The notes under the pieces were generated by a model, which was given only the letters and a program-made list of their open reading frames with translations, was not told where the DNA came from and ran no database searches. From positions 1 through 64,000 of the forward strand of contig NZ_CALXKQ010000009.1 of assembly GCF_944388875.1 (NCBI RefSeq): 64,000 bases of DNA, given 5' to 3'. The stretch's first letter is position 1; the number at the start of each line of letters is the position of its first letter. A program made the position numbers and the translations under genes. This document shows, piece by piece, positions 1 to 64,000 of the stretch. The stretch comes from an uncultured Brachyspira sp. (GTDB lineage Bacteria > Spirochaetota > Brachyspiria > Brachyspirales > Brachyspiraceae).

Positions 1-1020
1 GATTAGAAACTGTCAATAGATAAACCCTACACTTTTAAAAAAGCATATTTACATTCCAGTATGGTTAGATTAGAAACATGAGGTTTTTCTGTACATCTTA
101 TAATAATACTCGCATTTACATTCCAGTATGGTTAGATTAGAAACAATTATAATGAATGTATAACTGTTTATGAAATGATAGAATTTACATTCCAGTATGG
201 TTAGATTAGAAACTTCAAAAAATCTACGCATCCATACTAAAAACTGTCTATTTACATTCCAGTATGGTTAGATTAGAAACCCAATCTTTGCATGTTTGAT
301 ATTTTTTGTAATATCTATTTACATTCCAGTATGGTTAGATTAGAAACCCATATATATCCGTACATTTGTCTGTAAAAGTCTAAATTTACATTCCAGTATG
401 GTTAGATTAGAAACATACATCTTCCGTTCCTGGTTCTCCTATTAATTCTATATTTACATTCCAGTATGGTTAGATTAGAAACAAATCTGCTTCAATGTCT
501 CCTATTTCAGAGCCAATTATTTACATTCCAGTATGGTTAGATTAGAAACCCTCCAGACATCGCAAGACCTTGACCCAACAAATAAATTTACATTCCAGTA
601 TGGTTAGATTAGAAACTTATACTCCTCAAAATCAATGATGGTCTGAGAGACCATTTACATTCCAGTATGGTTAGATTAGAAACATTGATAGTACAAAGAT
701 AATATAATTTAAAATCAGTATTTACATTCCAGTATGGTTAGATTAGAAACATACGGACTTGCTAGACGCTTGGCTTCCTTCCACTAAATTTACATTCCAG
801 TATGGTTAGATTAGAAACTATTAAAAAATGTTGGCAAAAAGGTTTTGTTCACTTATTTACATTCCAGTATGGTTAGATTAGAAACATTTAGTATCTGTAA
901 CGCTAGGAACATCCTCACTAGAATTTACATTCCAGTATGGTTAGATTAGAAACTTTTCTTTCTTCATATCTTCAATTGGTTTTACATTCATTTACATTCC
1001 AGTATGGTTAGATTAGAAAC
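1..1020 (-). CRISPR. CRISPR array, type I-B repeats (left end cut by window)
   Basis: Fifteen complete identical 31-bp repeats plus a 10-bp partial one at bases 1-10. On the plus strand the repeat begins ATTTACATTCCAG and ends GATTAGAAAC. Full repeats start at 47, 114, 183, 250, 317, 384, 452, 519, 586, 653, 720, 788, 855, 923 and 990. The 15 spacers are 36-38 bp and all different. Read on the minus strand, the repeat starts GTTTCTAATC and ends GGAATGTAAAT. That end matches the type I-B repeats of Clostridioides difficile, where ATGTAAAT is the crRNA 5' handle. I therefore infer minus-strand transcription from a leader at 1021-1175, in the same direction as the cas operon. All repeats are intact, so no trailer end is visible; the array continues beyond base 1. 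Confidence 0.97.
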
Positions 1021-1175
1021 CCGTATATTTAAAACTATTTTATAATTTATACTGCAAAAATGATAAAATGCACAAATGCATAATGATAAAACAGTCAATA
1101 AATATATTTTTGTCAAAAATCATCTGTCGATAAAGCAGGATTTCATAATAATCATACATTGACGACACTTATATT
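1021..1175 (-). promoter_or_regulatory. probable CRISPR leader
   Basis: About 155 bp of very AT-rich non-coding DNA lies between the last repeat and the cas2 stop, which is the usual place for a leader when the array follows cas2. A TTGACA hexamer is present on the minus strand at 1116-1111, and TATAAA-like hexamers lie close to the first repeat, but I could not pair them with confident spacing. If the leader is here, the spacer at 954-989 is the newest. Confidence 0.6.
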
Positions 1176-1460
1176 CTATATAAAATTAGATGTTTTGTCA
1201 ATGCTTTCTTCTACCAAAAACTCTTTATCAAGCCATTTTTCATTACGGCTTTTAAAAACTATACAAGAATCTTTTTCTTTTCTTAAAATGTCAAAGAGCT
1301 TATTTTTTAATTCCAAATACTGCACTTTTGAGAGCTCTCCCTCAAAGACAGATTTTTGTATATGATTAAGATATGCCTTGCAAGTCTTAAAAACTGTTCT
1401 TGCAACTCTAGCACCATCTTCGTCATCTGTTTGTATATCATAAACTAATATTAAATACAT
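1176..1460 (-). CDS. cas2: CRISPR-associated endonuclease Cas2
   Basis: This is a 94-residue protein of normal Cas2 length. It starts with the family's first beta strand carrying the metal-binding aspartate (MYLILVYDIQ, D8), followed by the RVARTVFKTC helix and the QKSVFEGEL strand. Cas2 dimerises and bridges two Cas1 dimers to form the spacer integration complex. It is the last gene of the cas operon, 6 bases after cas1, and its 3' end faces the CRISPR leader. Confidence 0.96.
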   Translation of the reverse strand: MYLILVYDIQTDDEDGARVARTVFKTCKAYLNHIQKSVFEGELSKVQYLELKNKLFDILRKEKDSCIVFKSRNEKWLDKEFLVEESIDKTSNFI

Positions 1461-1466
1461 TGTTTC

Positions 1467-2459
1467 TTACCACCATATTACAAAAGGTTTATATTCTTTT
1501 TCATTAAGTAAATGTTTAGATATTTTATAAAGTTCTAATCTAATCAAATGTTTATACGATACATCTCTTTTCAAACTTCTATGATTTATAGTAGTGGTAA
1601 GTCTTTTTTCTAATTCTTCTATTATAATTTTTAATGACCTATCTTTAAGTCTTAAAAAATTACTATCTTTATCAAAATCATTTTCGCTTATCATCTTTTT
1701 ATTTAATAATGAAAAGATAAGTCTGTCAACTATTAATGGCTTAAAAATTTCAGCTGTATCAAGTGATAATGAAAATCTTTTTACAGAAGGCTCATGCAAA
1801 TAGCTTATAGTAGGGTTTAATTGTGTTTTATAAATCTCTGATAATACCTTTGTATAAAGCACAGAATTCAAAAAACTTATAAGTGAGTTTATCATATTAT
1901 CAGGCGGACGCTTTACTCTTTTTTCAAAATCTATTTCCTGATTAATAATTTTTTTCCAAGAGCTGTAATAAACCTTATGAATATTGCCTTCTATTCCCAT
2001 TATCTCATTAATATTATAATATAAATCTATACTTGATTTTAATTTTTCTATATTTTCTATTTCCTCTTTTAAATCACGTCCTCTATTATTATAGTATTTT
2101 AAATTTCTTAATATATTGTCAGAAGCTCCGTAAACAAATTTTTTAGCAAGCAATACTCTCTTATCATAATCACTGTAGTGCATAACCTGATGAACAAGCA
2201 AATCCCCAGAAACTAATTTTTCTCTAGGATAAAAACTTCCAGCATAAAACTCATAATAATTAAAAAAATGCACACATATACCAATCTGTGATAAAAAATT
2301 AAGAAGTTTGGTATTTATTGTAACTTCAGAAAAAATATATATATCATAAATTATCTGTATAGGTAAATCTCTTTTCTCGCCGTTTGACTTAATAAACTGA
2401 AGCGTATTATCTTTTCTTTTTAGCTCACCGCTTGAAAATAAATAATAAGATTTACTCAT
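1467..2459 (-). CDS. cas1: CRISPR-associated integrase Cas1 (type I-B)
   Basis: A 330-residue protein with the type I-B Cas1 layout: an N-terminal beta domain (SYYLFSSGEL) and a helical catalytic domain. The metal-binding residues are visible as E157 in MGIEGNI, H222 in YLHEP, and D234/E237 in LDTAEIFKP. Cas1 joins prespacers to the leader-proximal repeat together with Cas2. The gene lies 27 bases after cas4 and 6 bases before cas2, so the adaptation module cas4-cas1-cas2 is complete and uninterrupted. Confidence 0.97.
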   Translation of the reverse strand: MSKSYYLFSSGELKRKDNTLQFIKSNGEKRDLPIQIIYDIYIFSEVTINTKLLNFLSQIGICVHFFNYYEFYAGSFYPREKLVSGDLLVHQVMHYSDYDKRVLLAKKFVYGASDNILRNLKYYNNRGRDLKEEIENIEKLKSSIDLYYNINEIMGIEGNIHKVYYSSWKKIINQEIDFEKRVKRPPDNMINSLISFLNSVLYTKVLSEIYKTQLNPTISYLHEPSVKRFSLSLDTAEIFKPLIVDRLIFSLLNKKMISENDFDKDSNFLRLKDRSLKIIIEELEKRLTTTINHRSLKRDVSYKHLIRLELYKISKHLLNEKEYKPFVIWW

Positions 2460-2486
2460 AAAAATAACTCCGTTAATTTATATTTT

Positions 2487-2990
2487 TTATATATAACAAA
2501 ACTCATAATAAGCACATTTTTTACAAGAACTTTTATTAATAACTTCTGGTATATTTTCTTCTTTGATAATTTTATTTATAGTTTCAAGTCTTTCTACAAT
2601 TTTTTCATCATCTCCTTTATCAAGAAGTACTTCTTCTTTATATCTTTTTGACGGTATATTTAACTCTCCTTTTATATCATCAAATCCGTACTCCTTTAAT
2701 ATAAATAAATAATATTTTATTTGATTAATAGCCATTTGTTTTTCTTTATCTGATTTTTTTATTTCATGCACTACATTATTTTTTAAAAAGTCTATATTAA
2801 CTTTATTATCTATCATAAAATTATGTTTTTGATTAGCATAAGTATTTTCATCAATAAACTTTCCAATCTTTACAAGCTCGCTTTCACTCTCAAAGGATAA
2901 ATTATGATAAGAAAGCCAAACCTTTCTCATACATAAAAAACTATAAGAATAAATAGTACCTGTTACATAATTTATATTTTCTCTCATCAT
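2487..2990 (-). CDS. cas4: CRISPR-associated exonuclease Cas4
   Basis: A RecB-like Fe-S nuclease that trims prespacers and helps set PAM choice. The N-terminal Cys sits in FLCMRKVWLSYH and the C-terminal cluster cysteines in KSSCKKCAYYEFC, together giving the four Cas4 iron-sulfur ligands. The nuclease core includes the VHEIKKSDKE stretch. The open frame extends up to a TTG at 3032 inside cas3, with an AGGA a few bases before it. I prefer the tandem ATG codons at 2990/2987, just after the cas3 stop, because family members begin shortly before the VTGTIYSY strand. The start is uncertain. Confidence 0.92.
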   Translation of the reverse strand: MMRENINYVTGTIYSYSFLCMRKVWLSYHNLSFESESELVKIGKFIDENTYANQKHNFMIDNKVNIDFLKNNVVHEIKKSDKEKQMAINQIKYYLFILKEYGFDDIKGELNIPSKRYKEEVLLDKGDDEKIVERLETINKIIKEENIPEVINKSSCKKCAYYEFCYI

Positions 2991-2997
2991 AATAAAA

Positions 2998-5319
2998 CTA
3001 ATCCATAAGAATAGAATCATCTTTTTTATCAAGAAGTCCTAATTCCCCATTGTATTCTAATTCAACAATAAATATTTTATTTGCTTTGTTTTTATTTAAA
3101 TTTATTTCAATACCAGAATAATTTCTTATCTTTTTATAAGTTTTTATTGGTACTGTAAAACCAAGCAGTTCATTTTTTTTCTTTAATAATTTTTCATACA
3201 TATCTTTACTAAGTTTATCCATATTAATTAATTTTGTATACTCATCTATAATATTGTTTTCTTCATTTATCAAATCATTATAAATACTTAACGGCATAAC
3301 TGTAACATTATCTATTTTTCTAAAAAGTTTCTCGCAGTCGCCTTTATCTACAGAAGCAGGAGGAAGCTCTTTTATTTTTTTCAAAGTATCTTTTATTTGT
3401 TTTATATAATTACTGTCTTTTAGTATTTCTTCATCATAAACTTTATTAATAAAATCTTGTTTCTCTTCTTCAGTAAATATTTTATTATCATAATCTTTTA
3501 AAAACGTTTTTGAGTTATCATATATTTCTTTATCGTATACACTGCCGTATCCATCTTTAGTATCATAAATAAATATGTTAGGCTCATTTTTATTATAAGT
3601 TCTATTCCTGTAAACTCTTCCCATTCTCTGAAGCAAGCTGTCGGCTGAAGACATGTCAGTATGAAGCTCATCAAAATCTATATCCAAACTAGCCTCTACT
3701 ATTTGAGTAGAAATCCATATACCGTATTTTTCTTCTCTTTTTCTGTTATCATTTGGGGCAAAATTTTTTATATCATCTTCTTTTTGCTTTCTGTCTTTCA
3801 TTATAAATCTTGAGTGAAGAAGATTAATGTTTTTTATATTATGACCTTTTAAAATATTATAAACTTCCTGTGCATGTTTTACCGTATTGCATATTACAAG
3901 TACTTTTTTATTTTCAGCACTTTTTATTATATTATTATAATTTAAAATATCTTCATCAATGAACTTTATAAAATGCCTTTTTATACTTTCTCCCCTTTTG
4001 TCTTTTTTTAAAAATGCTTTTCTAGGCATCTCAAAATTAATACCATTTTCTTTCATAAGTTTTTTTACTATAGGAGGAAAAGTAGCAGTCATTATACAAA
4101 ACTTACCCCCTATATCATTTATCACTTTAAGACCGTAAATTATAAAAGCTATTATTTCTGGAGTGTATGATTGTATTTCATCAATAATTAATTTGCTGTA
4201 TTTCAAAGTAGCAGGAAAAATTTCTGTACCTAAAGATTTGAATACAAAATAAAAAAGCTGATCTATAGTACAAACAGTAAAAGGAAATGATAATTTTTTG
4301 CTTTTATTATATTTATCAAGAGCATCATCAATAGACAAATCATTATCAAGCATATCATTAATACTATCAGAATGTAGGAAAGTTATTTTTTCTTTATCAT
4401 AATAATTATTTTTTATTCTCTCATAAATAGCATTAATAGAAACTTTAAGCGGAAGAGTATAAAAAGTTTTTGATTTTTCAGTCCAAAGCAAAGCACCTTC
4501 AGTTTTACCAATGCCAGTAGAGGCAATAATAATAACATTTTTATCCTGATTATCCTGCATATATTTTTGGCATTCATTTATATCAGAATTCAACTTTTTA
4601 ATTTTATTTACAATATTTTCTTTAGGATCAAAAGGCTCAAGTTCCAAAGTATCAATACCTATTTGTTTTTTATTATATAAATAAGTACTTGCGGCATAGT
4701 CTAATTTATTAAGCATTCCTTTCACAACAATGAACTTAATCCAGAATTTATATACATATTTTGGTTTTAATTGAAATATGTTATTTATTATCTTGTTATT
4801 TATAAGGCCGTTAGATGAACAGTATTCAATTCCATAATTTTTACCATTAATTTTTAAATCATTTTCTATTATTTTTTCAAATATTTCACTGTCTTCTAAA
4901 TTGAATTCTCTATTATGATGATTGTATATTGAAGTTGTCAGTATTTCTAAATCATAATAATCAAAATTGTATTTTTTACTCAATTCATCTTCATTAATAA
5001 AACAGCAGCTTAGTATACCATGTGGAATGTTTTTTATGTTTTTATATTCTTTATAAAATTTTTCAAGATCTTTATTTTCTTCAAAATGCATATTGCTTTT
5101 TTTATACATATCTTTTTGAAATCTATAATTAATTTTTCCTAAATCATGCATTTCACAAGCAACTTTTATTAAATCAATTTCTTTTTGTTCAAATTTATTT
5201 TTATATTGTAATAAAAAATCTTCAAATAAATTTATTAGTTTTTTTGTATGTACTTCTAAAGATTCAGTATCATAGTAATTTTTTTTAGAAGATTTAGCTA
5301 AATATTCATTTTTATTCAT
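2998..5319 (-). CDS. cas3: CRISPR helicase-nuclease Cas3 (HD + SF2 helicase)
   Basis: A single 773-residue fusion of the two Cas3 halves. The N-terminal HD nuclease shows H24, H58-D59 (CEMHDLGK), H100 and H134/H135. The SF2 helicase shows Walker A as ASTGIGKT (266-273), a DEIQ box at 380-383 in place of DECH, and the TAT motif at 411-413. The C-terminal RecA domain ends with a QRMGRVYRNR arginine-finger motif. Cas3 is recruited by Cascade to unwind and shred target DNA. No catalytic residue is obviously missing. It lies 19 bases after cas5. Confidence 0.96.
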   Translation of the reverse strand: MNKNEYLAKSSKKNYYDTESLEVHTKKLINLFEDFLLQYKNKFEQKEIDLIKVACEMHDLGKINYRFQKDMYKKSNMHFEENKDLEKFYKEYKNIKNIPHGILSCCFINEDELSKKYNFDYYDLEILTTSIYNHHNREFNLEDSEIFEKIIENDLKINGKNYGIEYCSSNGLINNKIINNIFQLKPKYVYKFWIKFIVVKGMLNKLDYAASTYLYNKKQIGIDTLELEPFDPKENIVNKIKKLNSDINECQKYMQDNQDKNVIIIASTGIGKTEGALLWTEKSKTFYTLPLKVSINAIYERIKNNYYDKEKITFLHSDSINDMLDNDLSIDDALDKYNKSKKLSFPFTVCTIDQLFYFVFKSLGTEIFPATLKYSKLIIDEIQSYTPEIIAFIIYGLKVINDIGGKFCIMTATFPPIVKKLMKENGINFEMPRKAFLKKDKRGESIKRHFIKFIDEDILNYNNIIKSAENKKVLVICNTVKHAQEVYNILKGHNIKNINLLHSRFIMKDRKQKEDDIKNFAPNDNRKREEKYGIWISTQIVEASLDIDFDELHTDMSSADSLLQRMGRVYRNRTYNKNEPNIFIYDTKDGYGSVYDKEIYDNSKTFLKDYDNKIFTEEEKQDFINKVYDEEILKDSNYIKQIKDTLKKIKELPPASVDKGDCEKLFRKIDNVTVMPLSIYNDLINEENNIIDEYTKLINMDKLSKDMYEKLLKKKNELLGFTVPIKTYKKIRNYSGIEINLNKNKANKIFIVELEYNGELGLLDKKDDSILMD

Positions 5320-5338
5320 ATACTTAATCCCAAAAAAA

Positions 5339-6070
5339 TTATGCTAAAAATACTCCTGTATTTTCTTCATTATCTTTATATACATTTTTAGTAAATCTTA
5401 TCTTTTCAACTCTTCTTTTTATATATTTAACTTTTACTTTTTCTTTCCAATTTCTTATATCAGATGAAGTATCGAATACTTTATTAAGTAAATATACTGT
5501 TCCTGTTATGTTATCTTCTTCTCTAAAATATTCTAAAGGTATATATGCATCATAATTAATATTTACAGTATTAGTTTCTTCAAGTTCAATTTTTCTAATA
5601 TTCTTAATTTGTAATATATCTTCATGGCGTCCTAATGCCGGATATACATAAGGTTTTTCCAATCCATTGAAGATTCTTTCAAATAATTTTTCATTTTCTG
5701 GTACAATATGTATAAGTAGATTAACATCAATTAGTAATTCTGATATCCCAGTTCCTCTGATTAATCCAGTTTGTCTTTTTTCATTTTTGTTTAGAATGGC
5801 AAAGTATTCTCTGTCTCCTTCACATTTATCAGGAGTGAAAAAATATCTTGTATATAAATCTGTATTAATACTTTCACTTATACCCTGAATACTTATTTTC
5901 ATTGGCATATATTCACCATTTTTGCAATTACAAACTTTATGAATCATGCCAATTACACTTGAATATGGAGGAAGTTTAAAAGTTTCTTTGAAATCAAAAC
6001 TAGCAGGACGTCTATAATTAGGCATATTTTGATAACATTTAAATTTAATGGCTTTAGTTTTATTGCTCAT
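5339..6070 (-). CDS. cas5: Cascade subunit Cas5 (type I-B, Cas5t)
   Basis: RAMP-fold Cascade subunit that caps the 5' handle of the crRNA. The N-terminal IKFKCYQNMPNYRRP strand-loop and the FKLPPYSSVIGMIH segment are typical of Cas5 from Tneap-type I-B loci. I placed the start at ATG 6070, giving 243 residues, because a GAGGTGG ribosome site precedes it at good spacing; an in-frame GTG at 6091 would add seven residues. The start overlaps the cas7 stop by 11 bases, suggesting translational coupling. Confidence 0.93.
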   Translation of the reverse strand: MSNKTKAIKFKCYQNMPNYRRPASFDFKETFKLPPYSSVIGMIHKVCNCKNGEYMPMKISIQGISESINTDLYTRYFFTPDKCEGDREYFAILNKNEKRQTGLIRGTGISELLIDVNLLIHIVPENEKLFERIFNGLEKPYVYPALGRHEDILQIKNIRKIELEETNTVNINYDAYIPLEYFREEDNITGTVYLLNKVFDTSSDIRNWKEKVKVKYIKRRVEKIRFTKNVYKDNEENTGVFLA

Positions 6071-6980
6071 AATATCTATCCACCTCTTCACATAAATATT
6101 TAATTACATCCGCTACACTTCCAGCATTTAAATCTTTTAGATCTTCTTTTATTTCTTCAGTGTTTGAAAATATTGAATCTATTATCCCCCATCTTGTTTT
6201 ATTTTTTATTTCTTTTTCATCAAGATTTAAAACATCTTTTATAGTTTTTATTTCCAAATTATTTTTATTAACTTTTAATCTGTTTTCAAAGAAAGGATTT
6301 TTTATATTATAAACTCCTCCTATGATGAATACAGGACTTAAATTTTCTCTTCTTCCCCTTATATCTCTGTATAAGAACTTTAATACATTTAATAAATCTT
6401 TAACTCTTTTCGCTTTTTCTTTATTATCTATTTTTATTTCTTCTATATCTGGTTCTTTACCTTTATTAATTTTTTTTACTACTTTATCAATACCAACTTT
6501 ATCCAAATCTATAGTTACGGTATATGCATAATATGATCTATGTATTTCACTTTGTACAAGCTCGTTTTTTAAATTATTTCTGTTAGCAATTCCCATATTA
6601 TTTAAAAAATCTAAATCAGAGTTGTAACTTTCTAAAGCAACGGCATTGCTTAACCTTACAACTGCATTCCTTGTATTAGAAGTTTTATTAATACTATTAT
6701 CTCCAGTTTTCATATATCCGAACAAATCTATCTCAGGATAATCTTTTATAGAAGTATCTTTTTCAAATTGAGCAACAGTATTTTTATCAGATGTAGGAGT
6801 ATTATCCCATTTTAATTGTTCTATTATGTTATATCTTAATGCCTGTCTTGATATATAGCTGTAGCTGTTTCCGTCTCCTCTGCTTAATCTTTTTAATGCT
6901 GAAAAGTTATTAGCACCTTCTCCGTAATTTGCACTTTGTGCATCAAAAATAATACTTAATGTTAATCCTTTATTTTCCAT
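6060..6980 (-). CDS. cas7: Cascade backbone subunit Cas7 (Cst2/DevR family)
   Basis: A 306-residue RAMP protein forming the helical backbone along the crRNA. The N-terminus matches the Cst2/DevR subfamily: LTLSIIFDAQSANYGEG, then RLSRGDGNSYSYISRQALRY. This subfamily defines the Tneap variant of type I-B. The gene overlaps the cas8 stop by one base and the cas5 start by 11 bases, as expected for subunits made in fixed ratios. It spans the usual length and looks intact. Confidence 0.95.
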   Translation of the reverse strand: MENKGLTLSIIFDAQSANYGEGANNFSALKRLSRGDGNSYSYISRQALRYNIIEQLKWDNTPTSDKNTVAQFEKDTSIKDYPEIDLFGYMKTGDNSINKTSNTRNAVVRLSNAVALESYNSDLDFLNNMGIANRNNLKNELVQSEIHRSYYAYTVTIDLDKVGIDKVVKKINKGKEPDIEEIKIDNKEKAKRVKDLLNVLKFLYRDIRGRRENLSPVFIIGGVYNIKNPFFENRLKVNKNNLEIKTIKDVLNLDEKEIKNKTRWGIIDSIFSNTEEIKEDLKDLNAGSVADVIKYLCEEVDRYYEQ

Positions 6981-8734
6981 TATTCTTCTCCTTCATTATT
7001 ATTTTCTTGATTTTCTGTTTTATCATAAAAAGCTCCTTTAAGACCAAAAATATAAGCATTTCCTATATTTTTGAAATCTTCATCGCTTATAAAAATTCTT
7101 CCTAATATATTTGGTATTGGTAAATTAAGACCAGTATAAAGTCTTGCTATATTAGTAGAAAATAAATCTCTGTTTGATGTGTTTACAGCATTTATTAATT
7201 TATATACTAATCCTCTTAATTTATTATCAGCCTCTTCATTATTTTTTTTATCATCGGTTTCTTCATTACTGTTTTTCTTAATTAGCTCTTTTCTAACATC
7301 ATACCCTGATTTACAGGCTATGTGTGCATAATTAATTTTTTCACTCATATTATTCTCCTTTAAAGTTTCTTTTGCTATTTGTATTTTTAATATATTAAAT
7401 ATTGTATTTATGGAATAAAATATTTTGTTATTATTCCCTTCATGTTTGTTATCAATATTTTTTAGCAATGTTAATATTAAACTATATTGATTTCTATTAT
7501 TTAAAATATTTTCTATGCATTCTTTATAAATATTAAATGATTCATCTTTGCCGTATTTAAAATAGCTTTTTGATATTTTGCTTAAATATTTATCACAACT
7601 TTTTATGATTTTTAATGTGTCTTTTGAAATTGTATTAAATGAATATTTTGTATTATCTCTTATTATTACCTGTATAGAGTCAAGTTCTTTAGTTTTTAAT
7701 TCTAAGGCTCTGTTAATCATTGTATTATACGCTATGTAATTAGTATTGTTATCTTCTTCTTCTTTTAAAGGACTGTTCATAGATATTAAAGACTCTATGC
7801 TGTCATTATCATTTATAAATACCATTATATTTTTAATATTTATAAAACCTATAGGGACACATGAATAAATCATATAGCATATAGGACAAATAAATACATC
7901 AGAATTACAATTCCAATAAACAGAGCCTTTTCTTCCTTCTGCAATTCCAACATCTATTAAAAAAGCCATATCTAAATCTTTATTAGTATTTAAATTACAT
8001 ATTAGGCATTTATCTTTATAATTGTTTTTATTATCTAATTGAATTATATATTCTTTAATTTTAATAAAGTAGTCATTTATTGGTTTTATCAAATCTATAT
8101 TTTTTTGTATGTAATGTCCATTAATTGAAGGATTATATCTTAAAAAATATATATTGTTAAATATAAGACTGAATTTATCGTAAAATATATTTCCAATATA
8201 TAAATAATATTTTAATTTTTCATTATTATTTATGTATGAAATTATTTCTTTAAAATTATTTTCTTTATTGTTTTTATCAGATTGATAGTTTGATAATAAT
8301 TCTTTTATTTTATCATCTTCTAATGTATCAGATATTGTAATTAGTGTTGTTCTTTTTAGAAAATTATCATATTTTTTTATACTTTCTGAATCTGTTTTAT
8401 TTGTATTTAACATTTTATATAAAATAGTATTTTTATAAAATTTGTTATATACGGTTTTTAAATAGTATTTTGCAAAATCTAAATTTAATAAAAATTTTTT
8501 ATTAACATATAAAGTTTGCCCTTCATAATAAAAATCTTTTTTTTCATCTAAACTTGCCCCTTTGTTAGCTTTATGGTTTTCTTTTAATTCTTCCAACACT
8601 TCAATAAAACCTATAACACCTGCATTAAAAAGAAAAGTGTCAAGATTAATTTCAAAATATTCGTTTTCAAGGTTATTGTTTTGATTATCTTCTAAATTTA
8701 ATTCATGCTGACTAGATTTTTTTGTTTTTGTCAT
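6980..8734 (-). CDS. cas8b: Cascade large subunit Cas8 (Cas8b1/Cst1-like)
   Basis: A 584-residue large subunit that would read the PAM and start R-loop formation. The best landmark is a zinc-finger-like pair, CLIC at 243-246 and CPIC at 283-286, as found in Cst1. The rest is Asn/Lys-rich and poorly conserved, normal for Cas8. Position between cas6 and cas7 (Cst2) fixes the identity. I am sure it is the large subunit and fairly sure of the Cst1 subfamily. Confidence 0.88.
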   Translation of the reverse strand: MTKTKKSSQHELNLEDNQNNNLENEYFEINLDTFLFNAGVIGFIEVLEELKENHKANKGASLDEKKDFYYEGQTLYVNKKFLLNLDFAKYYLKTVYNKFYKNTILYKMLNTNKTDSESIKKYDNFLKRTTLITISDTLEDDKIKELLSNYQSDKNNKENNFKEIISYINNNEKLKYYLYIGNIFYDKFSLIFNNIYFLRYNPSINGHYIQKNIDLIKPINDYFIKIKEYIIQLDNKNNYKDKCLICNLNTNKDLDMAFLIDVGIAEGRKGSVYWNCNSDVFICPICYMIYSCVPIGFINIKNIMVFINDNDSIESLISMNSPLKEEEDNNTNYIAYNTMINRALELKTKELDSIQVIIRDNTKYSFNTISKDTLKIIKSCDKYLSKISKSYFKYGKDESFNIYKECIENILNNRNQYSLILTLLKNIDNKHEGNNNKIFYSINTIFNILKIQIAKETLKENNMSEKINYAHIACKSGYDVRKELIKKNSNEETDDKKNNEEADNKLRGLVYKLINAVNTSNRDLFSTNIARLYTGLNLPIPNILGRIFISDEDFKNIGNAYIFGLKGAFYDKTENQENNNEGEE

Positions 8735-8756
8735 AATAAAAATTCCTTAAAAAATA

Positions 8757-9515
8757 TTATAAAACTTCAAATAGTCCGAAACCCTCGCTTCTTCTGCTGC
8801 CTATACCTGTTTTGTAAAGATTGTTTAATAGGTTAATGTCGCCTTCCAAACAGAATTTGCCGTAAGAAACATTTATTAAAAATTCTTTGAAAGGCACTGC
8901 TGTAGTTTTTGATTCTTCATGTATGATATTACCGTTACCATCTGTTAGATTTAATGGTATTAGTTTTATTTGAGAGCTTTCAAAATCAAACTCTTTTGCA
9001 AGCCTTTCTATTGATTGATTTAGAATGTCATTAAAATTATTATCTTTAAATGTTAAATATATATCTTTATTTGTTTCTCTGTTATGACTGCGTAATACTA
9101 ATGGGCTTAAAAATTTTATCAATATTTTATTTTGTTTTATAGGCTTTTCATTTTGCATGGTTATTTTTTTTAATGTCATAATCATTTGGCTTTTTGTATT
9201 TTCATCTTTAGGATATCTTTTATTAATTGTGCTATTAAATGAATTATAAAGCTCTATAAATAATTGATTATCAAATATAGAAAAAGTTACATTTATATAT
9301 CTGCTTGAAAGTTCTATATTATCATCATTAATTTTAGCATCAGGCAAAAATACTCCGAATGTAAATGCTTTCATTTTTGTGTTATCTTTGTAAAGTGAAT
9401 TGTAAGTATTTTGAGAATAATTTTTTAAAGCATCTTTAATGAAACTCATAATAGTTAATCTATATTCTTTATTTATTATATTATTTTCAAGTTCAAAATT
9501 AAGATTGATACGCAT
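8757..9515 (-). CDS. cas6: CRISPR RNA endonuclease Cas6
   Basis: A 252-residue RAMP endonuclease that cuts the pre-crRNA at each repeat. It ends in the Cas6 glycine-rich loop, GIGSRRSEGFGLFEVL. The N-terminal half holds the first ferredoxin-like fold (MRINLNFELE, then KMKAFTFGVFLPDA). It is the first gene of the operon, 22 bases before cas8 and downstream of a strong promoter. The catalytic His cannot be placed from sequence alone. Confidence 0.93.
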   Translation of the reverse strand: MRINLNFELENNIINKEYRLTIMSFIKDALKNYSQNTYNSLYKDNTKMKAFTFGVFLPDAKINDDNIELSSRYINVTFSIFDNQLFIELYNSFNSTINKRYPKDENTKSQMIMTLKKITMQNEKPIKQNKILIKFLSPLVLRSHNRETNKDIYLTFKDNNFNDILNQSIERLAKEFDFESSQIKLIPLNLTDGNGNIIHEESKTTAVPFKEFLINVSYGKFCLEGDINLLNNLYKTGIGSRRSEGFGLFEVL

Positions 9516-9607
9516 ACAAATATCCTTAAAGTTTTTGTTATTTTAGCGGATAGAGTATTTTTGGAGATATTAGAATATGAATTACCGCTTGATAAATATT
9601 ATTAACT

Positions 9608-9636
9608 AATATAGTAAAAATAGATAGTATTGTCAA
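9608..9636 (-). promoter_or_regulatory. cas operon promoter
   Basis: On the minus strand TTGACA (9636-9631), a 17-base spacer and TATATT (9613-9608) form a near-consensus sigma-70 promoter. Transcription would start near 9601, giving an ~85-base leader before cas6. All eight cas genes lie downstream with gaps below 30 bases or overlaps, so one transcript is likely. Confidence 0.82.
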
Positions 9637-9759
9637 TAAAAATTACAATTTTTCATAAAAAAATATAGTATAAATATTTATTATGCTTTTTTGAAGTTAA
9701 GTATTATATTTTATTATGATATATAATAAGCAATATATAGTTCTTAATTTAATAAAATA

Positions 9760-10728
9760 TTAATTATGATGATGATGTTCTTCATCTTTATGCTTTATAT
9801 TATCTCTGTAAACAGGCTGGAATTCTTCTCTCAAAAGTTTTCTATTTAAATCTTTGCCTATAAAAACAATTTCAAGCTCATCATTTTCACTTGCCCCAGT
9901 AACAGCATATCTTTCACCCACAACATCATACCTTAAATAATTTTCTCCGCATTTAATAAAGCCTTTTGATCTTGCAACATATCCGAATCTTCCATGCACA
10001 ATGTCTTCAAGCAAAGTTATAAATTTATTTTCATTTAATACACTGCATCCTTTCATACTTATAGATTCTGGCATCTCTTCATTTTTAGTATTTTCTAATT
10101 CTTTTACAGCATACTTCTCATCTAAAAATGATTTTAAAATACTCTCCCACCAATCCTTATTTTTATTAGAGTAATGTTCATCCAGTATTTCAATATTATC
10201 CAATGAAACATTATTTTTTGTAATTATCAATTTTATTTTTTTTATAAGCTCTTCATTTTCATCCTTTCCTTTAGACTCCATTTTAGATATTATTATTTTT
10301 GATGTATTTAAAATCTGATCCACATAAATATCATCATAAGAATTAATAAATGAATCAAAAGCATTTCCGTCTATAATAGTTATAGGTCTAAGAAGAATAA
10401 TTCTTTCATATTCAATCTGCTTTATATTGTTAATGATATTGCTTAGTTTAGCGACACCAGTAGGCTCAACTATTAAATATTCAGGATCGAGGGAATTAGC
10501 TATAGTAAGAATTGAACTTGCAAAATCTTTTTTCATTGTGCAGCATACGCATCCTTCTGTAAGCTCCCAAATATTCATTCCTTCATCTTTAAGCATATTA
10601 GAATCTATATCAACATCTCCGTATTCATTTTCCATAACTACGAAATCTCTTTTAGTTTTATTAGCCATTTCTTTTATAAGAGTAGTTTTGCCAGCACCTA
10701 AAAAACCAGAAACTATAAGTATTTTCAT
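9760..10728 (-). CDS. G3E-family GTPase, CobW/YjiA-like metallochaperone
   Basis: Begins MKILIVSGFLGAGKTT, the G3E Walker A, and carries the family's CXCC metal motif in EGCVCCTMKK. The tail DEEHHHHN is a metal-binding His cluster. Relatives deliver or insert metals such as zinc, cobalt or nickel with GTP hydrolysis; the metal here cannot be told. I set the start at ATG 10728 (322 residues) because TTAGGAG precedes it and the protein then begins at the first beta strand. The longer frame from 10797 adds 23 unconserved residues. It is monocistronic and divergent from the next gene. Confidence 0.9.
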   Translation of the reverse strand: MKILIVSGFLGAGKTTLIKEMANKTKRDFVVMENEYGDVDIDSNMLKDEGMNIWELTEGCVCCTMKKDFASSILTIANSLDPEYLIVEPTGVAKLSNIINNIKQIEYERIILLRPITIIDGNAFDSFINSYDDIYVDQILNTSKIIISKMESKGKDENEELIKKIKLIITKNNVSLDNIEILDEHYSNKNKDWWESILKSFLDEKYAVKELENTKNEEMPESISMKGCSVLNENKFITLLEDIVHGRFGYVARSKGFIKCGENYLRYDVVGERYAVTGASENDELEIVFIGKDLNRKLLREEFQPVYRDNIKHKDEEHHHHN

Positions 10729-10856
10729 TTTATATGTTCTCCTAATATCTATTATATTTTTATTATATAACAGTTTATTTATTAAATCCAGTTTCAATTT
10801 TTTTATAATAGGTTTATGATATATCTGTAATAAAAATTAATAATGATGAGAAGACG

Positions 10857-11819
10857 ATGGAAAATAAAAAGATTTATTATTCTTTTTCAGATTATGTTAA
10901 AAAAAAATTTGGTGTCAAAGTCGGAAAAATTTCAATAGATACAGATTTCGGATGTGCTCATAAGGCGAATGATGGAGGATGCAGATTCTGTAATTTAAAT
11001 AGCTATAAGCCTCCTTACATAATAGAAGAGAATATAGAAAGTCAATGGATTAACGGCGTTAATAATTATAAAAATAGATATCAGAAATTTTATGCATATT
11101 TTCAGCTTGGAACTCCATTATCCCCCTTAGCTTCAAAAGAATCATTGATGTATGCAAATAAACTCATATATTTTGATGACTGCGTAGGTCTTATGTTCGG
11201 AGCAAGAAGTGATATGCTGGAAGAAAATGTACTAAAAGAACTTAATGATTTATCCGCTTCAACTAATAAAGAGATTTGGCTTGAAATGGGGCTTCAGTCT
11301 TCAAATGAAGAAACTTCAAAGTTTATAAACAGAGGACATGATTATAAATCTTTTTCCCAAATGGTGGAACATATAAAATCAAATTATACTAATCTTATAA
11401 TATGCACCCATATAATATTCGGTCTTCCAAAGAGATTGATTGAAGATAAAAAAGCAATAGAACTTGAAACTAGAGAAGATATGCTTAAAACGGTTAAAGA
11501 TATTTCTAACCTTCCAATAGATGCGGTAAAGTTTCATCAGCTTGATATAGTAAAAGGTTCTTATTTTGAAAAACTTTTCAGAGAATATTCTTTTCCCACA
11601 ATAGATGAAGATTTTTATATAGAGCTTATAGCAGATTCTCTATCTATTATAAAAGATAATATAATAATAGCACGTTTAGTAGGCGACAGTTTGGGAGATA
11701 CTTTAATAGCTCCAAAATGGAAAAAATCAAAAGGAGAAATAATTAATCTTATAATCAAAACTATGTCTAAAAAAAATATTATACAAGGAAGTCAATGTCA
11801 TATTGAAAAACATCGATAA
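10857..11819 (+). CDS. TIGR01212-family radical SAM protein (YhcC-like)
   Basis: A 320-residue radical SAM protein. The cluster-binding cysteines are C33, C42 and C45 in CAHKANDGGCRFC, the long-spaced Cx8CxxC pattern of the TIGR01212/YhcC group. The conserved EMGLQSSNEET and THIIFGLP segments follow. The biochemical role of the family is not established to my knowledge. It stands alone, transcribed away from the G3E GTPase. Confidence 0.9.
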   Translation: MENKKIYYSFSDYVKKKFGVKVGKISIDTDFGCAHKANDGGCRFCNLNSYKPPYIIEENIESQWINGVNNYKNRYQKFYAYFQLGTPLSPLASKESLMYANKLIYFDDCVGLMFGARSDMLEENVLKELNDLSASTNKEIWLEMGLQSSNEETSKFINRGHDYKSFSQMVEHIKSNYTNLIICTHIIFGLPKRLIEDKKAIELETREDMLKTVKDISNLPIDAVKFHQLDIVKGSYFEKLFREYSFPTIDEDFYIELIADSLSIIKDNIIIARLVGDSLGDTLIAPKWKKSKGEIINLIIKTMSKKNIIQGSQCHIEKHR

Positions 11820-11899
11820 ATTGATTATAATATAATAACACTATTAATTAAAAAACTTTAAAAATTGTAGATATTACAATAAAATATGGAGATATCAAA

Positions 11900-12790
11900 A
11901 TGAAATTCGTATCTTTCGTTGAATGGAACAATACAGAGTCTATAGGAATATTAAGCAAAGATGGAAAAAAAGTAATAGCTATAAATGAGATAGTCCCTGA
12001 TTTTAAAATGACTGAAAATCCAATGATACAATTAATAAAAATGATTAATGAGGATATAATTAAAAAATTAAAATATGCAGAGGAAAATTTTACACATGCA
12101 TATTCTATAGAAAATGTTCAGATACTTTCACCTATAAGAAAACCTATACATGATATTATATGTGTAGGCGTTAATTACAGAGATCATTTAAGTGAGATAA
12201 AAAAAGATATGAAAGATTTTAAAGAGGTTAAAGCTCCTGTTTATTTTTCTAAAAGAGCTTTGGAGATTATAGGATTAGGAGATAAAATTAAAGCAAGATT
12301 TGATTTAGATGAATGCCTAGATTATGAGGCTGAGCTTGCCGTTATTATAGGAAAAACTGCCAAGGATATAGAGCCTGATAAAGCAGAGGATTATATTTTT
12401 GGATATTCTATTTTTAATGATATATCATCAAGAAATATACAAAAAAAACATTCTCAGTGGTATAAAGGTAAAAGTTTGGACAGCTACTCATCTATGGGAC
12501 CTTGTATTGTTTACAAGGATGATTTAAAACTTCCTTTAGAACTGGATATTAAAAGTATTTTAAATGATGAAGTAAGACAGTCTTCAAATACTAAATATAT
12601 GATACATGATATAAATTATTTAATATCTGATATATCAAAAGGGATGACTTTAGAGGCTGGCGATATAATTGCAACAGGAACACCTGGCGGAGTAGGCATG
12701 TCATTTAATCCGCCTAAATATATGAAACATGGGGATAAAATAATATGCTCTATTGAAGGAATAGGGGAGCTTATCAATTTTGCAGATTAA
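11900..12790 (+). CDS. fumarylacetoacetate hydrolase (FAH) family protein
   Basis: A 296-residue protein with an N-terminal ~70-residue domain and the FAH beta-roll core. CVGVNYRDH begins the core, DYEAELAVIIGK holds metal-binding acidic residues, and ATGTPGGVG closes it. Family members hydrolyse C-C bonds in acylpyruvates or decarboxylate or hydrate related keto acids. No pathway partner lies nearby, so the substrate is unknown; an acylpyruvase or oxaloacetate tautomerase role is possible. The start has a GGAGAT ribosome site. Confidence 0.88.
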   Translation: MKFVSFVEWNNTESIGILSKDGKKVIAINEIVPDFKMTENPMIQLIKMINEDIIKKLKYAEENFTHAYSIENVQILSPIRKPIHDIICVGVNYRDHLSEIKKDMKDFKEVKAPVYFSKRALEIIGLGDKIKARFDLDECLDYEAELAVIIGKTAKDIEPDKAEDYIFGYSIFNDISSRNIQKKHSQWYKGKSLDSYSSMGPCIVYKDDLKLPLELDIKSILNDEVRQSSNTKYMIHDINYLISDISKGMTLEAGDIIATGTPGGVGMSFNPPKYMKHGDKIICSIEGIGELINFAD

Positions 12791-12885
12791 TTATTTTTTC
12801 TAAATTGTATGTTAATATGCACTTGCAATTATTCTATTATTTCATATATTTTATTACTGAAAACATATAATTTAAGGACAATATT

Positions 12886-13629
12886 ATGAATATATTTACT
12901 TTTACAAATAAAGGTTCTAATACAAAAATAAATACTGATGCTTTCTTATTTAACAGTGAGGCAATATCTGGAAATCCTATAATAATTAATGAACAAAATA
13001 GTTATTCTCATTTTTTAGACAATATAGAGGGAATTGCAGTTTCAGTTTTAGCTGATGGGCTTGGAGATACATTTGCTTCAAGATTAGCAGTCAATATATA
13101 TAATGAAAATTTTTTAGATTTGCTTGAACTTGTAGGTGAGCAGGAAGTTATGAATTGGATAATGCATAACTTTATTAAATTAGAAGTTACAGCTTCAAGA
13201 GAATCAGCAGATGACAGAGAAAAGTCTATGGCAGGTACTTCTATTGCTGGAGTATTATATCATAAATTTGCAGGAGTATTTGTATTTAATGCAGGGGATT
13301 CAAAAGTTTTTGCCGTTGATAATAAAAGGGCAGTTCAAATAAGCAGAGATCATATTGTAGGAAATGCCTTAGAAAACTGTGCATGTGCAGGAGGCGGACA
13401 TTATATCACTATTGAAGGAGCTAGAAGAAACAAAAGACATAATTACTTTATAGCTTCTAATTCTATGATAGAGCTTTTATCAGATAAGTATGAGAGTGCC
13501 GAAGCTGGAATTAATGATATAATGATATTCTCAAATACGGCTGAAGAATCTTTGAATAAATTAAAAAAATTATCAGAAGCAAGCAATGATAATGTAAGTG
13601 CTGTAGGTTTATTTAATTTGTTTGAATAA
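12886..13629 (+). CDS. PP2C-like protein phosphatase
   Basis: A 247-residue compact PP2C-fold protein. The metal-binding ADGLGD motif lies near residue 58, MAGTSIAGVL corresponds to the GTT motif, NAGDSKVF to GDSR, and SNDNVSAVG to the terminal DN metal site. It would remove phosphate from Ser/Thr in a signalling pathway. There is no membrane segment or partner kinase next to it; an RsbW-like kinase lies at 39.9 kb but a link is only speculation. It is somewhat diverged from classical PP2C. Confidence 0.82.
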   Translation: MNIFTFTNKGSNTKINTDAFLFNSEAISGNPIIINEQNSYSHFLDNIEGIAVSVLADGLGDTFASRLAVNIYNENFLDLLELVGEQEVMNWIMHNFIKLEVTASRESADDREKSMAGTSIAGVLYHKFAGVFVFNAGDSKVFAVDNKRAVQISRDHIVGNALENCACAGGGHYITIEGARRNKRHNYFIASNSMIELLSDKYESAEAGINDIMIFSNTAEESLNKLKKLSEASNDNVSAVGLFNLFE

Positions 13630-13709
13630 TGTATTTATAGATAAATAAAAATATCCATATTACAGCTTTTCAATATTATTATAGGATAACTATATGTTAT
13701 ATTGATTAA

Positions 13710-14483
13710 TCATTGATATAAATTTTCATTTTTTAATTCGCTTGAAGCAAAATTTCTTAAATAGTTCTGCACTATTTCCAAATCTTCCATAGTATCTATT
13801 CCATGTATGAATTTTCTTGTTTCAAGAACTTTTATTTTCATTCCATTATAAAGCCATCTAAGCTGTTCTAATCTTTCTATATTTTCATAATCGCATTCTT
13901 TTAAACTTTCTATTTTTAAAAGTATATCCTTTCTAAAAGCATAAACTCCAATATGCTTATAATATTTAACATCTATATTCTGATCAAATCTTCTATGAGG
14001 TATAGTAGCACGCGAAAAATACATAGCATAATTATTTATATCGCATACCACCTTAACAGCATTCTCATCTTTTATTAAAGGACTTTCATCATCAATTTTT
14101 GATTTTATAGTAGCGATATCAACATTTTTATCTTCAAAAGAATCTATTATAGGATTTAATACCGTTTCATCTATTAAAGGCTCATCGCCCTGTACATTAA
14201 TTACTATATCACAGTCTATTTTTTTAGCCACTTCAGTTATTCTTGAAGTTCCTGAAGTATGCTCTGATGAAGTCATTACAGCCTTAGCATTATTTTTTTC
14301 GCATATTTCCATTATCTCTTTAGAATCTGTAGCAACTATACAATCATCAATCTTTTTAACAGCTTTAACATTATCATAAACATCTATTATTATAGGCTTT
14401 CCTAATAATTCATAAGTTAATTTTCTTGGGAATCTTGTAGAACCGTATCTTGCAGGTATTATAGCAACAACTTTATTTGACAT
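13710..14483 (-). CDS. kdsB: 3-deoxy-manno-octulosonate cytidylyltransferase
   Basis: CMP-Kdo synthetase, which activates Kdo for lipopolysaccharide core assembly. The N-terminal nucleotide-binding IIPARYGSTRFPRK motif, VNVQGDEPLI, and the C-terminal GIDTMEDLE are all present. Length 257 residues is normal. It follows the EIIA-like gene by one base and probably shares its transcript. Its presence implies a Kdo-containing glycolipid in the outer membrane. Confidence 0.96.
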   Translation of the reverse strand: MSNKVVAIIPARYGSTRFPRKLTYELLGKPIIIDVYDNVKAVKKIDDCIVATDSKEIMEICEKNNAKAVMTSSEHTSGTSRITEVAKKIDCDIVINVQGDEPLIDETVLNPIIDSFEDKNVDIATIKSKIDDESPLIKDENAVKVVCDINNYAMYFSRATIPHRRFDQNIDVKYYKHIGVYAFRKDILLKIESLKECDYENIERLEQLRWLYNGMKIKVLETRKFIHGIDTMEDLEIVQNYLRNFASSELKNENLYQ

Positions 14484-14484
14484 A

Positions 14485-14970
14485 TTATTTGCCTCCTAAT
14501 ACATCTTCTGATATTTCTTTTAATTTTGATTTAAATGCATCTATACTTTTTGATTCAAGCAATACTACTGGATACATACTCATTCTTGATATTTTAGTAA
14601 ATAATGAAAGAAGACCGAGATATTTATCATTACTGTTTTTATTGGTTAGAAACATAATAAGCAAATGAACGGGTTTTTTATCTAGAGAAGAATAATTAAG
14701 ACCTTTTCTTGAAACGGCAAATATAATATCATTATCTTCTACCTCATTTGTTCGTACATGCGGAAAAGCTACTCCGTACCCTAATCCGCTGCTTATAATA
14801 TCTTCTTTTTTATACATAGCTTCTATAGTTTGAGCTATATTTATTCTTAATCCATTAGATTCTGCATATATCAGCATCTCACTTATAGCTTCATCCTTAT
14901 TTGCAGCTTTCAAATCTAAAATAACATAGGATTTATCTATATACTTTATTATATCATTTAATGAAATCAT
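14485..14970 (-). CDS. PTS EIIA-like (PtsN/fructose-type) regulatory protein
   Basis: A 161-residue single-domain EIIA of the fructose/mannitol fold. The phosphorylated histidine is H71 in GVAFPHVRT, in the family motif. No EIIB or EIIC gene is adjacent, so a regulatory PtsN-type role is more likely than sugar uptake. It sits between a hypothetical gene (gap 23 bases) and kdsB (gap 1 base) in one minus-strand unit. Confidence 0.88.
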   Translation of the reverse strand: MISLNDIIKYIDKSYVILDLKAANKDEAISEMLIYAESNGLRINIAQTIEAMYKKEDIISSGLGYGVAFPHVRTNEVEDNDIIFAVSRKGLNYSSLDKKPVHLLIMFLTNKNSNDKYLGLLSLFTKISRMSMYPVVLLESKSIDAFKSKLKEISEDVLGGK

Positions 14971-14993
14971 AGACTGCCTTCTTTTAATTAATA

Positions 14994-15386
14994 TTAAATT
15001 TCAATATTGAAATTATTTTTTAAATATTCTTTCATAGTATATTTTTTTTGTATAAGCTCTAAGGTGATATTTAGAGGATATATTATATTATTGTTTTTTA
15101 GACTTATTCCTATAGACTCATCATCCAAGTCTATGCCTCTTGATACTATCCAGTTTCCATGCATATTTATTCTTATTACTTCTCCTATATATGCACTTAT
15201 AGAGAATATAAAATTTCTATTATTATCGCTTTCTAATACTAAATTCAATTTTTCTTTAAAGAATTTGTCTATTTCTGATAAACTTTTTAATGTGTAATCA
15301 GTATGATATCCTTCACGCATTAAAAAATTGCTTATCCAATTAGACGATCTTGAAAGCTCTTCCTGTGGCAAGATATATTTTGACAT
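14994..15386 (-). CDS. conserved hypothetical protein
   Basis: A 130-residue soluble protein I do not recognise with confidence. The central SAYIGEVIRINMHGNW stretch resembles a motif seen in small bacterial proteins of unknown function, some of them immunity-like. No signal peptide, membrane segment or catalytic motif is visible. It is first in the unit with the EIIA-like gene and kdsB. Confidence 0.7.
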   Translation of the reverse strand: MSKYILPQEELSRSSNWISNFLMREGYHTDYTLKSLSEIDKFFKEKLNLVLESDNNRNFIFSISAYIGEVIRINMHGNWIVSRGIDLDDESIGISLKNNNIIYPLNITLELIQKKYTMKEYLKNNFNIEI

Positions 15387-15491
15387 AATATTAATCCTTA
15401 TATGTTAATATATATTTTTTTTATAATATGTCAAATTTATTTTTATCATTATGATGATTTGATTGTATTATAAATTTATTATAAATTATAC

Positions 15492-15519
15492 TTGCAGAAG
15501 TTTCAATCTTTGATATACT
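15492..15519 (+). promoter_or_regulatory. argS promoter
   Basis: TTGCAG (15492-15497), a 16-base spacer and TATACT (15514-15519) lie 33 bases before the argS start codon. The mRNA leader would be about 27 bases and includes the GGAGAG ribosome site. Confidence 0.6.
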
Positions 15520-15552
15520 TTATGTATTAAAATTTATGAATTTGGAGAGTAT

Positions 15553-17145
15553 ATGCTAAAAAAAGTTATCTCAAATATCCTAAAAGAAGCGTTAATGGAT
15601 TATTTAAAAGATACGGACGTGAAAGAAATTGATTCTTATATAGAAATTGGATATGCTGCAGATGATAGGTTTGGCGATTATGCTTGTCCTGTAGCCATGC
15701 GATTGGCTAAAATATTAAAGAAAAATCCTATGGAAATTGCAGATTCTATAGTATCAAAGATTGATAAAAAAATTTTTGAAAAAGTTGAAATCGCTAAGCC
15801 TGGATTCATCAATATAACTTTATCTCATAAATATATAAATGAATGTATAAATGATTTGATAAGTGATGATAATTATGGAAAGAATACAGCAGAGGATAAA
15901 AAGAAAATTATGATAGAATATGTAAGTGCTAATCCTACAGGTCCTCTTCATATAGGTCATGGAAGATGGGCTGCTATAGGAAGTGCTTTATCAAATATTC
16001 TTAAATATGTGGGACATGAAGTTTATCAGGAATTTTATGTTAATGATGCTGGAGAGCAAATTACTAAATTAAATGAAAGTGTTCAGGCAGCAAGAGAGGG
16101 AAGAGAAATTCCAGAAGACGGATATCATGGTTCTTATATATATGAACTTGCTAAAAAAGAAGGCAATCCTAAAGATTTAATATTAGAAGATCAGAAAAGA
16201 TTATTAGAAAAATTTGGAACATATATGGATAATTATGCTTCTGAGCTTGCTATACGTGAAAGCGGAGAATTAGAAAAGACTATGGAGTTTCTAAAAGATG
16301 AAGGTTTATTATTTGAAGAAGATAATGCCTCTTGGTTTAGAAGCACAAAGTATGGAGATGATAAGGACAGAGTAGTTAAAAAAAGCAATGGTACATATAC
16401 TTATTTTGCTCCTGATATAACATATCATAAAAATAAAATTGACAGAGGATATAAATTCTTAATAGATATACTAGGTGCTGACCATCATGGTTATGTTCCT
16501 AGAATTACTGCTGCTGTCAGAGCGGTAAGTAAAGATACTGCAAGTTTAAAAGTTATATTAGGACAGTTAGTAAGACTTTACAGAGGAAATGAACTTGTAA
16601 GAATGAGTAAAAGAACAGGGGATATGATAAGTTTAGAGGATGTAATAGATGAAATAGGAGTTGATCCTACAAGATATTTTTTGCTTATGCGTTCTTATTC
16701 CAGCTCTTTAGATTTTGATTTAGAGCTTGCTAAGAAGAAGGATAATGATAATCCTGTTTATTATGTTCAGTATGCTTATGCTAGAGTTTGCAATATATTT
16801 TTCAAACTTAAAGAGAAAAATCTTTCCTATAATGAATCTAAAAAATTTGATATAGAAAAAATAGCAAACAGCAGTTCTCTTAAATTAGCTAAAATGATAC
16901 TTAGATTTCCAGATGAGATTTATGAGTCTTCAAAATCTTTAGAGGTTTATACTTTGCTTAATTATACTTATGATATTGCAAGTGCTTTGCATAAATTTTA
17001 TTATGATAATATAGTATTAGAAGAGAATGAGGAGATAAGACAGGAAAGATTAACCTTAGTTAAAGCTGTTCAGAAAATATTAGGAATATGTTTTGATATA
17101 ATAGGAATATCCAAAGTAGAGAGAATGTGGCTTGACGAACAATAA
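15553..17145 (+). CDS. argS: arginyl-tRNA synthetase
   Basis: Class I aminoacyl-tRNA synthetase charging tRNA-Arg. The 530-residue chain has the N-terminal Add-1 domain, the HIGH box as PLHIGHGR (133-136), the KMSK-like RMSKRTG motif, and a C-terminal DALR anticodon-binding domain ending with the typical Met (VERMWLDEQ). GGAGAG precedes the start. It is flanked by a bidirectional terminator, so it is monocistronic. Confidence 0.98.
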
Positions 17146-17161
17146 TAAAAAATAAGATAAT

Positions 17162-17195
17162 AAAAAAGGGACTCAAATTACTGAGTCCTTTTTTA
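17162..17195. terminator. bidirectional terminator argS / symporter
   Basis: Stem GGACTCA (17169-17175) with TGAGTCC (17182-17188) around a 6-base loop. It is flanked by an A-run on the left and a T-run on the right, so it can work for both convergent genes. Confidence 0.88.
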
Positions 17196-17211
17196 TATAT
17201 ATTAAATACTT

Positions 17212-18621
17212 TTAATTATTCTCATTCCATTGAGTAATTGCATCATCATTGGATAATTCTGGTATGGAGTTTTTATTAAAAGCAGGTTTTTTATGTTCTT
17301 TTAATTTACTAACATAATGTTTAGCAAGTAAGTAAACAGGCTTATTAAGTATTACCATAACTATAATATTTAGCAATGCCATAAATCCCATAAACATATC
17401 TCCAGCTCCCCATATAGTTTTGAACTCTGCCAATGATCCTGCAAATACCATAACTATTGTCATAAGTCCTACTATTACATAAGAAACCATACTGTCTTTT
17501 ATAGCAAAAGCACCAGTTTTTATATAGAAGAAATTACCAAGTATAGAACTGTATGAGAAAAATAATATACATACTGTAATAAAATATGAACCAAAACTTC
17601 CTAAATGAGATTCCATAGCATATTGAAATAAATTAATTCCTTCAATTTCTTTTACCATTTTCATCGCTTCAGGAGATAATAAAAGTATGAATCCTGAAAT
17701 AGAACATATTAATAGTGTATCAGTAAATACTGAGAACATCTGTATAAGCCCTTGTTTGCAAGGATGAGAAGAGTGAGCAGCAGCAGCGGCATGAGGAGCA
17801 CCTCCCATACCAGCCTCATTTGAAAATAAACCTCTTTTCAATCCGTTTGAAATTGTTGCACCTATAGCACCGCCGAAAAATGCTGTTGGTTTGAATGCCT
17901 GCACAAATATGCTTTGAAATACGGAAGGTACAGAAGGCAGATTAGTGAAGAATATATAAAGTCCTATAAGTATATAAGGTATAGCCATAACTGGAACTAT
18001 GAATACGCATGCATGTGTTATTGTATCTCTTTTTTTAGAAAATAAAATTAATCCAGTAATAACAACTAAGGCGATTGCTGTATATAAATAAGAAACATGA
18101 TATTTTGATAAAGCATTTGATATGGTATTTGCTTGTACTCCGTTGAAAGTTGTATAAGTAAATATCATACATATTGCAAATAAAGCAGCGATAACTGGTT
18201 TTTTTAATCTGCTTTTTATGTAAAAAGAAGCTCCGCCTATAAATTTACCAGCTGAATCTTTTTCTTTATACAGCTGAGCTAATGTGCTTTCTGTAAATGC
18301 CAAACTTCCTCCAAGTACAGCCATTATCCACATCCAAAATAAAGCACCAGGTCCGCCAGCAGAAACTGCAGCCATAACTCCTGTAATATTTCCAGTTCCT
18401 ACTCTTGATGCTGTGCTTATGCAGAAACTTGCAAATCCAGAAACACCGTCCCCCTTTTCATGAGTTGATAATAAAAGTTTAAGAGCATGTATAGAATGTG
18501 AAACTTGTATTCCTTTTAATTTCAATGTAAAGAAAATGGAAACTGCAAAAAATACTGCCAAAAGTAAATAACCATACATTACACCGTTCACTGTGTTTAT
18601 TATTGAATTAATAATATTCAT
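17212..18621 (-). CDS. sodium:alanine/glycine symporter (AGCS family)
   Basis: A 469-residue polytopic inner-membrane transporter using Na+ to import alanine or glycine. It shows ~10 hydrophobic helices, the conserved TASRVGTGNITGVMAA segment near residue 70, and GLFSNEAGMGGAPHAAAAA in the middle, both AGCS signatures. Length is normal. It is alone in its transcription unit. Confidence 0.95.
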   Translation of the reverse strand: MNIINSIINTVNGVMYGYLLLAVFFAVSIFFTLKLKGIQVSHSIHALKLLLSTHEKGDGVSGFASFCISTASRVGTGNITGVMAAVSAGGPGALFWMWIMAVLGGSLAFTESTLAQLYKEKDSAGKFIGGASFYIKSRLKKPVIAALFAICMIFTYTTFNGVQANTISNALSKYHVSYLYTAIALVVITGLILFSKKRDTITHACVFIVPVMAIPYILIGLYIFFTNLPSVPSVFQSIFVQAFKPTAFFGGAIGATISNGLKRGLFSNEAGMGGAPHAAAAAHSSHPCKQGLIQMFSVFTDTLLICSISGFILLLSPEAMKMVKEIEGINLFQYAMESHLGSFGSYFITVCILFFSYSSILGNFFYIKTGAFAIKDSMVSYVIVGLMTIVMVFAGSLAEFKTIWGAGDMFMGFMALLNIIVMVILNKPVYLLAKHYVSKLKEHKKPAFNKNSIPELSNDDAITQWNENN

Positions 18622-18695
18622 TTTTATATCTCTTTTATTTATTTTTGTAATGAATTATACAATAATATTAAGTTTTTTTAAATTATATTTTTAAT

Positions 18696-19910
18696 TTAAT
18701 TAAAACTTTCTAATATTTTTTTTACATCATTACGTTTTTTAATATACTTATCATAAAGAACTGCATTGGGTTTTATATTATTAATGATATAAAGATTATA
18801 ATTAACAGCATCGAATAGTTTTGTATAATAAATTTCTGCATTATATTTATCTCCAAGTCCATTGTATATTTCAGCTAACTCCTCCAATGCTTCATCATCA
18901 TTCTCATTTATAGAAATTATTTTTTTTAAATACTCTATAACTATATTGCCGTTTTTATTCATATCTCTTCTCAATAAATATACAGCATCCTTTATAATTT
19001 TTATGTCTTTGTCATAAGCATTTATAGACATACCGTAATATTTAGAAGCGTTTTCATAATCATTTTTTAATATATAAGCATCAGCAATTTTATAATAATA
19101 AATATGATTATTCTTTTTTATTTCTGCTGCTTTATTATAATTTTTTATACTTAAATCAATATCCTCAGCTTCAGCATTAACCTTATATTCAGCATAATAC
19201 AAACATCCAAGAGAATATAAAGAATAATGATTATTTTTACCCAAATATTTATATATATTATCAGCAGTCAAATTAATATTTTTTATATTATCACATTTAA
19301 TCATCAAATACTCTAAATAATCCATATTGAAATAAATATTTTCTTTATAAAAATTAAAAAATACATCGTATAGCTTATCTTCATCGGATCCATCATCATT
19401 AATTATATTATTTACCTTTTGAGAATAGTATCCTATAAGCGGTACATATTCATCTTCTTTTATATTTTTAATATTTGCTGATATTGATGAATAATAAGAT
19501 ATATCTTCAAGTATTTTATTAACAGCTTCAAATAAATTATCTTCTTTTGAATATATATTTCTTTCAAGCCATTCTCTTGGTTTTTCTTTATTAAAAATCA
19601 CATAATTAACTGCAAAACCGTTTTTATAAGGATTAATATCATATAAAACTGATATATCAGCATTATTATTAATTGTTAATTCTTTTATTTTTGATTTTAT
19701 TATTTTATAATTATTCTCTTTTATAAAATTGTTAGGAATTATATCAATATCAAAATATAGAAATATATTTTTTCTAATCAGATCATTTAATGCATAAAGC
19801 ATATAATTTTTGGAATAATCTGCTTCAAATATAATGATTCTTTTTTGAGAGAATGCTGAAATATATAATACTATTAATAATACAAAAACTTTTTTTATAA
19901 TATTTATCAT
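18696..19910 (-). CDS. exported TPR-repeat protein, function unknown
   Basis: A 404-residue protein with an N-terminal signal peptide (IIKKVFVLLIVLYISAFS). After a ~120-residue Asn/Ile-rich domain come tetratricopeptide-like repeats, for example HYYYKIADAYILKNDYENA and ALEELAEIYNGLGDKYNAE. TPR proteins in the spirochaete periplasm usually scaffold other proteins. No partner is indicated by its neighbours. Confidence 0.75.
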   Translation of the reverse strand: MINIIKKVFVLLIVLYISAFSQKRIIIFEADYSKNYMLYALNDLIRKNIFLYFDIDIIPNNFIKENNYKIIKSKIKELTINNNADISVLYDINPYKNGFAVNYVIFNKEKPREWLERNIYSKEDNLFEAVNKILEDISYYSSISANIKNIKEDEYVPLIGYYSQKVNNIINDDGSDEDKLYDVFFNFYKENIYFNMDYLEYLMIKCDNIKNINLTADNIYKYLGKNNHYSLYSLGCLYYAEYKVNAEAEDIDLSIKNYNKAAEIKKNNHIYYYKIADAYILKNDYENASKYYGMSINAYDKDIKIIKDAVYLLRRDMNKNGNIVIEYLKKIISINENDDEALEELAEIYNGLGDKYNAEIYYTKLFDAVNYNLYIINNIKPNAVLYDKYIKKRNDVKKILESFN

Positions 19911-20024
19911 AATGAAATAATATACAATATAAATGTTTAAAAATCTATATAAATAATTATCTAATCTTGTATTTTATTTATTAACATTATATTATTAGTA
20001 TAAAATTATTTATTGGAGATTAAA

Positions 20025-20861
20025 ATGATGATATTAGACGGAAGAGAATTAGCAAAAGGAATTAAAGAAAATATTAAAAAAAGAGTAGATGAATTGAGTA
20101 AAAAGCCAAGAATAGATTTTTTATATTTTGAAAATGATAAATCATCAGAAGTTTATTTTACCAGAGCAAAAAAGCAGGCAGAAAGCGTAGGTATGACAGC
20201 TTCTCTTCATAATCTCCAAGAAAACACAACAGAGAATGATTTTTTAACATTAATAGAATATTTAAATAAAGAAAAAGAAACCAGCGGAATAATAGTTCAA
20301 ATGCCTCTGCCTAGTCATATAAGCAAGAAGAAAGTTTATGAAACAATATCGCCTGAAAAAGATGTTGATGCTATATCTTATATTAATTTGGGAAGAATTT
20401 TCATGGGTGAAACTGTACTTTCTCCATGTACTGCCAAAAGCTCTATTGCTTTAATTGAGAAATCAGGAGTTCAGATAGAGGGGGCTAATGCCGTTGTTAT
20501 AGGAAGAAGCGAAATAGTAGGAAAGCCTCTTGCTCATCTTCTTCTTCAAAGATCTGCCACCGTTACAATAGCACATTCAAAAACTAAAAACTTAAAAGAT
20601 ATATGTAAGAATGCTGATATATTATGCGTATCTATAGGAAAGGCAGAGTTTATAACTGGAGAATATATAAAAGAAAATGCTGTAGTTATAGATATAGGAA
20701 TTAATGTATTAGAAGACGGTTCTTTAAAAGGAGATGTTAATTTTGAAGAGGCTTCAAAGTTAGCTTCTGCTATTACTCCTGTTCCTAATGGCGTAGGAAG
20801 CGTTACTGTGGCTATGCTTTTAGATAATCTGCTTTATCTTCATACTAAATATAATTCTTAA
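20025..20861 (+). CDS. folD: bifunctional methylene-THF dehydrogenase/cyclohydrolase
   Basis: Interconverts 5,10-methylene-THF and 10-formyl-THF in the cytosolic one-carbon pathway. The 278-residue protein has VYFTRAKKQAE with the catalytic Lys region, IVQMPLPSHI, and the Rossmann GRSEIVGKPLAHLL and TPVPNGVGSVT motifs. The start at ATG 20025 follows GGAG at 8-base spacing; an in-frame TTG at 20013 overlaps that ribosome site. Confidence 0.96.
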   Translation: MMILDGRELAKGIKENIKKRVDELSKKPRIDFLYFENDKSSEVYFTRAKKQAESVGMTASLHNLQENTTENDFLTLIEYLNKEKETSGIIVQMPLPSHISKKKVYETISPEKDVDAISYINLGRIFMGETVLSPCTAKSSIALIEKSGVQIEGANAVVIGRSEIVGKPLAHLLLQRSATVTIAHSKTKNLKDICKNADILCVSIGKAEFITGEYIKENAVVIDIGINVLEDGSLKGDVNFEEASKLASAITPVPNGVGSVTVAMLLDNLLYLHTKYNS

Positions 20862-20870
20862 AAATTATAA

Positions 20871-20911
20871 AAAATAATGCATGAACTAATTTTTAAATCA
20901 TGCATTATTTT
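20871..20911. terminator. bidirectional terminator folD / radical SAM gene
   Basis: A 14-bp perfect stem, AAAATAATGCATGA (20871-20884) with its complement at 20898-20911, around a 13-base loop. The A- and T-rich stem bases serve as U-tracts in both directions. It overlaps the last codons of the convergent radical SAM gene and would end that long minus-strand transcript. Confidence 0.82.
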
Positions 20912-21471
20912 AATATATCAAAAAAATCATCAGGATATCCATACATATCGATTCTGCCGTTTTCATCAATTTCTATTTCTACATAAGTGCCGTTTACTAT
21001 ATCTTCTTTTTTGTATCTGTCAGTTAAAAACTCAATTAGCTGATTATCCGAACCGTAAAGATGATTATTAATATTTCTTTTTTCTTCTATATATCTTCCT
21101 GATATTAATATGTCGGCATAAGAGAGTACTGAATTTTTACTGCTGCTTAAAATCTCATCCTTTTCATATCCTGTATAAAGTATTATGCCAATATTAAGAC
21201 TTTTGATATTTTTCATTAATTGTATAGTTTCTTCAAGCTGATCTAAAGGCTCTCCTCCAAGTATAGTAACATTATTAATATCATATTTTATTACAGAATC
21301 TTTTATTTGGGAAATTATATTTTCTATACTAATTTCTTCTCCGCCTTCAAAACTATGCATAGAATAATTCCAGCATCCTTTGCATCTCAATTTACAGCCT
21401 TGAGTCCATATAACAAAACTATTCCCAAAGCCGTAAATCTTTGAATGCTTTTTAATATGAGCTATACGCAT
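20905..21471 (-). CDS. 4Fe-4S single-cluster radical SAM protein (NrdG-like)
   Basis: A 188-residue radical SAM protein of the activating-enzyme class. CKLRCKGC carries the three cluster cysteines, followed by LGGEPLDQ. It resembles NrdG and pyruvate-formate-lyase activases, but no anaerobic ribonucleotide reductase lies nearby. It is the last gene of the large AAA+/paralog cluster, 4 bases after the DUF1257-like gene. Association of such a protein with DUF1257 and DUF2997 genes suggests it acts in that system. The substrate is unknown. Confidence 0.82.
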   Translation of the reverse strand: MRIAHIKKHSKIYGFGNSFVIWTQGCKLRCKGCWNYSMHSFEGGEEISIENIISQIKDSVIKYDINNVTILGGEPLDQLEETIQLMKNIKSLNIGIILYTGYEKDEILSSSKNSVLSYADILISGRYIEEKRNINNHLYGSDNQLIEFLTDRYKKEDIVNGTYVEIEIDENGRIDMYGYPDDFFDILK

Positions 21472-21475
21472 AAAT

Positions 21476-21886
21476 CTATCTTGCTTCTCTCACCAAAGTA
21501 AGCTGTATCTTATTATCCTTTTTCACTTCCATTACTTTATATCCTTTAGCCTTTGCCTTTTCCATAATGGCTTTTTTCTGAGATTCTATAAACTCAAGTC
21601 TTTCTCTCTCAAGTCTTTCTCTCTCTTCTTCAAGCTTTCTTTCATAAACTTTATTATATTCCGCTTCCAATTTTTGAAGAAATGAAGATATTTCGCTGTT
21701 ATAACTGTCATAGCTTAATACATATTTTCCATTAACTAATTTAAAATATGTATTTCTAAATCTATGCAGAGATGGAATATAAATTTTATCATTCTTTAAT
21801 TCATACTGATATCCGCAATTTTTAAGTGCCTCTAAAAGTATTTCCTCATTAATAAAAGGTGTAGTAGTTTTTACTAAACAGCTCAT
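21476..21886 (-). CDS. DUF1257 (Ycf35-like) family protein
   Basis: A 136-residue protein. The start MSCLVKTTTPFINEEILLEAL and the strand-rich region after it match the DUF1257 family, known in plastids and cyanobacteria as Ycf35. The middle (residues ~75-115) is a charged coiled coil rich in Glu and Arg. The C-terminus ends with a short beta hairpin. Function is unknown. It overlaps the DUF2997-like gene by four bases (ATGA-type coupling). Confidence 0.72.
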   Translation of the reverse strand: MSCLVKTTTPFINEEILLEALKNCGYQYELKNDKIYIPSLHRFRNTYFKLVNGKYVLSYDSYNSEISSFLQKLEAEYNKVYERKLEEERERLERERLEFIESQKKAIMEKAKAKGYKVMEVKKDNKIQLTLVREAR

Positions 21887-22089
21887 TGAATACCTCCTTT
21901 TTGTATTTTTTGCTGCTGAGTATTAATCTTCTGATTATACTCATCTGTTTTTTTAATGTCTTTTATATTAGAAATTTCATCAAGCAAAGCATTAACCTCA
22001 TCCAAACAAGCCTCGCCCTTTATACCGTCAGTTTTAACATTGAGGCTTCCGTCCTCATTTATTGTTATTGTAATTCTTTCTTCTCTCAT
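21883..22089 (-). CDS. DUF2997-like small protein
   Basis: A 68-residue protein. MREERITITINEDGSLNVKTDG followed by GEACLDEVNALLDEI fits the DUF2997 pattern: a beta hairpin, then a helix preceded by a conserved Cys-containing turn. The last ~20 residues are Gln/Lys-rich. Such proteins are commonly encoded beside DUF1257, as here. Molecular function is unknown. It starts 3 bases after the upstream paralog stops. Confidence 0.68.
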   Translation of the reverse strand: MREERITITINEDGSLNVKTDGIKGEACLDEVNALLDEISNIKDIKKTDEYNQKINTQQQKIQKGGIQ

Positions 22090-22092
22090 AAA

Positions 22093-23268
22093 TTATACTC
22101 CTTTATTTTTTAATATATTTAAATATTCTTTTATATTTGCAAATGGAATTAACTGAGACAGCATTAAAAAGTCATTATCATGTTTATATAAATTTTCTAA
22201 TGTATTTAATAGATAATTACTATTAAATATTATTATTATTTCTATTATTCTAATAAAATATTTTTTTAATAATTTAGTATTTTCAGTTTCAAAGGCTTTT
22301 ACAACATCCGCTAATAAGGCTCTATTCAATCTAAACATTTCTCTAAATAATCCTACAGCAAGAGGTCCGTGAAATCCTACAGCAAGAGGTCTATTTATGG
22401 TTAAACCTGTTAAATAATTTATTATATTTGATAAACTATATTCGGTATCTTCGCCATATATGTCAATGAATACATAATTATTTGTTTTTATCTCTTTCTC
22501 TAAATAATACTTTTTATCATCATCAAAAATAGACAAAAATGCTTCTTCATTTATATTAAAAAGATATCTTAATATTTTTATATCTATGCAAGAGTTAAGC
22601 TCTTGATTATTTTCAAATATTTCAAAAAAATACAATCTTTTTTTATTTGGTATATTTTTAAGCATATAAAATGATTTTAATTCATTTTCATTAATATTAC
22701 TAATATTATTTTTAATTGATGAAAAATCATCTTTATTTATATGAATGCATTTAAAAACTTCATCAAATTCAAAATCTATTTCTTTTTTATTTAAAATTAT
22801 TTTAAATATTTCCAATGTATCATAAGATATTAATGTATATAATATTCTATTAAAGTTATTATCCTCTGAATAATTTATATCATCTTTATTTAGAATATTT
22901 TTAATATGCGAATTAAAAAATAATCCTTTTTCATAAACTCCAATTTCTTTAATATGATAATTGTAAATATAATCGGTATTTTTACACTTATACTTTGATG
23001 ATAGTATTTTTAATAATGCCTCTCTTTTATCATCATCTAAAATAAATAAAATATTAAGAAATGAATTTTTTATTTTTAAATCTTCTATAGAATTATAAAT
23101 ATTATTAAAATACTCTTTTTGAGAATCTGAAATGCTTTCATTAACTATTTTTTTACCTACATTAAGAAGCAGATTTTCTCTGTCTTCTTTATTAAGTCCA
23201 TTTAAAAATACTTCTCTTTCATTTTCAGGAAGTTTATAATACATATTTTCGAATAAAGATAAAGACAT
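22093..23268 (-). CDS. cluster paralog 8, helical-repeat protein lacking the C-terminal module
   Basis: A 391-residue member of the tandem family. The N-terminus MSLSLFENMYYKLPENERE matches its three upstream neighbours, as do the recurring 'IxPxxKRxxFFExFENN' helices. It lacks the shared C-terminal KKxNKSSLAYIMD module and ends in an unrelated Ile/Asn-rich helical region. Near residue 295 there is a small tandem duplication, PLAVGFHGPLAVGL, also visible as a direct DNA repeat at about 22358-22395. AAGGAG precedes the start. Function unknown. Confidence 0.85.
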   Translation of the reverse strand: MSLSLFENMYYKLPENEREVFLNGLNKEDRENLLLNVGKKIVNESISDSQKEYFNNIYNSIEDLKIKNSFLNILFILDDDKREALLKILSSKYKCKNTDYIYNYHIKEIGVYEKGLFFNSHIKNILNKDDINYSEDNNFNRILYTLISYDTLEIFKIILNKKEIDFEFDEVFKCIHINKDDFSSIKNNISNINENELKSFYMLKNIPNKKRLYFFEIFENNQELNSCIDIKILRYLFNINEEAFLSIFDDDKKYYLEKEIKTNNYVFIDIYGEDTEYSLSNIINYLTGLTINRPLAVGFHGPLAVGLFREMFRLNRALLADVVKAFETENTKLLKKYFIRIIEIIIIFNSNYLLNTLENLYKHDNDFLMLSQLIPFANIKEYLNILKNKGV

Positions 23269-23269
23269 A

Positions 23270-24769
23270 TTAATTCTCCTTAATATGATCTATAAGTTTT
23301 ATATTATCATTATCTTCCATAATATAATTTATAGAAGACTGATTATTCCTTTTATAGTACACAGTTTTATACAGGTTATTAATATAATCTATAATCTTAT
23401 TAAATTTTTTAATATCTTTAATTCCTGAATCTAAAATATTTTCTATATCATCGCATGATTTTTGATACTGCTTTTTATTATTATCATCTAAGTCTTTTAT
23501 AAGCCATGATATTTCTGTTAATTTAGCTTTGCATTTGCTTAGATATTTTATTAGTATTTGATTGTCTAAATCTGATGAATAAGCATTAAATAAACTTAAA
23601 TAATTATTCATTTGATATATATTTACATATTTTGATAATGAAATAAAATCTTTTATATTTTCTATATTATTAATATATTTAAGGGAATCCAAAACATTAT
23701 TAATTTCAAGCTTCATAATAATATCTAATATTCTATTAAGAACAAAACGCTCGATATTTTCCAATTGATTGTATAAAGCAGCAATAATAGAAATAATCTG
23801 TCCTCCGAAAAGAACAAGCATGCGAAGTCCTTGAGAGCCGTTTGTTAAAAACTCTCTGATTTCAGAATTCATGCCGCTTTTATTAAGAAAAAAAGTTTCT
23901 ATATCTTTTGCATCTTTAAGAAATATCAAATTATTATTTCCGCTGCTCCATAAAGTATTAACTATGCTTGTATTATTAGGAAATATAAAGCCTATACCGC
24001 TTTCTGTATTAATCCAAGCAAAACTGGTACCGCTTTTATTATTTAAATCTATTTTTTGATTATCCATATTATTTCTGAATATTTCTAAAAAAGCCTCTTT
24101 ATTTGTATTAAGCATATTCCTAAGAATTTTTATAAATGCAACGTCCCTAAGTTCATCCGTATTTTCAAATTGATTAAAAAAGTATTCTTTTTTGTCTTCA
24201 GGTATATTAAAAAGAACTTCTAAAAATTTTGAATTAAGCTCTCTTGTATCATAATAATTATCAAAGTTATAATCATATTTTCCAAAAAAATCATTAGCTT
24301 GAGAACTTATATTAATATATCCGAATGAGTTTAAAATTTCTATAACTTTTGATGATATTGCAATATATATAATTCTGTAAAACTCAGATTCATTTCCTTT
24401 AATGTTTTCTATAATAGAATCGATATCATTTTTTCTGTTTGGAACTATATTTTTTATATTATCTTTGGACATGCTATAGGAGTAATTTATTTTGCAGTCA
24501 TTTATAGTTTCAAATATTTGTAAAAAATCATTTCTTTTTGATTTGATTATGCTGTTAAATACGGTCAAAAAAGAGTTTTTATCATTATCAGGTATGCTGC
24601 TGAATATATTTTTAAAATATTCTTTTTTATTATCATCAACATTTAATAAAGCATTATCTCTATTTATTACAAATAATAATTTTTCTTTTTCATTTCTAGG
24701 CAGACTCTTAAAAAAAATCTCTCTTTCATTTTCAGGAAGACTGTAATAAATATCCTCATAAAATGCCAT
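23270..24769 (-). CDS. cluster paralog 7, helical repeats plus C-terminal module
   Basis: A 499-residue protein. Residues 1-100 carry the family N-terminus (MAFYEDIYYSLPENERE). Residues ~190-250 have the LFNIPEDKKEYFFNQFEN and LRNMLNTNKEAFLEIFRN helices. The last ~85 residues are the shared module with both invariant cysteines (LSKCKAKL and KSCDDIE), but the terminal motif is diverged, KRNNQSSINYIME. A region around 235-300 is not shared with the neighbours. No signal peptide; predicted cytosolic. Function unknown. Confidence 0.85.
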   Translation of the reverse strand: MAFYEDIYYSLPENEREIFFKSLPRNEKEKLLFVINRDNALLNVDDNKKEYFKNIFSSIPDNDKNSFLTVFNSIIKSKRNDFLQIFETINDCKINYSYSMSKDNIKNIVPNRKNDIDSIIENIKGNESEFYRIIYIAISSKVIEILNSFGYINISSQANDFFGKYDYNFDNYYDTRELNSKFLEVLFNIPEDKKEYFFNQFENTDELRDVAFIKILRNMLNTNKEAFLEIFRNNMDNQKIDLNNKSGTSFAWINTESGIGFIFPNNTSIVNTLWSSGNNNLIFLKDAKDIETFFLNKSGMNSEIREFLTNGSQGLRMLVLFGGQIISIIAALYNQLENIERFVLNRILDIIMKLEINNVLDSLKYINNIENIKDFISLSKYVNIYQMNNYLSLFNAYSSDLDNQILIKYLSKCKAKLTEISWLIKDLDDNNKKQYQKSCDDIENILDSGIKDIKKFNKIIDYINNLYKTVYYKRNNQSSINYIMEDNDNIKLIDHIKEN

Positions 24770-24781
24770 ATTAAAAACTCC

Positions 24782-26182
24782 TTAATTAATGTACTCTATA
24801 TATTTAATATTTTCGTCTTCATCATCCATTATATAAGCCAAAGAAGATTTATTATGCTTTTTATAATAGGCATTTTTGTATATATTATTGATATGCTCTA
24901 TAATTTTATTAAACTTTTCTTTGTTTTCAATTCCTCTGTCAAGTACAGAGTCAATTTCTTTACATGACTTTTTATAATCTTCTTTAATTGCATGCTCAAA
25001 ATCTTCTATAAGCCATGATATTTCTGTTAATTTTGCTTTACATTTACTTAAATATTCTATATAGATATCATTATCTATACTTGTAGCATTATTATTATAA
25101 GTAAACTCGTTATCATTAATTTGTGTTTCTTTTGCATTTTTTTCTGATTTATTTGAAACATTTGAGAATAAATTTATATAATCTTCTAATTTTTCTAATA
25201 CAACAATTGATGAAAAATGATTTACACTTTCCTGCATATTTTCATCTAAACTCTCAAATATATCAATAAGCTTTTTAGTTTGAAAATTAACAATACTCTC
25301 AAAGATTCTTAAGAAAAAGAAAGATTCTATTTTAGACTGAAAACATTTATATATATCAATAATCCTACTATAATTATAAGAATCTTCCAAATAATCTAAT
25401 ATAGTTTTTTTTTCATCTGTAGTAGAAAGAGAAGTTCCCCATCTCCATGCTCCAGCATAACTAATATCCCTAACATTATTTATATCTGCTTCTTTTACAT
25501 TTTTAAATATATATAAAAATAAATCTCTATCCATATTTAATACTACTCTAAACATTTTGATAAACTCTGAATCTTTAAACTCTGAATTCTTTTCAAATTC
25601 TTCAAAGAAATATATTATTTTTTCTTCAGGAAATTTATAAAGCATATTAAGAAGTTTTTCATTATTATTTTTATAATAGTTATATTTACTTTCAAGTGAA
25701 TAAATATTCAGAAGTGAATTATTAAAATAGTTATATGATATTTGAGAAATTACTGATACAACTTCTATAATTTTTATATCAATAATAAATTGCAATATTC
25801 TTCTAAATTTTCTTAAATTCAAAAATTTATTTAATTTTTCTTTATACTGATCAAATATATCTGCTATAATAGTTAGGTTGTTATACTCTTCTGAAATTCT
25901 TTTATCATTAATATTATTAGAAACAATATCTAATAATATTTCTCTTTTATCTTCATCTAAATAATTAAAAATATCAATAAATGATTTCTTTGTTTTTTCA
26001 TCTTTCAATTCTTTATAAATACTTTCGAATCTTTCTTTTTGATTATTGGATACATTTGAATAAAGATCATTTTTTTTCAAAGAAAGCATTAATGATTGTC
26101 TGTCTTCTTCTGACAAACTATTTATAAAAGTTTCCCGCTCATTTTCTGGGAGGCTGTAATACATATCCTCATAAAAAGCCAT
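24782..26182 (-). CDS. cluster paralog 6, helical repeats plus C-terminal module
   Basis: A 466-residue protein with the same architecture as its neighbours: N-terminal MAFYEDMYYSLPENERETF, repeated helices such as YKFPEEKIIYFFEEFEKN and NMDRDLFLYIFKN, and the C-terminal module with CKAKLTEI, KSCKEID and KKHNKSSLAYIMD. The repeated 'LPEExRxxFFxxL' pattern recalls alpha-helical repeat scaffolds, a structural impression only. The gap to paralog 7 is 12 bases and AGGAG precedes the start. Confidence 0.85.
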   Translation of the reverse strand: MAFYEDMYYSLPENERETFINSLSEEDRQSLMLSLKKNDLYSNVSNNQKERFESIYKELKDEKTKKSFIDIFNYLDEDKREILLDIVSNNINDKRISEEYNNLTIIADIFDQYKEKLNKFLNLRKFRRILQFIIDIKIIEVVSVISQISYNYFNNSLLNIYSLESKYNYYKNNNEKLLNMLYKFPEEKIIYFFEEFEKNSEFKDSEFIKMFRVVLNMDRDLFLYIFKNVKEADINNVRDISYAGAWRWGTSLSTTDEKKTILDYLEDSYNYSRIIDIYKCFQSKIESFFFLRIFESIVNFQTKKLIDIFESLDENMQESVNHFSSIVVLEKLEDYINLFSNVSNKSEKNAKETQINDNEFTYNNNATSIDNDIYIEYLSKCKAKLTEISWLIEDFEHAIKEDYKKSCKEIDSVLDRGIENKEKFNKIIEHINNIYKNAYYKKHNKSSLAYIMDDEDENIKYIEYIN

Positions 26183-26244
26183 ATTAAAAAACTCCTAAAC
26201 AATATTGAATATTATATATTATATGCCTTTATAATTCAAATCTT

Positions 26245-27558
26245 TTATATTTCTATCTTCTCCATAAGCTCAATCTCATCATCTATATCCATTATAAGCA
26301 ATAGAGTAGATTTATTATACTTCTTATAATAAGCCGTTCTGTAAAGCTGATTTATATCATCTATTATTTCATTTAACTTATATTTATCGCTTATGCCGAA
26401 GTCCAAAATATTTTCTATTTCCAAACAGGCATTATTATAATATTCTTTTACAGCATACTCAAAATCTTCAGAAAAATATATTATATCTTTAATTTTTTCT
26501 TTGCATTTTGATATATATTTGTAGTCTATATAATTACTATTGACAATCTCTATTTCTTCTTCTTTGCTTTCCTCTGTATAACTGAATATATTTAAATAGT
26601 TTTCTATATTTTCAAATGTTATATAATATGAAAGAAGCAGAAAATTTTCTCTTATATCTTCTCCAAGGCTGTCAAAAACCTCTAATAATTCTTTAACCTT
26701 AAACTTCAAAACAGATTCTAAAACTCTGAAAAATACTTTGCATTCTATCTCTGATTTTAATATCTCATAAAAACTATTTATAGAACTGTAATAATCAAAA
26801 TATATATTTCTGCAAACCTGAGAAGAGTAAATGTTATATGATTTATGTATGTATGATTCCTTATTTATATCCTCAAAAATATCTAAAAAAAGTTCCTCAT
26901 CCATATCAAGTATTACTTCAAGCATCTTAATAAACTCATTATTTTTAATGTGATCATTATTTTTAAACTCTTCAAAGAAAAATATTCTTCTCTCTCTAGG
27001 TATATTAAAAAGTATATTCAATAATTTCTCAGAACTTTTGCCTTTATATTTATGCTTGTATGAATTCATTTTTATATAAGAATTATTTACTAAACTGTAT
27101 TCATAATTATATAATTCTTTTAATATCTCAGACATCTTTATATCTATAATAACTTTTAAAAGTCTTTTAAATAAAGTGTCATCAGAAAATCTTAAAAGTT
27201 TATTCATGTCTATTTTTTCATAATCCTTACATATATTTTTTAAATCATTAAAGTCATTAAAAAAATATAAAGCATCCGTATTTATATTATTAAAAAGCAT
27301 CTCCAATAATAAATATCTTTTCTCTTCATTTAAATTATTAAATATATATAAAAAAGCATCCTTATCTTTTTCTTTCATCATTCTTTCGTATATATTAGTA
27401 AATTTTTCTCGCTGTTTATCTGATGCATTTTTTAAATATAAATTATTTCTTTTAATAGTTCCAAGCAGTTCGTTTTTTTCTTCTTCGGATAAGCTATTAA
27501 TAAATATTTCTCTATCGCTCTCTTCTAAATTATAATAAATATCGTCATAAAAAGACAT
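26245..27558 (-). CDS. cluster paralog 5, helical repeats plus C-terminal module
   Basis: A 437-residue protein. I chose ATG 27558 so that it begins MSFYDDIYYNLEESDRE like the other paralogs; the frame from 27591 adds 11 unconserved residues. Helical repeats run to about residue 330 (LFNIPRERRIFFFEEFKN, LDMDEELFLDIFED). The module follows with CKEKIKDI, NACLEIE and KKYNKSTLLLIMD. Function unknown. Confidence 0.84.
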   Translation of the reverse strand: MSFYDDIYYNLEESDREIFINSLSEEEKNELLGTIKRNNLYLKNASDKQREKFTNIYERMMKEKDKDAFLYIFNNLNEEKRYLLLEMLFNNINTDALYFFNDFNDLKNICKDYEKIDMNKLLRFSDDTLFKRLLKVIIDIKMSEILKELYNYEYSLVNNSYIKMNSYKHKYKGKSSEKLLNILFNIPRERRIFFFEEFKNNDHIKNNEFIKMLEVILDMDEELFLDIFEDINKESYIHKSYNIYSSQVCRNIYFDYYSSINSFYEILKSEIECKVFFRVLESVLKFKVKELLEVFDSLGEDIRENFLLLSYYITFENIENYLNIFSYTEESKEEEIEIVNSNYIDYKYISKCKEKIKDIIYFSEDFEYAVKEYYNNACLEIENILDFGISDKYKLNEIIDDINQLYRTAYYKKYNKSTLLLIMDIDDEIELMEKIEI

Positions 27559-27655
27559 AATTCTCTCATCCCCCTTAACAACTATGTCCAATATAAATTA
27601 AAATTATAAACAATATTTAAATAATTTCTATATTAATAATAAATATTTTTTAATA

Positions 27656-28312
27656 TTAATTTTCAACAAACTCATTAACATTTATAGTTTCTATAAAATT
27701 AATATCTTCATCATTATCCATTATAAAAGCAAGAGATGACTTATTATTTTTTTTATAATAAGCACTTCTGTATAAATTATTAATATAGTCTATAACATTA
27801 TTAAATCTATCAACAAAATCATTAATGCTCTTTGTACCTTTCATAGTATTAAAATCTTCTTCCAAACTTCTTTGCAAATCTAAACAAGAATCTTCATAGC
27901 TTTTTCTTGAGGCATAATCAAAATCTTTTATAAGATTTTTTACTTCCTCTATCTTTAATCTGCATTCATTTGCTGAAGAGTTTATTTTTATTTTAAACTT
28001 TTCTATATTTATTTTTATAGTTTCTTTTTTGTTTTCATCATTTTTATCTTCTCTATTTTTTGATTCATTATTTTCTTTATTGCCGTATACAGAATTACTA
28101 TTGCTATTTTCACCGAACATTATATCATAAGTTATATCATCTATATCATCTGCTATACTGTTTAAATTATCTGCTACCGTATTGGCAAGCTCTTCAATAT
28201 TGTCAATAAAATCCATAAAGTTATAATATGTATTTCTATTGGAATTACTGAAGTTTTTGAACTTATCCTTTAATTCATTAACTTTTTTATCAAAAGAAGT
28301 ATTATTGCTCAT
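27656..28312 (-). CDS. cluster paralog 4, short protein with C-terminal module
   Basis: A 218-residue protein in which the helical-repeat N-terminus is replaced by an amphipathic region (ELANTVADNLNSIADDIDD) and a hydrophilic Asn/Glu/Lys linker. The C-terminal module has CRLKIEEV, DSCLDLQ and KKNNKSSLAFIMD, with a ~10-residue insertion in the middle. GGAGG precedes the start, and the start overlaps the paralog 3 gene by 11 bases. Function unknown. Confidence 0.85.
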   Translation of the reverse strand: MSNNTSFDKKVNELKDKFKNFSNSNRNTYYNFMDFIDNIEELANTVADNLNSIADDIDDITYDIMFGENSNSNSVYGNKENNESKNREDKNDENKKETIKINIEKFKIKINSSANECRLKIEEVKNLIKDFDYASRKSYEDSCLDLQRSLEEDFNTMKGTKSINDFVDRFNNVIDYINNLYRSAYYKKNNKSSLAFIMDNDEDINFIETINVNEFVEN

Positions 28313-28847
28313 TAATATCCTCCAGTTTTATTAAATCAAGCTCATTATCATCATCCATTATAAAAGCAAGAGATGATTTGTTATGCTTTTTATAATAAGC
28401 ACTTCTGTATAAATTATTTATGTATTCTATAGTTTTATTTAAATCATCATAAGTCTTTATATATTCTAAACTCTTTTCCAAATCTATACAAGAATCTTCA
28501 TAACTTTTTCTTGAAGAATAATCGAAGTTTTCTATTAATTCTTTTATCTCTTTAATTTTATCTTTGCATTTATTAATAATATTGATGCTTATATCTTTTT
28601 TAAGCTCTTTGCTGTCGGCAATGATTTCTTTTTCTGCTTTTTTGTCTTTTGACATAGTATGACTGTTTATTTCTTTAACAGCCGCTGCATTACTATTTTT
28701 TGATGATGTTCTTTTTATTCTAGCATTGTTTTTATTATTTTTTCTATTTTCTGCCTTCTCTATTTTTTCATTTAAAAACTGCAAAGTGTCTTCAAATTTC
28801 TCATCAAAACCATCAACAGCATCTGCAATAATTTCAAAAATACTCAT
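28302..28847 (-). CDS. cluster paralog 3, short protein with C-terminal module
   Basis: A 181-residue protein. Residues 1-40 are an amphipathic helix (IFEIIADAVDGFDEKFEDTL), then a basic Lys/Asn/Ala/Ser linker, then the module: CKDKIKEI, DSCIDLE, KKHNKSSLAFIMD. Its module is closest to that of paralog 4, including the FDYxSRKSYEDSC stretch, suggesting a pairwise duplication. Function unknown. Confidence 0.85.
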   Translation of the reverse strand: MSIFEIIADAVDGFDEKFEDTLQFLNEKIEKAENRKNNKNNARIKRTSSKNSNAAAVKEINSHTMSKDKKAEKEIIADSKELKKDISINIINKCKDKIKEIKELIENFDYSSRKSYEDSCIDLEKSLEYIKTYDDLNKTIEYINNLYRSAYYKKHNKSSLAFIMDDDNELDLIKLEDINEQ

Positions 28848-28936
28848 AAAAATACCTCAATATATTTAATTTATAGTATTATTATAATAAATATTTATGA
28901 CAAAAAATGACGCTGTTTTTAATTTTTTATAAAAAA

Positions 28937-29623
28937 TTAAATATTCTCAATCAAATCAATATCGTCTTCTTCTACATCCATTATATAAGCGAGAGAAGAT
29001 TTATTATGCTTTTTATTATAAGCATTTCTGTATAAATTATTAATCTCATCTATAATTTTATTAAGTTCATATTTATTGTCAATACCGTTATTTAATCTTT
29101 TTTCTATATCATCGCATTCTTTATGATAATCATTTTTTATCATATATTCAAAGTCTTTAGAAAGTTCTTTTATTTCTTTTAATTTATCCATGCATTTCTG
29201 ATTTATGCTGTTTATTTTTTCTTTTATATTTGAAGCCTCTGAATATAGTTTATTAGTTTCATCAACTATATCATTTAACTTATTTAAAGCCTTTTTTATA
29301 TCTTTTGATAAATTAGCTTTAGCATTTTTTAACTGTTTTTCTATTTCTTTTTCTAATGCATTGCATTCTTCTATTAAAGCATTATCATTCAAGCAATTTT
29401 TTAGGGATAATACTTTTTCCTTGCAGTTATTTAATGTGTCTTTAAATATTTCTATATGCTGAGATATATCTTCTTTTACTAATTTTGATTTGGATTTATT
29501 TTTAGTGGAAACTTTAGAATTAGCTGATGCCTTCTTTTTAACTGATTTTTTTATAATTTTTATTTTAGTTGATTTTTTTACTGATGCAGTTTTTTTAGAT
29601 GACGGTTTCTTTTTAGATGCCAT
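28937..29623 (-). CDS. cluster paralog 2, histone-H1-like basic tail plus C-terminal module
   Basis: A 228-residue protein. The first ~50 residues are almost only Lys, Ser, Ala and Thr (MASKKKPSSKKTASVKKS and on), as in bacterial H1-like DNA-binding tails. A coiled-coil segment with its own CKEKV start follows (~60-125), possibly a degenerate extra module copy. The standard module completes it: CMDKLKEI, KECDDIE, KKHNKSSLAYIMD. Binding to DNA or RNA is inferred from charge only. The 3' ~250 bases are nearly identical to those of paralog 1. Confidence 0.85.
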   Translation of the reverse strand: MASKKKPSSKKTASVKKSTKIKIIKKSVKKKASANSKVSTKNKSKSKLVKEDISQHIEIFKDTLNNCKEKVLSLKNCLNDNALIEECNALEKEIEKQLKNAKANLSKDIKKALNKLNDIVDETNKLYSEASNIKEKINSINQKCMDKLKEIKELSKDFEYMIKNDYHKECDDIEKRLNNGIDNKYELNKIIDEINNLYRNAYNKKHNKSSLAYIMDVEEDDIDLIENI

Positions 29624-29647
29624 AGTTTTTTAATCTCCATTTTTTAA

Positions 29648-30262
29648 TTAAATATTCTCAATCAAATCAATATCGTCTTCTTCTACATCCATTACATAAG
29701 AGAGAGATGATTTATTATGTTTTTTATTATAAGCATTTCTGTATAAATTATTAATCTCATCTATAATTTTATTAAGTTCATTTTTATTGTCAATACCGTT
29801 ATTTAATCTTTTTTCTATATCATCGCAGTCTTTATGATAATCATTTTTAATAGCATATTCAAAATCTTTAGAAAGTTCTTTTATTTCGTTTAATTTATCC
29901 TTACATTTTTTTATACAGTTTTTTATTTCTTTATCATTATTTATTCCCTCTTCAAAAGTACCATCAATATCTCCAAAAATATCTGAAAATAGTTTATCTT
30001 TTTTCAAGTCTGGAAATTCTTTTAATATATCTTTAAAAAATTCTTTTGAATTTTTATCATCTAACTGTATATTTTCTTTACTGGTTTTAGTATATGTTTT
30101 TGCTGACTTTATTTTATCTAAAATATTCTTATTATTTTTCAGCTTTGGAAATTGCTCTAATAAATCATTTATAAGTTCTTCTTTCATATTTTTATCATCT
30201 AATTCTTCATCTTTAAATATATTTTCCAACATACTTTTATTATTAAAATCTAAACTATACAT
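29648..30262 (-). CDS. cluster paralog 1, C-terminal module protein, probably 5'-frameshifted
   Basis: A 204-residue open frame. Residues 10-100 contain two similar acidic helical stretches (LLEQFPKLKNN and ILKEFPDLKKD). The module is almost identical to that of paralog 2 (KKHNKSSLSYVMD). The ATG at 30262 has no good ribosome site, and the same frame stays open upstream with family-like residues (see 30263-30438). The true product is therefore either longer through a one-base shift or a truncated remnant. Confidence 0.72.
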   Translation of the reverse strand: MYSLDFNNKSMLENIFKDEELDDKNMKEELINDLLEQFPKLKNNKNILDKIKSAKTYTKTSKENIQLDDKNSKEFFKDILKEFPDLKKDKLFSDIFGDIDGTFEEGINNDKEIKNCIKKCKDKLNEIKELSKDFEYAIKNDYHKDCDDIEKRLNNGIDNKNELNKIIDEINNLYRNAYNKKHNKSSLSYVMDVEEDDIDLIENI

Positions 30263-30438
30263 TTCAAAAGCTTCTTTTATATTATTAAAAAACTTTTCTT
30301 TTTGAGATTCTGATAAATCTGAAAATTGATTTAAAAATTTTTTCTTTTCATTTTCTGAAGATGATATTTTTTAAATTCATCCTCAGTCATAGTAGTTTCT
30401 ACACCAAAATTTTTTATATTTAAAATCTTCTTAATCAT
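30263..30438 (-). pseudogene. frameshifted 5' part of cluster paralog 1
   Basis: Reading upstream in the paralog 1 frame gives SSSENEKKKFLNQFSDLSES and QKEKFFNNIKEAFE, the family N-terminal pattern (compare PENERETFINSL and NQKERF). That frame loses its start at an A6 run (minus strand 30372-30367). The preceding frame supplies ATG 30438 or ATG 30390 and MTEDEFKK. One extra A would join both parts. It may be a real mutation, a slippery site or a sequencing error. Confidence 0.6.
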
Positions 30439-30628
30439 CTATGTAATTTAAATTTGTATATAGATCTTCTTCAATGATTTTATTATATTTTTTATTTTCT
30501 TTGATATTTAGCTCCTGATTATAAAAATTTGTATTAATTCTTTATACTTTTATAAAAATTGTATTAATGAAAAAGTAAAAAACTATTCATTAATACAATT
30601 TATAATAAATACATTTAAATTTATTAAT
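30439..30628. other. intergenic gap with possible gene remnant
   Basis: No intact gene is present. The minus strand at about 30540-30439 is open and reads NQELNIKENKKYNKIIEE then ends NYIDD and stop, with no start codon found. This is possibly the 3' end of a lost paralog. A direct repeat of ATTAATACAA(A)TTTTTATAA flanks 30525-30600, and a hairpin is listed separately. Confidence 0.4.
30557..30600 (-). terminator. hairpin after the 198-aa gene
   Basis: A 14-bp perfect stem, AATTGTATTAATGA (30557-30570) with its complement (30587-30600), and a 16-base loop. On the minus strand it is followed by TTTTTATA. It lies 29 bases after the 198-aa gene stop, so it could separate the AAA+/198-aa pair from the paralogs or let only part of the transcription through. 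Confidence 0.55.
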
Positions 30629-31225
30629 CTAATTATTTTTATACTCTTTAAATATGTATTTAACAAAATATTTTACAGCGTTCTCATAACTTTTAATATT
30701 TATTTGATTATCTTTTTTTACTTCAAGAATTGGAGGAAAGTACTTATTAGGATCTGGCTCTTCATTTTCTATTCCGCTTATACTTTCTATAATATCATCA
30801 GTATCTACTGAATAATCTTCAGGAAAATCATAAATATCTATCATGTTTTTATCTTTGTTAGTAAGCATCTTTTGTACATTGAATCCTTTTGGTATGCCTG
30901 CCATTTTTTTCTTATCCAAAACTATTTCTCTTTTAATAAGTTCTTCCTCATTTACAGCTTTATTTTCTAAAAGGAAGTTTACTATATTATTTACACAATC
31001 TCCCATAGGGTTAACGCCTAAAGCACTGTTGTCTGGATTATCAATAATTATATTAAATTTATCCTTTTTCTTAATCAATGTGAATTTCAAATTTTCATTA
31101 TCAAAATCTGATTTATTTAAATCATAATTTCTCGTAGTTTTGAACCCAAATTTTCTAAGAGCTTTAATAAAAATATCTTCATTAATATCGCTGTCAATTA
31201 AAACTACTGTTATTTTATCTTTCAT
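30629..31225 (-). CDS. hypothetical protein encoded next to the AAA+ ATPase
   Basis: A 198-residue protein I do not recognise. It begins with a beta-alpha-beta-like segment (KITVVLIDSDINEDIFIKALRKFGF) recalling DUF1257-type starts, has a central VNPMGDCVNNIVNFLLENKAV helix, and a Pro/Asp-rich C-terminal half (EPDPNKYFPPILEV). GGAGG precedes the start, 30 bases after the AAA+ gene. Tight linkage suggests it works with the ATPase. No catalytic motif is visible. Confidence 0.75.
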   Translation of the reverse strand: MKDKITVVLIDSDINEDIFIKALRKFGFKTTRNYDLNKSDFDNENLKFTLIKKKDKFNIIIDNPDNSALGVNPMGDCVNNIVNFLLENKAVNEEELIKREIVLDKKKMAGIPKGFNVQKMLTNKDKNMIDIYDFPEDYSVDTDDIIESISGIENEEPDPNKYFPPILEVKKDNQINIKSYENAVKYFVKYIFKEYKNN

Positions 31226-31255
31226 AGTGATTTTCCTCCAATCTTTTTATTTATA

Positions 31256-32809
31256 TTACTGTATAAAAGGATTATACTGTTCTTGTTTTAATTGAGGAAC
31301 AGGCTTATCTTTTGAGGCTGAATCTTCTTCCCAAGCATTAGATGAAGCTAGTACTGCCCTTGCTTTTGCCCATCTTCTCATATCGCTTATATTTTCTTTC
31401 ATAGTTTTTGATATAGGGTAGGTTCTTTTCATGGCTTCTATTATATGCTCAGTTGTTACTTCCTTATCCTCATCAAATGCCCTGAACAATGCCTCTTTTA
31501 TAGCTTCTTCTATTTCAGCACCTGAGAATAACTCACATTCATCTGCAATTTTAGAAATATCAAAATTTTCGCTTTTTCTTTTGTATTTTCCTAAATGTAT
31601 TTTTATTATCTCTTCTCTGTCTGGCTTTAAAGGCAAATCAACAAAAAATATTTCATCAACACGTCCCTTTCTTAAAAGCTCTGGAGGAAGACCAGATATA
31701 TTATTTGCAGTGGCAACAACGAATACTGGTTTTTTCTTCTCCTGCATCCAAGTTAAAAATGTTCCAAGCACTCTTGAAGTAGTGCCTCCGTCAGTAGCTC
31801 CTGATGACTGCATACCTGAAAGCCCTTTTTCTATCTCATCTATCCAAAGTACTGAAGGAGAAACAGCTTCTGCTATTTTTAATGCTTTTCTAATATTGCC
31901 CTCAGATTCTCCTACTATACCAGCAAATATTTTACCCATATCTAATTTAATAATAGGAAACTGCCAAGCTGCACCTACCGCCTTAGCACATAAGCTTTTT
32001 CCTGTTCCCGGTATACCCAATAATAATATTCCTCTAGGTGTTTCAAGTCCGTAATCTTTAGCTCCCTGCTCAAATGCTCTTCCTCTTCTTCTAAGCCAAT
32101 TCTTTAATATATCAAGTCCGCCTATATCATCCAATGTTTCATTATGATGATAATATTCCAAATGACCGCTGTTTTTAATAATTGTTTCTTTCTCTGATAT
32201 TATTATTGGTATCTCTTCCTCTGTTAATTTTCCTGCCTGTACTATTGCTTTAGAAAATGCTCTTTTAGCTTCCATTATAGTTAACCCTAATGCAGAATCA
32301 ACAAGTTTTTCTTTATTTCCGCTTGGGGTTACATCATATTGCTTGCATGTATGCTCAAACATTACTGTCAAATCGCTTCTATCTGGCAAATCTTCCTCTA
32401 CAATATAAACATCCTTCTCTAATTCAAGAGGCAGGCATCTTTTTGTTTGTAAAAGTATTAAAGTTCTGTCGCTGTAATTACTGTATCCAATATCTCTCAT
32501 TTTGCTTATTAATCTTGGATTATCTTTTAAAAATAAATCATAGTCCTGAAGCATTAGTACAGAATCCTTTGCCTCATCGCTTTGATACCAATCCAAAATA
32601 AATAATGCATCGTCCTTGTCTTCTATTGAAGTAGATGTTTTTCCGTTATTTGACATCTTTTTAAGCCCTGAGGTAATGCTCCATTTATACCATGTTCTTT
32701 TTAATTCTGCAGCTGTTCTTGAAACTTCCCCTTCTATTCTCATAGTTTCATAGCTTATAACCTGCACAATATTTATAGATGAACGTATTAATATGCTTAA
32801 ATTTATCAT
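31256..32809 (-). CDS. Ycf46-like AAA+ ATPase
   Basis: A 517-residue protein. Residues ~1-215 form the Ycf46-type N-terminal half (ALFILDWYQ, RTLILLQTKRCLPLE). The conserved DDIGGLDILKNWLRRR linker leads into the AAA+ core: Walker A GIPGTGKS, Walker B SVLWIDEIEKG, sensor 1 VATANNI, arginine finger in LLRKGRVDE, sensor 2 SGAEIEEAIKEA. Ycf46 proteins are known from plastid genomes and cyanobacteria and have no settled function. It is the first gene of the cluster, with GGGGG before the start. It probably forms a hexamer that remodels a partner encoded downstream. Confidence 0.88.
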   Translation of the reverse strand: MINLSILIRSSINIVQVISYETMRIEGEVSRTAAELKRTWYKWSITSGLKKMSNNGKTSTSIEDKDDALFILDWYQSDEAKDSVLMLQDYDLFLKDNPRLISKMRDIGYSNYSDRTLILLQTKRCLPLELEKDVYIVEEDLPDRSDLTVMFEHTCKQYDVTPSGNKEKLVDSALGLTIMEAKRAFSKAIVQAGKLTEEEIPIIISEKETIIKNSGHLEYYHHNETLDDIGGLDILKNWLRRRGRAFEQGAKDYGLETPRGILLLGIPGTGKSLCAKAVGAAWQFPIIKLDMGKIFAGIVGESEGNIRKALKIAEAVSPSVLWIDEIEKGLSGMQSSGATDGGTTSRVLGTFLTWMQEKKKPVFVVATANNISGLPPELLRKGRVDEIFFVDLPLKPDREEIIKIHLGKYKRKSENFDISKIADECELFSGAEIEEAIKEALFRAFDEDKEVTTEHIIEAMKRTYPISKTMKENISDMRRWAKARAVLASSNAWEEDSASKDKPVPQLKQEQYNPFIQ

Positions 32810-32994
32810 AAAAAATCCCCCAAAAAATAGTATGCTTTTATGATAACATATATATAAAAAATGTAAACTCTTATATTGTAATAAGCATAAAAACTATTAT
32901 TCTAAAAACTATATTTATTTATATAAAAAATGCTAGAAATTAAAACAGTTTTATAGTACTATATTGCACAAAACTATACTTATTGGATATACCA

Positions 32995-33876
32995 ATGGAC
33001 AACGCTATTTCAAAAGAAACTATAAAATTTTTATTAGAATTACAGCAGAATGAAGTTACTGAGCATTCTGTTTATTTAAACTTAGCAAAGTTCGTAAAAA
33101 AAGAAGATGATAAAAATGTTCTCTTAAGCATAGCAAAAGAAGAATATGCACATGCTAAGATATTAGAAAAATATACGGGTAAAAAACTAAAGCCTAATAA
33201 ATTAAAAGTATTTAAGTTTTTTATATTAAGTATAATTTTTGGATACACTTTTGTTATAAAAATAATGGAAGGCGGCGAGAAGAATGCTGAGTATGTATAT
33301 TCAAAAATAGTTTCAGAAGTACCCGATGCAAAAAAGATAGCATTTGATGAAGATGAGCATGAAAATAAACTTATAGCTATTTTGGATGAAGAGAGATTAA
33401 AATATGTAGGTTCTATGGTGTTAGGTTTAAGCGATGCATTAGTTGAAATAAGCGGAACATTGGCAGGGCTTAGTTTTGCTTTGCAGAATAATAAACTTGT
33501 TGCATTATCTGGAATAATAACTGGAATATCAGCTACTTTGTCTATGGCTTCTTCTGAATATTTATCAGCTAAGGCGGACGGAGATAAAAATGCTTTTAAA
33601 TCATGTCTTTATACAGGGATAATGTATTTGATAACTGTAAGTCTTTTAATACTTCCTTATTTAGTATATCCTAATAATCATTATTTATATGCATTAATTA
33701 CAATGCTATGCGTAGTTGTATTCATTATATTTTTCTTTACTTACTATGTGTCGGTTGCTAAAAGTTTGCCTTTTAAAAAAAGATTTTTTGAAATGGCAGG
33801 AATTAGCTTGACTGTTGCTGGTATTAGTTTTTTGGTTGGTCTTTTAGTTAAACATTTTTTAGGTATAGATATATAA
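32995..33876 (+). CDS. ferritin-like/VIT1 membrane protein (MbfA-like)
   Basis: A 293-residue fusion. The N-terminal ~130 residues form a ferritin/rubrerythrin-like four-helix domain with iron-ligand candidates in NEVTEHSVYL, AKEEYAHAKIL and DEDEHENKL. A VIT1/CCC1-type membrane domain follows (LGLSDALVEISGTLAGLSFAL, then MASSEYLSAKADGD). Relatives export iron or manganese. I start at ATG 32995, since the TTG at 32983 overlaps the likely GGA ribosome site. It is divergent from the AAA+ gene. Confidence 0.85.
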   Translation: MDNAISKETIKFLLELQQNEVTEHSVYLNLAKFVKKEDDKNVLLSIAKEEYAHAKILEKYTGKKLKPNKLKVFKFFILSIIFGYTFVIKIMEGGEKNAEYVYSKIVSEVPDAKKIAFDEDEHENKLIAILDEERLKYVGSMVLGLSDALVEISGTLAGLSFALQNNKLVALSGIITGISATLSMASSEYLSAKADGDKNAFKSCLYTGIMYLITVSLLILPYLVYPNNHYLYALITMLCVVVFIIFFFTYYVSVAKSLPFKKRFFEMAGISLTVAGISFLVGLLVKHFLGIDI

Positions 33877-33902
33877 TAATTTAATGGAGTATAAAAATAT
33901 AA

Positions 33903-34418
33903 ATGAAAAAAAATTACAAGTATAAATTATCAGAGGATGATTTTATAGATTTTCAGCTTTACTATTTAAAAATGAATTCTAAAATGACAAAATCTGTAAA
34001 AACAACAATAATAGTATTGATATCGCTTTATATAATTGTTTTTGCAGCGATGGCAGTATATTTTAGAGATAATGCATTTTTAATATTAATAATAGCCGTA
34101 TTAGTGTCAGCTTTTTCAATAATACAAATATTTACATACAGAAAACGCTTGGAAAAGAAAATAGTAAATAAAGTGAAAGAGTATATAAGGTCTGGTAAAC
34201 TTGATAAAGTTCTCGGAGATAAAGAGCTTGAAGTTTATGATGATAAAGTGGTATTCCATGAAAAAAGAGGAACAAGCTCATTTAATAAAGAAGATATAAA
34301 AAATATAGAAAGCAGCGATAAATCAGTTTTTTTATATATAGATGAAATGTCAGCAATCATTGTACCAAAGCATTGTTTAACAGGCGAAGATGTAGATTTT
34401 TTATTGTCATATAAATAG
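33903..34418 (+). CDS. YcxB-like membrane protein
   Basis: A 171-residue protein with two adjacent transmembrane helices (residues ~35-53 and 57-74) and a C-terminal YcxB-like beta domain (LEVYDDKVVFHEKRGTSSFNKEDI, then IIVPKHCLTGED). Function of the family is unknown. It lies 26 bases after the ferritin/VIT gene and probably shares its transcript. Confidence 0.78.
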   Translation: MKKNYKYKLSEDDFIDFQLYYLKMNSKMTKSVKTTIIVLISLYIIVFAAMAVYFRDNAFLILIIAVLVSAFSIIQIFTYRKRLEKKIVNKVKEYIRSGKLDKVLGDKELEVYDDKVVFHEKRGTSSFNKEDIKNIESSDKSVFLYIDEMSAIIVPKHCLTGEDVDFLLSYK

Positions 34419-34423
34419 AAATT

Positions 34424-34452
34424 AAGTGCAGATTTTCTCTGCACTTTTTATA
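34424..34452. terminator. terminator between YcxB-like gene and clpX
   Basis: Stem AAGTGCAGA (34424-34432) with TCTGCACTT (34438-34446), a 5-base loop, then TTTTATATTTTA. It clearly serves the plus-strand gene and lies just beyond the clpX stop on the other strand. Confidence 0.82.
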
Positions 34453-34454
34453 TT

Positions 34455-35702
34455 TTATTTTTCTTCTGTTATACCAAGTCTTGAACAAACATAATCTTTG
34501 TTTAATTCAAATACTTTTTTCTCTTTATCATTTGAAGGCATATCATACATTGCATCAAGCATAACACGTTCAAATAAGGCTCTTAATCCTCTTGCTCCTG
34601 TATGCTCTTCCATAGTTTTTTTAACTATTGATTTTACTGCCTCATCATCAATTTTTAATTCTATATTGTCATAAGAAAATAATTTTTGATACTGCTTTAT
34701 TAAAGCATTTTTAGGTTCTTTTAATATCCTTAAAAGCTCTTCTTCTTTAAGTTCTTCTAAAGTGGCTATTACTGGAAGTCTTCCTATAAGCTCTGGTATA
34801 AGACCGTATTTTACTAAATCTTCAGTTGCAATATTTTTCATTATCTCATCATAATTAAGATTATCCATAGAATTAACTTCAGCGGCAAATCCCAGTCCTT
34901 TTTTTGAAGTACGCTCAGCAATGGATTTTTCTATATCAATGAAAGCTCCTCCGCATATAAATAAAATATTTGAAGTATCTATATGAAGATTGTCCTGATG
35001 AGGATGCTTTCTTCCGCCATGAGGAGGAACTGTAGCAATGGTACCTTCAACTATTTTTAATAAAGCCTGCTGAACTCCCTCGCCTGATACATCCCTTGTA
35101 ATAGAACGTGATTCGCTTTTTCTTGAAATCTTGTCTATTTCATCAATATAAATTATACCTTTTTCTGCAAGTTTTATATCGCCGTCAGCATTCTGTATAA
35201 GCCTAAGAAGAATATTCTCAACATCATCTCCCACATAACCAGCTTCAGTTACAGTAGTAGCATCTGCAATAGCAAAAGGTACATTCAAAGCCTTAGCTAA
35301 AGTGCGTGCCAATAATGTTTTACCGCTTCCTGTAGGTCCTATTAAAAGCACATTAGACTTTTCTATTTCTACATCATTTTTATCATCAGCACTCTGAGTT
35401 ATTCTTTTATAATGATTATAAACAGCAACAGATAAAACCTTTTTAGCATAATCCTGACCAATAACATATTCATCAAGCAATGCTTTTATTTGCTTAGGCG
35501 GAAGTACAGTTATTTCATGCTCTTTTGATTTTGATTTCATCTTGCTTTGTGAATGCATATTAAAATAATCATTAGCTATAGCAGAACAATCAGAACATAA
35601 ATATCCTTCATTTCCTTCAATATATCTGCTTAATTCCTTTAATTCTCTTCCGCATAGAGAACAGACTTCTTTTTTATCATAACTATTATTTTTTTTAGAC
35701 AT
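34455..35702 (-). CDS. clpX: ATP-dependent Clp protease ATPase subunit ClpX
   Basis: A 415-residue AAA+ unfoldase that feeds substrates to ClpP. The N-terminal C4 zinc finger (C14, C17, C36, C39) is intact. Walker A is GPTGSGKT, Walker [11 protein letters not shown], and sensor 2 [10 protein letters not shown]. It follows clpP on the same strand, separated by a terminator-like hairpin, so it probably has its own promoter. Confidence 0.98.
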
Positions 35703-35783
35703 ATCTCTCCAATTCTTAATAAAGAAATTTTAATTTATATATTCTATATCATAATAAAACTATTGCAATAATAAAAAATAATA

Positions 35784-35817
35784 AAAGCTAATAAACTTTT
35801 TCAAGAATATTAGCTTT
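35784..35817 (-). terminator. terminator after clpP
   Basis: Stem AAAGCTAATA (35784-35793) with TATTAGCTTT (35808-35817). Read on the minus strand it is followed by TATTATTTTTTATT. It would end the tig-clpP transcript before clpX. Confidence 0.55.
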
Positions 35818-35841
35818 ATTAATTATTTATTTAATAATAAA

Positions 35842-36423
35842 TTATTCTCTGCTTGAGAAAACTTTATCTATAATTCCATATTCTTTAGCCTCATCAGCAC
35901 TCATGAAATAATCTCTGTCCATATCAGCTTCAAGTTTTTTAATATCCTGACCAGTATGATTAGCCATAATATTATTAAGTATGCTTTTTAAACGTATAGT
36001 TTCTTTTAATTGTATTTCCATGTCAGTAACCATACCTCTAGAACCGCCTGAAGGCTGATGAATCATTATTCTTGAATTAGCAGTGGCAAATCTTTTACCT
36101 TTAGCTCCTCCTGCCAAAAGCAAAGCACCTGCAGAAGCAGCTTGTCCTACACATAAAGTAGCAACATCTGGCTTAACATACTGCATAGTATCATACATTC
36201 CTAAAGCAGCAGTAACAACTCCGCCAGGACTGTTTATATACAATGATATATCTTTTTCAGGATCAGCAGATTCTAAGAATAAAAGCTGTGCTATAACTAC
36301 ATTAGCCACATCATCATTTATCTCTCCGCCTAAAAATATAATTCTGTCTTTTAAAAGTCTTGAATATATATCGTAGGAACGCTCTCCTCTGCTTGTTTGC
36401 TCTATAACATAAGGTATAGTCAT
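35842..36423 (-). CDS. clpP: ATP-dependent Clp protease proteolytic subunit
   Basis: Serine peptidase of 193 residues forming the ClpP barrel. The catalytic Ser is in [12 protein letters not shown] and the His in [10 protein letters not shown]. The N-terminus [16 protein letters not shown] is typical. ATG 36423 is preferred because GGAGAG lies 8 bases before it; the ATG at 36438 adds MERNY and overlaps that site. tig lies upstream, a common tig-clpP-clpX order. Confidence 0.96.
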
Positions 36424-36466
36424 GTAATTTCTCTCCATCTTATCTATATTACCTCTTTTTTATAAA

Positions 36467-37777
36467 TTAATATCCGCCCCAAATATCGCTTTCTTCAGGC
36501 TTGAATTTACCTGCATCTTTTTCGGATACCTGTACATGTTCTTTAACATAATCCAAAATAGCCTCAGAAGTAGCTCTGTTTTGAGCATCACGCATTATAT
36601 AGTTTATAATATTTTGCTGTTCTTCTTTAGGAAGTTTAGCAAGTCCCATATAACTTTGATATTGATACATTCTATTAGCATATTCTTTTGCCTTTTCTTC
36701 ATTAACAGTAATAGAATCTTTATAAGTTTCAGCAAGTTTAGCCATTATCATATCAAAAGTTATTTGTTTTCTTACATTCTCTTCATATTCTTTTCTTATA
36801 TCTTCATCTGTTTTAGCAACAGAAATTAAGAAATCTGTTTTGCTCATTCCTCTGCTTGACATAGATCTTTCAAATTCATTTAAAGATATTTCCAATTGCT
36901 CTTCATAATATCCTTTAGGAAGAGTCATATTAACTAATTCTATTAATTTATTAAATAATGTATCATTTATAAGTTCGCTGTTTGCTCTCTCTTCAGCTCT
37001 TTTTATCAAATGATCTTTTAAAGATTCTTTAACTTTTTGTCTGTCTTCTTCTTTAGAATCATCCTTCATATCTGGTTTTTCTACTTTTAGAATATTCATT
37101 ATTAAAGTAGCTTCTATTCCATCAACATAAGTTTTAAGAAGTTTTTTATCATCTTTTTTTACGCCTACTGCATTTCTTGAGAAAATACTTTCATTTTCAT
37201 CATCGCTTGCAACTACTGTCAATTCTTTATTGTATTTTTGATTAGCATCATCATCAAATTCTATTTTTACATAAACTCTGTCGCCTATTTCTGATTTTAA
37301 CTCGCTTTCATTAAAATGAGAAAATCTATGAAGAGAAAGTTTATAAGCCTCTTCAACAACACTGTCATCAACAGTATATTTATTTTTTTCTACACTTATA
37401 GAAGACAAATCAGGCAAATTAAATTCAGGTATAGGATAGTATTCATAAGTAAGATGAAGTCCGTCATCTTTATTTTCTAAATCAAGAAGTTTAGGAGTAC
37501 CCATAGCTTTGACATTTTTTTCATCATGGTAAGTATTCCAAGCCTCATCTATTAAAACTTCATTAGTAGCACCTTCTAAAGCCTCTCTATATCTTGAAAG
37601 TATAATATTATTAGGAGCATGTCCTACTCTGAATCCTTTAACATTAACTCTAGGCTTATAATATTCTATTTGCTTTTCTAATTCCTTATTATAAGCATCT
37701 TTTGAGATTGTGAGTTTGAGTGTAACCAAATCCTTGTCATCGGTTGAAGTTTCAAAATTTAAATCTTTAATATCCAT
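36467..37777 (-). CDS. tig: trigger factor
   Basis: Ribosome-bound chaperone of 436 residues. The ribosome-docking signature appears as VKGFRVGHAPNNII. The middle PPIase-like domain (GDRVYVKIEFDDDA, EATLIMNILKVEKP) lacks clear FKBP active-site residues, so prolyl isomerase activity is doubtful. The C-terminal helical cradle is complete. It is first in the tig-clpP unit. Confidence 0.95.
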   Translation of the reverse strand: MDIKDLNFETSTDDKDLVTLKLTISKDAYNKELEKQIEYYKPRVNVKGFRVGHAPNNIILSRYREALEGATNEVLIDEAWNTYHDEKNVKAMGTPKLLDLENKDDGLHLTYEYYPIPEFNLPDLSSISVEKNKYTVDDSVVEEAYKLSLHRFSHFNESELKSEIGDRVYVKIEFDDDANQKYNKELTVVASDDENESIFSRNAVGVKKDDKKLLKTYVDGIEATLIMNILKVEKPDMKDDSKEEDRQKVKESLKDHLIKRAEERANSELINDTLFNKLIELVNMTLPKGYYEEQLEISLNEFERSMSSRGMSKTDFLISVAKTDEDIRKEYEENVRKQITFDMIMAKLAETYKDSITVNEEKAKEYANRMYQYQSYMGLAKLPKEEQQNIINYIMRDAQNRATSEAILDYVKEHVQVSEKDAGKFKPEESDIWGGY

Positions 37778-37809
37778 TTTTAATAATACCTTTAAATTAT
37801 AATAAAAAA

Positions 37810-37840
37810 ATACCCCAACAGAAGAAAATCTATTGGGGAT
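37810..37840 (-). terminator. terminator of tRNA-Gly
   Basis: On the minus strand, stem CCCCAA/TTGGGG (37833-37838 with 37813-37818) is followed by TATTTTTTTATT. It lies 9 bases after the tRNA and before tig. Confidence 0.75.
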
Positions 37841-37848
37841 TTAATATG

Positions 37849-37921
37849 AGCGGGAAACGGGACTCGAACCCGCGACAGTCTGCATGGCAAGCAGAAACTC
37901 TACCAACTGAGTTATTCCCGC
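37849..37921 (-). tRNA. tRNA-Gly (anticodon GCC)
   Basis: A 73-base cloverleaf: acceptor stem GCGGGAA/TTCCCGC, D arm AACTCAGTTGGTAGAGT, anticodon stem TCTGC/GCAGA around a loop with GCC, and T arm GGGTTCGAGTCCC. The discriminator base is U and the CCA end is not encoded. Confidence 0.97.
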
Positions 37922-37936
37922 ATAGACATGTCAAAT

Positions 37937-37965
37937 ACTATAACATAATAGAAGAAAAATGTCAA
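37937..37965 (-). promoter_or_regulatory. tRNA-Gly promoter
   Basis: Minus-strand TTGACA (37965-37960), 17-base spacer, TATAGT (37942-37937). The start of transcription would be a few bases before the mature tRNA 5' end. Confidence 0.8.
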
Positions 37966-37974
37966 TACTTAAAT

Positions 37975-38766
37975 TTATAAATCCAAAAATTTCTCTAAAA
38001 ACTTTCCAACTCCGTTTTCATCATTCCTTAAGCATATATAATCAGCATTTTTCTTTACATCTCCTTCAGCATTTTCAACAGCAACTCCTGTACCAGCATA
38101 CTTAAGCATTTCTATATCATTGTAATTATCTCCGAAAGCTACTATCTCTTCTCTTTTTATTCCCTTTATATCACAAAGCCATTTCAAAGCACTGCCTTTA
38201 TTTATTCCATAAGCAAGTATCTCTAAAAAATTAGTATGAGAAAATGATATATCCGCTTTAATATTATTTTTTACTTCATCTTGTATGGTTTCTAAAATAT
38301 ATCTTTCGCCTATAAAAAGCATTTTACTGAAATAAAAGTCTTTAGCATTATCCAATCCTATCACAGTATCTGTAATATTTTCTTTTTCTATATATCTTTT
38401 AAAATAAATATCTTCTTCTGAAACTATATATTGATTTCCGCTGTAAACATGAAGGTATATATCTTTATGCTTATATTTATTATAAATATCTATTATATAC
38501 ATAGCAGTATCTTTATTGATAGGTTTATTATAAATAAAATCTCCGTTACTGTCTGCTATAATTGCTCCATTAAATACTATTGAATGATTATCATTTTCAA
38601 TAATATCTTTATAGCGTTTCATTCCTTCAAAAGGTCTTCCTGTAGAAAATATAATTTCTATTCCATTATTCATTAATTTTTTTAAGACTTTTTTATTATA
38701 ATTGCTTATTTCACTGTTATTATTTAATAAAGTTCCATCTAAATCTGTAGCTATAAGTTTTATCAT
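37975..38766 (-). CDS. Cof-type HAD phosphatase
   Basis: A 263-residue HAD-superfamily hydrolase of the Cof/IIB class. Motif I is DLDGT at residues 8-12, motif II FSTGRPF, motif III/IV KGSALKWLC then GDNYNDIEML. Members dephosphorylate sugar phosphates, nucleotides or cofactors; the substrate here is unknown. It ends just before the tRNA promoter. Confidence 0.93.
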   Translation of the reverse strand: MIKLIATDLDGTLLNNNSEISNYNKKVLKKLMNNGIEIIFSTGRPFEGMKRYKDIIENDNHSIVFNGAIIADSNGDFIYNKPINKDTAMYIIDIYNKYKHKDIYLHVYSGNQYIVSEEDIYFKRYIEKENITDTVIGLDNAKDFYFSKMLFIGERYILETIQDEVKNNIKADISFSHTNFLEILAYGINKGSALKWLCDIKGIKREEIVAFGDNYNDIEMLKYAGTGVAVENAEGDVKKNADYICLRNDENGVGKFLEKFLDL

Positions 38767-38923
38767 AAAAATATATTATCACAAAAAAACTCAAAAACAA
38801 GTACTATTTAAGAAAATTTAATATGCTTATAAAATGCATTTACCATTATTTATATAAGACTAATTAAAAACATTCTAGTTAAAATTAAGTAATGTGTCAA
38901 TTATAAATTCATTTTTTATTGCT

Positions 38924-38952
38924 TTGACAAAATATTTTGTTTTTATTATAAT
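38924..38952 (+). promoter_or_regulatory. consensus promoter of the PD-(D/E)XK gene
   Basis: TTGACA (38924-38929), 17-base spacer, TATAAT (38947-38952), a perfect consensus match. The -10 box ends only 6 bases before the ATG, so the expected transcript has essentially no leader. Confidence 0.85.
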
Positions 38953-38958
38953 GTTTAT

Positions 38959-39837
38959 ATGGCAAATGATTATAGCAATATAAAATATTTTAATACCTTG
39001 AATGACTATTTTGTAAGATACCTTTTTTCTGATAAAGGAAGCGAAGCAATATTGTTGGATTTCATTAATTCAACAATGCTTGACTCTGGTATGAAAACTT
39101 TCAGATCGGCAGAGATTTTAACACCATTCAACTACAAAAAAAATTATGAGGACAAGGAAAGTATTACAGATGTCAAATGCATTACACAAAATGGATCAGT
39201 TGTTATAATAGAGATTCAGCTTCAAGGCAACTCAAGATTTCCAGAGAGAATACTTTATTATTGGGCATCTAATTACAGCAAACTTTTAAAACAGGGTGAA
39301 AAATATGATGCTCTAACTCCTGTAATAAGCATTAATTTGCTTAATTTTAATTTAGATGACAGCAATAATATACATTCATGCTATATGATTTATGATACAA
39401 TTAATCAAAAACTTCTTACAGACCATCTGCAAATTCATATAATTGAACTCAAAAAATTTAAATATAATTTATTAGAACCAGATTTAAATTGCTGGCTCAA
39501 ATTTTTTACTATGAGAGATAATAAGGAGGAAGTTATGTCTGAGTTAGTAAAAGAAAAACCTATAATGGAAGAAGTACAAAAAAAATATAATAATTTTATA
39601 AAAGACAGATTAATGATGAATGAATATGATAAAAGACAGGCATATTTATACGGCAATCAGATAATGCTTGAAGAAGAGAGAAGATTAGGTATTGAAGAGG
39701 GTATTAGACTTGGTATAGAAAAAGGAGAAAAAAATAAATCAATACTAATAGCTGGAGAAATGAAGAAAGAGAATATGAGTTTAGAACTTATAAGCAGATT
39801 GACAGGATTAAGTATAGAAGAAATAGAGAAACTATAA
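38959..39837 (+). CDS. Rpn/PD-(D/E)XK nuclease-family putative transposase
   Basis: A 292-residue protein of the Rpn (recombination-promoting nuclease) type. The nuclease core is ESITDVKC followed by VVIIEIQLQ, giving the D and ExQ residues. The C-terminal part has the GIEEGIRLGIEKGEKN helix and a SLELISRLTGLSIEEIEKL degron-like tail common in this family. No terminal inverted repeats or target duplication are visible, so it is not a classic IS. It has a consensus promoter but no ribosome site. Confidence 0.85.
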   Translation: MANDYSNIKYFNTLNDYFVRYLFSDKGSEAILLDFINSTMLDSGMKTFRSAEILTPFNYKKNYEDKESITDVKCITQNGSVVIIEIQLQGNSRFPERILYYWASNYSKLLKQGEKYDALTPVISINLLNFNLDDSNNIHSCYMIYDTINQKLLTDHLQIHIIELKKFKYNLLEPDLNCWLKFFTMRDNKEEVMSELVKEKPIMEEVQKKYNNFIKDRLMMNEYDKRQAYLYGNQIMLEEERRLGIEEGIRLGIEKGEKNKSILIAGEMKKENMSLELISRLTGLSIEEIEKL

Positions 39838-39920
39838 TAAATAGTATTACTTATTTCTTAATTAAGAAAACTAAAATCTTTTGATATATGCATACAATAT
39901 GTCAATACTTTTATTGCTAA

Positions 39921-40319
39921 TTAATTTCTATATTTAATCATAACTATCTTTCTTCCGTTATTTTCAAAATAGAAATCATCAGTATAAAGCGATATTAAGA
40001 AAATTCCTCTTCCGCTGTCTTTATATATATTATCCTGTGATTCTGTAAGTTCAATCATAGCCATTATATAATCAAATCCATTTCCCTCATCCTCTATGAT
40101 AACTTCAACATATTCATCATTTATATTAAAGTTTATATCAACTTTTTTATCAATATTGTTACCGTTGCCGTGAACTATGGCATTTGTTAAAGCCTCTTCA
40201 AATGCCACTTGAAAAGCATCGCATTCTTTTATTCCATTTGTATGCAGAAATGTAAGAAAGTCGCTGGAAACTTTGGCTATATAGGATTTATCACTGGGTA
40301 TTTTCATGGATAAAGTCAT
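39921..40319 (-). CDS. RsbW-like anti-sigma/serine kinase (HATPase)
   Basis: A GHKL ATPase of about 132 residues. The N box is AFEEALTNAIVHGNGN and the G1 box IEDEGNGFDY, followed by GRGIFLISLYTDD. Relatives bind sigma factors or phosphorylate anti-anti-sigma proteins. The open frame runs up to 40457, but a strong promoter at 40396-40423 lies inside that extension, so I start at ATG 40319 (MTLSMKIPSDK); ATG 40346 is the alternative. No sigma factor or STAS partner is adjacent. Confidence 0.82.
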   Translation of the reverse strand: MTLSMKIPSDKSYIAKVSSDFLTFLHTNGIKECDAFQVAFEEALTNAIVHGNGNNIDKKVDINFNINDEYVEVIIEDEGNGFDYIMAMIELTESQDNIYKDSGRGIFLISLYTDDFYFENNGRKIVMIKYRN

Positions 40320-40395
40320 TTCTTTTGTTAAATATTTTACGCACATATTCACTGTTTTATCATCTCTGCTATGCTTATTACTGTATTTAATATAT

Positions 40396-40423
40396 AGTAT
40401 AGTAAAATAATATTCATTGTCAA
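40396..40423 (-). promoter_or_regulatory. promoter of the RsbW-like gene
   Basis: Minus-strand TTGACA (40423-40418), 16-base spacer, TATACT (40401-40396). Transcription would begin near 40389, which rules out the longest possible reading-frame start. Confidence 0.75.
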
Positions 40424-40545
40424 GATTCTTTATGTTTTTTGTTCTTATAAAAAACATTAACCATATATTTTATTTATTAAATTAATATTGACAATAATTA
40501 TAATATGAATACAATTTATATAATAATTTTTTAAAGGATTGTTTT

Positions 40546-41661
40546 ATGAAATATATGAACCTTTACAGAGGATATGAAAAGAGAAAAGAGGCTATAGATA
40601 AGAAGATATTTTCTATTATAGAGAGGAGTCAGTTTGTGTTTGGTCAGGAATTAGATGAGCTAGAAAAAGAATTATCAAATTATACAGGTGCTAAATATGC
40701 TGTAGGCGTATCATCAGGTCATGTGGGGTTAGTACTTTCTCTTTTGGCATTAGGGTTCAATGCTGGTGAGGATCATTCTCAAAAAGAGGTAATAGTTCCT
40801 GCTATGACATTTTTTTCTACTGCTGAAGCTCCTGCTTTTTTAGGAATGAAGGTAAGAGTTTGCGATATTGATGAATATTTTAATATGGATGTAAAAAAAC
40901 TAGAGAGTTTAATTAATAAAAATACTGCTGCTATTATACCTGTTAATTTATTCGGACAATGTGCTAATTTTGATGTTATACTGGATATAGCTAAAAAGAA
41001 TAATATATTTGTTATAGAAGATGCATGCCAGTCTTTCGGAGCAAGCTATAAAAATATTAAATCATGTTCTGGTAAGTTAGGAGATATTGCTGTTACTTCA
41101 TTCTTTCCTGCCAAGCCTTTAGGATGTTTCGGAGATGGAGGGATGGTATTTACTAATAATGAAGAGCTATACAAAAACTTAAAACAGCTTCGACATCATG
41201 GTGATGAAGGAGGAATGATACATGTTAAATTAGGTACTACTGGAAGATTGGATAATATGCAGGCTGGTATTTTGTTAGAAAAGTTTAAGGGATTTGATGA
41301 CGATATGAATTATAGGAGAAGTGCTGCTGAGTATTATAATGAAAAATTAAAAGATGTTGTAAAAGTTCCAAAAATAGCAGAATATACTCAAAGCGTGCAT
41401 GCTCAGTATGTTATACAAGTGGAAAATAACAGAGATGAAGTTAGAACAAAATTAAACGAATTAGGAGTTCCTACAGCTCTTTATTATCCTCATCCTATAC
41501 ATTTAGCTCCTATACTTGTGAAAAAATTAGGCTATAAAGAAGGTGATATGCCAGTATCTGAATATGCTTCAAAACATAATATAGCATTGCCTATAGATAA
41601 TGATATTTTAAGAGAAGAACAGGACATTGTTATAGAGGCTCTAAAGAAAGTATTATCTTAA
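40546..41661 (+). CDS. DegT/DnrJ/EryC1/StrS sugar aminotransferase
   Basis: A 371-residue PLP enzyme adding an amino group to a nucleotide-linked keto sugar. The PLP lysine is in SFFPAKPLGCFGDGGM, and VIEDACQSFGA and GTTGRLDNMQAGIL are family motifs. It may act with the CapD-like dehydratase encoded at 43-44.6 kb, which makes 4-keto sugars, but the two are not in one operon. Confidence 0.92.
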   Translation: MKYMNLYRGYEKRKEAIDKKIFSIIERSQFVFGQELDELEKELSNYTGAKYAVGVSSGHVGLVLSLLALGFNAGEDHSQKEVIVPAMTFFSTAEAPAFLGMKVRVCDIDEYFNMDVKKLESLINKNTAAIIPVNLFGQCANFDVILDIAKKNNIFVIEDACQSFGASYKNIKSCSGKLGDIAVTSFFPAKPLGCFGDGGMVFTNNEELYKNLKQLRHHGDEGGMIHVKLGTTGRLDNMQAGILLEKFKGFDDDMNYRRSAAEYYNEKLKDVVKVPKIAEYTQSVHAQYVIQVENNRDEVRTKLNELGVPTALYYPHPIHLAPILVKKLGYKEGDMPVSEYASKHNIALPIDNDILREEQDIVIEALKKVLS

Positions 41662-41676
41662 ATTATTATAAATACT

Positions 41677-41703
41677 CTGCAGAAGTAAATGTAACTTCTG
41701 CAG
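41677..41703. terminator. hairpin between convergent genes
   Basis: A 10-bp perfect stem CTGCAGAAGT / ACTTCTGCAG with a 7-base loop lies between the aminotransferase and alcohol dehydrogenase stops. There is no clear T-run on either side, so it may be a weak terminator or an mRNA-end stabiliser. Confidence 0.55.
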
Positions 41704-41718
41704 ATATAAAAAATATAA

Positions 41719-42945
41719 TTAATCATTAAGAGTTTTCATGTCTATTACATATCTGAATTTTACTTCACCATTAATAACTTTATTGTAAGCATCGGATATA
41801 GCCTGAGCATCAGCATTAATTATTTCTACAGGAGGATATATATTATTAGCTACAGAATAATCAAGCATTTCCTGAGTTTCTTTTATTCCGCCTATTAAAG
41901 AGCTAAATACTTTTCTGCTTCCATTAAAAATAACTAAATCTGTTATATCTAGCGAAGGGCTGTCATTATGAGGAGGTATTCCCAAAATGCACATAGTTCC
42001 ATTTCTTTTTAATATATTCATATACATATTAAGATCATACTTAGCAGGTATTGTACTTATGATATAATCTAAAGTATTATTAATATTTTCTAAATCTGAA
42101 GTATTATTAATATTAATATATTTAAAAGCTCCCATATTTAAAGCATCTTGTCTTTTATCTTCTGTGATATCAAATACAGTAACTTCAGCACCCAATTTAA
42201 CAGCATACTGTAAAGCCATAGAACCTAGTCCTCCAAATCCTGCTACTCCTACTTTATCTCCTTCTTTTATATTCATTACTTTTATAGGAGAATAAGTAGT
42301 AACTCCTGCACAAAGCAAAGGTGCAACTTTATTAAGTTCTGCATTATCAGGTATAAGTATAGCAAAATTTTCTGAAACAACTATATTATCAGAATATCCT
42401 CCTTGTGTTATTTCATTATCATGGAATCTGTCTTCAAAGCCGTAAGTAAATACCGTTCCATTTAAACAATACTGTTCCTGATTATTTAAGCAATTAACAC
42501 ATTCTCCGCATGAATTAACCATACATCCAACACCTGCCAAATCTCCCACTTTAAATTTTGTTACATCACTTCCAACCTGTACCACTCTTCCAGCTATTTC
42601 ATGTCCAGGTACGAATGGGTGAGCTGCTTCACCATGTTCTCCATTAACCGCATGTATATCACTATGGCAAATTCCTGCATAAAGTATTTCTATAAGTATA
42701 TCATTGCTTCCTACAGCATGTCTTGTAAACTCCCTTTTTTCAAAATCCATATTTGTAGAAATAGCCATAAATCCTATTGAATTTATTTTGCCGTCATTAT
42801 TAGTTGATATATTAATAGGTGCTTGAATAATAGCATTATTTACTGATGCAGAGTTTGAAGAACTTTGATTTGAAGATGATTGCGTATTATTACTGCATGA
42901 AAAAAATAATGTAAGAATTGATAATAAAAAAATAATATTTCTCAT
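41719..42945 (-). CDS. zinc alcohol dehydrogenase with lipoprotein signal peptide
   Basis: A 408-residue protein. Residues ~60-405 are a full zinc-dependent NAD(P) alcohol dehydrogenase of the cinnamyl-alcohol/YahK type: catalytic-zinc CHSD and GHEIAGRV, structural-zinc cysteines in SCGECVNCLNNQEQYC, Rossmann GFGGLGSMALQ. Unusually it begins MRNIIFLLSILTLFFSCSNN, a lipoprotein signal with lipobox FFSC, then a Ser/Asn linker. This predicts a membrane-anchored exported enzyme. The substrate is unknown. Confidence 0.9.
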   Translation of the reverse strand: MRNIIFLLSILTLFFSCSNNTQSSSNQSSSNSASVNNAIIQAPINISTNNDGKINSIGFMAISTNMDFEKREFTRHAVGSNDILIEILYAGICHSDIHAVNGEHGEAAHPFVPGHEIAGRVVQVGSDVTKFKVGDLAGVGCMVNSCGECVNCLNNQEQYCLNGTVFTYGFEDRFHDNEITQGGYSDNIVVSENFAILIPDNAELNKVAPLLCAGVTTYSPIKVMNIKEGDKVGVAGFGGLGSMALQYAVKLGAEVTVFDITEDKRQDALNMGAFKYININNTSDLENINNTLDYIISTIPAKYDLNMYMNILKRNGTMCILGIPPHNDSPSLDITDLVIFNGSRKVFSSLIGGIKETQEMLDYSVANNIYPPVEIINADAQAISDAYNKVINGEVKFRYVIDMKTLND

Positions 42946-43120
42946 AAATTATACTCCATTTAATTTTTACAAATTATATCATTGGAGTTCACTCTAATGT
43001 CAATATGATTTTATGATTATTATTTACATTATTTTTTTAAATTAATTAGATAAAAATTTATTAAAAACAAAATAGAAGTTTATTTTTGATAAACTATATT
43101 TATTTAGGTATATATTATTT

Positions 43121-44557
43121 TTATCCAGTATACTCTTCTATATATTTTCTCATAAGCATTTTTATAGTTTCTTTATCCGCATCAAGAGAGGCTATATCAA
43201 AAGCATCAATCATAACTTTTCGCTCTTCTGGTGTTAAGCATTTTACAGGGTCTTTAGCTATGAATAATTTTTTGTACTGCGAAGGAACTAATGTTTCATC
43301 ATCCATCAATATCTCTTCATAGAGTTTCTCGCCTTCCCTAATTCCAGTAAATATAATAGGAATATCTTTTTCAGTAAGTCCGTACATTTTAAGCATATTT
43401 TTAGCCAAGTCTAAAATCCTTACTGGCTTTCCCATATCCAAAGTAAATATTATTCCATCATTTAAAGTACATGCTTTAATTACAAGTCTTGCGGCTTCTC
43501 TTATAGACATAAAAAATCTTACCATTTCAGGATGCGTAACAGTTAATGCTTTGCCCTCTCTTATCTGCTTTTCAAATACTGGTATAACACTTCCGCTGCT
43601 TCCTAAAACATTTCCAAACCTTGTTATTTTAAATGCTGTATTATTTTGCTCATGCGATAATGACATTATCATTCTTTCGCATATTCTTTTGCTTGCTCCC
43701 ATTAATGAAGTAGGGCGTACTGCTTTATCTGTAGAGATAAATACAAAGTTTTTTATATTATTTTTAATAGCTAAAGTTGCAATATTTTCTGTAGCTAATA
43801 TATTATTTTTAATAGCTTCTTCAGGATAAGCTTCCATAAATGGAAGATGCTTATGAGCAGCTGCATGGAAAATTATATCTGGCTTTTCTTCTTTTAAGAT
43901 TTTATCAACTTTAACATAGTCGCGTACATTTGATATTATATACATGAATTTGTGTTTATGTTTTTCATTATTTCTGTCATTTAAAGACATTATAAGATTA
44001 TGAACAGCACTTTCAGAATTATCCAAAGCCATAACTTTTTTTAGAGGAAGTGTAATTAACTGCCTTACAAGTTCGCTTCCTATAGAGCCTCCGCCTCCTG
44101 TAACTAATATTGTTTTATCTTTATAGTATTCAGAAATTTCTTTTTCATCAAAACCAATTTCCTCTCTTCCAAGCAAGTCAGAAGGCTCAAGATTTCTTAT
44201 ATCTTTTATAGAGGCATTTCCCTTTATTATTTCAAAAAAACATGGCAGTATTTTATATCTTATTCCAGTGGGGTATATAATATCCAATATTCCAAGAAGT
44301 TCTTTTTGTTTAAGGGTAGGTATTGCAATAATTATTTCTTCTATATCTATATTATTTTTTTTATATTCCTCTATTATTTTATCTATATCTTTTACCTTGC
44401 CTTTAACTTCTATAGAATGTAATTCTTTTTTATTCTCATCATCATCTAAAAAGCAAAGTATATTATATTCATTATTATCATCAGAAGTTAATATTTCAGA
44501 TGCAAGTGTTTCTCCTGCATTTCCAGCCCCAATTATCACTATATTTTTTTTATTCAT
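43121..44557 (-). CDS. CapD/FlaA1-type nucleotide-sugar 4,6-dehydratase
   Basis: A 478-residue protein. The N-terminal ~120 residues are a CoA-binding-like Rossmann domain (IVIIGAGNAGETL). The C-terminal extended SDR domain has TGGGGSIGSELVRQL, HAAAHKHLP and STDKAVRPTSLMGASKR, where Met replaces the usual catalytic Tyr as in FlaA1/CapD. The four N-terminal membrane helices of long CapD proteins are missing, so it is predicted to be soluble. It probably makes a 4-keto-6-deoxy sugar for surface glycans or flagellin glycosylation. Confidence 0.9.
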   Translation of the reverse strand: MNKKNIVIIGAGNAGETLASEILTSDDNNEYNILCFLDDDENKKELHSIEVKGKVKDIDKIIEEYKKNNIDIEEIIIAIPTLKQKELLGILDIIYPTGIRYKILPCFFEIIKGNASIKDIRNLEPSDLLGREEIGFDEKEISEYYKDKTILVTGGGGSIGSELVRQLITLPLKKVMALDNSESAVHNLIMSLNDRNNEKHKHKFMYIISNVRDYVKVDKILKEEKPDIIFHAAAHKHLPFMEAYPEEAIKNNILATENIATLAIKNNIKNFVFISTDKAVRPTSLMGASKRICERMIMSLSHEQNNTAFKITRFGNVLGSSGSVIPVFEKQIREGKALTVTHPEMVRFFMSIREAARLVIKACTLNDGIIFTLDMGKPVRILDLAKNMLKMYGLTEKDIPIIFTGIREGEKLYEEILMDDETLVPSQYKKLFIAKDPVKCLTPEERKVMIDAFDIASLDADKETIKMLMRKYIEEYTG

Positions 44558-44687
44558 TTATATTTAAATCCTAAAAAATATTTTAAAGTAGTATATATTT
44601 TTTTTATTTATTATACAAGTTTTTTTCTGTAATTATATATATTGCCTATCTTTGACAATATATTAATTTTAGTATATCATATTATCA

Positions 44688-46397
44688 ATGACTGACAAAA
44701 TTAATAATTTAAAACAATACATAAATGAAAATTTTCTGCTTACTTTAACAAGTAAAGGCATATATAACAGAGCTGTTAAAGATATTGATAATATTATAAA
44801 TAATAACCCTGAAAAGATAAAATTGGAAGAATCAGAAGATAAAATAAAAGTAATAATAGATACATCAGAAGTTACTTTAAATGATTCAGATATAAAAGCA
44901 AGTAAATGCACATGTCCTTCAAAAGATATTTGCAAACATATAATAATGGCTCTTCTATATATAGAAAATATAAGTTCAAATAGTGCTGAAATAGATAAAA
45001 AAGCATCAGAAGAAGAAATTAATACTGATAATAATTCATTTGATGAGGTTAAAAATATTCCCTTTAATGAGATTAGAAAATTAAGCACAAAAAAGAATTT
45101 TGAATATGCATTAGACAGATTTTATGAGGATATAGAAGTTCAAATAAAAGAAGATGCTATGCTTGAAATATGTATACCAGAAGAGGATACAAATGTTTAT
45201 TTCCCTAAAAATGACAGTGTGAAAAAAGCAGTATGTTCATGCAAGGATTCTTCTTTATGTTCTCATAAGATAATTGCAATACTAAAATATAAAGAAATGT
45301 ACGGTACTTTAGAGGAAATAAATGAAGAAGACAAAGAAATAGATGAAAATATTTTAAAATTTTCAAAAGTTTTTGCAGAAAGTATATTTGAAAAAGGTTT
45401 ATACTCATGCAGTGAAAAGGATTTTGATATAGCAGAACAGCTTAGCATTAAACTTCAAATGAAAATAATGCCTGAGCTTTCAAAGATGTTTAGAAGTATT
45501 GCTGACGGTATTGATGCTATGCTTAATAAAAGAGCTTCTTTTAATAAATTATTTTGTTTTTCCACTATTTCAAGACTTTATAATACTATAAATTTAATAG
45601 AAAAAGCTAAAAAAGAAAATGATAATAAAACTGTAAAATTACTAACAGGAGAAATTAGAAGCAAATATATAAATAGAAGAAGCGGTGATTTTTTAGGATT
45701 GGGGGCTTATCCTTGGATTACTTCTACAGGATACTTAGGCGTCAGTGCCTATTTGTATAATTTGAATTCTAAAAATACCGCTTTCTTTTCGTATGTTATA
45801 CCTACATTTTATGATAATGCCAAAATTTCTTATGAAGATGTTAGAAGCAATTACAGAAAAAAAATGCATTTTGAAAATAATCTTTCTATAGAAGAAGTTT
45901 CTAAATTTAAATCTAAATTTACATCATATAAAATTAACAGCGAAGAGAGAATATCATCAAGCAAATATACTTCTGTTATATTAAATGACAGAGTAGATTC
46001 TAAGTTACTTGAGCAGATAAAAGCATCAAAAAATAATGAAGAATTATTTGCAGAAACCTATAATGATGTACTTAATATAGATTTTAATTATGATTATTTT
46101 AATAGAAATGACAAAATAAAAATTATAATAGCTAAGTTTCAAAGAATAGAAAATATAGATTTTGATAAAGTGCAGCAAATACTTTATTTTGATATAGTGA
46201 ATAATGATGATGAGAGATTAACTTTAAATATTAAATATAATTCAATTAATTCAAATGGTATTAAATATATAATGAATTATAAAAACTCTGATATTGATAA
46301 AGACAGATTTATATTATTAGAAAAAACTAAGTATTATATACGTCCTATAAGTATAATAAATGTTAATGCTGTTATAAATATATTTTTTGAAAATTAA
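44688..46397 (+). CDS. twin SWIM zinc-finger protein
   Basis: A 569-residue protein with two SWIM motifs: KCTCPSKDICKHIIMAL (~residues 68-85) and VCSCKDSSLCSHKIIAIL (~180-200). The long C-terminal part is Asn/Lys-rich without recognisable domains. SWIM proteins are often encoded beside SWI2/SNF2 helicases, but none is present here. DNA or protein binding is inferred from the fingers. Confidence 0.8.
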   Translation: MTDKINNLKQYINENFLLTLTSKGIYNRAVKDIDNIINNNPEKIKLEESEDKIKVIIDTSEVTLNDSDIKASKCTCPSKDICKHIIMALLYIENISSNSAEIDKKASEEEINTDNNSFDEVKNIPFNEIRKLSTKKNFEYALDRFYEDIEVQIKEDAMLEICIPEEDTNVYFPKNDSVKKAVCSCKDSSLCSHKIIAILKYKEMYGTLEEINEEDKEIDENILKFSKVFAESIFEKGLYSCSEKDFDIAEQLSIKLQMKIMPELSKMFRSIADGIDAMLNKRASFNKLFCFSTISRLYNTINLIEKAKKENDNKTVKLLTGEIRSKYINRRSGDFLGLGAYPWITSTGYLGVSAYLYNLNSKNTAFFSYVIPTFYDNAKISYEDVRSNYRKKMHFENNLSIEEVSKFKSKFTSYKINSEERISSSKYTSVILNDRVDSKLLEQIKASKNNEELFAETYNDVLNIDFNYDYFNRNDKIKIIIAKFQRIENIDFDKVQQILYFDIVNNDDERLTLNIKYNSINSNGIKYIMNYKNSDIDKDRFILLEKTKYYIRPISIINVNAVINIFFEN

Positions 46398-46436
46398 AAT
46401 ATGTTTAGCATATAAATATAATATACTAAACATATT
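46398..46436. terminator. hairpin between convergent genes
   Basis: An 11-bp stem AATATGTTTAG (46398-46408) with CTAAACATATT (46426-46436) and a 17-base loop between the SWIM and aminotransferase stops. It is AT-rich and could act in both directions. Confidence 0.45.
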
Positions 46437-46443
46437 AAAAATA

Positions 46444-47577
46444 TTATTTATTTACAAATTTTTTTATTCTTTCAGCAGCCTCTTTTAATAAAGGTATATC
46501 CTGTGTTAAAGCTATTCTAAAATAATTCTCGCTTCCAAAAGCAATACCCGGTACTACAGCAACACCAGTTTCATCAAGCATTTTCATACAAAAATCAATA
46601 GAATTTTCTTTTGAGAACTTGCTGTATCCTACAAACAAATAAAATGCTCCCCTAGGTTCTATAACATCAAATCCTAAATCTGATAATTCTTTAGACATTA
46701 TCATAGCACGTTCTTTATATGTATCTCTAAAACTTTCAATGAAAGGACAATTTTTTAAAGCATATTCAGCTATAGCACATGAAAGAGCAACCATGCTTCC
46801 CACATTATTAAAACTTGCATTAATAAAGCATTTTCTTACATATTCAGGCGATATGCTGTATCCTATTCTCCATCCAGTCATAGAATGAGATTTAGAAAAA
46901 CCATTGAAAGCAATAACTTTATCTTTTATAGAAGGATAAGATGTGAATGATGTAAAAGGGTAAAAAGATATAGCAGAATATATTTCATCAGCTATAATAA
47001 ATATATCCTTTTTTTCAAAGTATTTAACAAGTTCATCCATTTCTTCTTTTTTAAGCATATATCCAGACGGATTTCCAGGATTACTGAATAGTATTGCTTT
47101 AGTTTTGCTTGTAACAGCTTTTTCTATAGTTTCAGGTTTTAATACGAATTTATCTTCGCTTGTATCCAAATAAACAATTTTTCCATAAGCTAATTTAATA
47201 GCCCATTCATAAGGAGAAAAAAACGGTGTAGGAAGTATTACCTCATCATCAATATTTAATATAGTTCTAAATACAGAAGAAATTCCTTCCATAGAACCAA
47301 TATGCATTAAAATATTATTAGCATTAACATTAGAGCCATAATATTTATTATAATGATTAGCTACAAGCTCCCTTAATTCATTTGAACCTCCCGCCTGCGT
47401 ATAACCTAATGCATGAGTTTTTGCATACTCATATCCATAATCAATAAATTCTCTAGGAGGCTGCAAATCAGGCTCTCCTATAGTAAGCATTATAGCATTT
47501 CCCTTTTTTTGAGCTTTTTCAGTGAATTCTCTAATAATAGAATAAGGTACAGTAAGTATATTTTTATTAAGCTCCAT
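46444..47577 (-). CDS. class I/II aminotransferase, candidate N-acetyl-LL-2,6-diaminopimelate aminotransferase
   Basis: A 377-residue PLP aminotransferase of the aspartate-aminotransferase fold. FSNPGNPSGY and the PLP-lysine motif FNGFSKSHSMTGWRIGY are clear. Directly downstream of dapH on the same strand, it fits the PatA step of the N-acetyl DAP pathway, but a terminator-like hairpin separates it from dapH. A general aromatic or aspartate aminotransferase is the alternative. Confidence 0.88.
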   Translation of the reverse strand: MELNKNILTVPYSIIREFTEKAQKKGNAIMLTIGEPDLQPPREFIDYGYEYAKTHALGYTQAGGSNELRELVANHYNKYYGSNVNANNILMHIGSMEGISSVFRTILNIDDEVILPTPFFSPYEWAIKLAYGKIVYLDTSEDKFVLKPETIEKAVTSKTKAILFSNPGNPSGYMLKKEEMDELVKYFEKKDIFIIADEIYSAISFYPFTSFTSYPSIKDKVIAFNGFSKSHSMTGWRIGYSISPEYVRKCFINASFNNVGSMVALSCAIAEYALKNCPFIESFRDTYKERAMIMSKELSDLGFDVIEPRGAFYLFVGYSKFSKENSIDFCMKMLDETGVAVVPGIAFGSENYFRIALTQDIPLLKEAAERIKKFVNK

Positions 47578-47618
47578 GATAGACTCTCCGTATATTTTTT
47601 AATTTTGCTAAAAATTGG

Positions 47619-47653
47619 AAAAGCCTCTATATAGTTTATATATAGAGGCTTTT
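47619..47653 (-). terminator. terminator after dapH
   Basis: A 15-bp perfect stem, AAAAGCCTCTATATA (47619-47633) with its complement (47639-47653) and a 5-base loop. On the minus strand it ends GGCTTTT and would close the M20-dapA-dapB-dapH transcript. Confidence 0.8.
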
Positions 47654-47655
47654 AA

Positions 47656-48360
47656 TTATTTTCTTAAATCATCAACTAATTTAGTTTTGTCGGAAGTTTT
47701 TTCATCTTTGTCTTTTATTACTTTGGCAGGATTTCCTACAACAACCTGATTATCTAAAACATCCTCTATAACAACAGCACCAGCCCCAATAACAGCGTTT
47801 TTACCAATATGAACACCTTCTATAATAACAGCATTAGCACCTATAACAACATTATCTTCTATTATAACAGGCTTAGCAGAAGGAGGCTCAATTACTCCAG
47901 CAACAACAGCTCCAGCTCCTACATGGCAGTTTTTTCCTACAATAGCACGTCCGCCTAGAACAGCCCCCATATCTATCATAGTGCCTTCTCCAACTTCAGC
48001 TCCTATATTAATTATAGCTCCCATCATTATAACAGCATTATCGCCTATTTTTACTTTATCTCTAATTACTGCCCCTGGTTCTATTCTAGCATTAATATTA
48101 AAATAGCTTAAAGTAGGTACTCCTGAATTTCTTCTGTCATTTTCTAAATAATAATCTTCTATAGCATCTTTATATTCATCTAATATAGTTTTAATCTCTT
48201 CATAATCTCCTACTATAAAGTGAAAATTTCCAGAAGAAAATACTTTTGCTGTAGTTTTAATATTATCAATATTTCCTTTTATATATATTTTAACAGGTGT
48301 TTTCTTCTTAGAGTTTTTAATATATGCTATTATATCTTCTGACTTTTCTAACATGTCCAT
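47656..48360 (-). CDS. dapH: tetrahydrodipicolinate N-acetyltransferase
   Basis: A 234-residue left-handed beta-helix acetyltransferase. The DapH-type N-terminal domain precedes hexapeptide repeats ([20 protein letters not shown], then [15 protein letters not shown]). The insert [11 protein letters not shown] is typical of DapH. It acetylates tetrahydrodipicolinate, which marks the N-acetyl rather than the succinyl branch of lysine synthesis. It lies 33 bases after dapB. Confidence 0.95.
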
Positions 48361-48393
48361 CTATAAATTATTCTCCTCATGTAATATATATTG

Positions 48394-49089
48394 TTATGAT
48401 AGTACTTCTTTCATTCTGTATAGACCTGGTTTTTTTCCTATAAGGAATTTAGCAGCTTTCACAGCACCATTGGCAAATATTCTTCTTGAAGTAGAGGTAT
48501 GTTTTATTTCTATAATTTCATCATCTCCATAGAATATAACTTTATGCTCTCCTACAACAGAACCACCTCTTATAGAATGCACTCCTATTTCATTTTTATC
48601 TCTTACATGCAATCCGTTTCTTCCATGAACTAATGACATTTTATTATCTAATGCAGCATTAATAACATTAAAAAGACTTTTTGCAGTACCGCTTGGGGAA
48701 TCTACTTTTCTGTTATGGTGAGTTTCTATGATTTCAATATCAAAACCTGTTAATAGAGGAGCAATTTTTGCAACAATTTCATTCATTAAATTCATACCTA
48801 TACAAGTATTAGAAGATAATACTATAGGTACATGTGAAGAAGCTTCAACAATTTTAGCAAGCACATTCTCATCATAACCAGTGGTACAAATAACCATAGG
48901 TATATTATTTTTTACACCATATTCTATCATAGAAGGAAGTCTTGAAAAATGTGAAAAATCTATAATTATATCACCTTTTTCATTTGTTAGATCATCAGCA
49001 AAACCAGTGATTTCCAATTCACCTTCTTTTTCTATGACTTCTTTTAACATAGAGCTCATAACTCCAGTTCCATGTATTATTACTTTCAT
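48394..49089 (-). CDS. dapB: 4-hydroxy-tetrahydrodipicolinate reductase
   Basis: NAD(P)H-dependent reductase of 231 residues, somewhat shorter than the usual 250-270. Dinucleotide-binding GTGVMSSML, the VICTTGYDE strand and the catalytic ETHHNRKVDSPSGTA signature are present. The shortening is in the N-terminal half, between the Rossmann start and DFSHFSRLP. It lies 41 bases after dapA. Confidence 0.96.
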   Translation of the reverse strand: MKVIIHGTGVMSSMLKEVIEKEGELEITGFADDLTNEKGDIIIDFSHFSRLPSMIEYGVKNNIPMVICTTGYDENVLAKIVEASSHVPIVLSSNTCIGMNLMNEIVAKIAPLLTGFDIEIIETHHNRKVDSPSGTAKSLFNVINAALDNKMSLVHGRNGLHVRDKNEIGVHSIRGGSVVGEHKVIFYGDDEIIEIKHTSTSRRIFANGAVKAAKFLIGKKPGLYRMKEVLS

Positions 49090-49130
49090 TTATCACTCCA
49101 AATTTTTTATTTTTATTTATAAAAAATAAA

Positions 49131-50018
49131 TTATTTTTTTAAACCATATTTATTTATTATTTCTCTAACATGCTCCCTATTTTTATCGCTTAAAGGTCCC
49201 AATGGAGAACGGCAAGGTCCTACATCAAAACCCATAATGTTCATAGCCTCTTTTATAGGTACAGGATTAACCTCTATAAACATAGCTCTAATTAAATCTA
49301 TATATTTAATCTGTGCTTTTACAGCTTCTGCAACATTTCCATTGAGATAATTCATAACCATATCATGATTTTCTCTAGGTATAATATTGCTTGTAACTGA
49401 TATAACCCCTTTTCCGCCTAATGCAAGTATTGGAGTAACCATGTCATCATTTCCTGAATATATATCCAAGTTAGGAGCTATATTGGCAATATCAGCTACA
49501 TATCCAATATCACCGCTTGCTTCTTTAATTGCCTTAATATTTGAAACAGCGGCTAAAGTTTTAATAACATTCAAAGATAATTTTACGCCAGTCCTTGAAG
49601 GTACATTATACATTATAACAGGACATTTTACACTATTTGCTATTTGCGTAAAATAATCAATAAGTCCGCTTTCATTTCCTTTGTTATAATACGGAGTTAC
49701 AGCCATTACAATATCGGCACCATATTCATAAGATTTTTTACTAAACTCTACAGCCAAACTTGTATTATTAGTTCCAGTACCTGCTATGACTAAAGTTCTT
49801 TTTTTAGTACGTTCTATACAGAATTTTATTACCTCAAGTCTTTCTTCGGCACTAAGCGTTGCACTCTCTGCGGTTGTTCCTGCTGCTATTATAGCATCAG
49901 CTTTATTTGCTATTTGGAACTCTATAAGTTCTTCTAATTTCTCGTAATTAACCCTATAATCATTAGTAAATGGTGTTATTAAAGCTACACCAGCTCCTTC
50001 AAATAATGACATATTCAT
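49131..50018 (-). CDS. dapA: 4-hydroxy-tetrahydrodipicolinate synthase
   Basis: A 295-residue class I aldolase condensing pyruvate with aspartate semialdehyde. AAGTTAESATLS, the Tyr in MYNVPSRTG and the Schiff-base Lys in AIKEASGDI are all present. It follows the M20 peptidase gene by 25 bases in the lysine cluster. Confidence 0.97.
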   Translation of the reverse strand: MNMSLFEGAGVALITPFTNDYRVNYEKLEELIEFQIANKADAIIAAGTTAESATLSAEERLEVIKFCIERTKKRTLVIAGTGTNNTSLAVEFSKKSYEYGADIVMAVTPYYNKGNESGLIDYFTQIANSVKCPVIMYNVPSRTGVKLSLNVIKTLAAVSNIKAIKEASGDIGYVADIANIAPNLDIYSGNDDMVTPILALGGKGVISVTSNIIPRENHDMVMNYLNGNVAEAVKAQIKYIDLIRAMFIEVNPVPIKEAMNIMGFDVGPCRSPLGPLSDKNREHVREIINKYGLKK

Positions 50019-50043
50019 CTCCTTTAATTATATATTATTACTA

Positions 50044-51225
50044 TTATAAAAACAACTCTTTATTTTTATAAGTATTATAAACATTTAAAACCTGCATCTT
50101 TACGCCTATATTTATAGCATCTTCATCAATATCAAATAAGCTGTTATGAATAGGGGCATTTATCTTATCATTAGAAACCCCCAAACTAAAGAAAGCCCCT
50201 TTAACTCTTTGAAGATAATAACTAAAATCTTCTGTAGTCATATTAGGATTTTCTTTTATGCAGTTTTCTTTTCCTAAAAACATACTTCCAGATTCTATTA
50301 TAATATTAACAGCATTATCATGGTTAATTAAAGCAGGATAAGAAGGTATATTTATAAACTCAGCATATCCGCCGAAACTTTTAGCCGTATTAACTATAAT
50401 ATTTTCTATCATTTTAAGTCTGTAATCTCTAGCTTCATCATCACACAGCATTCTAATAATGCCTTCCATTTTTACATTTTCAGCTACTATATTATTTGCA
50501 GTTCCTCCGTTAATTGTACCAATATGAAGCCTCATGCTTCCGTCTGTAAAGGCAGATACAAAACTATGAAGCTGAGTTATTATATGAGAAGCTATTATTA
50601 TGGAATCTGTACCATAGTATGATTTAGCCCCATGTGCTGATTTTCCTTTTATATTCACCTCAAACATATTAGAACTTGCATACATTGCTCCATAAGTAAA
50701 GCTGATTTGTCCCACCCTTATTTCAGGTCTTACATGAAGCCCATAAATAACATTAACATTATTTAAAGCTCCTTCTTCTATCATAGGCAAAGCACCGCCT
50801 GTTGTTTCTTCTGCAGGCTGATATATTAACCTTATATTGCATGGAGGTTTTATCTCAGAAAAATATTTTGCTGTTCCTGTTAGTATTGCCGTATGAACAT
50901 CATGTCCGCATGAATGACATTTCCCTTTATTTTTGGAGGAGTATGAACAAGTTTTTTTATCCTCCATAGGCAAAGCATCCATATCCGCTCTAAAGGCTAT
51001 AGTAAAATTTTTATCTTCGCCTTCGATGTCAGCTATTATGCCGGTATTTGCTATTTTAGTTTTGTGATTTACATTAAACGATTTGAGTATAGAAGATATT
51101 TTTTCCATAGTTCTAAACTCTTCAAAACCTAACTCAGGATGTGAGTGTAAATCTCTTCTTAAATCTATTAAAAAGTCTTTCATAGACAAAAGAATATCAT
51201 CTGATACTGTAAAATTATTGTTCAT
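50044..51225 (-). CDS. M20 amidohydrolase, likely N-acetyldiaminopimelate deacetylase
   Basis: A 393-residue M20D-type metallo-amidohydrolase. LRRDLHSHPELGFEE, AFRADMDALPM, CHSCGHDVHTAIL and QPAEETTGGA hold the metal ligands and catalytic Glu. Alone it could be an N-acyl amino acid or hippurate hydrolase, but as first gene of an operon with dapA, dapB and dapH it fits removal of the acetyl group added by DapH. Confidence 0.88.
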   Translation of the reverse strand: MNNNFTVSDDILLSMKDFLIDLRRDLHSHPELGFEEFRTMEKISSILKSFNVNHKTKIANTGIIADIEGEDKNFTIAFRADMDALPMEDKKTCSYSSKNKGKCHSCGHDVHTAILTGTAKYFSEIKPPCNIRLIYQPAEETTGGALPMIEEGALNNVNVIYGLHVRPEIRVGQISFTYGAMYASSNMFEVNIKGKSAHGAKSYYGTDSIIIASHIITQLHSFVSAFTDGSMRLHIGTINGGTANNIVAENVKMEGIIRMLCDDEARDYRLKMIENIIVNTAKSFGGYAEFINIPSYPALINHDNAVNIIIESGSMFLGKENCIKENPNMTTEDFSYYLQRVKGAFFSLGVSNDKINAPIHNSLFDIDEDAINIGVKMQVLNVYNTYKNKELFL

Positions 51226-51250
51226 AATACTTTGTACCTTAATTAATTTT

Positions 51251-51271
51251 AAAATAGTTATACACTATTTT
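51251..51271 (-). terminator. small hairpin before the lysine cluster
   Basis: Stem AAAATAGT (51251-51258) with ACTATTTT (51264-51271) and a 5-base loop. It lies 26 bases before the M20 start and after the small ORF. On the minus strand only A/T-rich sequence follows, so terminator or attenuator activity is possible but weak. Confidence 0.35.
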
Positions 51272-51320
51272 TTATAAAAATTATATATAATGTTAATATT
51301 TAGATAGAATTTTTTAAAGA

Positions 51321-51434
51321 TTACTTCTTATTAGATAAGCTGCGTTTGAAAGATTTATAGAATTTAGAAAGCTGAAAATAAATATTTGAATTATTAATTC
51401 TTTGGGTGGTATTGCATCTGGTCGAAATATACAT
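51321..51434 (-). CDS. possible 37-residue leader peptide
   Basis: AAGGAG lies 6 bases before ATG 51434, downstream of a consensus-like promoter. The frame reads MYISTRCNTTQRINN and ends with five lysines in the last 14 residues, two just before the stop. It lies about 95 bases before the lysine-pathway operon. It may be an attenuation leader peptide. Its amino acid composition is otherwise unremarkable and coding use is unproved. A longer 72-residue frame (51314-51532) overlaps it in another phase. Confidence 0.4.
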   Translation of the reverse strand: MYISTRCNTTQRINNSNIYFQLSKFYKSFKRSLSNKK

Positions 51435-51467
51435 TCCAAACTCCTTATAAAAATTATTGATAGTATT

Positions 51468-51496
51468 ATTATATACAATAATATCGTAAAAGTCAA
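51468..51496 (-). promoter_or_regulatory. promoter upstream of the lysine cluster
   Basis: Minus-strand TTGACT (51496-51491), 17-base spacer, TATAAT (51473-51468). The predicted start near 51461 gives a ~235-base leader before the M20 gene. Confidence 0.78.
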
Positions 51497-51517
51497 TAAA
51501 AACAGCATTATTTTTTT

Positions 51518-51553
51518 AAAAAAGGAATACATATATAAAATGCATTCCTTTTT
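51518..51553 (-). terminator. terminator of the outer-membrane protein gene
   Basis: On the minus strand AAAAAGGAATGCAT (51553-51540) pairs with ATGTATTCCTTTTTT (51532-51518), with one G-U pair and a 7-base loop, followed by a T-run. It lies 21 bases beyond the stop codon. Confidence 0.82.
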
Positions 51554-51574
51554 ATTTTTTATTTTAATTATTTA

Positions 51575-52219
51575 TTAGAATCTTAATCCTATTTGTCCGC
51601 CTAAATCAAAAGCTGACATTTTAGTGTGAAAAGAAGGATTTTTAGTTTCTATTACTCCGAAGTCATAAGAAGCATATACTCCAAGAACTATATTCAAAGG
51701 AAGTAAGAAATCCACTGTAGCTTTAAGATAAGGAATATATGGATTTTTGAAATTTTCTTTTATCTTTTTAAAATCATATCCTACAGAAGTGTATCCTCCG
51801 TCGCTTTCTCTGAAGTAGCTGCTTCCTCCTAAAGGTATTTTTACCCCAGCACCTACTCCTATAGATATGAATGCTATATCTATTTTAGGCAATACTCCTA
51901 TCATTATACTGTCAAAAGCTATACAGCCCCTAGACTTTTCATCCATTGCTGATTTGAAAGCAAATACATCTCTGTTATATCCTAAATCCAAACCAAGTCC
52001 GAATGATAGGTATCGAAAACCAAAGTAGTATGCAGGCTGAAAATGTATTCCGAATTCAAATCCTGCATCGGATTTTAAATTGCCTGCATCATTTCCGCTG
52101 AAGCTGCTGAAACTTGCTCCGAGAGGTATCATTAATCCTAAACTTGCACCTGTTTTTGCCATTAAATTTCCGCTTATAGTAATAACTAATATAGATGATA
52201 TTATTATTAGTTTTTTCAT
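51575..52219 (-). CDS. outer-membrane beta-barrel protein
   Basis: A 214-residue protein with a signal peptide (MKKLIIISSILVITISGNLMA) and alternating beta strands rich in Gly and aromatic residues (FGFRYLSFGLGLDLGYN). It ends in Phe (GGQIGLRF), the usual barrel-assembly signal. The size fits an 8-10 strand barrel. Function is unknown; similar small barrels are common in spirochaetes. Confidence 0.78.
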   Translation of the reverse strand: MKKLIIISSILVITISGNLMAKTGASLGLMIPLGASFSSFSGNDAGNLKSDAGFEFGIHFQPAYYFGFRYLSFGLGLDLGYNRDVFAFKSAMDEKSRGCIAFDSIMIGVLPKIDIAFISIGVGAGVKIPLGGSSYFRESDGGYTSVGYDFKKIKENFKNPYIPYLKATVDFLLPLNIVLGVYASYDFGVIETKNPSFHTKMSAFDLGGQIGLRF

Positions 52220-52527
52220 TATCTTCTCCTTAAAAAAAATAAATTGTTTTTATTTATATAAAAATTATATCCCATTATTATATAAAAAATCAATACCTAA
52301 AAACAATATATAATTCCATTTTTATGCTTTATTGGTAAAAAATGTAAGAATTATCTAACATTTTCTATAAATTTAAACATTCGACTAAATTGTTAAAACA
52401 TACAAAAGTTGTAAAATATCATTGCAATAAATAAAAAATAATTATATGTTTCTTTAACTAGGCATTAAAATTTTTGTTTAAAATCTAATAGTTAGATAAA
52501 AAAAATCTAATAAGGACTTAAAGAAAT
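52220..52527. other. intergenic region before the decarboxylase operon
   Basis: About 308 bases without a gene between divergent genes. A perfect palindrome ATCTAAtagTTAGAT (52483-52497) lies 30 bases before the mmdA start and could be an operator. Half-site-like ATCTAA also occurs near 52350 and 52505. No confident promoter boxes were found. Confidence 0.45.
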
Positions 52528-54072
52528 ATGCAAGAAAAAATCAATGAACTTAGAAAAAGAAAAGAAAAAATAGAAGAAGGCGGCGGAAAAGAAAAAAATG
52601 AAGAACGTCATGCCAAAGGAAAATTAACTGCAAGAGAACGTATACTGCATCTTTTGGATGAAGATACATTCTGCGAGATAGATGCTTTTATAGAGCATAG
52701 ATGCAGTGATTTTGGAATGGAGAAAAATAAAATAGCTGGAGAGGGTGTTGTTACAGGGTACGGAAAAATAAACGGCAGACAGGTATGCATATACGCTCAG
52801 GACTTTACTGTTATAGGCGGTTCTTTGGGACAGATGCATGCTGCTAAAATTTGCAAAGTACAGGATATGGCAATAAAATTGGGATGCCCTTGTATAGGTA
52901 TTAATGACTCAGGCGGAGCCAGAATACAGGAAGGTATTGATTCATTAAGAGGATACGGAGATATTTTTTATAGAAATGTTCAGGCATCTGGGGTTATACC
53001 TCAGATATGCGTTATAATGGGACCTTGTGCAGGAGGAGCCGTATATTCGCCTGCTTTGATGGACTTTATATTTATGACTGATAAGGGATCAAATATGTTT
53101 ATTACTGGTCCTCAGGTTGTTAAAGCTGTAACTGGTGAACAGGTTTCTGCTGAAGAGCTTGGAGGAGCTTATGTTCACAGCAAAACTTCAGGCGTTGCTT
53201 CACTAATGTTCCCAGATGAAATATCTACTTTAGAAGGCGTAAAAAAATTATTATCATATATACCTCAGAATAATTTAGAGGATGTGCCTTTAGAGAAAAC
53301 TAATGATGATCCTAATAGAAATGATGAGGAATTATCTAATATACTTCCAGACAGTCCTAATAAGCCTTATGATGTTAAAGAGATTATTAAAAGGGTAGTT
53401 GATAACGGAGAGTTTTTTGAGCTTCAGCCTTTATTTGCTACTAATATAGTTATATGTTTTGCACGTCTTGATGGAAAGTCTGTTGGAATAATAGCAAATC
53501 AGCCTAATTCTATGGCGGGAGTGCTTGATATTAATGCGGCAGATAAGGCAGCAAGATTCATACGCTTCTGCGACAGCTTTAATATTCCGCTTGTTACATT
53601 AGTTGATACTGCAGGATATTTGCCCGGTGTAGGACAGGAGCATAATGGAGTTATAAGACATGGTGCTAAACTTTTATATGCTTATTCGGAGGCTACTGCT
53701 CCTAAAATTACTCTTATTATAAGAAAGTCTTACGGCGGAGCTTATATTGCTATGTGTTCTAAACATTTGGGTGCTGATATGGTTTATGCTTGGCCTTCTG
53801 CTGAGATTGCTGTTATGGGACCTGACGGGGCTGCTAATATTATATTTAAAAAAGAAATAGACAAAGCTGATGATCCTAAAAAGGTAAGAGCTGAAAAGAT
53901 AGAAGAGTACAAAAAAGAATTTGCTAATCCTTACAGAGCGGCTGTGAGAGGCTATGTTGATGATGTAATAGAGCCTGAATATACTAGAAGCTATCTTATA
54001 AATGCATTGCATCTTTTAGCTGGAAAAAGAGAAAGCAGAATGCCTAGAAAACACGGCAATATACCTTTGTAA
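52528..54072 (+). CDS. mmdA: methylmalonyl-CoA decarboxylase alpha (carboxyltransferase) subunit
   Basis: A 514-residue biotin-dependent carboxyltransferase. The acyl-CoA carboxylase beta fold shows NDSGGARIQEGIDSL, GPCAGGAVYSPALMDF and RKSYGGAYIAMCSKH. With the downstream gamma, biotin and beta subunits it forms a Na+-pumping decarboxylase. Carboxyltransferases of this type use acyl-CoA, so methylmalonyl-CoA is the likeliest substrate; glutaconyl-CoA cannot be excluded. Confidence 0.9.
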   Translation: MQEKINELRKRKEKIEEGGGKEKNEERHAKGKLTARERILHLLDEDTFCEIDAFIEHRCSDFGMEKNKIAGEGVVTGYGKINGRQVCIYAQDFTVIGGSLGQMHAAKICKVQDMAIKLGCPCIGINDSGGARIQEGIDSLRGYGDIFYRNVQASGVIPQICVIMGPCAGGAVYSPALMDFIFMTDKGSNMFITGPQVVKAVTGEQVSAEELGGAYVHSKTSGVASLMFPDEISTLEGVKKLLSYIPQNNLEDVPLEKTNDDPNRNDEELSNILPDSPNKPYDVKEIIKRVVDNGEFFELQPLFATNIVICFARLDGKSVGIIANQPNSMAGVLDINAADKAARFIRFCDSFNIPLVTLVDTAGYLPGVGQEHNGVIRHGAKLLYAYSEATAPKITLIIRKSYGGAYIAMCSKHLGADMVYAWPSAEIAVMGPDGAANIIFKKEIDKADDPKKVRAEKIEEYKKEFANPYRAAVRGYVDDVIEPEYTRSYLINALHLLAGKRESRMPRKHGNIPL

Positions 54073-54097
54073 TAATTGTTTTAAGAGGAGTTATTAA

Positions 54098-54418
54098 ATG
54101 GAACATAATGCGGCTATTGCTATATTCGGTATAATGTCTGTTTTGATTGCTGCTTTGGTTTTCTATATATTATCTGTGATTTTGGCTATTATTTTTAAGG
54201 CTAGAAACATAAAAAAAGAGGAAGAGATAAGCAAAGTTGTAGAGGAGAGTAAAACCAAAGAAGAGGATTTAATTGATGATGCTGAGCTTGTTGCTGTGAT
54301 TACTGCTGCAGTTTCAGCTTATACGGGAATGTCTAATAATAAATTTATAATTAGGTCTATACAGGAATCTAAAACTCCTATATGGGGAATGGCAGACAGA
54401 GTAAATAAAATTAAATAA
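54098..54418 (+). CDS. Na+-decarboxylase delta/gamma (OadG-like) subunit
   Basis: A 106-residue protein with one N-terminal transmembrane helix (residues ~8-30), an acidic linker, and a C-terminal DAELVAVITAAVSAY segment typical of OadG/MmdD. It anchors the carboxyltransferase to the membrane subunit. It lies 25 bases after mmdA. Confidence 0.88.
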   Translation: MEHNAAIAIFGIMSVLIAALVFYILSVILAIIFKARNIKKEEEISKVVEESKTKEEDLIDDAELVAVITAAVSAYTGMSNNKFIIRSIQESKTPIWGMADRVNKIK

Positions 54419-54435
54419 AATATTTGGGAGAAATT

Positions 54436-54825
54436 ATGACTAAACAATATAAAATAACAGTTAATGGAAAAACTTATGATGTATCAGTGGAAGAGGTGAA
54501 AAGCGAAAAAGTGCAGTCAGCACCAGTTGTAAAAGCAGCTTCTGCAGTTCAGGAGGCTAAGCCTGCAGTTTCTTCAGCACCTTCAGCTCCATCAGCACCT
54601 ATAGATGAGAATGCTGTATCAGTAAAAGCATCAATGCCCGGCACTGTTGTATCATTCAGCGTTGCTGTAGGCGATAAAGTTTCCGAAGGTCAGGTTGTAG
54701 CTATATTAGAAGCTATGAAAATGGAGAATGAAGTTACAGCACCTGCTTCAGGGGTTGTTAAATCTATACATGTTGAAAAGGGTTCTTCTGTAGTTGAAGG
54801 TCAGGTTATATTGCAGATTAGCTGA
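54436..54825 (+). CDS. mmdC: biotin carboxyl carrier subunit of the decarboxylase
   Basis: A 129-residue protein. A short N-terminal strand region (YKITVNGKTYDVSVEEV) is followed by an Ala/Pro/Ser linker and a biotinyl domain with the biotinylated lysine in ILEAMKMENEV. ATG 54436 follows GGGAG; the TTG at 54424 overlaps that ribosome site. It carries CO2 from mmdA to the beta subunit. Confidence 0.92.
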   Translation: MTKQYKITVNGKTYDVSVEEVKSEKVQSAPVVKAASAVQEAKPAVSSAPSAPSAPIDENAVSVKASMPGTVVSFSVAVGDKVSEGQVVAILEAMKMENEVTAPASGVVKSIHVEKGSSVVEGQVILQIS

Positions 54826-54839
54826 TTTAAGGGGTATAT

Positions 54840-55967
54840 ATGAATAGAGCTTTAGGTTTGGATTTTAACAATTTACTTACAGGTTTTTATCCGCCGTCTT
54901 TTGCCCAGATTATTATGATACTTTTGGGGGCATATCTTATATATATGTCCATTTATTATAAAAGAAAACCTTTGCTTCTTCTTCCTATGGGAGTAGCAAT
55001 ACTGGCTGCTAATATGCCTCTTCCTAAGATGACGGAGGATGTTGTAAATGGTTTTTTAGGATTAATACATAGCGGGGCAGACAGCGGAGTTTATCCAGTA
55101 TTGGTATTTTTTGCTGTAGGCACTATGATAGATTTGGGGCTTGTGCTTGCTGATCCTAAAAATTTCTTTATAGGTGCAAGTTCGCAGATTGGGATATTTT
55201 TGATATTTTTTATTATGAGTTCTTTAAATATCAATGAGGGCTTATCGGCTGCATCTTCTATTATTGGGGCTGCTGACGGAACTTTGGCTATGTATATGGC
55301 TTCGCTTATTACAGAGCCTAAATATTTTGCTGCTGTTGTTATGGCTGCTTATCTTTATATGGAGCTTCTTCCTCTTCTTCAGTCCGGACTTACAAAGGTT
55401 TTAACTACTTCAAAAGAGAGAAAAATATCTATGGAGTATTTAAGATATGTATCAAGAGGCGAGAAAATAATATTTGCAGTTATTGCTATGGCTCTTTGCG
55501 GGATATTTTTAGCTAACTCTTTTCCTTTGATAGCGGCACTTTTATTCGGAAGCATTTTAAGGGAATCTGATATAATAAAAAATTTCTCTGTTACGCTTCA
55601 GAAGTCTATTACTGGAATACTTACAATGCTTATAGGAATAGCAATAGGCTCATCAGCATCTGCCGAATATTTTATGACTCTTAATACGGTTTTAATATTT
55701 GCTTTCGGCTTGCTTTCATTAATTTTAAGCACAACTATAGGAATAATAACTGCTAAATTAATAAATATAATTTCAGGCGGCAAAGTTAATCCTATAATAG
55801 GTTCTGCCAGTTTAAGTGCATTCCCAGTACCTGCTTGGGGAGCCCATGTTTACGGACAGGAGAACAGCTCATCAAACTGTCTTCTTCTTCATGCTATGGC
55901 CGTAAATATATCAGGCATAATATCAGGTGCTATAACTATGGGAATACTTTTAACATTTTTTCATTAA
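54840..55967 (+). CDS. mmdB: Na+-translocating decarboxylase beta subunit
   Basis: A 375-residue polytopic membrane protein of the OadB/MmdB/GcdB family. GAADGTLAMYMASL, LPLLQSGLTKVLTT and the C-terminal SLSAFPVPAWGAHVYGQ are conserved. It decarboxylates carboxybiotin and exports Na+. It ends the four-gene operon. Confidence 0.95.
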   Translation: MNRALGLDFNNLLTGFYPPSFAQIIMILLGAYLIYMSIYYKRKPLLLLPMGVAILAANMPLPKMTEDVVNGFLGLIHSGADSGVYPVLVFFAVGTMIDLGLVLADPKNFFIGASSQIGIFLIFFIMSSLNINEGLSAASSIIGAADGTLAMYMASLITEPKYFAAVVMAAYLYMELLPLLQSGLTKVLTTSKERKISMEYLRYVSRGEKIIFAVIAMALCGIFLANSFPLIAALLFGSILRESDIIKNFSVTLQKSITGILTMLIGIAIGSSASAEYFMTLNTVLIFAFGLLSLILSTTIGIITAKLINIISGGKVNPIIGSASLSAFPVPAWGAHVYGQENSSSNCLLLHAMAVNISGIISGAITMGILLTFFH

Positions 55968-55994
55968 TTAGTTTATTATATTTTTTATATATAA

Positions 55995-56019
55995 AAAGCC
56001 CTATTTTATATAGGGCTTT
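55995..56019 (+). terminator. terminator of the decarboxylase operon
   Basis: Stem AAAGCCCTAT (55995-56004) with ATAGGGCTTT (56010-56019) and a 5-base loop, 27 bases after the mmdB stop. The following T-run is short. Confidence 0.7.
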
Positions 56020-56105
56020 AAAAATTTAACGGTATTAATTGAAAAAATTATGATATCGCATATACTATTTTTTATGTTTTAATTAATTAATATCAAGGTT
56101 TTTTT

Positions 56106-57281
56106 ATGAAAAATATCAAATTACCAAGCGGCTGGCAGGAAAAAAAATTAAAAGATTTATTTGAAAATTTTAATGAAAAAAATCATGCTGATAAAACAAT
56201 TTTGGCATCTACCCAAGATAGAGGAGTAATACCTAATTATTTACTTGGAAAAGACATTATAAGAAAAGAAGATAGTTTATCAACTTATAAATTGGTTAAA
56301 AAAGGTTGTTTCGTAATAAGTTTGAGATCATTTCAAGGTGGATTTGAGTATTCTAATTATGAGGGAATAGTTAGTCCTGCTTATACAATTTTAAAACCAA
56401 AAATAAAATTTGAACCACTTTTTTATAAAGCATATTTTAAAAGTCATTATTTTATAAATAAGAGTTTAGCTAAATATGTTGAAGGAATAAGAGATGGTAG
56501 ACAAATAAGATATGAAGAATGTAAAGATATTGTAGTTCCATTTCCGCCCATAGACGATCAGAAACGCATAGCCGATATACTTTCATTATGCGATGACATA
56601 ATAGAAAACCTTACTAAACTTATAGAAAAAAAAGAGCTTTACAAGAAAGGCGTGATGCAGAGGGTTTTAACTGGCAAGGTGAGATTTAACGGTTTCACTG
56701 ATGAGTGGGAAACTGTGAGGCTTGGGGATATAGCTGAAATGTCTAGCGGCGGGACTCCTAGTACAAAAAATAAAGAATATTATAATGGTGATATAATTTG
56801 GGTAGCTATTAAAGATATTACAAGTTCTAATAAATTTTTATATGATAGTGAAAAAAAAATAACAAAGGAAGGTCTTAATAATTCTTCAGCAAAACTATTT
56901 CCTATTAATACAATATTGTATGCTATGTATGCTTCAATAGGTGAATGTATAATAGCTAAAGTTGAATGTGCTACTAGTCAGGCTATATTAGGTATAGAAT
57001 GTTCAGAAAAAATAGATTTTACTTTTCTATATTATTTGTTAGTTAATTATAAAAATAATGCTAAAAAAATGAGGCAGACAGGTACACAGCCAAATTTAAA
57101 TAAGCAAATAGTTTCTGATTTTCAATTCTATATACCAAAAATGAAAGAGCAAAAGAGAATAGCCGAACTGCTTTCTGCTATAGATGATGAAATCGATAAT
57201 CTTAAAAAGCAGTTAGAATTACGTAGGCTTCAGAAGAAGGGGCTTATGCAGAGGCTTCTTACGGGTGAGGTGAGGGTTTGA
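56106..57281 (+). CDS. hsdS: orphan type I restriction-modification specificity subunit HsdS
   Basis: A 391-residue S subunit with the two-domain layout. TRD1 (~1-150) is followed by the first conserved helix (QKRIADILSLCDDIIENL, KKGVMQRVLTG). TRD2 (~200-345) is followed by the second (QKRIAELLSAIDDEIDNL, KKGLMQRLLTG). Each TRD sets half of a bipartite DNA target. No hsdM or hsdR lies in the window. It is followed at once by repeat-rich non-coding DNA. It may serve a methylase elsewhere as an alternative specificity. Confidence 0.93.
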   Translation: MKNIKLPSGWQEKKLKDLFENFNEKNHADKTILASTQDRGVIPNYLLGKDIIRKEDSLSTYKLVKKGCFVISLRSFQGGFEYSNYEGIVSPAYTILKPKIKFEPLFYKAYFKSHYFINKSLAKYVEGIRDGRQIRYEECKDIVVPFPPIDDQKRIADILSLCDDIIENLTKLIEKKELYKKGVMQRVLTGKVRFNGFTDEWETVRLGDIAEMSSGGTPSTKNKEYYNGDIIWVAIKDITSSNKFLYDSEKKITKEGLNNSSAKLFPINTILYAMYASIGECIIAKVECATSQAILGIECSEKIDFTFLYYLLVNYKNNAKKMRQTGTQPNLNKQIVSDFQFYIPKMKEQKRIAELLSAIDDEIDNLKKQLELRRLQKKGLMQRLLTGEVRV

Positions 57282-58121
57282 GGGTTCTCTATTTATTCTT
57301 TCTTATATTTGTTAGCTCTTTGGGTATGGGTTAGCTTTTTCTTATTACATTTCTTTTTTATATTTGCTTGCATTTAATTCTGGGTTTATCTTTCAATATT
57401 TGATTTCTTTTTTCTTGTTCTTTTTTGTGCAGTCAAAAAAGAACCAAAAAAGACTGCTTACTTTTTTGTTAAAAAAGTAAGACAAAAAATATTTACAATC
57501 TTGGGGGATTACTTTTTATTGCTGGGTATATTTTTTATTATTCCTTATCTTTATTTTTGTTTGCTTTTTAGGTATGGGTTTATCTTTTAATGTTTTATTT
57601 CTCATTGGTTAATGAACGGCAATAAACCGCACGTATATTGTGCTATCCTTAAGTTTAGGCATTACCGTGCGGAAAGACCGTCACGGAGTGTACCTGTAAG
57701 GTATAGGCAAGTAGTTTTTTGTCAAAAAAGTAGGGCAAAAAACATTTACAATCTTGAGGGTTTGCTTTTTATTGCTGGGGTTGTCTTTTATTATTCCGTT
57801 TCTTTTTTATATTTGTTTGTTCCTTAGTTCTAGGTTAACTTTTTAGTGTTTGAGTTCTTTAGTTTCTTTTTGTTTGCTTTTTAGGTATGGGTTTATCTTT
57901 TAATGTTTTATTTCTCATTGGTTAATGAATGACAACAAACCGCACGTATATTAAGCTATCCTTAAGGTTAGGCGTTACCGTGCGGAAAGACCGTCACGGA
58001 GTGTACCTGTAAGGTATAGGCAAGTAGTTTTTTGTCAAAAAAGTAGGGCAAAAAATATTTACAATCTTGGGGGATTACTTATTATTTTTTGGTTTGCTTT
58101 TTATTATTCCTTATCTTTATT

Positions 58122-58290
58122 TTTATTAGCTCTGCAGTCTTTTTGCTTCTTTGTGCCACGCCACAGGCGGACAGCGTCCAAAAGAAGTGGGGTTGCCGAC
58201 ACCAAAGGTGGACTTTGTCGGCACGCAGAACGGGGGCAAAGCCCCAACTATAATTTAAAAAGATTAAAAATTTAGTTTTGAAACAAGTCT
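58122..58290. repeat. GC-rich hairpin element, copy 1
   Basis: A 169-bp element far richer in G and C than its surroundings. It contains TGCCGACA/TGTCGGCA (58194-58201 with 58216-58223) and GGGGC/GCCCC around AAA (58233-58245). Copy 2 at 59014-59181 is nearly identical. Confidence 0.8.
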
Positions 58291-59013
58291 ATTGGTTAAT
58301 GAATGACAACAAACCGCACGTATATTAAGCTATCCTTAAGGTTAGGCGTTACCGTGCGGAAAGCCCGTACGGCGAGTACTAAAAAAGTAGGGCAAAAAGC
58401 ATTTACAATCTTGAGGGTTTGCTTTTTATTTCTGGGGTTGTTTTTTATTATTCCGTTTCTTTTTTATATTTGTTTGTTCTTTAGGTATGGGTTTGCTTTT
58501 GGGTGTTTGAGTTCTTTAGTTTCTTTTTAGTTTTCATTTTATCTTTTAATATTTGGAAATCTTTTTCCGCTTTTTTTTAGAAAAAAAGCTCGCAAAAAAA
58601 TCTTACCTACTTTTTTGTAAAAAAGTAGGGCAAAAAACATTAACATTCTTGAGGGTTTACTTTTTATTGCTGGGGTTGTTTTTTATTATTCCGTTTCTTT
58701 TTATATTTGTTTGTTCCTTAGTTCTAGGTTAACTTTTTGGTGTTTGAGTTCTTTAGTTTCTTTTTGTTTGCTTTTTAGTTATGGGTTTATATTTTAATGT
58801 TTGATTTCATTGGTTAATGAACGGCAATAAACCGCACGTATATTGTGCTATCCTTAAGATTATACATTACCGTGCGGAAAGCCTCCACAAAGTGTACCTG
58901 TAAGGTATAGGCAAGTAGTTTTTTGTCAAAAAAGGAAAACAAAAAACATTAACATTCTTGAGGGTTTGCTTTTTATTGCTGGGTGTATTTTTTATTATTC
59001 CTTATCTTTATTT

Positions 59014-59181
59014 TTATTAGCTCTGCAGTTTTTTTGCTTCTTTGTGCCACGCCATAGGCGGACAGCGTCCAAAAGAACTGGGGTTTCCGACACCAAAGGT
59101 GGACTTTGTCGGCACGCAGAGCGGGGGCAAAGCCCCAACTATAATTTAAAAATATTAAAAATTTAGTTTTGAAACAAGTCT
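59014..59181. repeat. GC-rich hairpin element, copy 2
   Basis: Near-identical 168-bp copy of the element at 58122-58290, with a few substitutions, followed by the same junction (TTTAGTTTTGAAACAAGTC) into the TTGGTTAATGAA unit. Confidence 0.8.
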
Positions 59182-59280
59182 ATTGGTTAATGAACGGCAA
59201 CAAACCTCACATATATTAGATGTATTAATTGTTATTGTAAAGCCGTACACATTAAGCATACGGCTAGTACAAAATAAAAT

Positions 59281-61230
59281 TTATTTCAGTTTAAAGAAAT
59301 CAATTAATTTATTCAAATTCTGAGATTCATTAAGCATAAGCTGAGAAGAAGAACTAGCCTCTTCTACCAAAGCTGCGTTCTGCTGAACTGAAGAGTCCAT
59401 ACTACTTATTGCTGTATTAATCTGTTCTATTCCTCTTTCCTGTTCTTTTGCTGCGGCATCTATTTTCTGCATCAAATCAGAAGCCTTATCCATTCTCTCA
59501 GAGATTTCTATAAACATTTCTTTAGATTCATTAACACTTGCAGCTGCTAAATTAATTTTATCATTGCTGTCAATTATTAAAGAAGTAATATTTTTTACTG
59601 ATTCCTGAGTATTCTGTGCCAAATTTCTTACTTCGCTTGCTACTACCGCGAATCCTCTTCCCTGTTCACCAGCACGTGCAGCCTCTACTGATGCATTTAA
59701 GGCAAGTATATTAGTTTGAAATGCAATTGTTTCTATAAGTTTTGTAATATCCATAATCTTTGAGCTAGCTTCATAAACTGCATCCATTTTCTGAACGCTG
59801 TCTTCTATTATATCTCCAGCCTTGCTTACATAATCCTTAGCCTCTACAACTATAACGGTAGTATCTGATATATCGGATGTAACAACTTTGACATTGGATG
59901 CCATCTCACTCATAGTGGAAGCCGTTTCTTCCAAGCTAGAAGCCTGCATCTCTGTTCTTCTTGAAAGATCATTATTTCCAGAAAGAACTTCATTAGCGGC
60001 ACTCTCAACCTGTTCTGAAGACTGCTTTACTGTATTTATTATATTATTCAAATTCTCTAATGTACTTTGTATGCCTCTTGCTATAGAGCCCCATTCATCC
60101 TTTCTATCAGTAAATCCAGGAGGAGTACTCCATGAAATATCTCCTTTTGATAATTTTGTTAAATCAAGAGCTAACAATTTTATTATAAATACAACTTTAC
60201 TCTTTATTATTAAAGGAGTTATTATTGATACTGTAATCATTATTAAAGCTGCTATTACAATCATAATATTTCTTATTCTGTGGCTGTCTTCCAATATTAT
60301 ATAGTTAGGAACAAGTATTTTCATTCCCCAATTCTGACCCGTATCTAATTTTACAGGTACAAATATATATGTAGACATAGTTTTTAATGTGGAGCTGTAC
60401 TCTTCAAGCATCACAGTCTGACCAGATTTAATTTTTTCTAATATATTACTATCTCTATAATAAGGGTAAGCATCATAAATATTTTTCCCTATATAGTCTT
60501 CATTTTCTATATTATATAATAAAGAGCCATTATGATCGAATAAAGAAGTTTGAGTATTTTCAAAAGGTTTTATATTGTCCATTATAGAATGCAGTGAATC
60601 TACAAATATATCAACTCCAGCAACACCTATTATTTTATTTCCGCTTTTTAAAGGTATAGACCAAGTATTCATTTTTACCATTTTACCGCCTACTTCAAAA
60701 TCATATATCGAAGTTATATGAGTATTTCCTGTACTGATAGGTGCTGTATAATAATCGCTTTTAAGTTCTTCTGATGTCATGCCTCTGTCAGAAACTGAAC
60801 CATTATCTCTATATACATAATCAGAAAACATTCCGTTAGCAGAAGAATAAAAAGGATCTGTCATATAATCAGCGTCATTTCCCATAACATTAGGTTCAAA
60901 TACAAGAAATAATGCCCCAGTATTTTGAGGAAGCGTATTAAAAAAAGTCATAGCGGCATTTTTATATACATCTCTGTTTCTCTCTCCTGAGTTATATAAA
61001 TTATTTACCGTATATTCGAATACAGTTAAACTATCCAATGCCTCCTGAACCATCATTTCAACTTTTGCCGCTTCGCCTTTAGCACTTTCTTCTAAAACTT
61101 TGTATGATAATTTTTTTGTAACATTGTTAACAGAAACAATGTTTATAGTATTTGATATAATAAGCATAACTAAAAATGGAACCAATATTATCATACTTAT
61201 TTTAAATTGCAGGCTGTTAAGTTTACTCAT
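59281..61230 (-). CDS. methyl-accepting chemotaxis protein
   Basis: A 649-residue chemoreceptor. TM1 is at ~12-30. The periplasmic dCache-type sensor spans ~35-315 ([25 protein letters not shown] region). TM2 is at ~325-348, followed by a HAMP-like linker and the signalling hairpin with tip [22 protein letters not shown]. It would signal to CheA/CheW, not encoded here. The ligand is unknown, though dCache domains often bind amino acids. GGAGAG precedes the start. Confidence 0.95.
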
Positions 61231-61439
61231 TGAATACTCTCCAAAATATACTTTATTTTTCCCATTATACGATAAAACTGATTATACACAACCATTTTTT
61301 TAATATATAGCTTAGAATGAATTACAATAATTATTATTGTATTTTTACTATATGTATAAAAAAATAATAATGAATTTGTTATTTAACATTATATATTATA
61401 TAATGACATCCTAGATTTTAATTGAAATAAAAAAATACT

Positions 61440-62486
61440 ATGGATAAAGAAAGTATAACGAATGCTGAAGAGAACTCTTATGATAAGCAGGAAAACAATA
61501 ATTCTGTGAGACCTAAAGGATTTGATGATTTTTTAGGGCAGAATAATATCAAATCAAAATTAAAGGTTTTTATAGACAGTGCCAAAAAAAGAGATGTTTC
61601 TCTGGATCATATACTATTTTACGGTCCTCCTGGGCTTGGAAAAACAACACTTGCTCAGATAATAGCAAATGAAATGGGAAGCAATATAAAAGCTACTTCT
61701 GCACCTATAATAGAGAGACCAGGAGATTTAGCTTCTATATTAACTACTTTAGGCGAAAAAGATATATTATTTATAGATGAGATTCACAGATTAAGAACTG
61801 TTGTAGAAGAGGTATTATATTCTGCAATGGAAGACTTTTTTGTGGATATAAAGGTAGGAGAGGGTACAAGTGCTAAGAGCTTTAGAGTAAAACTGCCTCA
61901 TTTTACATTAATAGGAGCTACAACAAGAAGCGGATTGCTTAGTACTCCGCTTTATGACAGATTCGGCATAGTAGAGAGGCTTGAGTTCTATACTAATGAA
62001 GATTTAGCCAATATTGTAAAAAGAAGTTCTAAATTTCTTAATATAGATGTTACTGATTCTGCAGCGATTTCTATAGCATCAAGGTCTAGGGGTACACCAA
62101 GAATAGTTAATAGACTTTTGAGAAGAGTATTTGACTTTGCTACGGTGAATGATGTTTTAAAAATAGATGAAGAGTTTGCCTGTGATTCTTTGGAAAAATT
62201 AGGTGTGGATAAAAATGGATTTGAAGCACTTGACAAACTTTATTTAAATACTATTATTAAGCATTATAATGGAGGTCCTGTAGGAGTAGATACTATTTCT
62301 GTGTCTTTATCCGAACAGATAGAAACCATTGAGGATGTTATAGAGCCTTATTTAATACAATGCGGCTTTATAAAAAGAACGCCTAAAGGAAGAGTAGCCA
62401 CTAATAAGGCATATTCATATTTAAATCTTTCTTCTAGGTATGACGATAATTATAATAATGAAGAAAGAGGATTATTTGATTTTTAA
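61440..62486 (+). CDS. ruvB: Holliday junction ATP-dependent helicase RuvB
   Basis: A 348-residue AAA+ branch-migration motor. Walker [10 protein letters not shown], Walker [11 protein letters not shown], sensor 1 GATTRSGLL, arginine finger in [11 protein letters not shown], and the C-terminal winged helix ([16 protein letters not shown]) are complete. No strong ribosome site is seen. The M23 peptidase frame begins within ~12 bases of its stop. Confidence 0.97.
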
Positions 62487-62497
62487 GGGGGCTTATT

Positions 62498-63676
62498 ATT
62501 TTATTTACTGATGATACCAGCACTAAAACTGAAAGAAAATCTAATGCCCAATTAGATAAATATTATTTAGAAGAAACTTCAAAGGATGTCAAAGGACTTG
62601 CTAATAAATTTGTTGGTAATTTTAAAAGTAATAATAAAAAACCTACAATAGATTCCTATTCCCATTTTGATATTCATTATAAAAAAAATGTAAAGTTAAA
62701 TAAAGGCAGATACAAACCTCCTAAAATAAGAAAAATTAAATTCGTTAAAACAAGAAAAATATTTAAATCCATATATAATTCCACTTACGGAATAAGACAT
62801 TTTTTCTCTGAAATAATAAATGCCGTTAAAAGAAAAGGCAATCATGAAAGAAGTATATTAATATTTTATGATGATGAGGAGCATGGCGTAAGACTTCCTA
62901 TCAATAATTTTATGATAACATTTTTGCTTTTGGTGTTCTCTGCATTAGTTTATACAGGATATGATGCATATAATAGGCAAAAAGAGGCAAGAGAGTTTTA
63001 TAATACACTATCAGCCAGAGAGGCAAAAACTTATTCTTTAATAGAAGATTACAAACAGGCATTAACAAGATTTTCTACAGCCCTTATTAATTATAATAAC
63101 TCTATGAAGAATATATCGCATACAATAGATTATAACAACACAAGTACTTTTAATAATAATCAAAATGCTGTGAGTTATAATGATGTAACAAATATCAATA
63201 AGATATTAAATGAAGTGGATTCATATCAAAAGAATGTTTTATCTTTTATGAATATCTCTCCAAGAATACATGAGCAGATACCTTTAGGCTGGCCTGTTTC
63301 AGGAGGCGGAAGAATATCCAGCGGTTTCGGAGCAAGGCTTTCTCCATTCAATCAGGAAAAAAGCTATCACTATGGTGTTGATATAGCAGGTTCTTATGGC
63401 ACTCCTATAATAGCTGTTGCTGACGGTACTGTGTCTTTTGCAGGATGGAGAAGCGGATACGGATGGTTTGTAATTATTTCGCATGCTAACGGATATCAGA
63501 CTGCTTACGGACACAATTCAAAATTGCTTGTGAATTCAGGTCAAAGAGTTAAACGCGGTGAAAAGATAGCTCTTATAGGAAATACGGGGCGTACAACTGG
63601 TATACACTGTCATTTTGAAGTGAGAGTTGGAGGAGATCATAAGAATCCTATGCCTTATCTTGGAGCAAGATTTTAA
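62498..63676 (+). CDS. M23 metallopeptidase (LytM-type), apparent ATT start
   Basis: Peptidoglycan endopeptidase. The C-terminal LytM domain has HYGVDIAGSYGTPI, AYGHNSKL and GIHCHFEVR, covering the zinc ligands and catalytic His. The first ATG (62912) falls at the transmembrane helix and has no ribosome site. The frame is open 138 codons further and reads like a real cytosolic domain, including ERSILIFYDDEEHGVRLP. No ATG, GTG or TTG occurs in frame there. AAGGGGG (62485-62491) lies 6 bases before ATT 62498, so I take that as the start (392 residues). Confidence 0.82.
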   Translation: MLFTDDTSTKTERKSNAQLDKYYLEETSKDVKGLANKFVGNFKSNNKKPTIDSYSHFDIHYKKNVKLNKGRYKPPKIRKIKFVKTRKIFKSIYNSTYGIRHFFSEIINAVKRKGNHERSILIFYDDEEHGVRLPINNFMITFLLLVFSALVYTGYDAYNRQKEAREFYNTLSAREAKTYSLIEDYKQALTRFSTALINYNNSMKNISHTIDYNNTSTFNNNQNAVSYNDVTNINKILNEVDSYQKNVLSFMNISPRIHEQIPLGWPVSGGGRISSGFGARLSPFNQEKSYHYGVDIAGSYGTPIIAVADGTVSFAGWRSGYGWFVIISHANGYQTAYGHNSKLLVNSGQRVKRGEKIALIGNTGRTTGIHCHFEVRVGGDHKNPMPYLGARF

Positions 63677-64000
63677 TCTTACATAAATTTGATTTAATTT
63701 TTAAAAATTTATTTTTACGCACGGTGAACTAAATTTTATATATAACAAAAATGTATCGATAATCAATTTTTTATTTTTAGTTTCGTTCTGTGTGCGGAGA
63801 ATAAAGCTAAAAATTTAAAAACCGCTTGGGCGGGTGTTATAATTACAGTGAAAAATTCTCAATAAAAATGAAATTAAGAATAACAAAATAAAATTATAAG
63901 CCTATAGGGCGGGCAGATGTAATTAAACTGTAGAAAAATATTTTCAAACATTAGAAGATAAACCCATAACTTAAGAGTAAACATATATAACAAAAGAACT
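63677..64000. other. non-coding end region with hairpins
   Basis: No gene was found in these 324 bases. An imperfect inverted repeat joins CGCACGGTGAACTAAA (63718-63733) with TTTAGTTTCGTTCTGTGTGCG (63777-63796 region). ACCGCTTGGGCGGG near 63820 and CCTATAGGGCGGG near 63901 are GC islands. The CGCACG motif recalls the repeats at 57.6-59.2 kb. Confidence 0.5.

What the first reader, a model, noticed from the sequence alone, without database searches (positions are those of the whole stretch)
20905..32809. AAA+-centred 12-kb cluster with eight tandem paralogs: candidate undescribed system
Seen: one minus-strand train of a Ycf46-like AAA+ ATPase, an unknown 198-aa protein, eight related proteins of 181-499 residues, DUF2997-like and DUF1257-like proteins and a small radical SAM protein, mostly with gaps under 100 bases or overlaps. 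Seven paralogs share one C-terminal module with very different N-termini. Inferred: the shared module is a docking or processing tag for the AAA+ or radical SAM protein, and the variable N-termini are effectors or scaffolds. This resembles the build of polymorphic conflict or assembly systems, but I know of no described system with these parts.
Basis: partly seen in the sequence, partly recalled or inferred. Interest (0 to 1): 0.93.

Follow-up and report, generated by a model that had tools for sequence, protein, structure and literature searches.

The report
AAA+/radical-SAM operon with swapped cargo
A gut spirochaete carries a gene cluster in which a conserved ATPase/radical-SAM core, shared with many bacteria and archaea, has traded its usual helicase partners for a fast-changing set of mix-and-match proteins with one common tail; this suggests a modular cell machine that has no description in the sources searched.

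Summary
Thirteen minus-strand genes (32809 to 20905) form one train: AAA+, a 198-aa protein, eight paralogs (p8-p1), DUF2997, a DUF1257-like protein and a NrdG-like radical SAM protein. Seven paralogs (p2-p8) share an ~86-aa C-terminal module; p1-p4 also share one long helical N-terminus.

The AAA+/DUF2997/DUF1257-like/rSAM quartet is not unique. It recurs as a chassis in bacteria and archaea, usually bracketing an SF1 helicase and two unknown proteins, sometimes in defence islands. In the AAA+ tree Brachyspira nests among the helicase systems (99/97 with Helicobacter), so its cargo was replaced. The AAA+ ends in a conserved QE..NPFI tail. In Brachyspira the system is all-or-none (7 of 26 genomes) at a variable folD/VIT1-like locus. 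Array genes diverge faster than the core. The 3' module is 87-92% identical in DNA beneath unrelated 5' halves, direct evidence of shuffling. One relative replaces most of the array with a dynamin GTPase set.

Best model: an AAA+ remodelling chassis driving exchangeable sensor/effector subunits docked through a common tail, probably in biological conflict. The chassis and shuffling are shown. Docking, the rSAM reaction and the biological role are inferred.

The parts
31256..32809 (-). AAA+ ATPase, 517 aa, classical AAA with AAA_lid_3; chassis gene 1
   Evidence: Pfam AAA 3.9e-29, AAA_lid_3 3.1e-8; Walker A, Walker B (LWIDE) and arginine-finger columns invariant in 11 homologues
31259..31297 (-). 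Conserved AAA+ C-terminal tail P-x-L-x-QE-x(2-4)-NPFI
   Evidence: Same tail in the AAA+ of 24 genome-collection loci (23 outside Brachyspira), absent from 53 others
30629..31225 (-). u198: Brachyspira 'U' family protein; relatives of its N-terminal domain occur fused to the C-terminal module in two other genomes
   Evidence: No Pfam hit; BLASTP to G016 fused protein N-term E 7e-4; G016 fused to G031 299-aa N-term E 3e-4
30558..30599 (-). A/T-rich perfect inverted repeat followed by T-run between u198 and p8, possible attenuator
   Evidence: RNA fold of the enclosing 101 nt -21.8 kcal/mol, z -4.6 vs shuffles; pattern found only at this locus among loci fetched
29648..30262 (-). p8, array protein 204 aa; module 29651-29914
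   Evidence: BLASTP with p2-p7
28937..29623 (-). p7, array protein 228 aa, Lys-rich N-term; module 28940-29197
   Evidence: Last 288 nt 92% identical to p8, no similarity upstream
28302..28847 (-). p6, array protein 181 aa; module 28329-28577
   Evidence: orthologues in G002 and G016
27656..28312 (-). p5, array protein 218 aa; module 27683-27967
   Evidence: orthologues in G002, G016, G018
26245..27558 (-). p4, array protein 437 aa; shared helical N-terminus; module 26254-26514
   Evidence: start codon by ribosome-binding site
24782..26182 (-). p3, array protein 466 aa; shared helical N-terminus; module 24788-25045 predicted as a helical bundle
   Evidence: AlphaFold2 mean pLDDT 75, all helical, module helices 371-391, 397-415, 421-442
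23270..24769 (-). p2, array protein 499 aa; shared helical N-terminus; module 23282-23536
22093..23268 (-). p1, array protein 391 aa with the shared N-terminus but no module
21883..22089 (-). DUF2997 protein, 68 aa; invariant G22, G25, C28 across 18 homologues; chassis gene 2
   Evidence: Pfam PF11211 7.9e-8 over cut-off; alignment
21476..21886 (-). DUF1257/Ycf35-like protein, 136 aa; N-terminal alpha/beta part, long helix, C-terminal beta hairpin; chassis gene 3
   Evidence: 95.6% to G002, 41-42% to Treponema and Bacteroidales proteins in the same slot; AlphaFold2 pLDDT 84.5
20905..21471 (-). NrdG-like minimal radical SAM protein, 188 aa; chassis gene 4
   Evidence: Fer4_12 2.4e-31, Radical_SAM 2e-11; CxxxCxxC and GGE kept in all 39 homologues

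Best explanation
A modular AAA+ remodelling system. A conserved chassis (AAA+ ATPase with a QE..NPFI tail, DUF2997, a DUF1257-like adaptor and a NrdG-like radical SAM enzyme) was inherited from helicase-bearing relatives. In Brachyspira its cargo was replaced by an array of exchangeable subunits. Seven of the eight carry a common C-terminal three-helix module, proposed as a dock/assembly tag, beneath a variable N-terminus that senses or acts. Proposed cycle: the array proteins assemble through the common module; the AAA+ ring, positioned by its tail and the DUF1257-like adaptor, assembles or disassembles that complex; the radical SAM enzyme acts on the DUF2997 GxxGxxC motif or a partner as an arming step. 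The likely role is biological conflict (phage or mobile-element defence, or similar). Shown: gene set, chassis conservation, cargo replacement, tail motif, module shuffling, all-or-none presence. Inferred: docking, the rSAM target, assembly/disassembly, the conflict role.
For: Chassis: of 24 genome-collection loci with an NPFI-type AAA+ (one of them Brachyspira), 21 have the rSAM, 17 DUF2997 and 12 the DUF1257-like gene in the stretch read. A 416-kb control from Spirochaetota found them only at the operon's own copies, apart from two marginal hits at E 3e-4 and 9e-4. Cargo replacement: AAA+ tree, Brachyspira with Helicobacter 99/97, inside an 11-row clade (100/99) of helicase systems; no M3 homologue in 26 Brachyspira genomes. 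Shuffling: p7/p8 92% identical over the last 288 nt and p8/G016 fused gene 87% over 300 nt with unrelated upstream halves. Fast array: p5/p6 49-76%, p3 57%, u198 28% against core 78-96% and flanks 93-95% for G002, G016 and G018. Patchy and all-or-none: AAA+ and rSAM in the same 7 of 26 genomes. Variable folD/VIT1-like site. Helicase relatives lie near LmuB, MkoC and type II REase-like genes, and plasmids carry the chassis. The G031 array includes a dynamin GTPase (PF00350 1.2e-20) and a second shared C-terminal tail.
Against: No nuclease, toxin or other effector domain was found in any array protein. The p3 model has no PDB match at E<0.001. No direct evidence links the module to the AAA+ or rSAM. 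Variable presence and fast evolution also fit surface, stress or structural genes. The conflict role leans on relatives that carry different cargo.
Confidence: 0.45

Rival explanations
1. A maturation or repair machine: the AAA+ and adaptors act as a chaperone/activase for an enzyme or metallocentre, and the rSAM makes a radical or a peptide modification, perhaps on DUF2997. The array proteins are clients or scaffolds and the system is metabolic, not a conflict system.
For: Small DUF2997 with invariant GxxGxxC; NrdG-like rSAM with intact motifs; in cyanobacteria DUF2997 and DUF1257/ycf35 are clustered with ferredoxin Fed7 (PMC4284462); Treponema L050 has the four chassis genes with no cargo between them.
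Against: No glycyl-radical enzyme, other oxidoreductase, peptidase or transporter among the 13 genes; patchy presence and fast-shuffled array.
Confidence: 0.2
2. A membrane- or structure-building system: the AAA+ acts like a Vps4-type remodeller on helical, coiled-coil and membrane-active proteins, building or dismantling an intracellular structure or repairing membranes.
For: G031 has a dynamin-family GTPase plus amphipathic and Gly/Ala-rich proteins in the same train; a second Brachyspira AAA+ cluster has Gly/Ala-rich proteins and its own paralog array; AAA+ resembles CDC48 at profile level; the p3 module's top structural row is bacterial dynamin LeoA, Z 6.4, not significant for a helical bundle.
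Against: No dynamin or obvious membrane protein in the window's own operon; no ESCRT-III, MIT or PspA domain.
Confidence: 0.2
3. Lineage-specific paralog expansion parked inside a conserved operon: the array is a neutral or decaying gene family and the four chassis genes work alone.
For: L050 lacks cargo; G016 has a split p3-like gene and a rearranged operon; array GC is low, 0.19-0.25.
Against: All eight window paralogs are open, most with good ribosome-binding sites; p5 orthologues persist in three other genomes and p6 orthologues in two; the module is not found outside chassis-bearing genomes.
Confidence: 0.1

Closest known systems
DUF2997-DUF1257(ycf35)-fed7 cluster of cyanobacteria, and separately Ycf46 AAA+
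   Same: DUF2997 and DUF1257 neighbours; AAA+ of the same broad family
   Different: Cyanobacterial cluster pairs them with a ferredoxin and lists no AAA+ or array (PMC4284462); no function found for it either
Unnamed helicase-bearing clusters (AAA+, SF1 helicase, M2, M3, DUF2997, DUF1257-like, rSAM), e.g. Methanococcoides alaskense L045, Bacillus tianshenii L044
   Same: Same four chassis genes, same order and bracketing, same AAA+ tail, nearest AAA+ relatives in the tree
   Different: Cargo is a helicase plus two unknown proteins instead of the shuffled array; I found no published name for them
MoxR-vWA ternary conflict systems (Kaur et al. 2020, PMC7159879)
   Same: AAA+ chaperone core with variable linked partners
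   Different: AAA+ is classical, not MoxR; no vWA; no named effector domain
ESCRT/Cdv-Vps4 remodelling
   Same: Classical AAA+ acting, by hypothesis, on helical partners
   Different: No MIT domain and no ESCRT-III domain found
NrdG anaerobic RNR activase
   Same: rSAM family and length, best NCBIfam hit
   Different: 102.6 bits, under the 126.1 cut-off; no NrdD in the operon; the genome has a second NrdG-like gene elsewhere

Membership tests
MoxR-vWA ternary conflict systems | MoxR-type AAA+ paired with a vWA co-chaperone | tested here: not met
   Pfam finds classical AAA with AAA_lid_3 and no vWA in any of the 13 proteins
ESCRT/Cdv-Vps4 | MIT domain on the AAA+ and an ESCRT-III (Snf7) partner | tested here: not met
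   No MIT or Snf7 hit by Pfam; structural kinship of the array not resolved
NrdG activase | Score over the TIGR02491 cut-off with NrdD partner | tested here: not met
   102.6 bits vs 126.1; no NrdD in the operon
DUF2997 | Pfam PF11211 over gathering score | tested here: met
   32.5 vs 24.1 bits
DUF1257 (Ycf35) | Pfam PF06868 over gathering score | tested here: not met
   No match in the own genome; homology only through iterative profile
Radical SAM superfamily | Pfam Radical_SAM over cut-off and CxxxCxxC motif | tested here: met
   44.8 vs 29.5 bits; CKLRCKGC
Ietas defence system (IetA/IetS) | IetA ATPase with an IetS protease partner | tested here: inconclusive
   AAA core matches IetA at 73 bits in PADLOC; NCBIfam IteA 62 bits vs 510 cut-off; no IetS hit among the four window proteins given to PADLOC
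Mokosh | MkoA helicase with its partner nuclease | tested here: not met
   Relatives' helicase hits MkoA; the window operon has no helicase
Polymorphic toxin systems | Conserved N-terminal delivery part, variable C-terminal toxin domain, linked immunity gene | tested here: not met
   Orientation is reversed (conserved C-terminus) and no toxin domain was found
Works like an AAA+-driven remodeller of a modular complex | Physical contact of AAA+ or adaptor with the shared module | not testable with these tools

The most novel reading that the evidence does not exclude
The AAA+/DUF1257-like/DUF2997/radical-SAM quartet is a general plug-in chassis, shared by bacteria and archaea, that drives interchangeable outputs: SF1 helicase cargo, dynamin membrane cargo, or a shuffled array of helical sensor/effector proteins that recombine beneath a constant docking module. 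It would be a previously unrecognised class of prokaryotic immune or conflict machinery.
Probability: 0.3. Interest if true: 0.9.

Novelty: categorically new. Interest (0 to 1): 0.72.

Why it matters
DUF1257 (Ycf35), DUF2997 and Ycf46-type AAA+ proteins occur from plastids to archaea and no function for them was found in the sources searched. This operon links them to a radical SAM enzyme, shows that the four genes behave as one inherited unit whose cargo can be swapped, and gives a tractable system in which to ask what the chassis does. The shuffled array, with a conserved C-terminal module under unrelated N-termini and DNA-level breakpoints, is an uncommon arrangement and would be a useful example of modular evolution if the module proves to be a docking tag. 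An AAA+ tail motif conserved from archaea to spirochaetes is a ready experimental handle.

Tried and rejected
Profile comparison of the C-terminal module, the shared N-terminus and u198 against the helicase-cargo proteins (M2, M3), the Clostridia cargo and DUF1257: no relation detected. The Clostridia 258-aa cargo does look DUF1257-like (hhalign probability 52.7, E 2e-5), and its 615-aa partner is an M3 homologue (98.9), so those loci are helicase-less variants of the same scheme. Viral contigs and plasmids gave no module homologue. The one module hit outside Brachyspira (G159, E 3.5e-4) lies in a 544-aa protein of an unrelated, CRISPR-like neighbourhood and is taken as chance. PDB sequence and fold searches with DUF2997, DUF1257-like and p3 gave nothing significant. 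The LeoA match of the p3 module (VIA Z 6.4) is within what unrelated helical bundles reach and is not used. Papers naming DUF2997, DUF1257 or Ycf46 in the held library, as far as listed and read, give no function.
Full report
OBSERVATION. Thirteen genes run on the minus strand from 32809 to 20905. Eleven of twelve junctions are under 100 bp or overlapping and one is 366 bp. Pfam supports a classical AAA+ with AAA_lid_3, DUF2997 and a radical SAM protein with the minimal 4Fe-4S domain. The DUF1257 assignment is indirect: no Pfam hit, but an iterative profile joins it to proteins in the same slot elsewhere, one of which scores DUF1257 at 1.3e-19. Self-comparison shows two sharing patterns: p1-p4 share about 340 N-terminal residues, and p2-p8 share an 86-residue C-terminal module.

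THE CHASSIS IS WIDESPREAD. A scan of public genomes with the AAA+ returned the best 80 loci in bacteria and archaea. Labelling their genes with profiles built here shows a recurrent set: AAA+ first, then a cargo, then DUF2997, DUF1257-like and rSAM. In Methanococcoides, Planctomycetota, Bacteroidales, Bacillus tianshenii, Helicobacter and others the cargo is an SF1 helicase of the UPF1/IGHMBP2 type followed by two proteins without families (M2, M3). In a Treponema contig the four genes are adjacent with no cargo. In Clostridia the cargo is an M3 homologue and a DUF1257-like protein. Annotated plasmids of Paenibacillus, Paenarthrobacter and Geminocystis independently carry AAA+ with DUF1257-like and DUF2997, the first two with the rSAM too. 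All 39 rSAM homologues keep CxxxCxxC and GGE. All 18 aligned DUF2997 proteins keep two glycines and one cysteine, GxxGxxC. A control of 416 kb from Spirochaetota found these genes only at copies of this operon, apart from two marginal hits at E 3e-4 and 9e-4.

AN AAA+ TAIL MOTIF. The AAA+ of 24 of the genome-collection loci (23 outside Brachyspira) ends in P-x-L-x-QE-x(2-4)-NPFI or a near variant. The window protein ends PQLKQEQYNPFIQ. The Ycf35-type relatives in Bacillaceae, Omnitrophota and Asgard archaea lack it. I read this as a docking motif; that is inference.

CARGO REPLACEMENT. A maximum-likelihood tree of 81 AAA+ proteins places the Brachyspira proteins (100/99) as sister to a Helicobacter helicase system (99/97), inside an 11-row clade (100/99) whose other non-Brachyspira members are helicase systems or the cargo-less Treponema locus. 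No M3 homologue was found in 26 Brachyspira genomes. The simplest history is that the chassis kept its four genes and order while its middle was exchanged.

THE ARRAY IS SHUFFLED. The module was found in 6 of 393 Spirochaetota genomes, all Brachyspira, plus one chance-level hit. p7 and p8 are 92% identical over their last 288 nt and share nothing detectable upstream; p8 and a G016 gene are 87% identical over 300 nt, again with unrelated 5' parts. The G016 gene carries a domain related to u198 in front of the module, and G031 has a similar fusion. Array genes diverge fastest: p5/p6 49-76%, p3 57% and u198 28%, against 78-96% for the chassis and 93-95% for flanking genes in G002, G016 and G018. 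Array length varies: eight in the window, two in G002 and at least three plus a u198-domain fusion in G016.

A STRIKING RELATIVE. In G031 the same chassis follows a dynamin-family GTPase (PF00350, 1.2e-20), zinc-ribbon proteins, proteins with amphipathic or Gly/Ala-rich N-termini, and several u198-type proteins. Four of these share a second, different C-terminal tail. The pattern of a constant tail under changing N-termini therefore appears twice on this chassis, with two unrelated tails.

LOCUS. AAA+ and rSAM occur together in the same 7 of 26 Brachyspira genomes, and DUF2997 in 6 of these; in G037 the AAA+ and rSAM lie on two short contigs. The window copy sits between folD and a VIT1-like gene. 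That interval differs from genome to genome and in G003 and G032 holds a second, different AAA+ cluster.

MECHANISM. The best-supported model is an AAA+ remodelling chassis that handles interchangeable subunits. The array proteins would assemble or dock through the common module, predicted by AlphaFold2 as a helical bundle. The AAA+, with intact Walker A, Walker B and arginine-finger positions, would assemble or dismantle the complex. The rSAM would act on the DUF2997 GxxGxxC motif or a partner. A conflict role is suggested by patchiness, rapid change, plasmid carriage and the neighbours of helicase relatives (LmuB at 5e-67, MkoC, REase-like). None of docking, the reaction or the role has been shown. 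The maturation and membrane/structure rivals remain open.

NOVELTY. Pfam, NCBIfam, PADLOC and the held paper library do not describe a system with these parts. Most subscription papers are not in that library, so the helicase-bearing class may have been noted elsewhere; this lowers certainty, not the observation.

Noticed in passing
window 30263-30628: The 366-bp gap between u198 and p8 holds a strong A/T-rich hairpin and, just upstream of p8 and in its frame, a short stretch resembling the shared p1-p4 N-terminus (tblastn E 0.05), perhaps the remnant of a lost paralog.
   Followed up: partly
L038 10061-13831 (own genome, contig 4) and L172, L176, L223: A second kind of AAA+ cluster in Brachyspira, without rSAM or DUF2997, with a Gly/Ala-rich protein and its own paralog family; the AAA+ gene is broken in G032 and only a fragment remains in G033. 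In G003 and G032 it sits in the same folD/VIT1-like interval.
   Followed up: partly
L169 and L170 (G016): The operon is split: the rSAM end and the AAA+ end lie about 26 kb apart with unrelated genes between them, and the p3-like gene is broken in two.
   Followed up: partly
L205 (Treponema succinifaciens plasmid pTRESU01): An AAA+ of this family with a 4Fe-4S (rSAM-like) gene lies inside a contractile-injection gene cluster (VgrG/baseplate).
   Followed up: no
L063 and L073 (Asgard archaea): DUF1257 and the AAA+ are followed in L063 by proteins that look like Mre11 and Rad50 from their sequence, and in L073 by a protein of the same length as the Mre11-like one.
   Followed up: no
L218 (mycobacteriophage Firecracker), L219 (Agrobacterium phage JP1): Phages carry distant AAA+ relatives (30-37% identity) without DUF2997, DUF1257 or rSAM neighbours in the stretch read.
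   Followed up: partly
L034 13281-14756 (G002): The AAA+ has an in-frame stop that removes the NPFI tail while the rest of the operon looks intact.
   Followed up: no
own genome contigs 3, 18 and 27: Several clusters of multiple dynamin-family GTPases, unlinked to this operon.
   Followed up: no

Follow-up and report, generated by a model that had tools for sequence, protein, structure and literature searches.

Ycf35 and Ycf46, conserved in plastids and cyanobacteria, have long lacked a clear function. A 64,000-nucleotide stretch of DNA from an uncultured Brachyspira sp. (contig NZ_CALXKQ010000009.1; hereafter the window) carries related genes at opposite ends of one cluster in a nonphotosynthetic spirochete, together with a radical SAM gene and an array of paralogs. 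This raises the questions of whether these genes form one functional set, what the proteins encoded between them contribute, and what such a set might do. In the accessible parts of the literature searched, outside which most subscription journals lay, no description of a linkage between DUF1257, DUF2997, and a Ycf46-type AAA was found.

Gene organization of the cluster

The cluster runs on the minus strand from 32809 to 20905 and comprises 13 open reading frames (ORFs), with the AAA ATPase gene at one end, 9 kb upstream of the trio of DUF2997, DUF1257-type (136-aa), and radical SAM genes at the other. The grouping of these four genes in the original prediction proved real: the three small ORFs were found at the positions listed below, and the AAA gene (31256 to 32809) was verified by its Pfam match (PF00004; E = 3.9e-29). 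Most of the 13 ORFs overlap or are separated by at most 90 bases, the sole larger intergenic gap being one of 366 bases between the 198- and 204-aa ORFs. Both flanks are on the plus strand: folD (20013 to 20861) on one side and a VIT/rubrerythrin-type gene (32983 to 33876) on the other. A promoter and terminator scan of the cluster returned 127 promoter-like sites versus 101 expected, an uninformative excess. The features are as follows.

31256..32809, minus strand: Ycf46-type AAA ATPase, 517 aa (Pfam AAA, structural match, motifs)
30629..31225, minus strand: 198-aa protein; N terminus resembles the N terminus of a 362-aa slot protein of another Brachyspira genome
29648..30262, minus strand: 204-aa slot protein with shared C-terminal domain (BLAST among paralogs, domain search)
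28937..29623, minus strand: 228-aa slot protein with shared C-terminal domain (BLAST among paralogs, domain search)
28302..28847, minus strand: 181-aa slot protein with shared C-terminal domain (BLAST among paralogs, domain search)
27656..28312, minus strand: 218-aa slot protein with shared C-terminal domain (BLAST among paralogs, domain search)
26245..27591, minus strand: 448-aa ORF with N-terminal helical and shared C-terminal domains; ATG probably at 27558 (BLAST, domain search)
24782..26182, minus strand: 466-aa protein with N-terminal helical and shared C-terminal three-helix domains (AlphaFold2, BLAST, domain search)
23270..24769, minus strand: 499-aa protein with N-terminal helical and shared C-terminal domains (BLAST, domain search)
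22093..23268, minus strand: 391-aa paralog, N-terminal domain only (BLAST to the 466-, 499-, and 448-aa paralogs)
21883..22089, minus strand: DUF2997 protein, 68 aa (Pfam PF11211, alignment)
21476..21886, minus strand: divergent DUF1257 (Ycf35-type) protein of 136 aa that contains a charged helical insert (hhalign, HMM matches)
20905..21471, minus strand: NrdG-like radical SAM protein, 188 aa (Pfam, CxxxCxxC and GGEP motifs)

Within the 366-base gap (30263 to 30628), one stretch is 63% alike to a repeat that the large paralogs contain. The N termini of the 198-aa protein and the 362-aa slot protein are similar in a two-sequence BLAST comparison (E = 6e-6), and since the 198- and 204-aa ORFs, taken together, look like portions of this single 362-aa protein, a slot gene may have decayed at the gap. 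The 198-aa protein had no Pfam match and no tblastn match in the other fetched loci; as a candidate DUF1257 homologue it was rejected, with a profile probability of 2.4%, or 12.2% with a relative added.

A tandem AAA protein with an inactive first module

The 517-aa protein consists of a degenerate first module (D1; about residues 1 to 192) and an active second module (D2) with Walker A motif GIPGTGKS at 265 and Walker B motif VLWIDEIE at 320. An AlphaFold2 model built from a 15-sequence alignment (pLDDT, 76) matched p97/Cdc48 across residues 1 to 517, spanning the whole of D1 and D2. The best structural match covered 469 residues at about 20% identity, with an rmsd of 5.2 and a Z score of 21.8, the Z scores being a re-ranking of Foldseek's own matches. 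Held against the Cdc48/p97 pattern, the protein has two AAA modules in tandem and a Walker A in one of them only; all 38 of the 38 AAAs in the set possess exactly one Walker A, always in the second module. Because the match to p97/Cdc48 is full length and Walker A is found in D2 alone, the protein is a tandem AAA whose D1 is dead and which lacks a counterpart of the p97 N-domain. Thus, it resembles p97/Cdc48 in its tandem rings and in a D1-plus-D2 layout that spans the whole protein, but its D1 has lost Walker A and the N-domain is missing. Pore-loop 1 of p97 D2 carries an aromatic residue, as is usual in such motors; the window AAA reads IV at this place (alignment A5), so that threading by this protein is uncertain. 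"Ycf46-type" is a label that we apply by analogy, the comparison having been made with cyanobacterial plasmid copies only, and with those of Geminocystis and Pseudanabaena the window AAA shares 42.5% and 41.5% identity, respectively, over 95% of its length.

In the mechanism that we propose, this protein would be the motor, a Cdc48/p97-like double ring with a dead first and a live second ring, working without the N-terminal cofactor-binding domain of p97. Since such a ring needs another binding route, DUF1257 and DUF2997, both small, often adjacent, and sometimes fused, are natural cofactor candidates.

DUF2997, a divergent DUF1257, and a radical SAM protein

The 68-aa protein belongs to DUF2997 (PF11211; E = 7.9e-8), its 32.5 bits exceeding the Pfam gathering cutoff of 24.1, and residues G25 and C28 are invariant in an alignment of 18 sequences. 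The 136-aa protein gave no match to Pfam DUF1257 (PF06868) up to E = 0.1 and none in NCBIfam. We compared an alignment of its family (A1; 11 sequences) with one of seven DUF1257-type proteins (A2) by hhalign, and the two aligned end to end with a probability of 96.6% (E = 6.2e-10), whereas 10 of 10 column-shuffled control alignments gave ≤0.4%. The A2 HMM also picks up the Brachyspira 136-aa-type proteins (E = 1e-3 to 1e-4), and the A1 HMM picks up a cyanobacterial plasmid DUF1257 (E = 6e-8). Of the two family assignments in the original prediction, that of the 68-aa protein to DUF2997 stood, and that of the 136-aa protein to DUF1257 failed at the level of Pfam and was recovered by hhalign and reciprocal HMMs. 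Because the profile comparison succeeds and the Pfam cutoff is missed, we treat the 136-aa protein as a distant homologue and no member by the Pfam rule; judged by profile comparison and gene position, it is a divergent DUF1257. A sequence search of the PDB returned no match for DUF1257 and nothing credible for DUF2997.

In two near-identical Clostridia loci (L118 and L119), DUF1257 and DUF2997 are fused in one 222-aa chain (HMM E = 1.5e-24 and 3e-14). Beside the AAA of a further locus (L116), the C-terminal end of a 177-aa protein is DUF2997 (HMM E = 3.3e-15), with a first part that looks DUF1257-like by eye only, without HMM confirmation. Because of the Clostridia fusions, the two proteins can be viewed as acting as one unit, which would probably serve as the cofactor or substrate adaptor of the motor.

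The 188-aa protein matches Pfam Fer4_12 (E = 2.4e-31) and Radical_SAM (E = 2e-11), and its CxxxCxxC and GGEP motifs are invariant in 17 of 17 aligned relatives. Its best NCBIfam match is NrdG (TIGR02491), the activase of the anaerobic ribonucleotide reductase, which is likewise a radical SAM protein of similar size. However, the score of 102.6 bits falls short of the cutoff of 126.1 and the cluster has no NrdD, and identity with NrdG was rejected on these grounds. Two further NrdG-like genes in the window's genome are also below the NrdG cutoff. A radical SAM or ferredoxin gene adjoins the gene for a small protein whose Cys is invariant, an arrangement suggestive of modification or redox gating: the radical SAM protein would probably act in this way on a partner, the best candidate being the invariant Gly/Cys segment of DUF2997.

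An alternative starting from the same adjacency is that DUF2997 is itself a small effector peptide, modified by the radical SAM enzyme and released or delivered by the AAA. A precedent is available in the accessible part of the study by Kaur et al. (2020), which describes conflict systems with β-propellers and a two-AAA protein whose first domain is inactive and proposes a radical SAM effector that modifies a peptide (PMC7159879). Nonetheless, phages and plasmids keep DUF2997 and its Cys although no radical SAM gene was present in the region read, DUF2997 can be fused to DUF1257, and neither a SPASM domain nor a leader-like region was seen; we consider this alternative quite unlikely. The FtsH ternary conflict systems of that study share with the present clusters a dead N-terminal and live C-terminal AAA, a radical SAM component, and β-propeller and helical proteins in the same systems. 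They differ in that the 13 Brachyspira cluster genes include no Pfam match to MoxR or vWA, and in that DUF1257 and DUF2997, which take part here, were not found in the portion of that paper available to us, nor was the paper among those that a literature search returned for these two names (PMC7159879).

The slot between the AAA and DUF2997 genes

BLAST among the paralogs revealed an N-terminal helical module common to the 391-, 499-, 466-, and 448-aa proteins and a C-terminal module of about 90 residues in seven of the eight paralogs, ending with a conserved LYRxAYxKKxNKSSLxYIMD. An AlphaFold2 model of the 466-aa protein (pLDDT, 82.5) is helical with one β-hairpin, and its C-terminal module forms three helices. 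In a single Foldseek search against the PDB this model matched nothing at E ≤ 0.001 (best E, 4.3), a result that does not show a new fold.

Of 41 genomes searched with the last 110 residues of the 204-aa protein, six have the C-terminal domain, and these are precisely the six with DUF2997 among the 41; all 19 reported copies lie on contigs and stretches holding the cluster or its pieces. Copy number ranges from one in the most compact cluster (L007) through two in another (L010) to seven in the window. The slot was occupied in every Brachyspira cluster read; in L007, it holds one 299-aa protein with the shared C-terminal domain. The original prediction had the paralog array inserted between the parts of the machine. 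This view did not survive: a simple insertion between unrelated genes is rejected because the slot is always filled, in L007 as elsewhere, and because the domain tracks DUF2997 in exactly those six genomes. In a relative matching B. alvinipulli (G016, contig C3; L011:9735-12316 and L024:17962-19846), about 25 kb of other genes inside the slot interrupt the cluster, and two overlapping ORFs stand in place of one large paralog, as a frameshift would produce.

Since otherwise different slot proteins share a C-terminal domain that is present only with the machine, we take this three-helix domain of the Brachyspira proteins as a candidate docking handle; the 391-aa paralog, which lacks the module, counts against the proposal. 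The slot proteins would then be exchangeable clients that the AAA assembles, disassembles, or releases. When the Brachyspira client domains were compared by profile with the slot proteins of Helicobacter and Bacteroidota, the probabilities were ≤0.4%.

Distribution and linkage in cellular genomes

Among named species, B. alvinipulli, B. innocens, and B. catarrhinii are closest to the window's host, which places it in Brachyspira. DUF2997 was detected in 6 of 25 Brachyspira genomes and in 0 of the 16 other spirochetes sampled. A closely related AAA (at least 77% identity) is present in 7 of these 41 genomes, one copy being on a 3.2-kb contig. The cluster adjoins folD in three Brachyspira genomes; in G022, folD is about 2.2 Mb away on the same contig.

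Named genomes were scanned with the radical SAM protein alone, which yielded 24 loci, 5 in Brachyspira and 19 in other hosts, including Helicobacter, Bacteroidota, Treponema, Clostridia, Actinomycetota, and two archaea. An AAA is in the locus in 15 of the 19 non-Brachyspira cases and in 16 in total if Helicobacter rappini is included, whose AAA lies about 15 kb upstream of the radical SAM gene on the same contig. Most of these 16 loci also have DUF1257, DUF2997, or both. Eleven of the 19 have DUF2997 and 11 have a DUF1257-type protein by HMM, with full Pfam DUF1257 matches in the proteins of a Nanoarchaeia MAG, Methanoregula, and Actinomadura. All four genes were found within the locus read in only 7 of the 19, which counts against the proposed machine. 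In Treponema (L044), the AAA, DUF2997, DUF1257-type, and radical SAM genes stand side by side.

A search with DUF2997 only added nine loci beyond the radical SAM scan: one from Actinomycetota, one from Bacteroidota, and seven from the phylum of the Clostridiales genome. In six of the nine, an AAA of this layout with one Walker A was present within 8 kb, and in three it was absent. Two observations among these loci count against the machine: no AAA lies within 8 kb of the DUF1257-DUF2997 fusion at L118 and L119, and at one locus none of the partner genes was present. Sampled by DUF2997 only and with center genomes included, the other phyla gave 2 of 246 for Actinomycetota, 1 of 395 for Bacteroidota, 2 of 298 for Campylobacterota, and 7 of 398 for the phylum of the Clostridiales genome. 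The Pfam DUF2997 model may miss some members, because the Bacteroidota center genome went undetected despite the AAA, DUF1257-type, and radical SAM genes at its locus. HMMs A1, A2, A3, A5, and A6 were built partly from loci that were later counted, so that matches there are partly by construction; the first evidence at these loci is from BLAST and Pfam. Two pairs of loci, L118/L119 and L055/L056, are near-identical.

Plasmids, phages, and horizontal transfer

AAAs matching that of the window at E ≤ 1e-40 occur in 664 of 72,556 plasmid records. An AAA and DUF2997 are together on plasmids of Paenibacillus, Paenarthrobacter, Geminocystis, B. licheniformis, Pseudanabaena, and Nostoc, all of which except that of Paenarthrobacter also carry an annotated DUF1257. 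Searched against plasmid sequences, the 136-aa protein had no match, and a Paenibacillus DUF1257 matched only itself and a second strain. On a Klebsiella quasipneumoniae conjugative plasmid (L064), a related 715-aa AAA lies beside vWA, PP2C phosphatase, kinase, and CARF-domain genes. An AAA antitoxin of the SpoVK/Ycf46/Vps4 superfamily is described on SGI1 in the text available to us (PMC10954446).

A phage DUF1257 query matched 21 of 50,697 phage records, redundant entries that represent four host groups. All 21 are among the 61 records that hold the AAA, with the two genes on the same strand and 0.9 to 1.8 kb apart by coordinates. DUF2997 follows DUF1257 in the four phage loci read, being annotated in RHph_I4 and above the Pfam cutoff in RcMenchie, SM1, and HJ05; no radical SAM or ferredoxin gene was seen beside these sets. 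Mycobacterium and Agrobacterium phages carry the AAA without a detected DUF1257 or DUF2997 among the neighbors tested. The AAA is held by Mycobacterium phage Bora (L074, the one read) and by 30 other Mycobacterium phage records, and these phages may hold diverged DUF1257 and DUF2997 partners.

Alternatively, the machine could act as a chaperone in the assembly of large structures, for example, contractile injection systems or phage particles. On plasmid pTRESU01 of Treponema succinifaciens (L058 and L068), DUF1257 lies within a contractile injection (sheath/baseplate) gene run, and a second run of baseplate/VgrG genes holds a radical SAM gene and a Ycf46-type AAA; moreover, the phage AAA is located between lysis/tail and replication genes. 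Against this reading, we saw no structural genes, either in the Brachyspira cluster or, at the other plasmid loci read, among the genes with names, and PHROGs yielded no tail protein match for the slot proteins tested. We judge it very unlikely.

In a 21-row AAA tree, the Brachyspira AAAs are sister to those of Helicobacter (support, 99/97) and Treponema groups with Bacteroidota (85/85), and a 38-row tree agreed. Forcing Brachyspira and Treponema together cost 29.7 log-likelihood units (p-AU = 0.0016), a P value weakened by the fact that the tested clade was named after the first tree had been seen. On this test, vertical inheritance of the AAA within spirochetes is rejected. Tree placement, patchiness, and the different chromosomal sites all speak for horizontal transfer, which the original prediction had suggested examining by phylogeny.

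Other Brachyspira genomes contain a second Ycf46-type AAA system, as does another part of the window's genome (L029:8285-10625, L030:9493-11017, L028:4790-6298, and L032:9561-11679). Its neighbors encode ~310-aa proteins and glycine-rich proteins, some copies look broken or internally deleted, and in two genomes it lies beside the same folD, TPR, and Na:Ala symporter genes. That this folD flank, a hotspot, also houses the second system in two other Brachyspira genomes would be expected if the cluster genes were chance neighbors without a joint function. Yet the association of these genes is repeated in phages and across many phyla, at sites unrelated to one another, in several gene orders and sometimes with genes fused, which makes chance hardly credible.

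The expected co-occurrence of the DUF1257, DUF2997, AAA, and radical SAM genes was thus borne out in other phyla, plasmids, and phages. Because related sets are carried by bacteria that are not close kin and by archaea, plasmids, and phages, the set is not bound to photosynthesis, in line with the conserved core independent of photosynthesis that had been proposed from the window.

Variable modules and a possible role in conflict

Outside Brachyspira, the loci contain other proteins. The SF1 helicase of the Helicobacter and Bacteroidota loci had MkoA as its best PADLOC model in four of four tested (E = 2.6e-48 to 6.7e-87), and the large protein of these loci contains a PLD-like stretch in one of five examined, scoring E = 1.3e-4 for PLDc_2, below the cutoff, and E = 5e-5 for MkoB. 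Hsp70 and WD40-type proteins are encoded in the Methanoregula and Actinomadura loci, the WD40 signal of the latter being weak, and helix-hairpin-helix proteins in those of Sebaldella and a Bacillota MAG. The SF1 helicase close to MkoA with the PLD-like protein, and the WD40 and Hsp70 proteins, would be the clients in these hosts. The Helicobacter and Bacteroidota versions thereby resemble Mokosh (MkoA/MkoB) in combining an SF1 helicase with a PLD-like partner; the 13 Brachyspira cluster genes, in contrast, have no helicase, PLD, or kinase Pfam match. To our knowledge, Mokosh does not include the AAA, DUF1257, DUF2997, or radical SAM genes. PADLOC named no system for the five window proteins submitted, which counts against defense: two slot proteins and the DUF1257-type protein had no match, the match of the AAA to IetA (E = 5.4e-21) was confined to its AAA domain, and pVip was a weak match for the radical SAM protein (E = 1.1e-4).

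Based on the patchiness, the plasmid and phage copies, and the MkoA-like helicase, we propose with moderate confidence that the set acts in biological conflict, such as phage defense. The Fed7 data argue for a role in stress instead. In the accessible part of the report on this protein, a DUF2997-ycf35-fed7 cluster is conserved in cyanobacteria, Fed7 is a [4Fe-4S] ferredoxin, and deletion of fed7 in Synechocystis causes sensitivity to oxidative, metal, and iron stress (PMC4284462). That cluster is similar to the present one in that DUF2997 and DUF1257 (ycf35) adjoin the gene of an Fe-S protein, but it has a ferredoxin instead of a radical SAM protein, no client array, and no AAA named in the part seen (PMC4284462). 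Under a redox or Fe-S stress maintenance model, the AAA with DUF1257 and DUF2997 would remodel or repair proteins under iron or oxidative stress, the Fe-S protein would donate electrons, and the array would be the proteins protected. A GrpE-Hsp70 pair beside DUF1257 and the AAA in Pseudanabaena is consistent with this model, as is the retention of ycf35 and ycf46 in red algae, which tracks habitat according to the available text (PMC5940233). Phage copies, like the Synechocystis stress data (PMC4284462), are also compatible with a housekeeping role. However, phages, plasmids, and a patchy spread in Brachyspira (6 of 25 genomes with DUF2997) would be odd for housekeeping, and an MkoA-like helicase is among the variable modules; we regard stress maintenance as rather unlikely.

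Altogether, we see about an even chance that the cluster is one mobile, modular Cdc48-like remodeling machine, with DUF1257 and DUF2997 as cofactors, an Fe-S/radical subunit, and exchangeable clients, probably serving conflict. The gene content, linkage, fusions, AAA fold, motif loss, and mobility are observed; the cofactor role, the modification, the docking, and the defense are what we propose on top of them. A bolder version is put forward tentatively, as a possibility: Ycf35 (DUF1257), DUF2997, and the Ycf46-type AAAs would be components of a single ancient Cdc48-like machine, a conflict system passed among bacteria, archaea, plasmids, and phages, whose interchangeable clients bear a dedicated docking domain; the radical SAM partner would chemically activate DUF2997, and the cyanobacterial and plastid genes would be domesticated versions.

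Here, a Cdc48-like tandem AAA whose first ring is dead is linked to a radical enzyme and two very small partner proteins, and this small gene set is amenable to biochemical tests in laboratory hosts. Since a DUF1257 homologue and a Ycf46-type AAA belong to a single transferable set that anaerobes, archaea, and phages carry, the basic activity of these proteins would not be photosynthetic.
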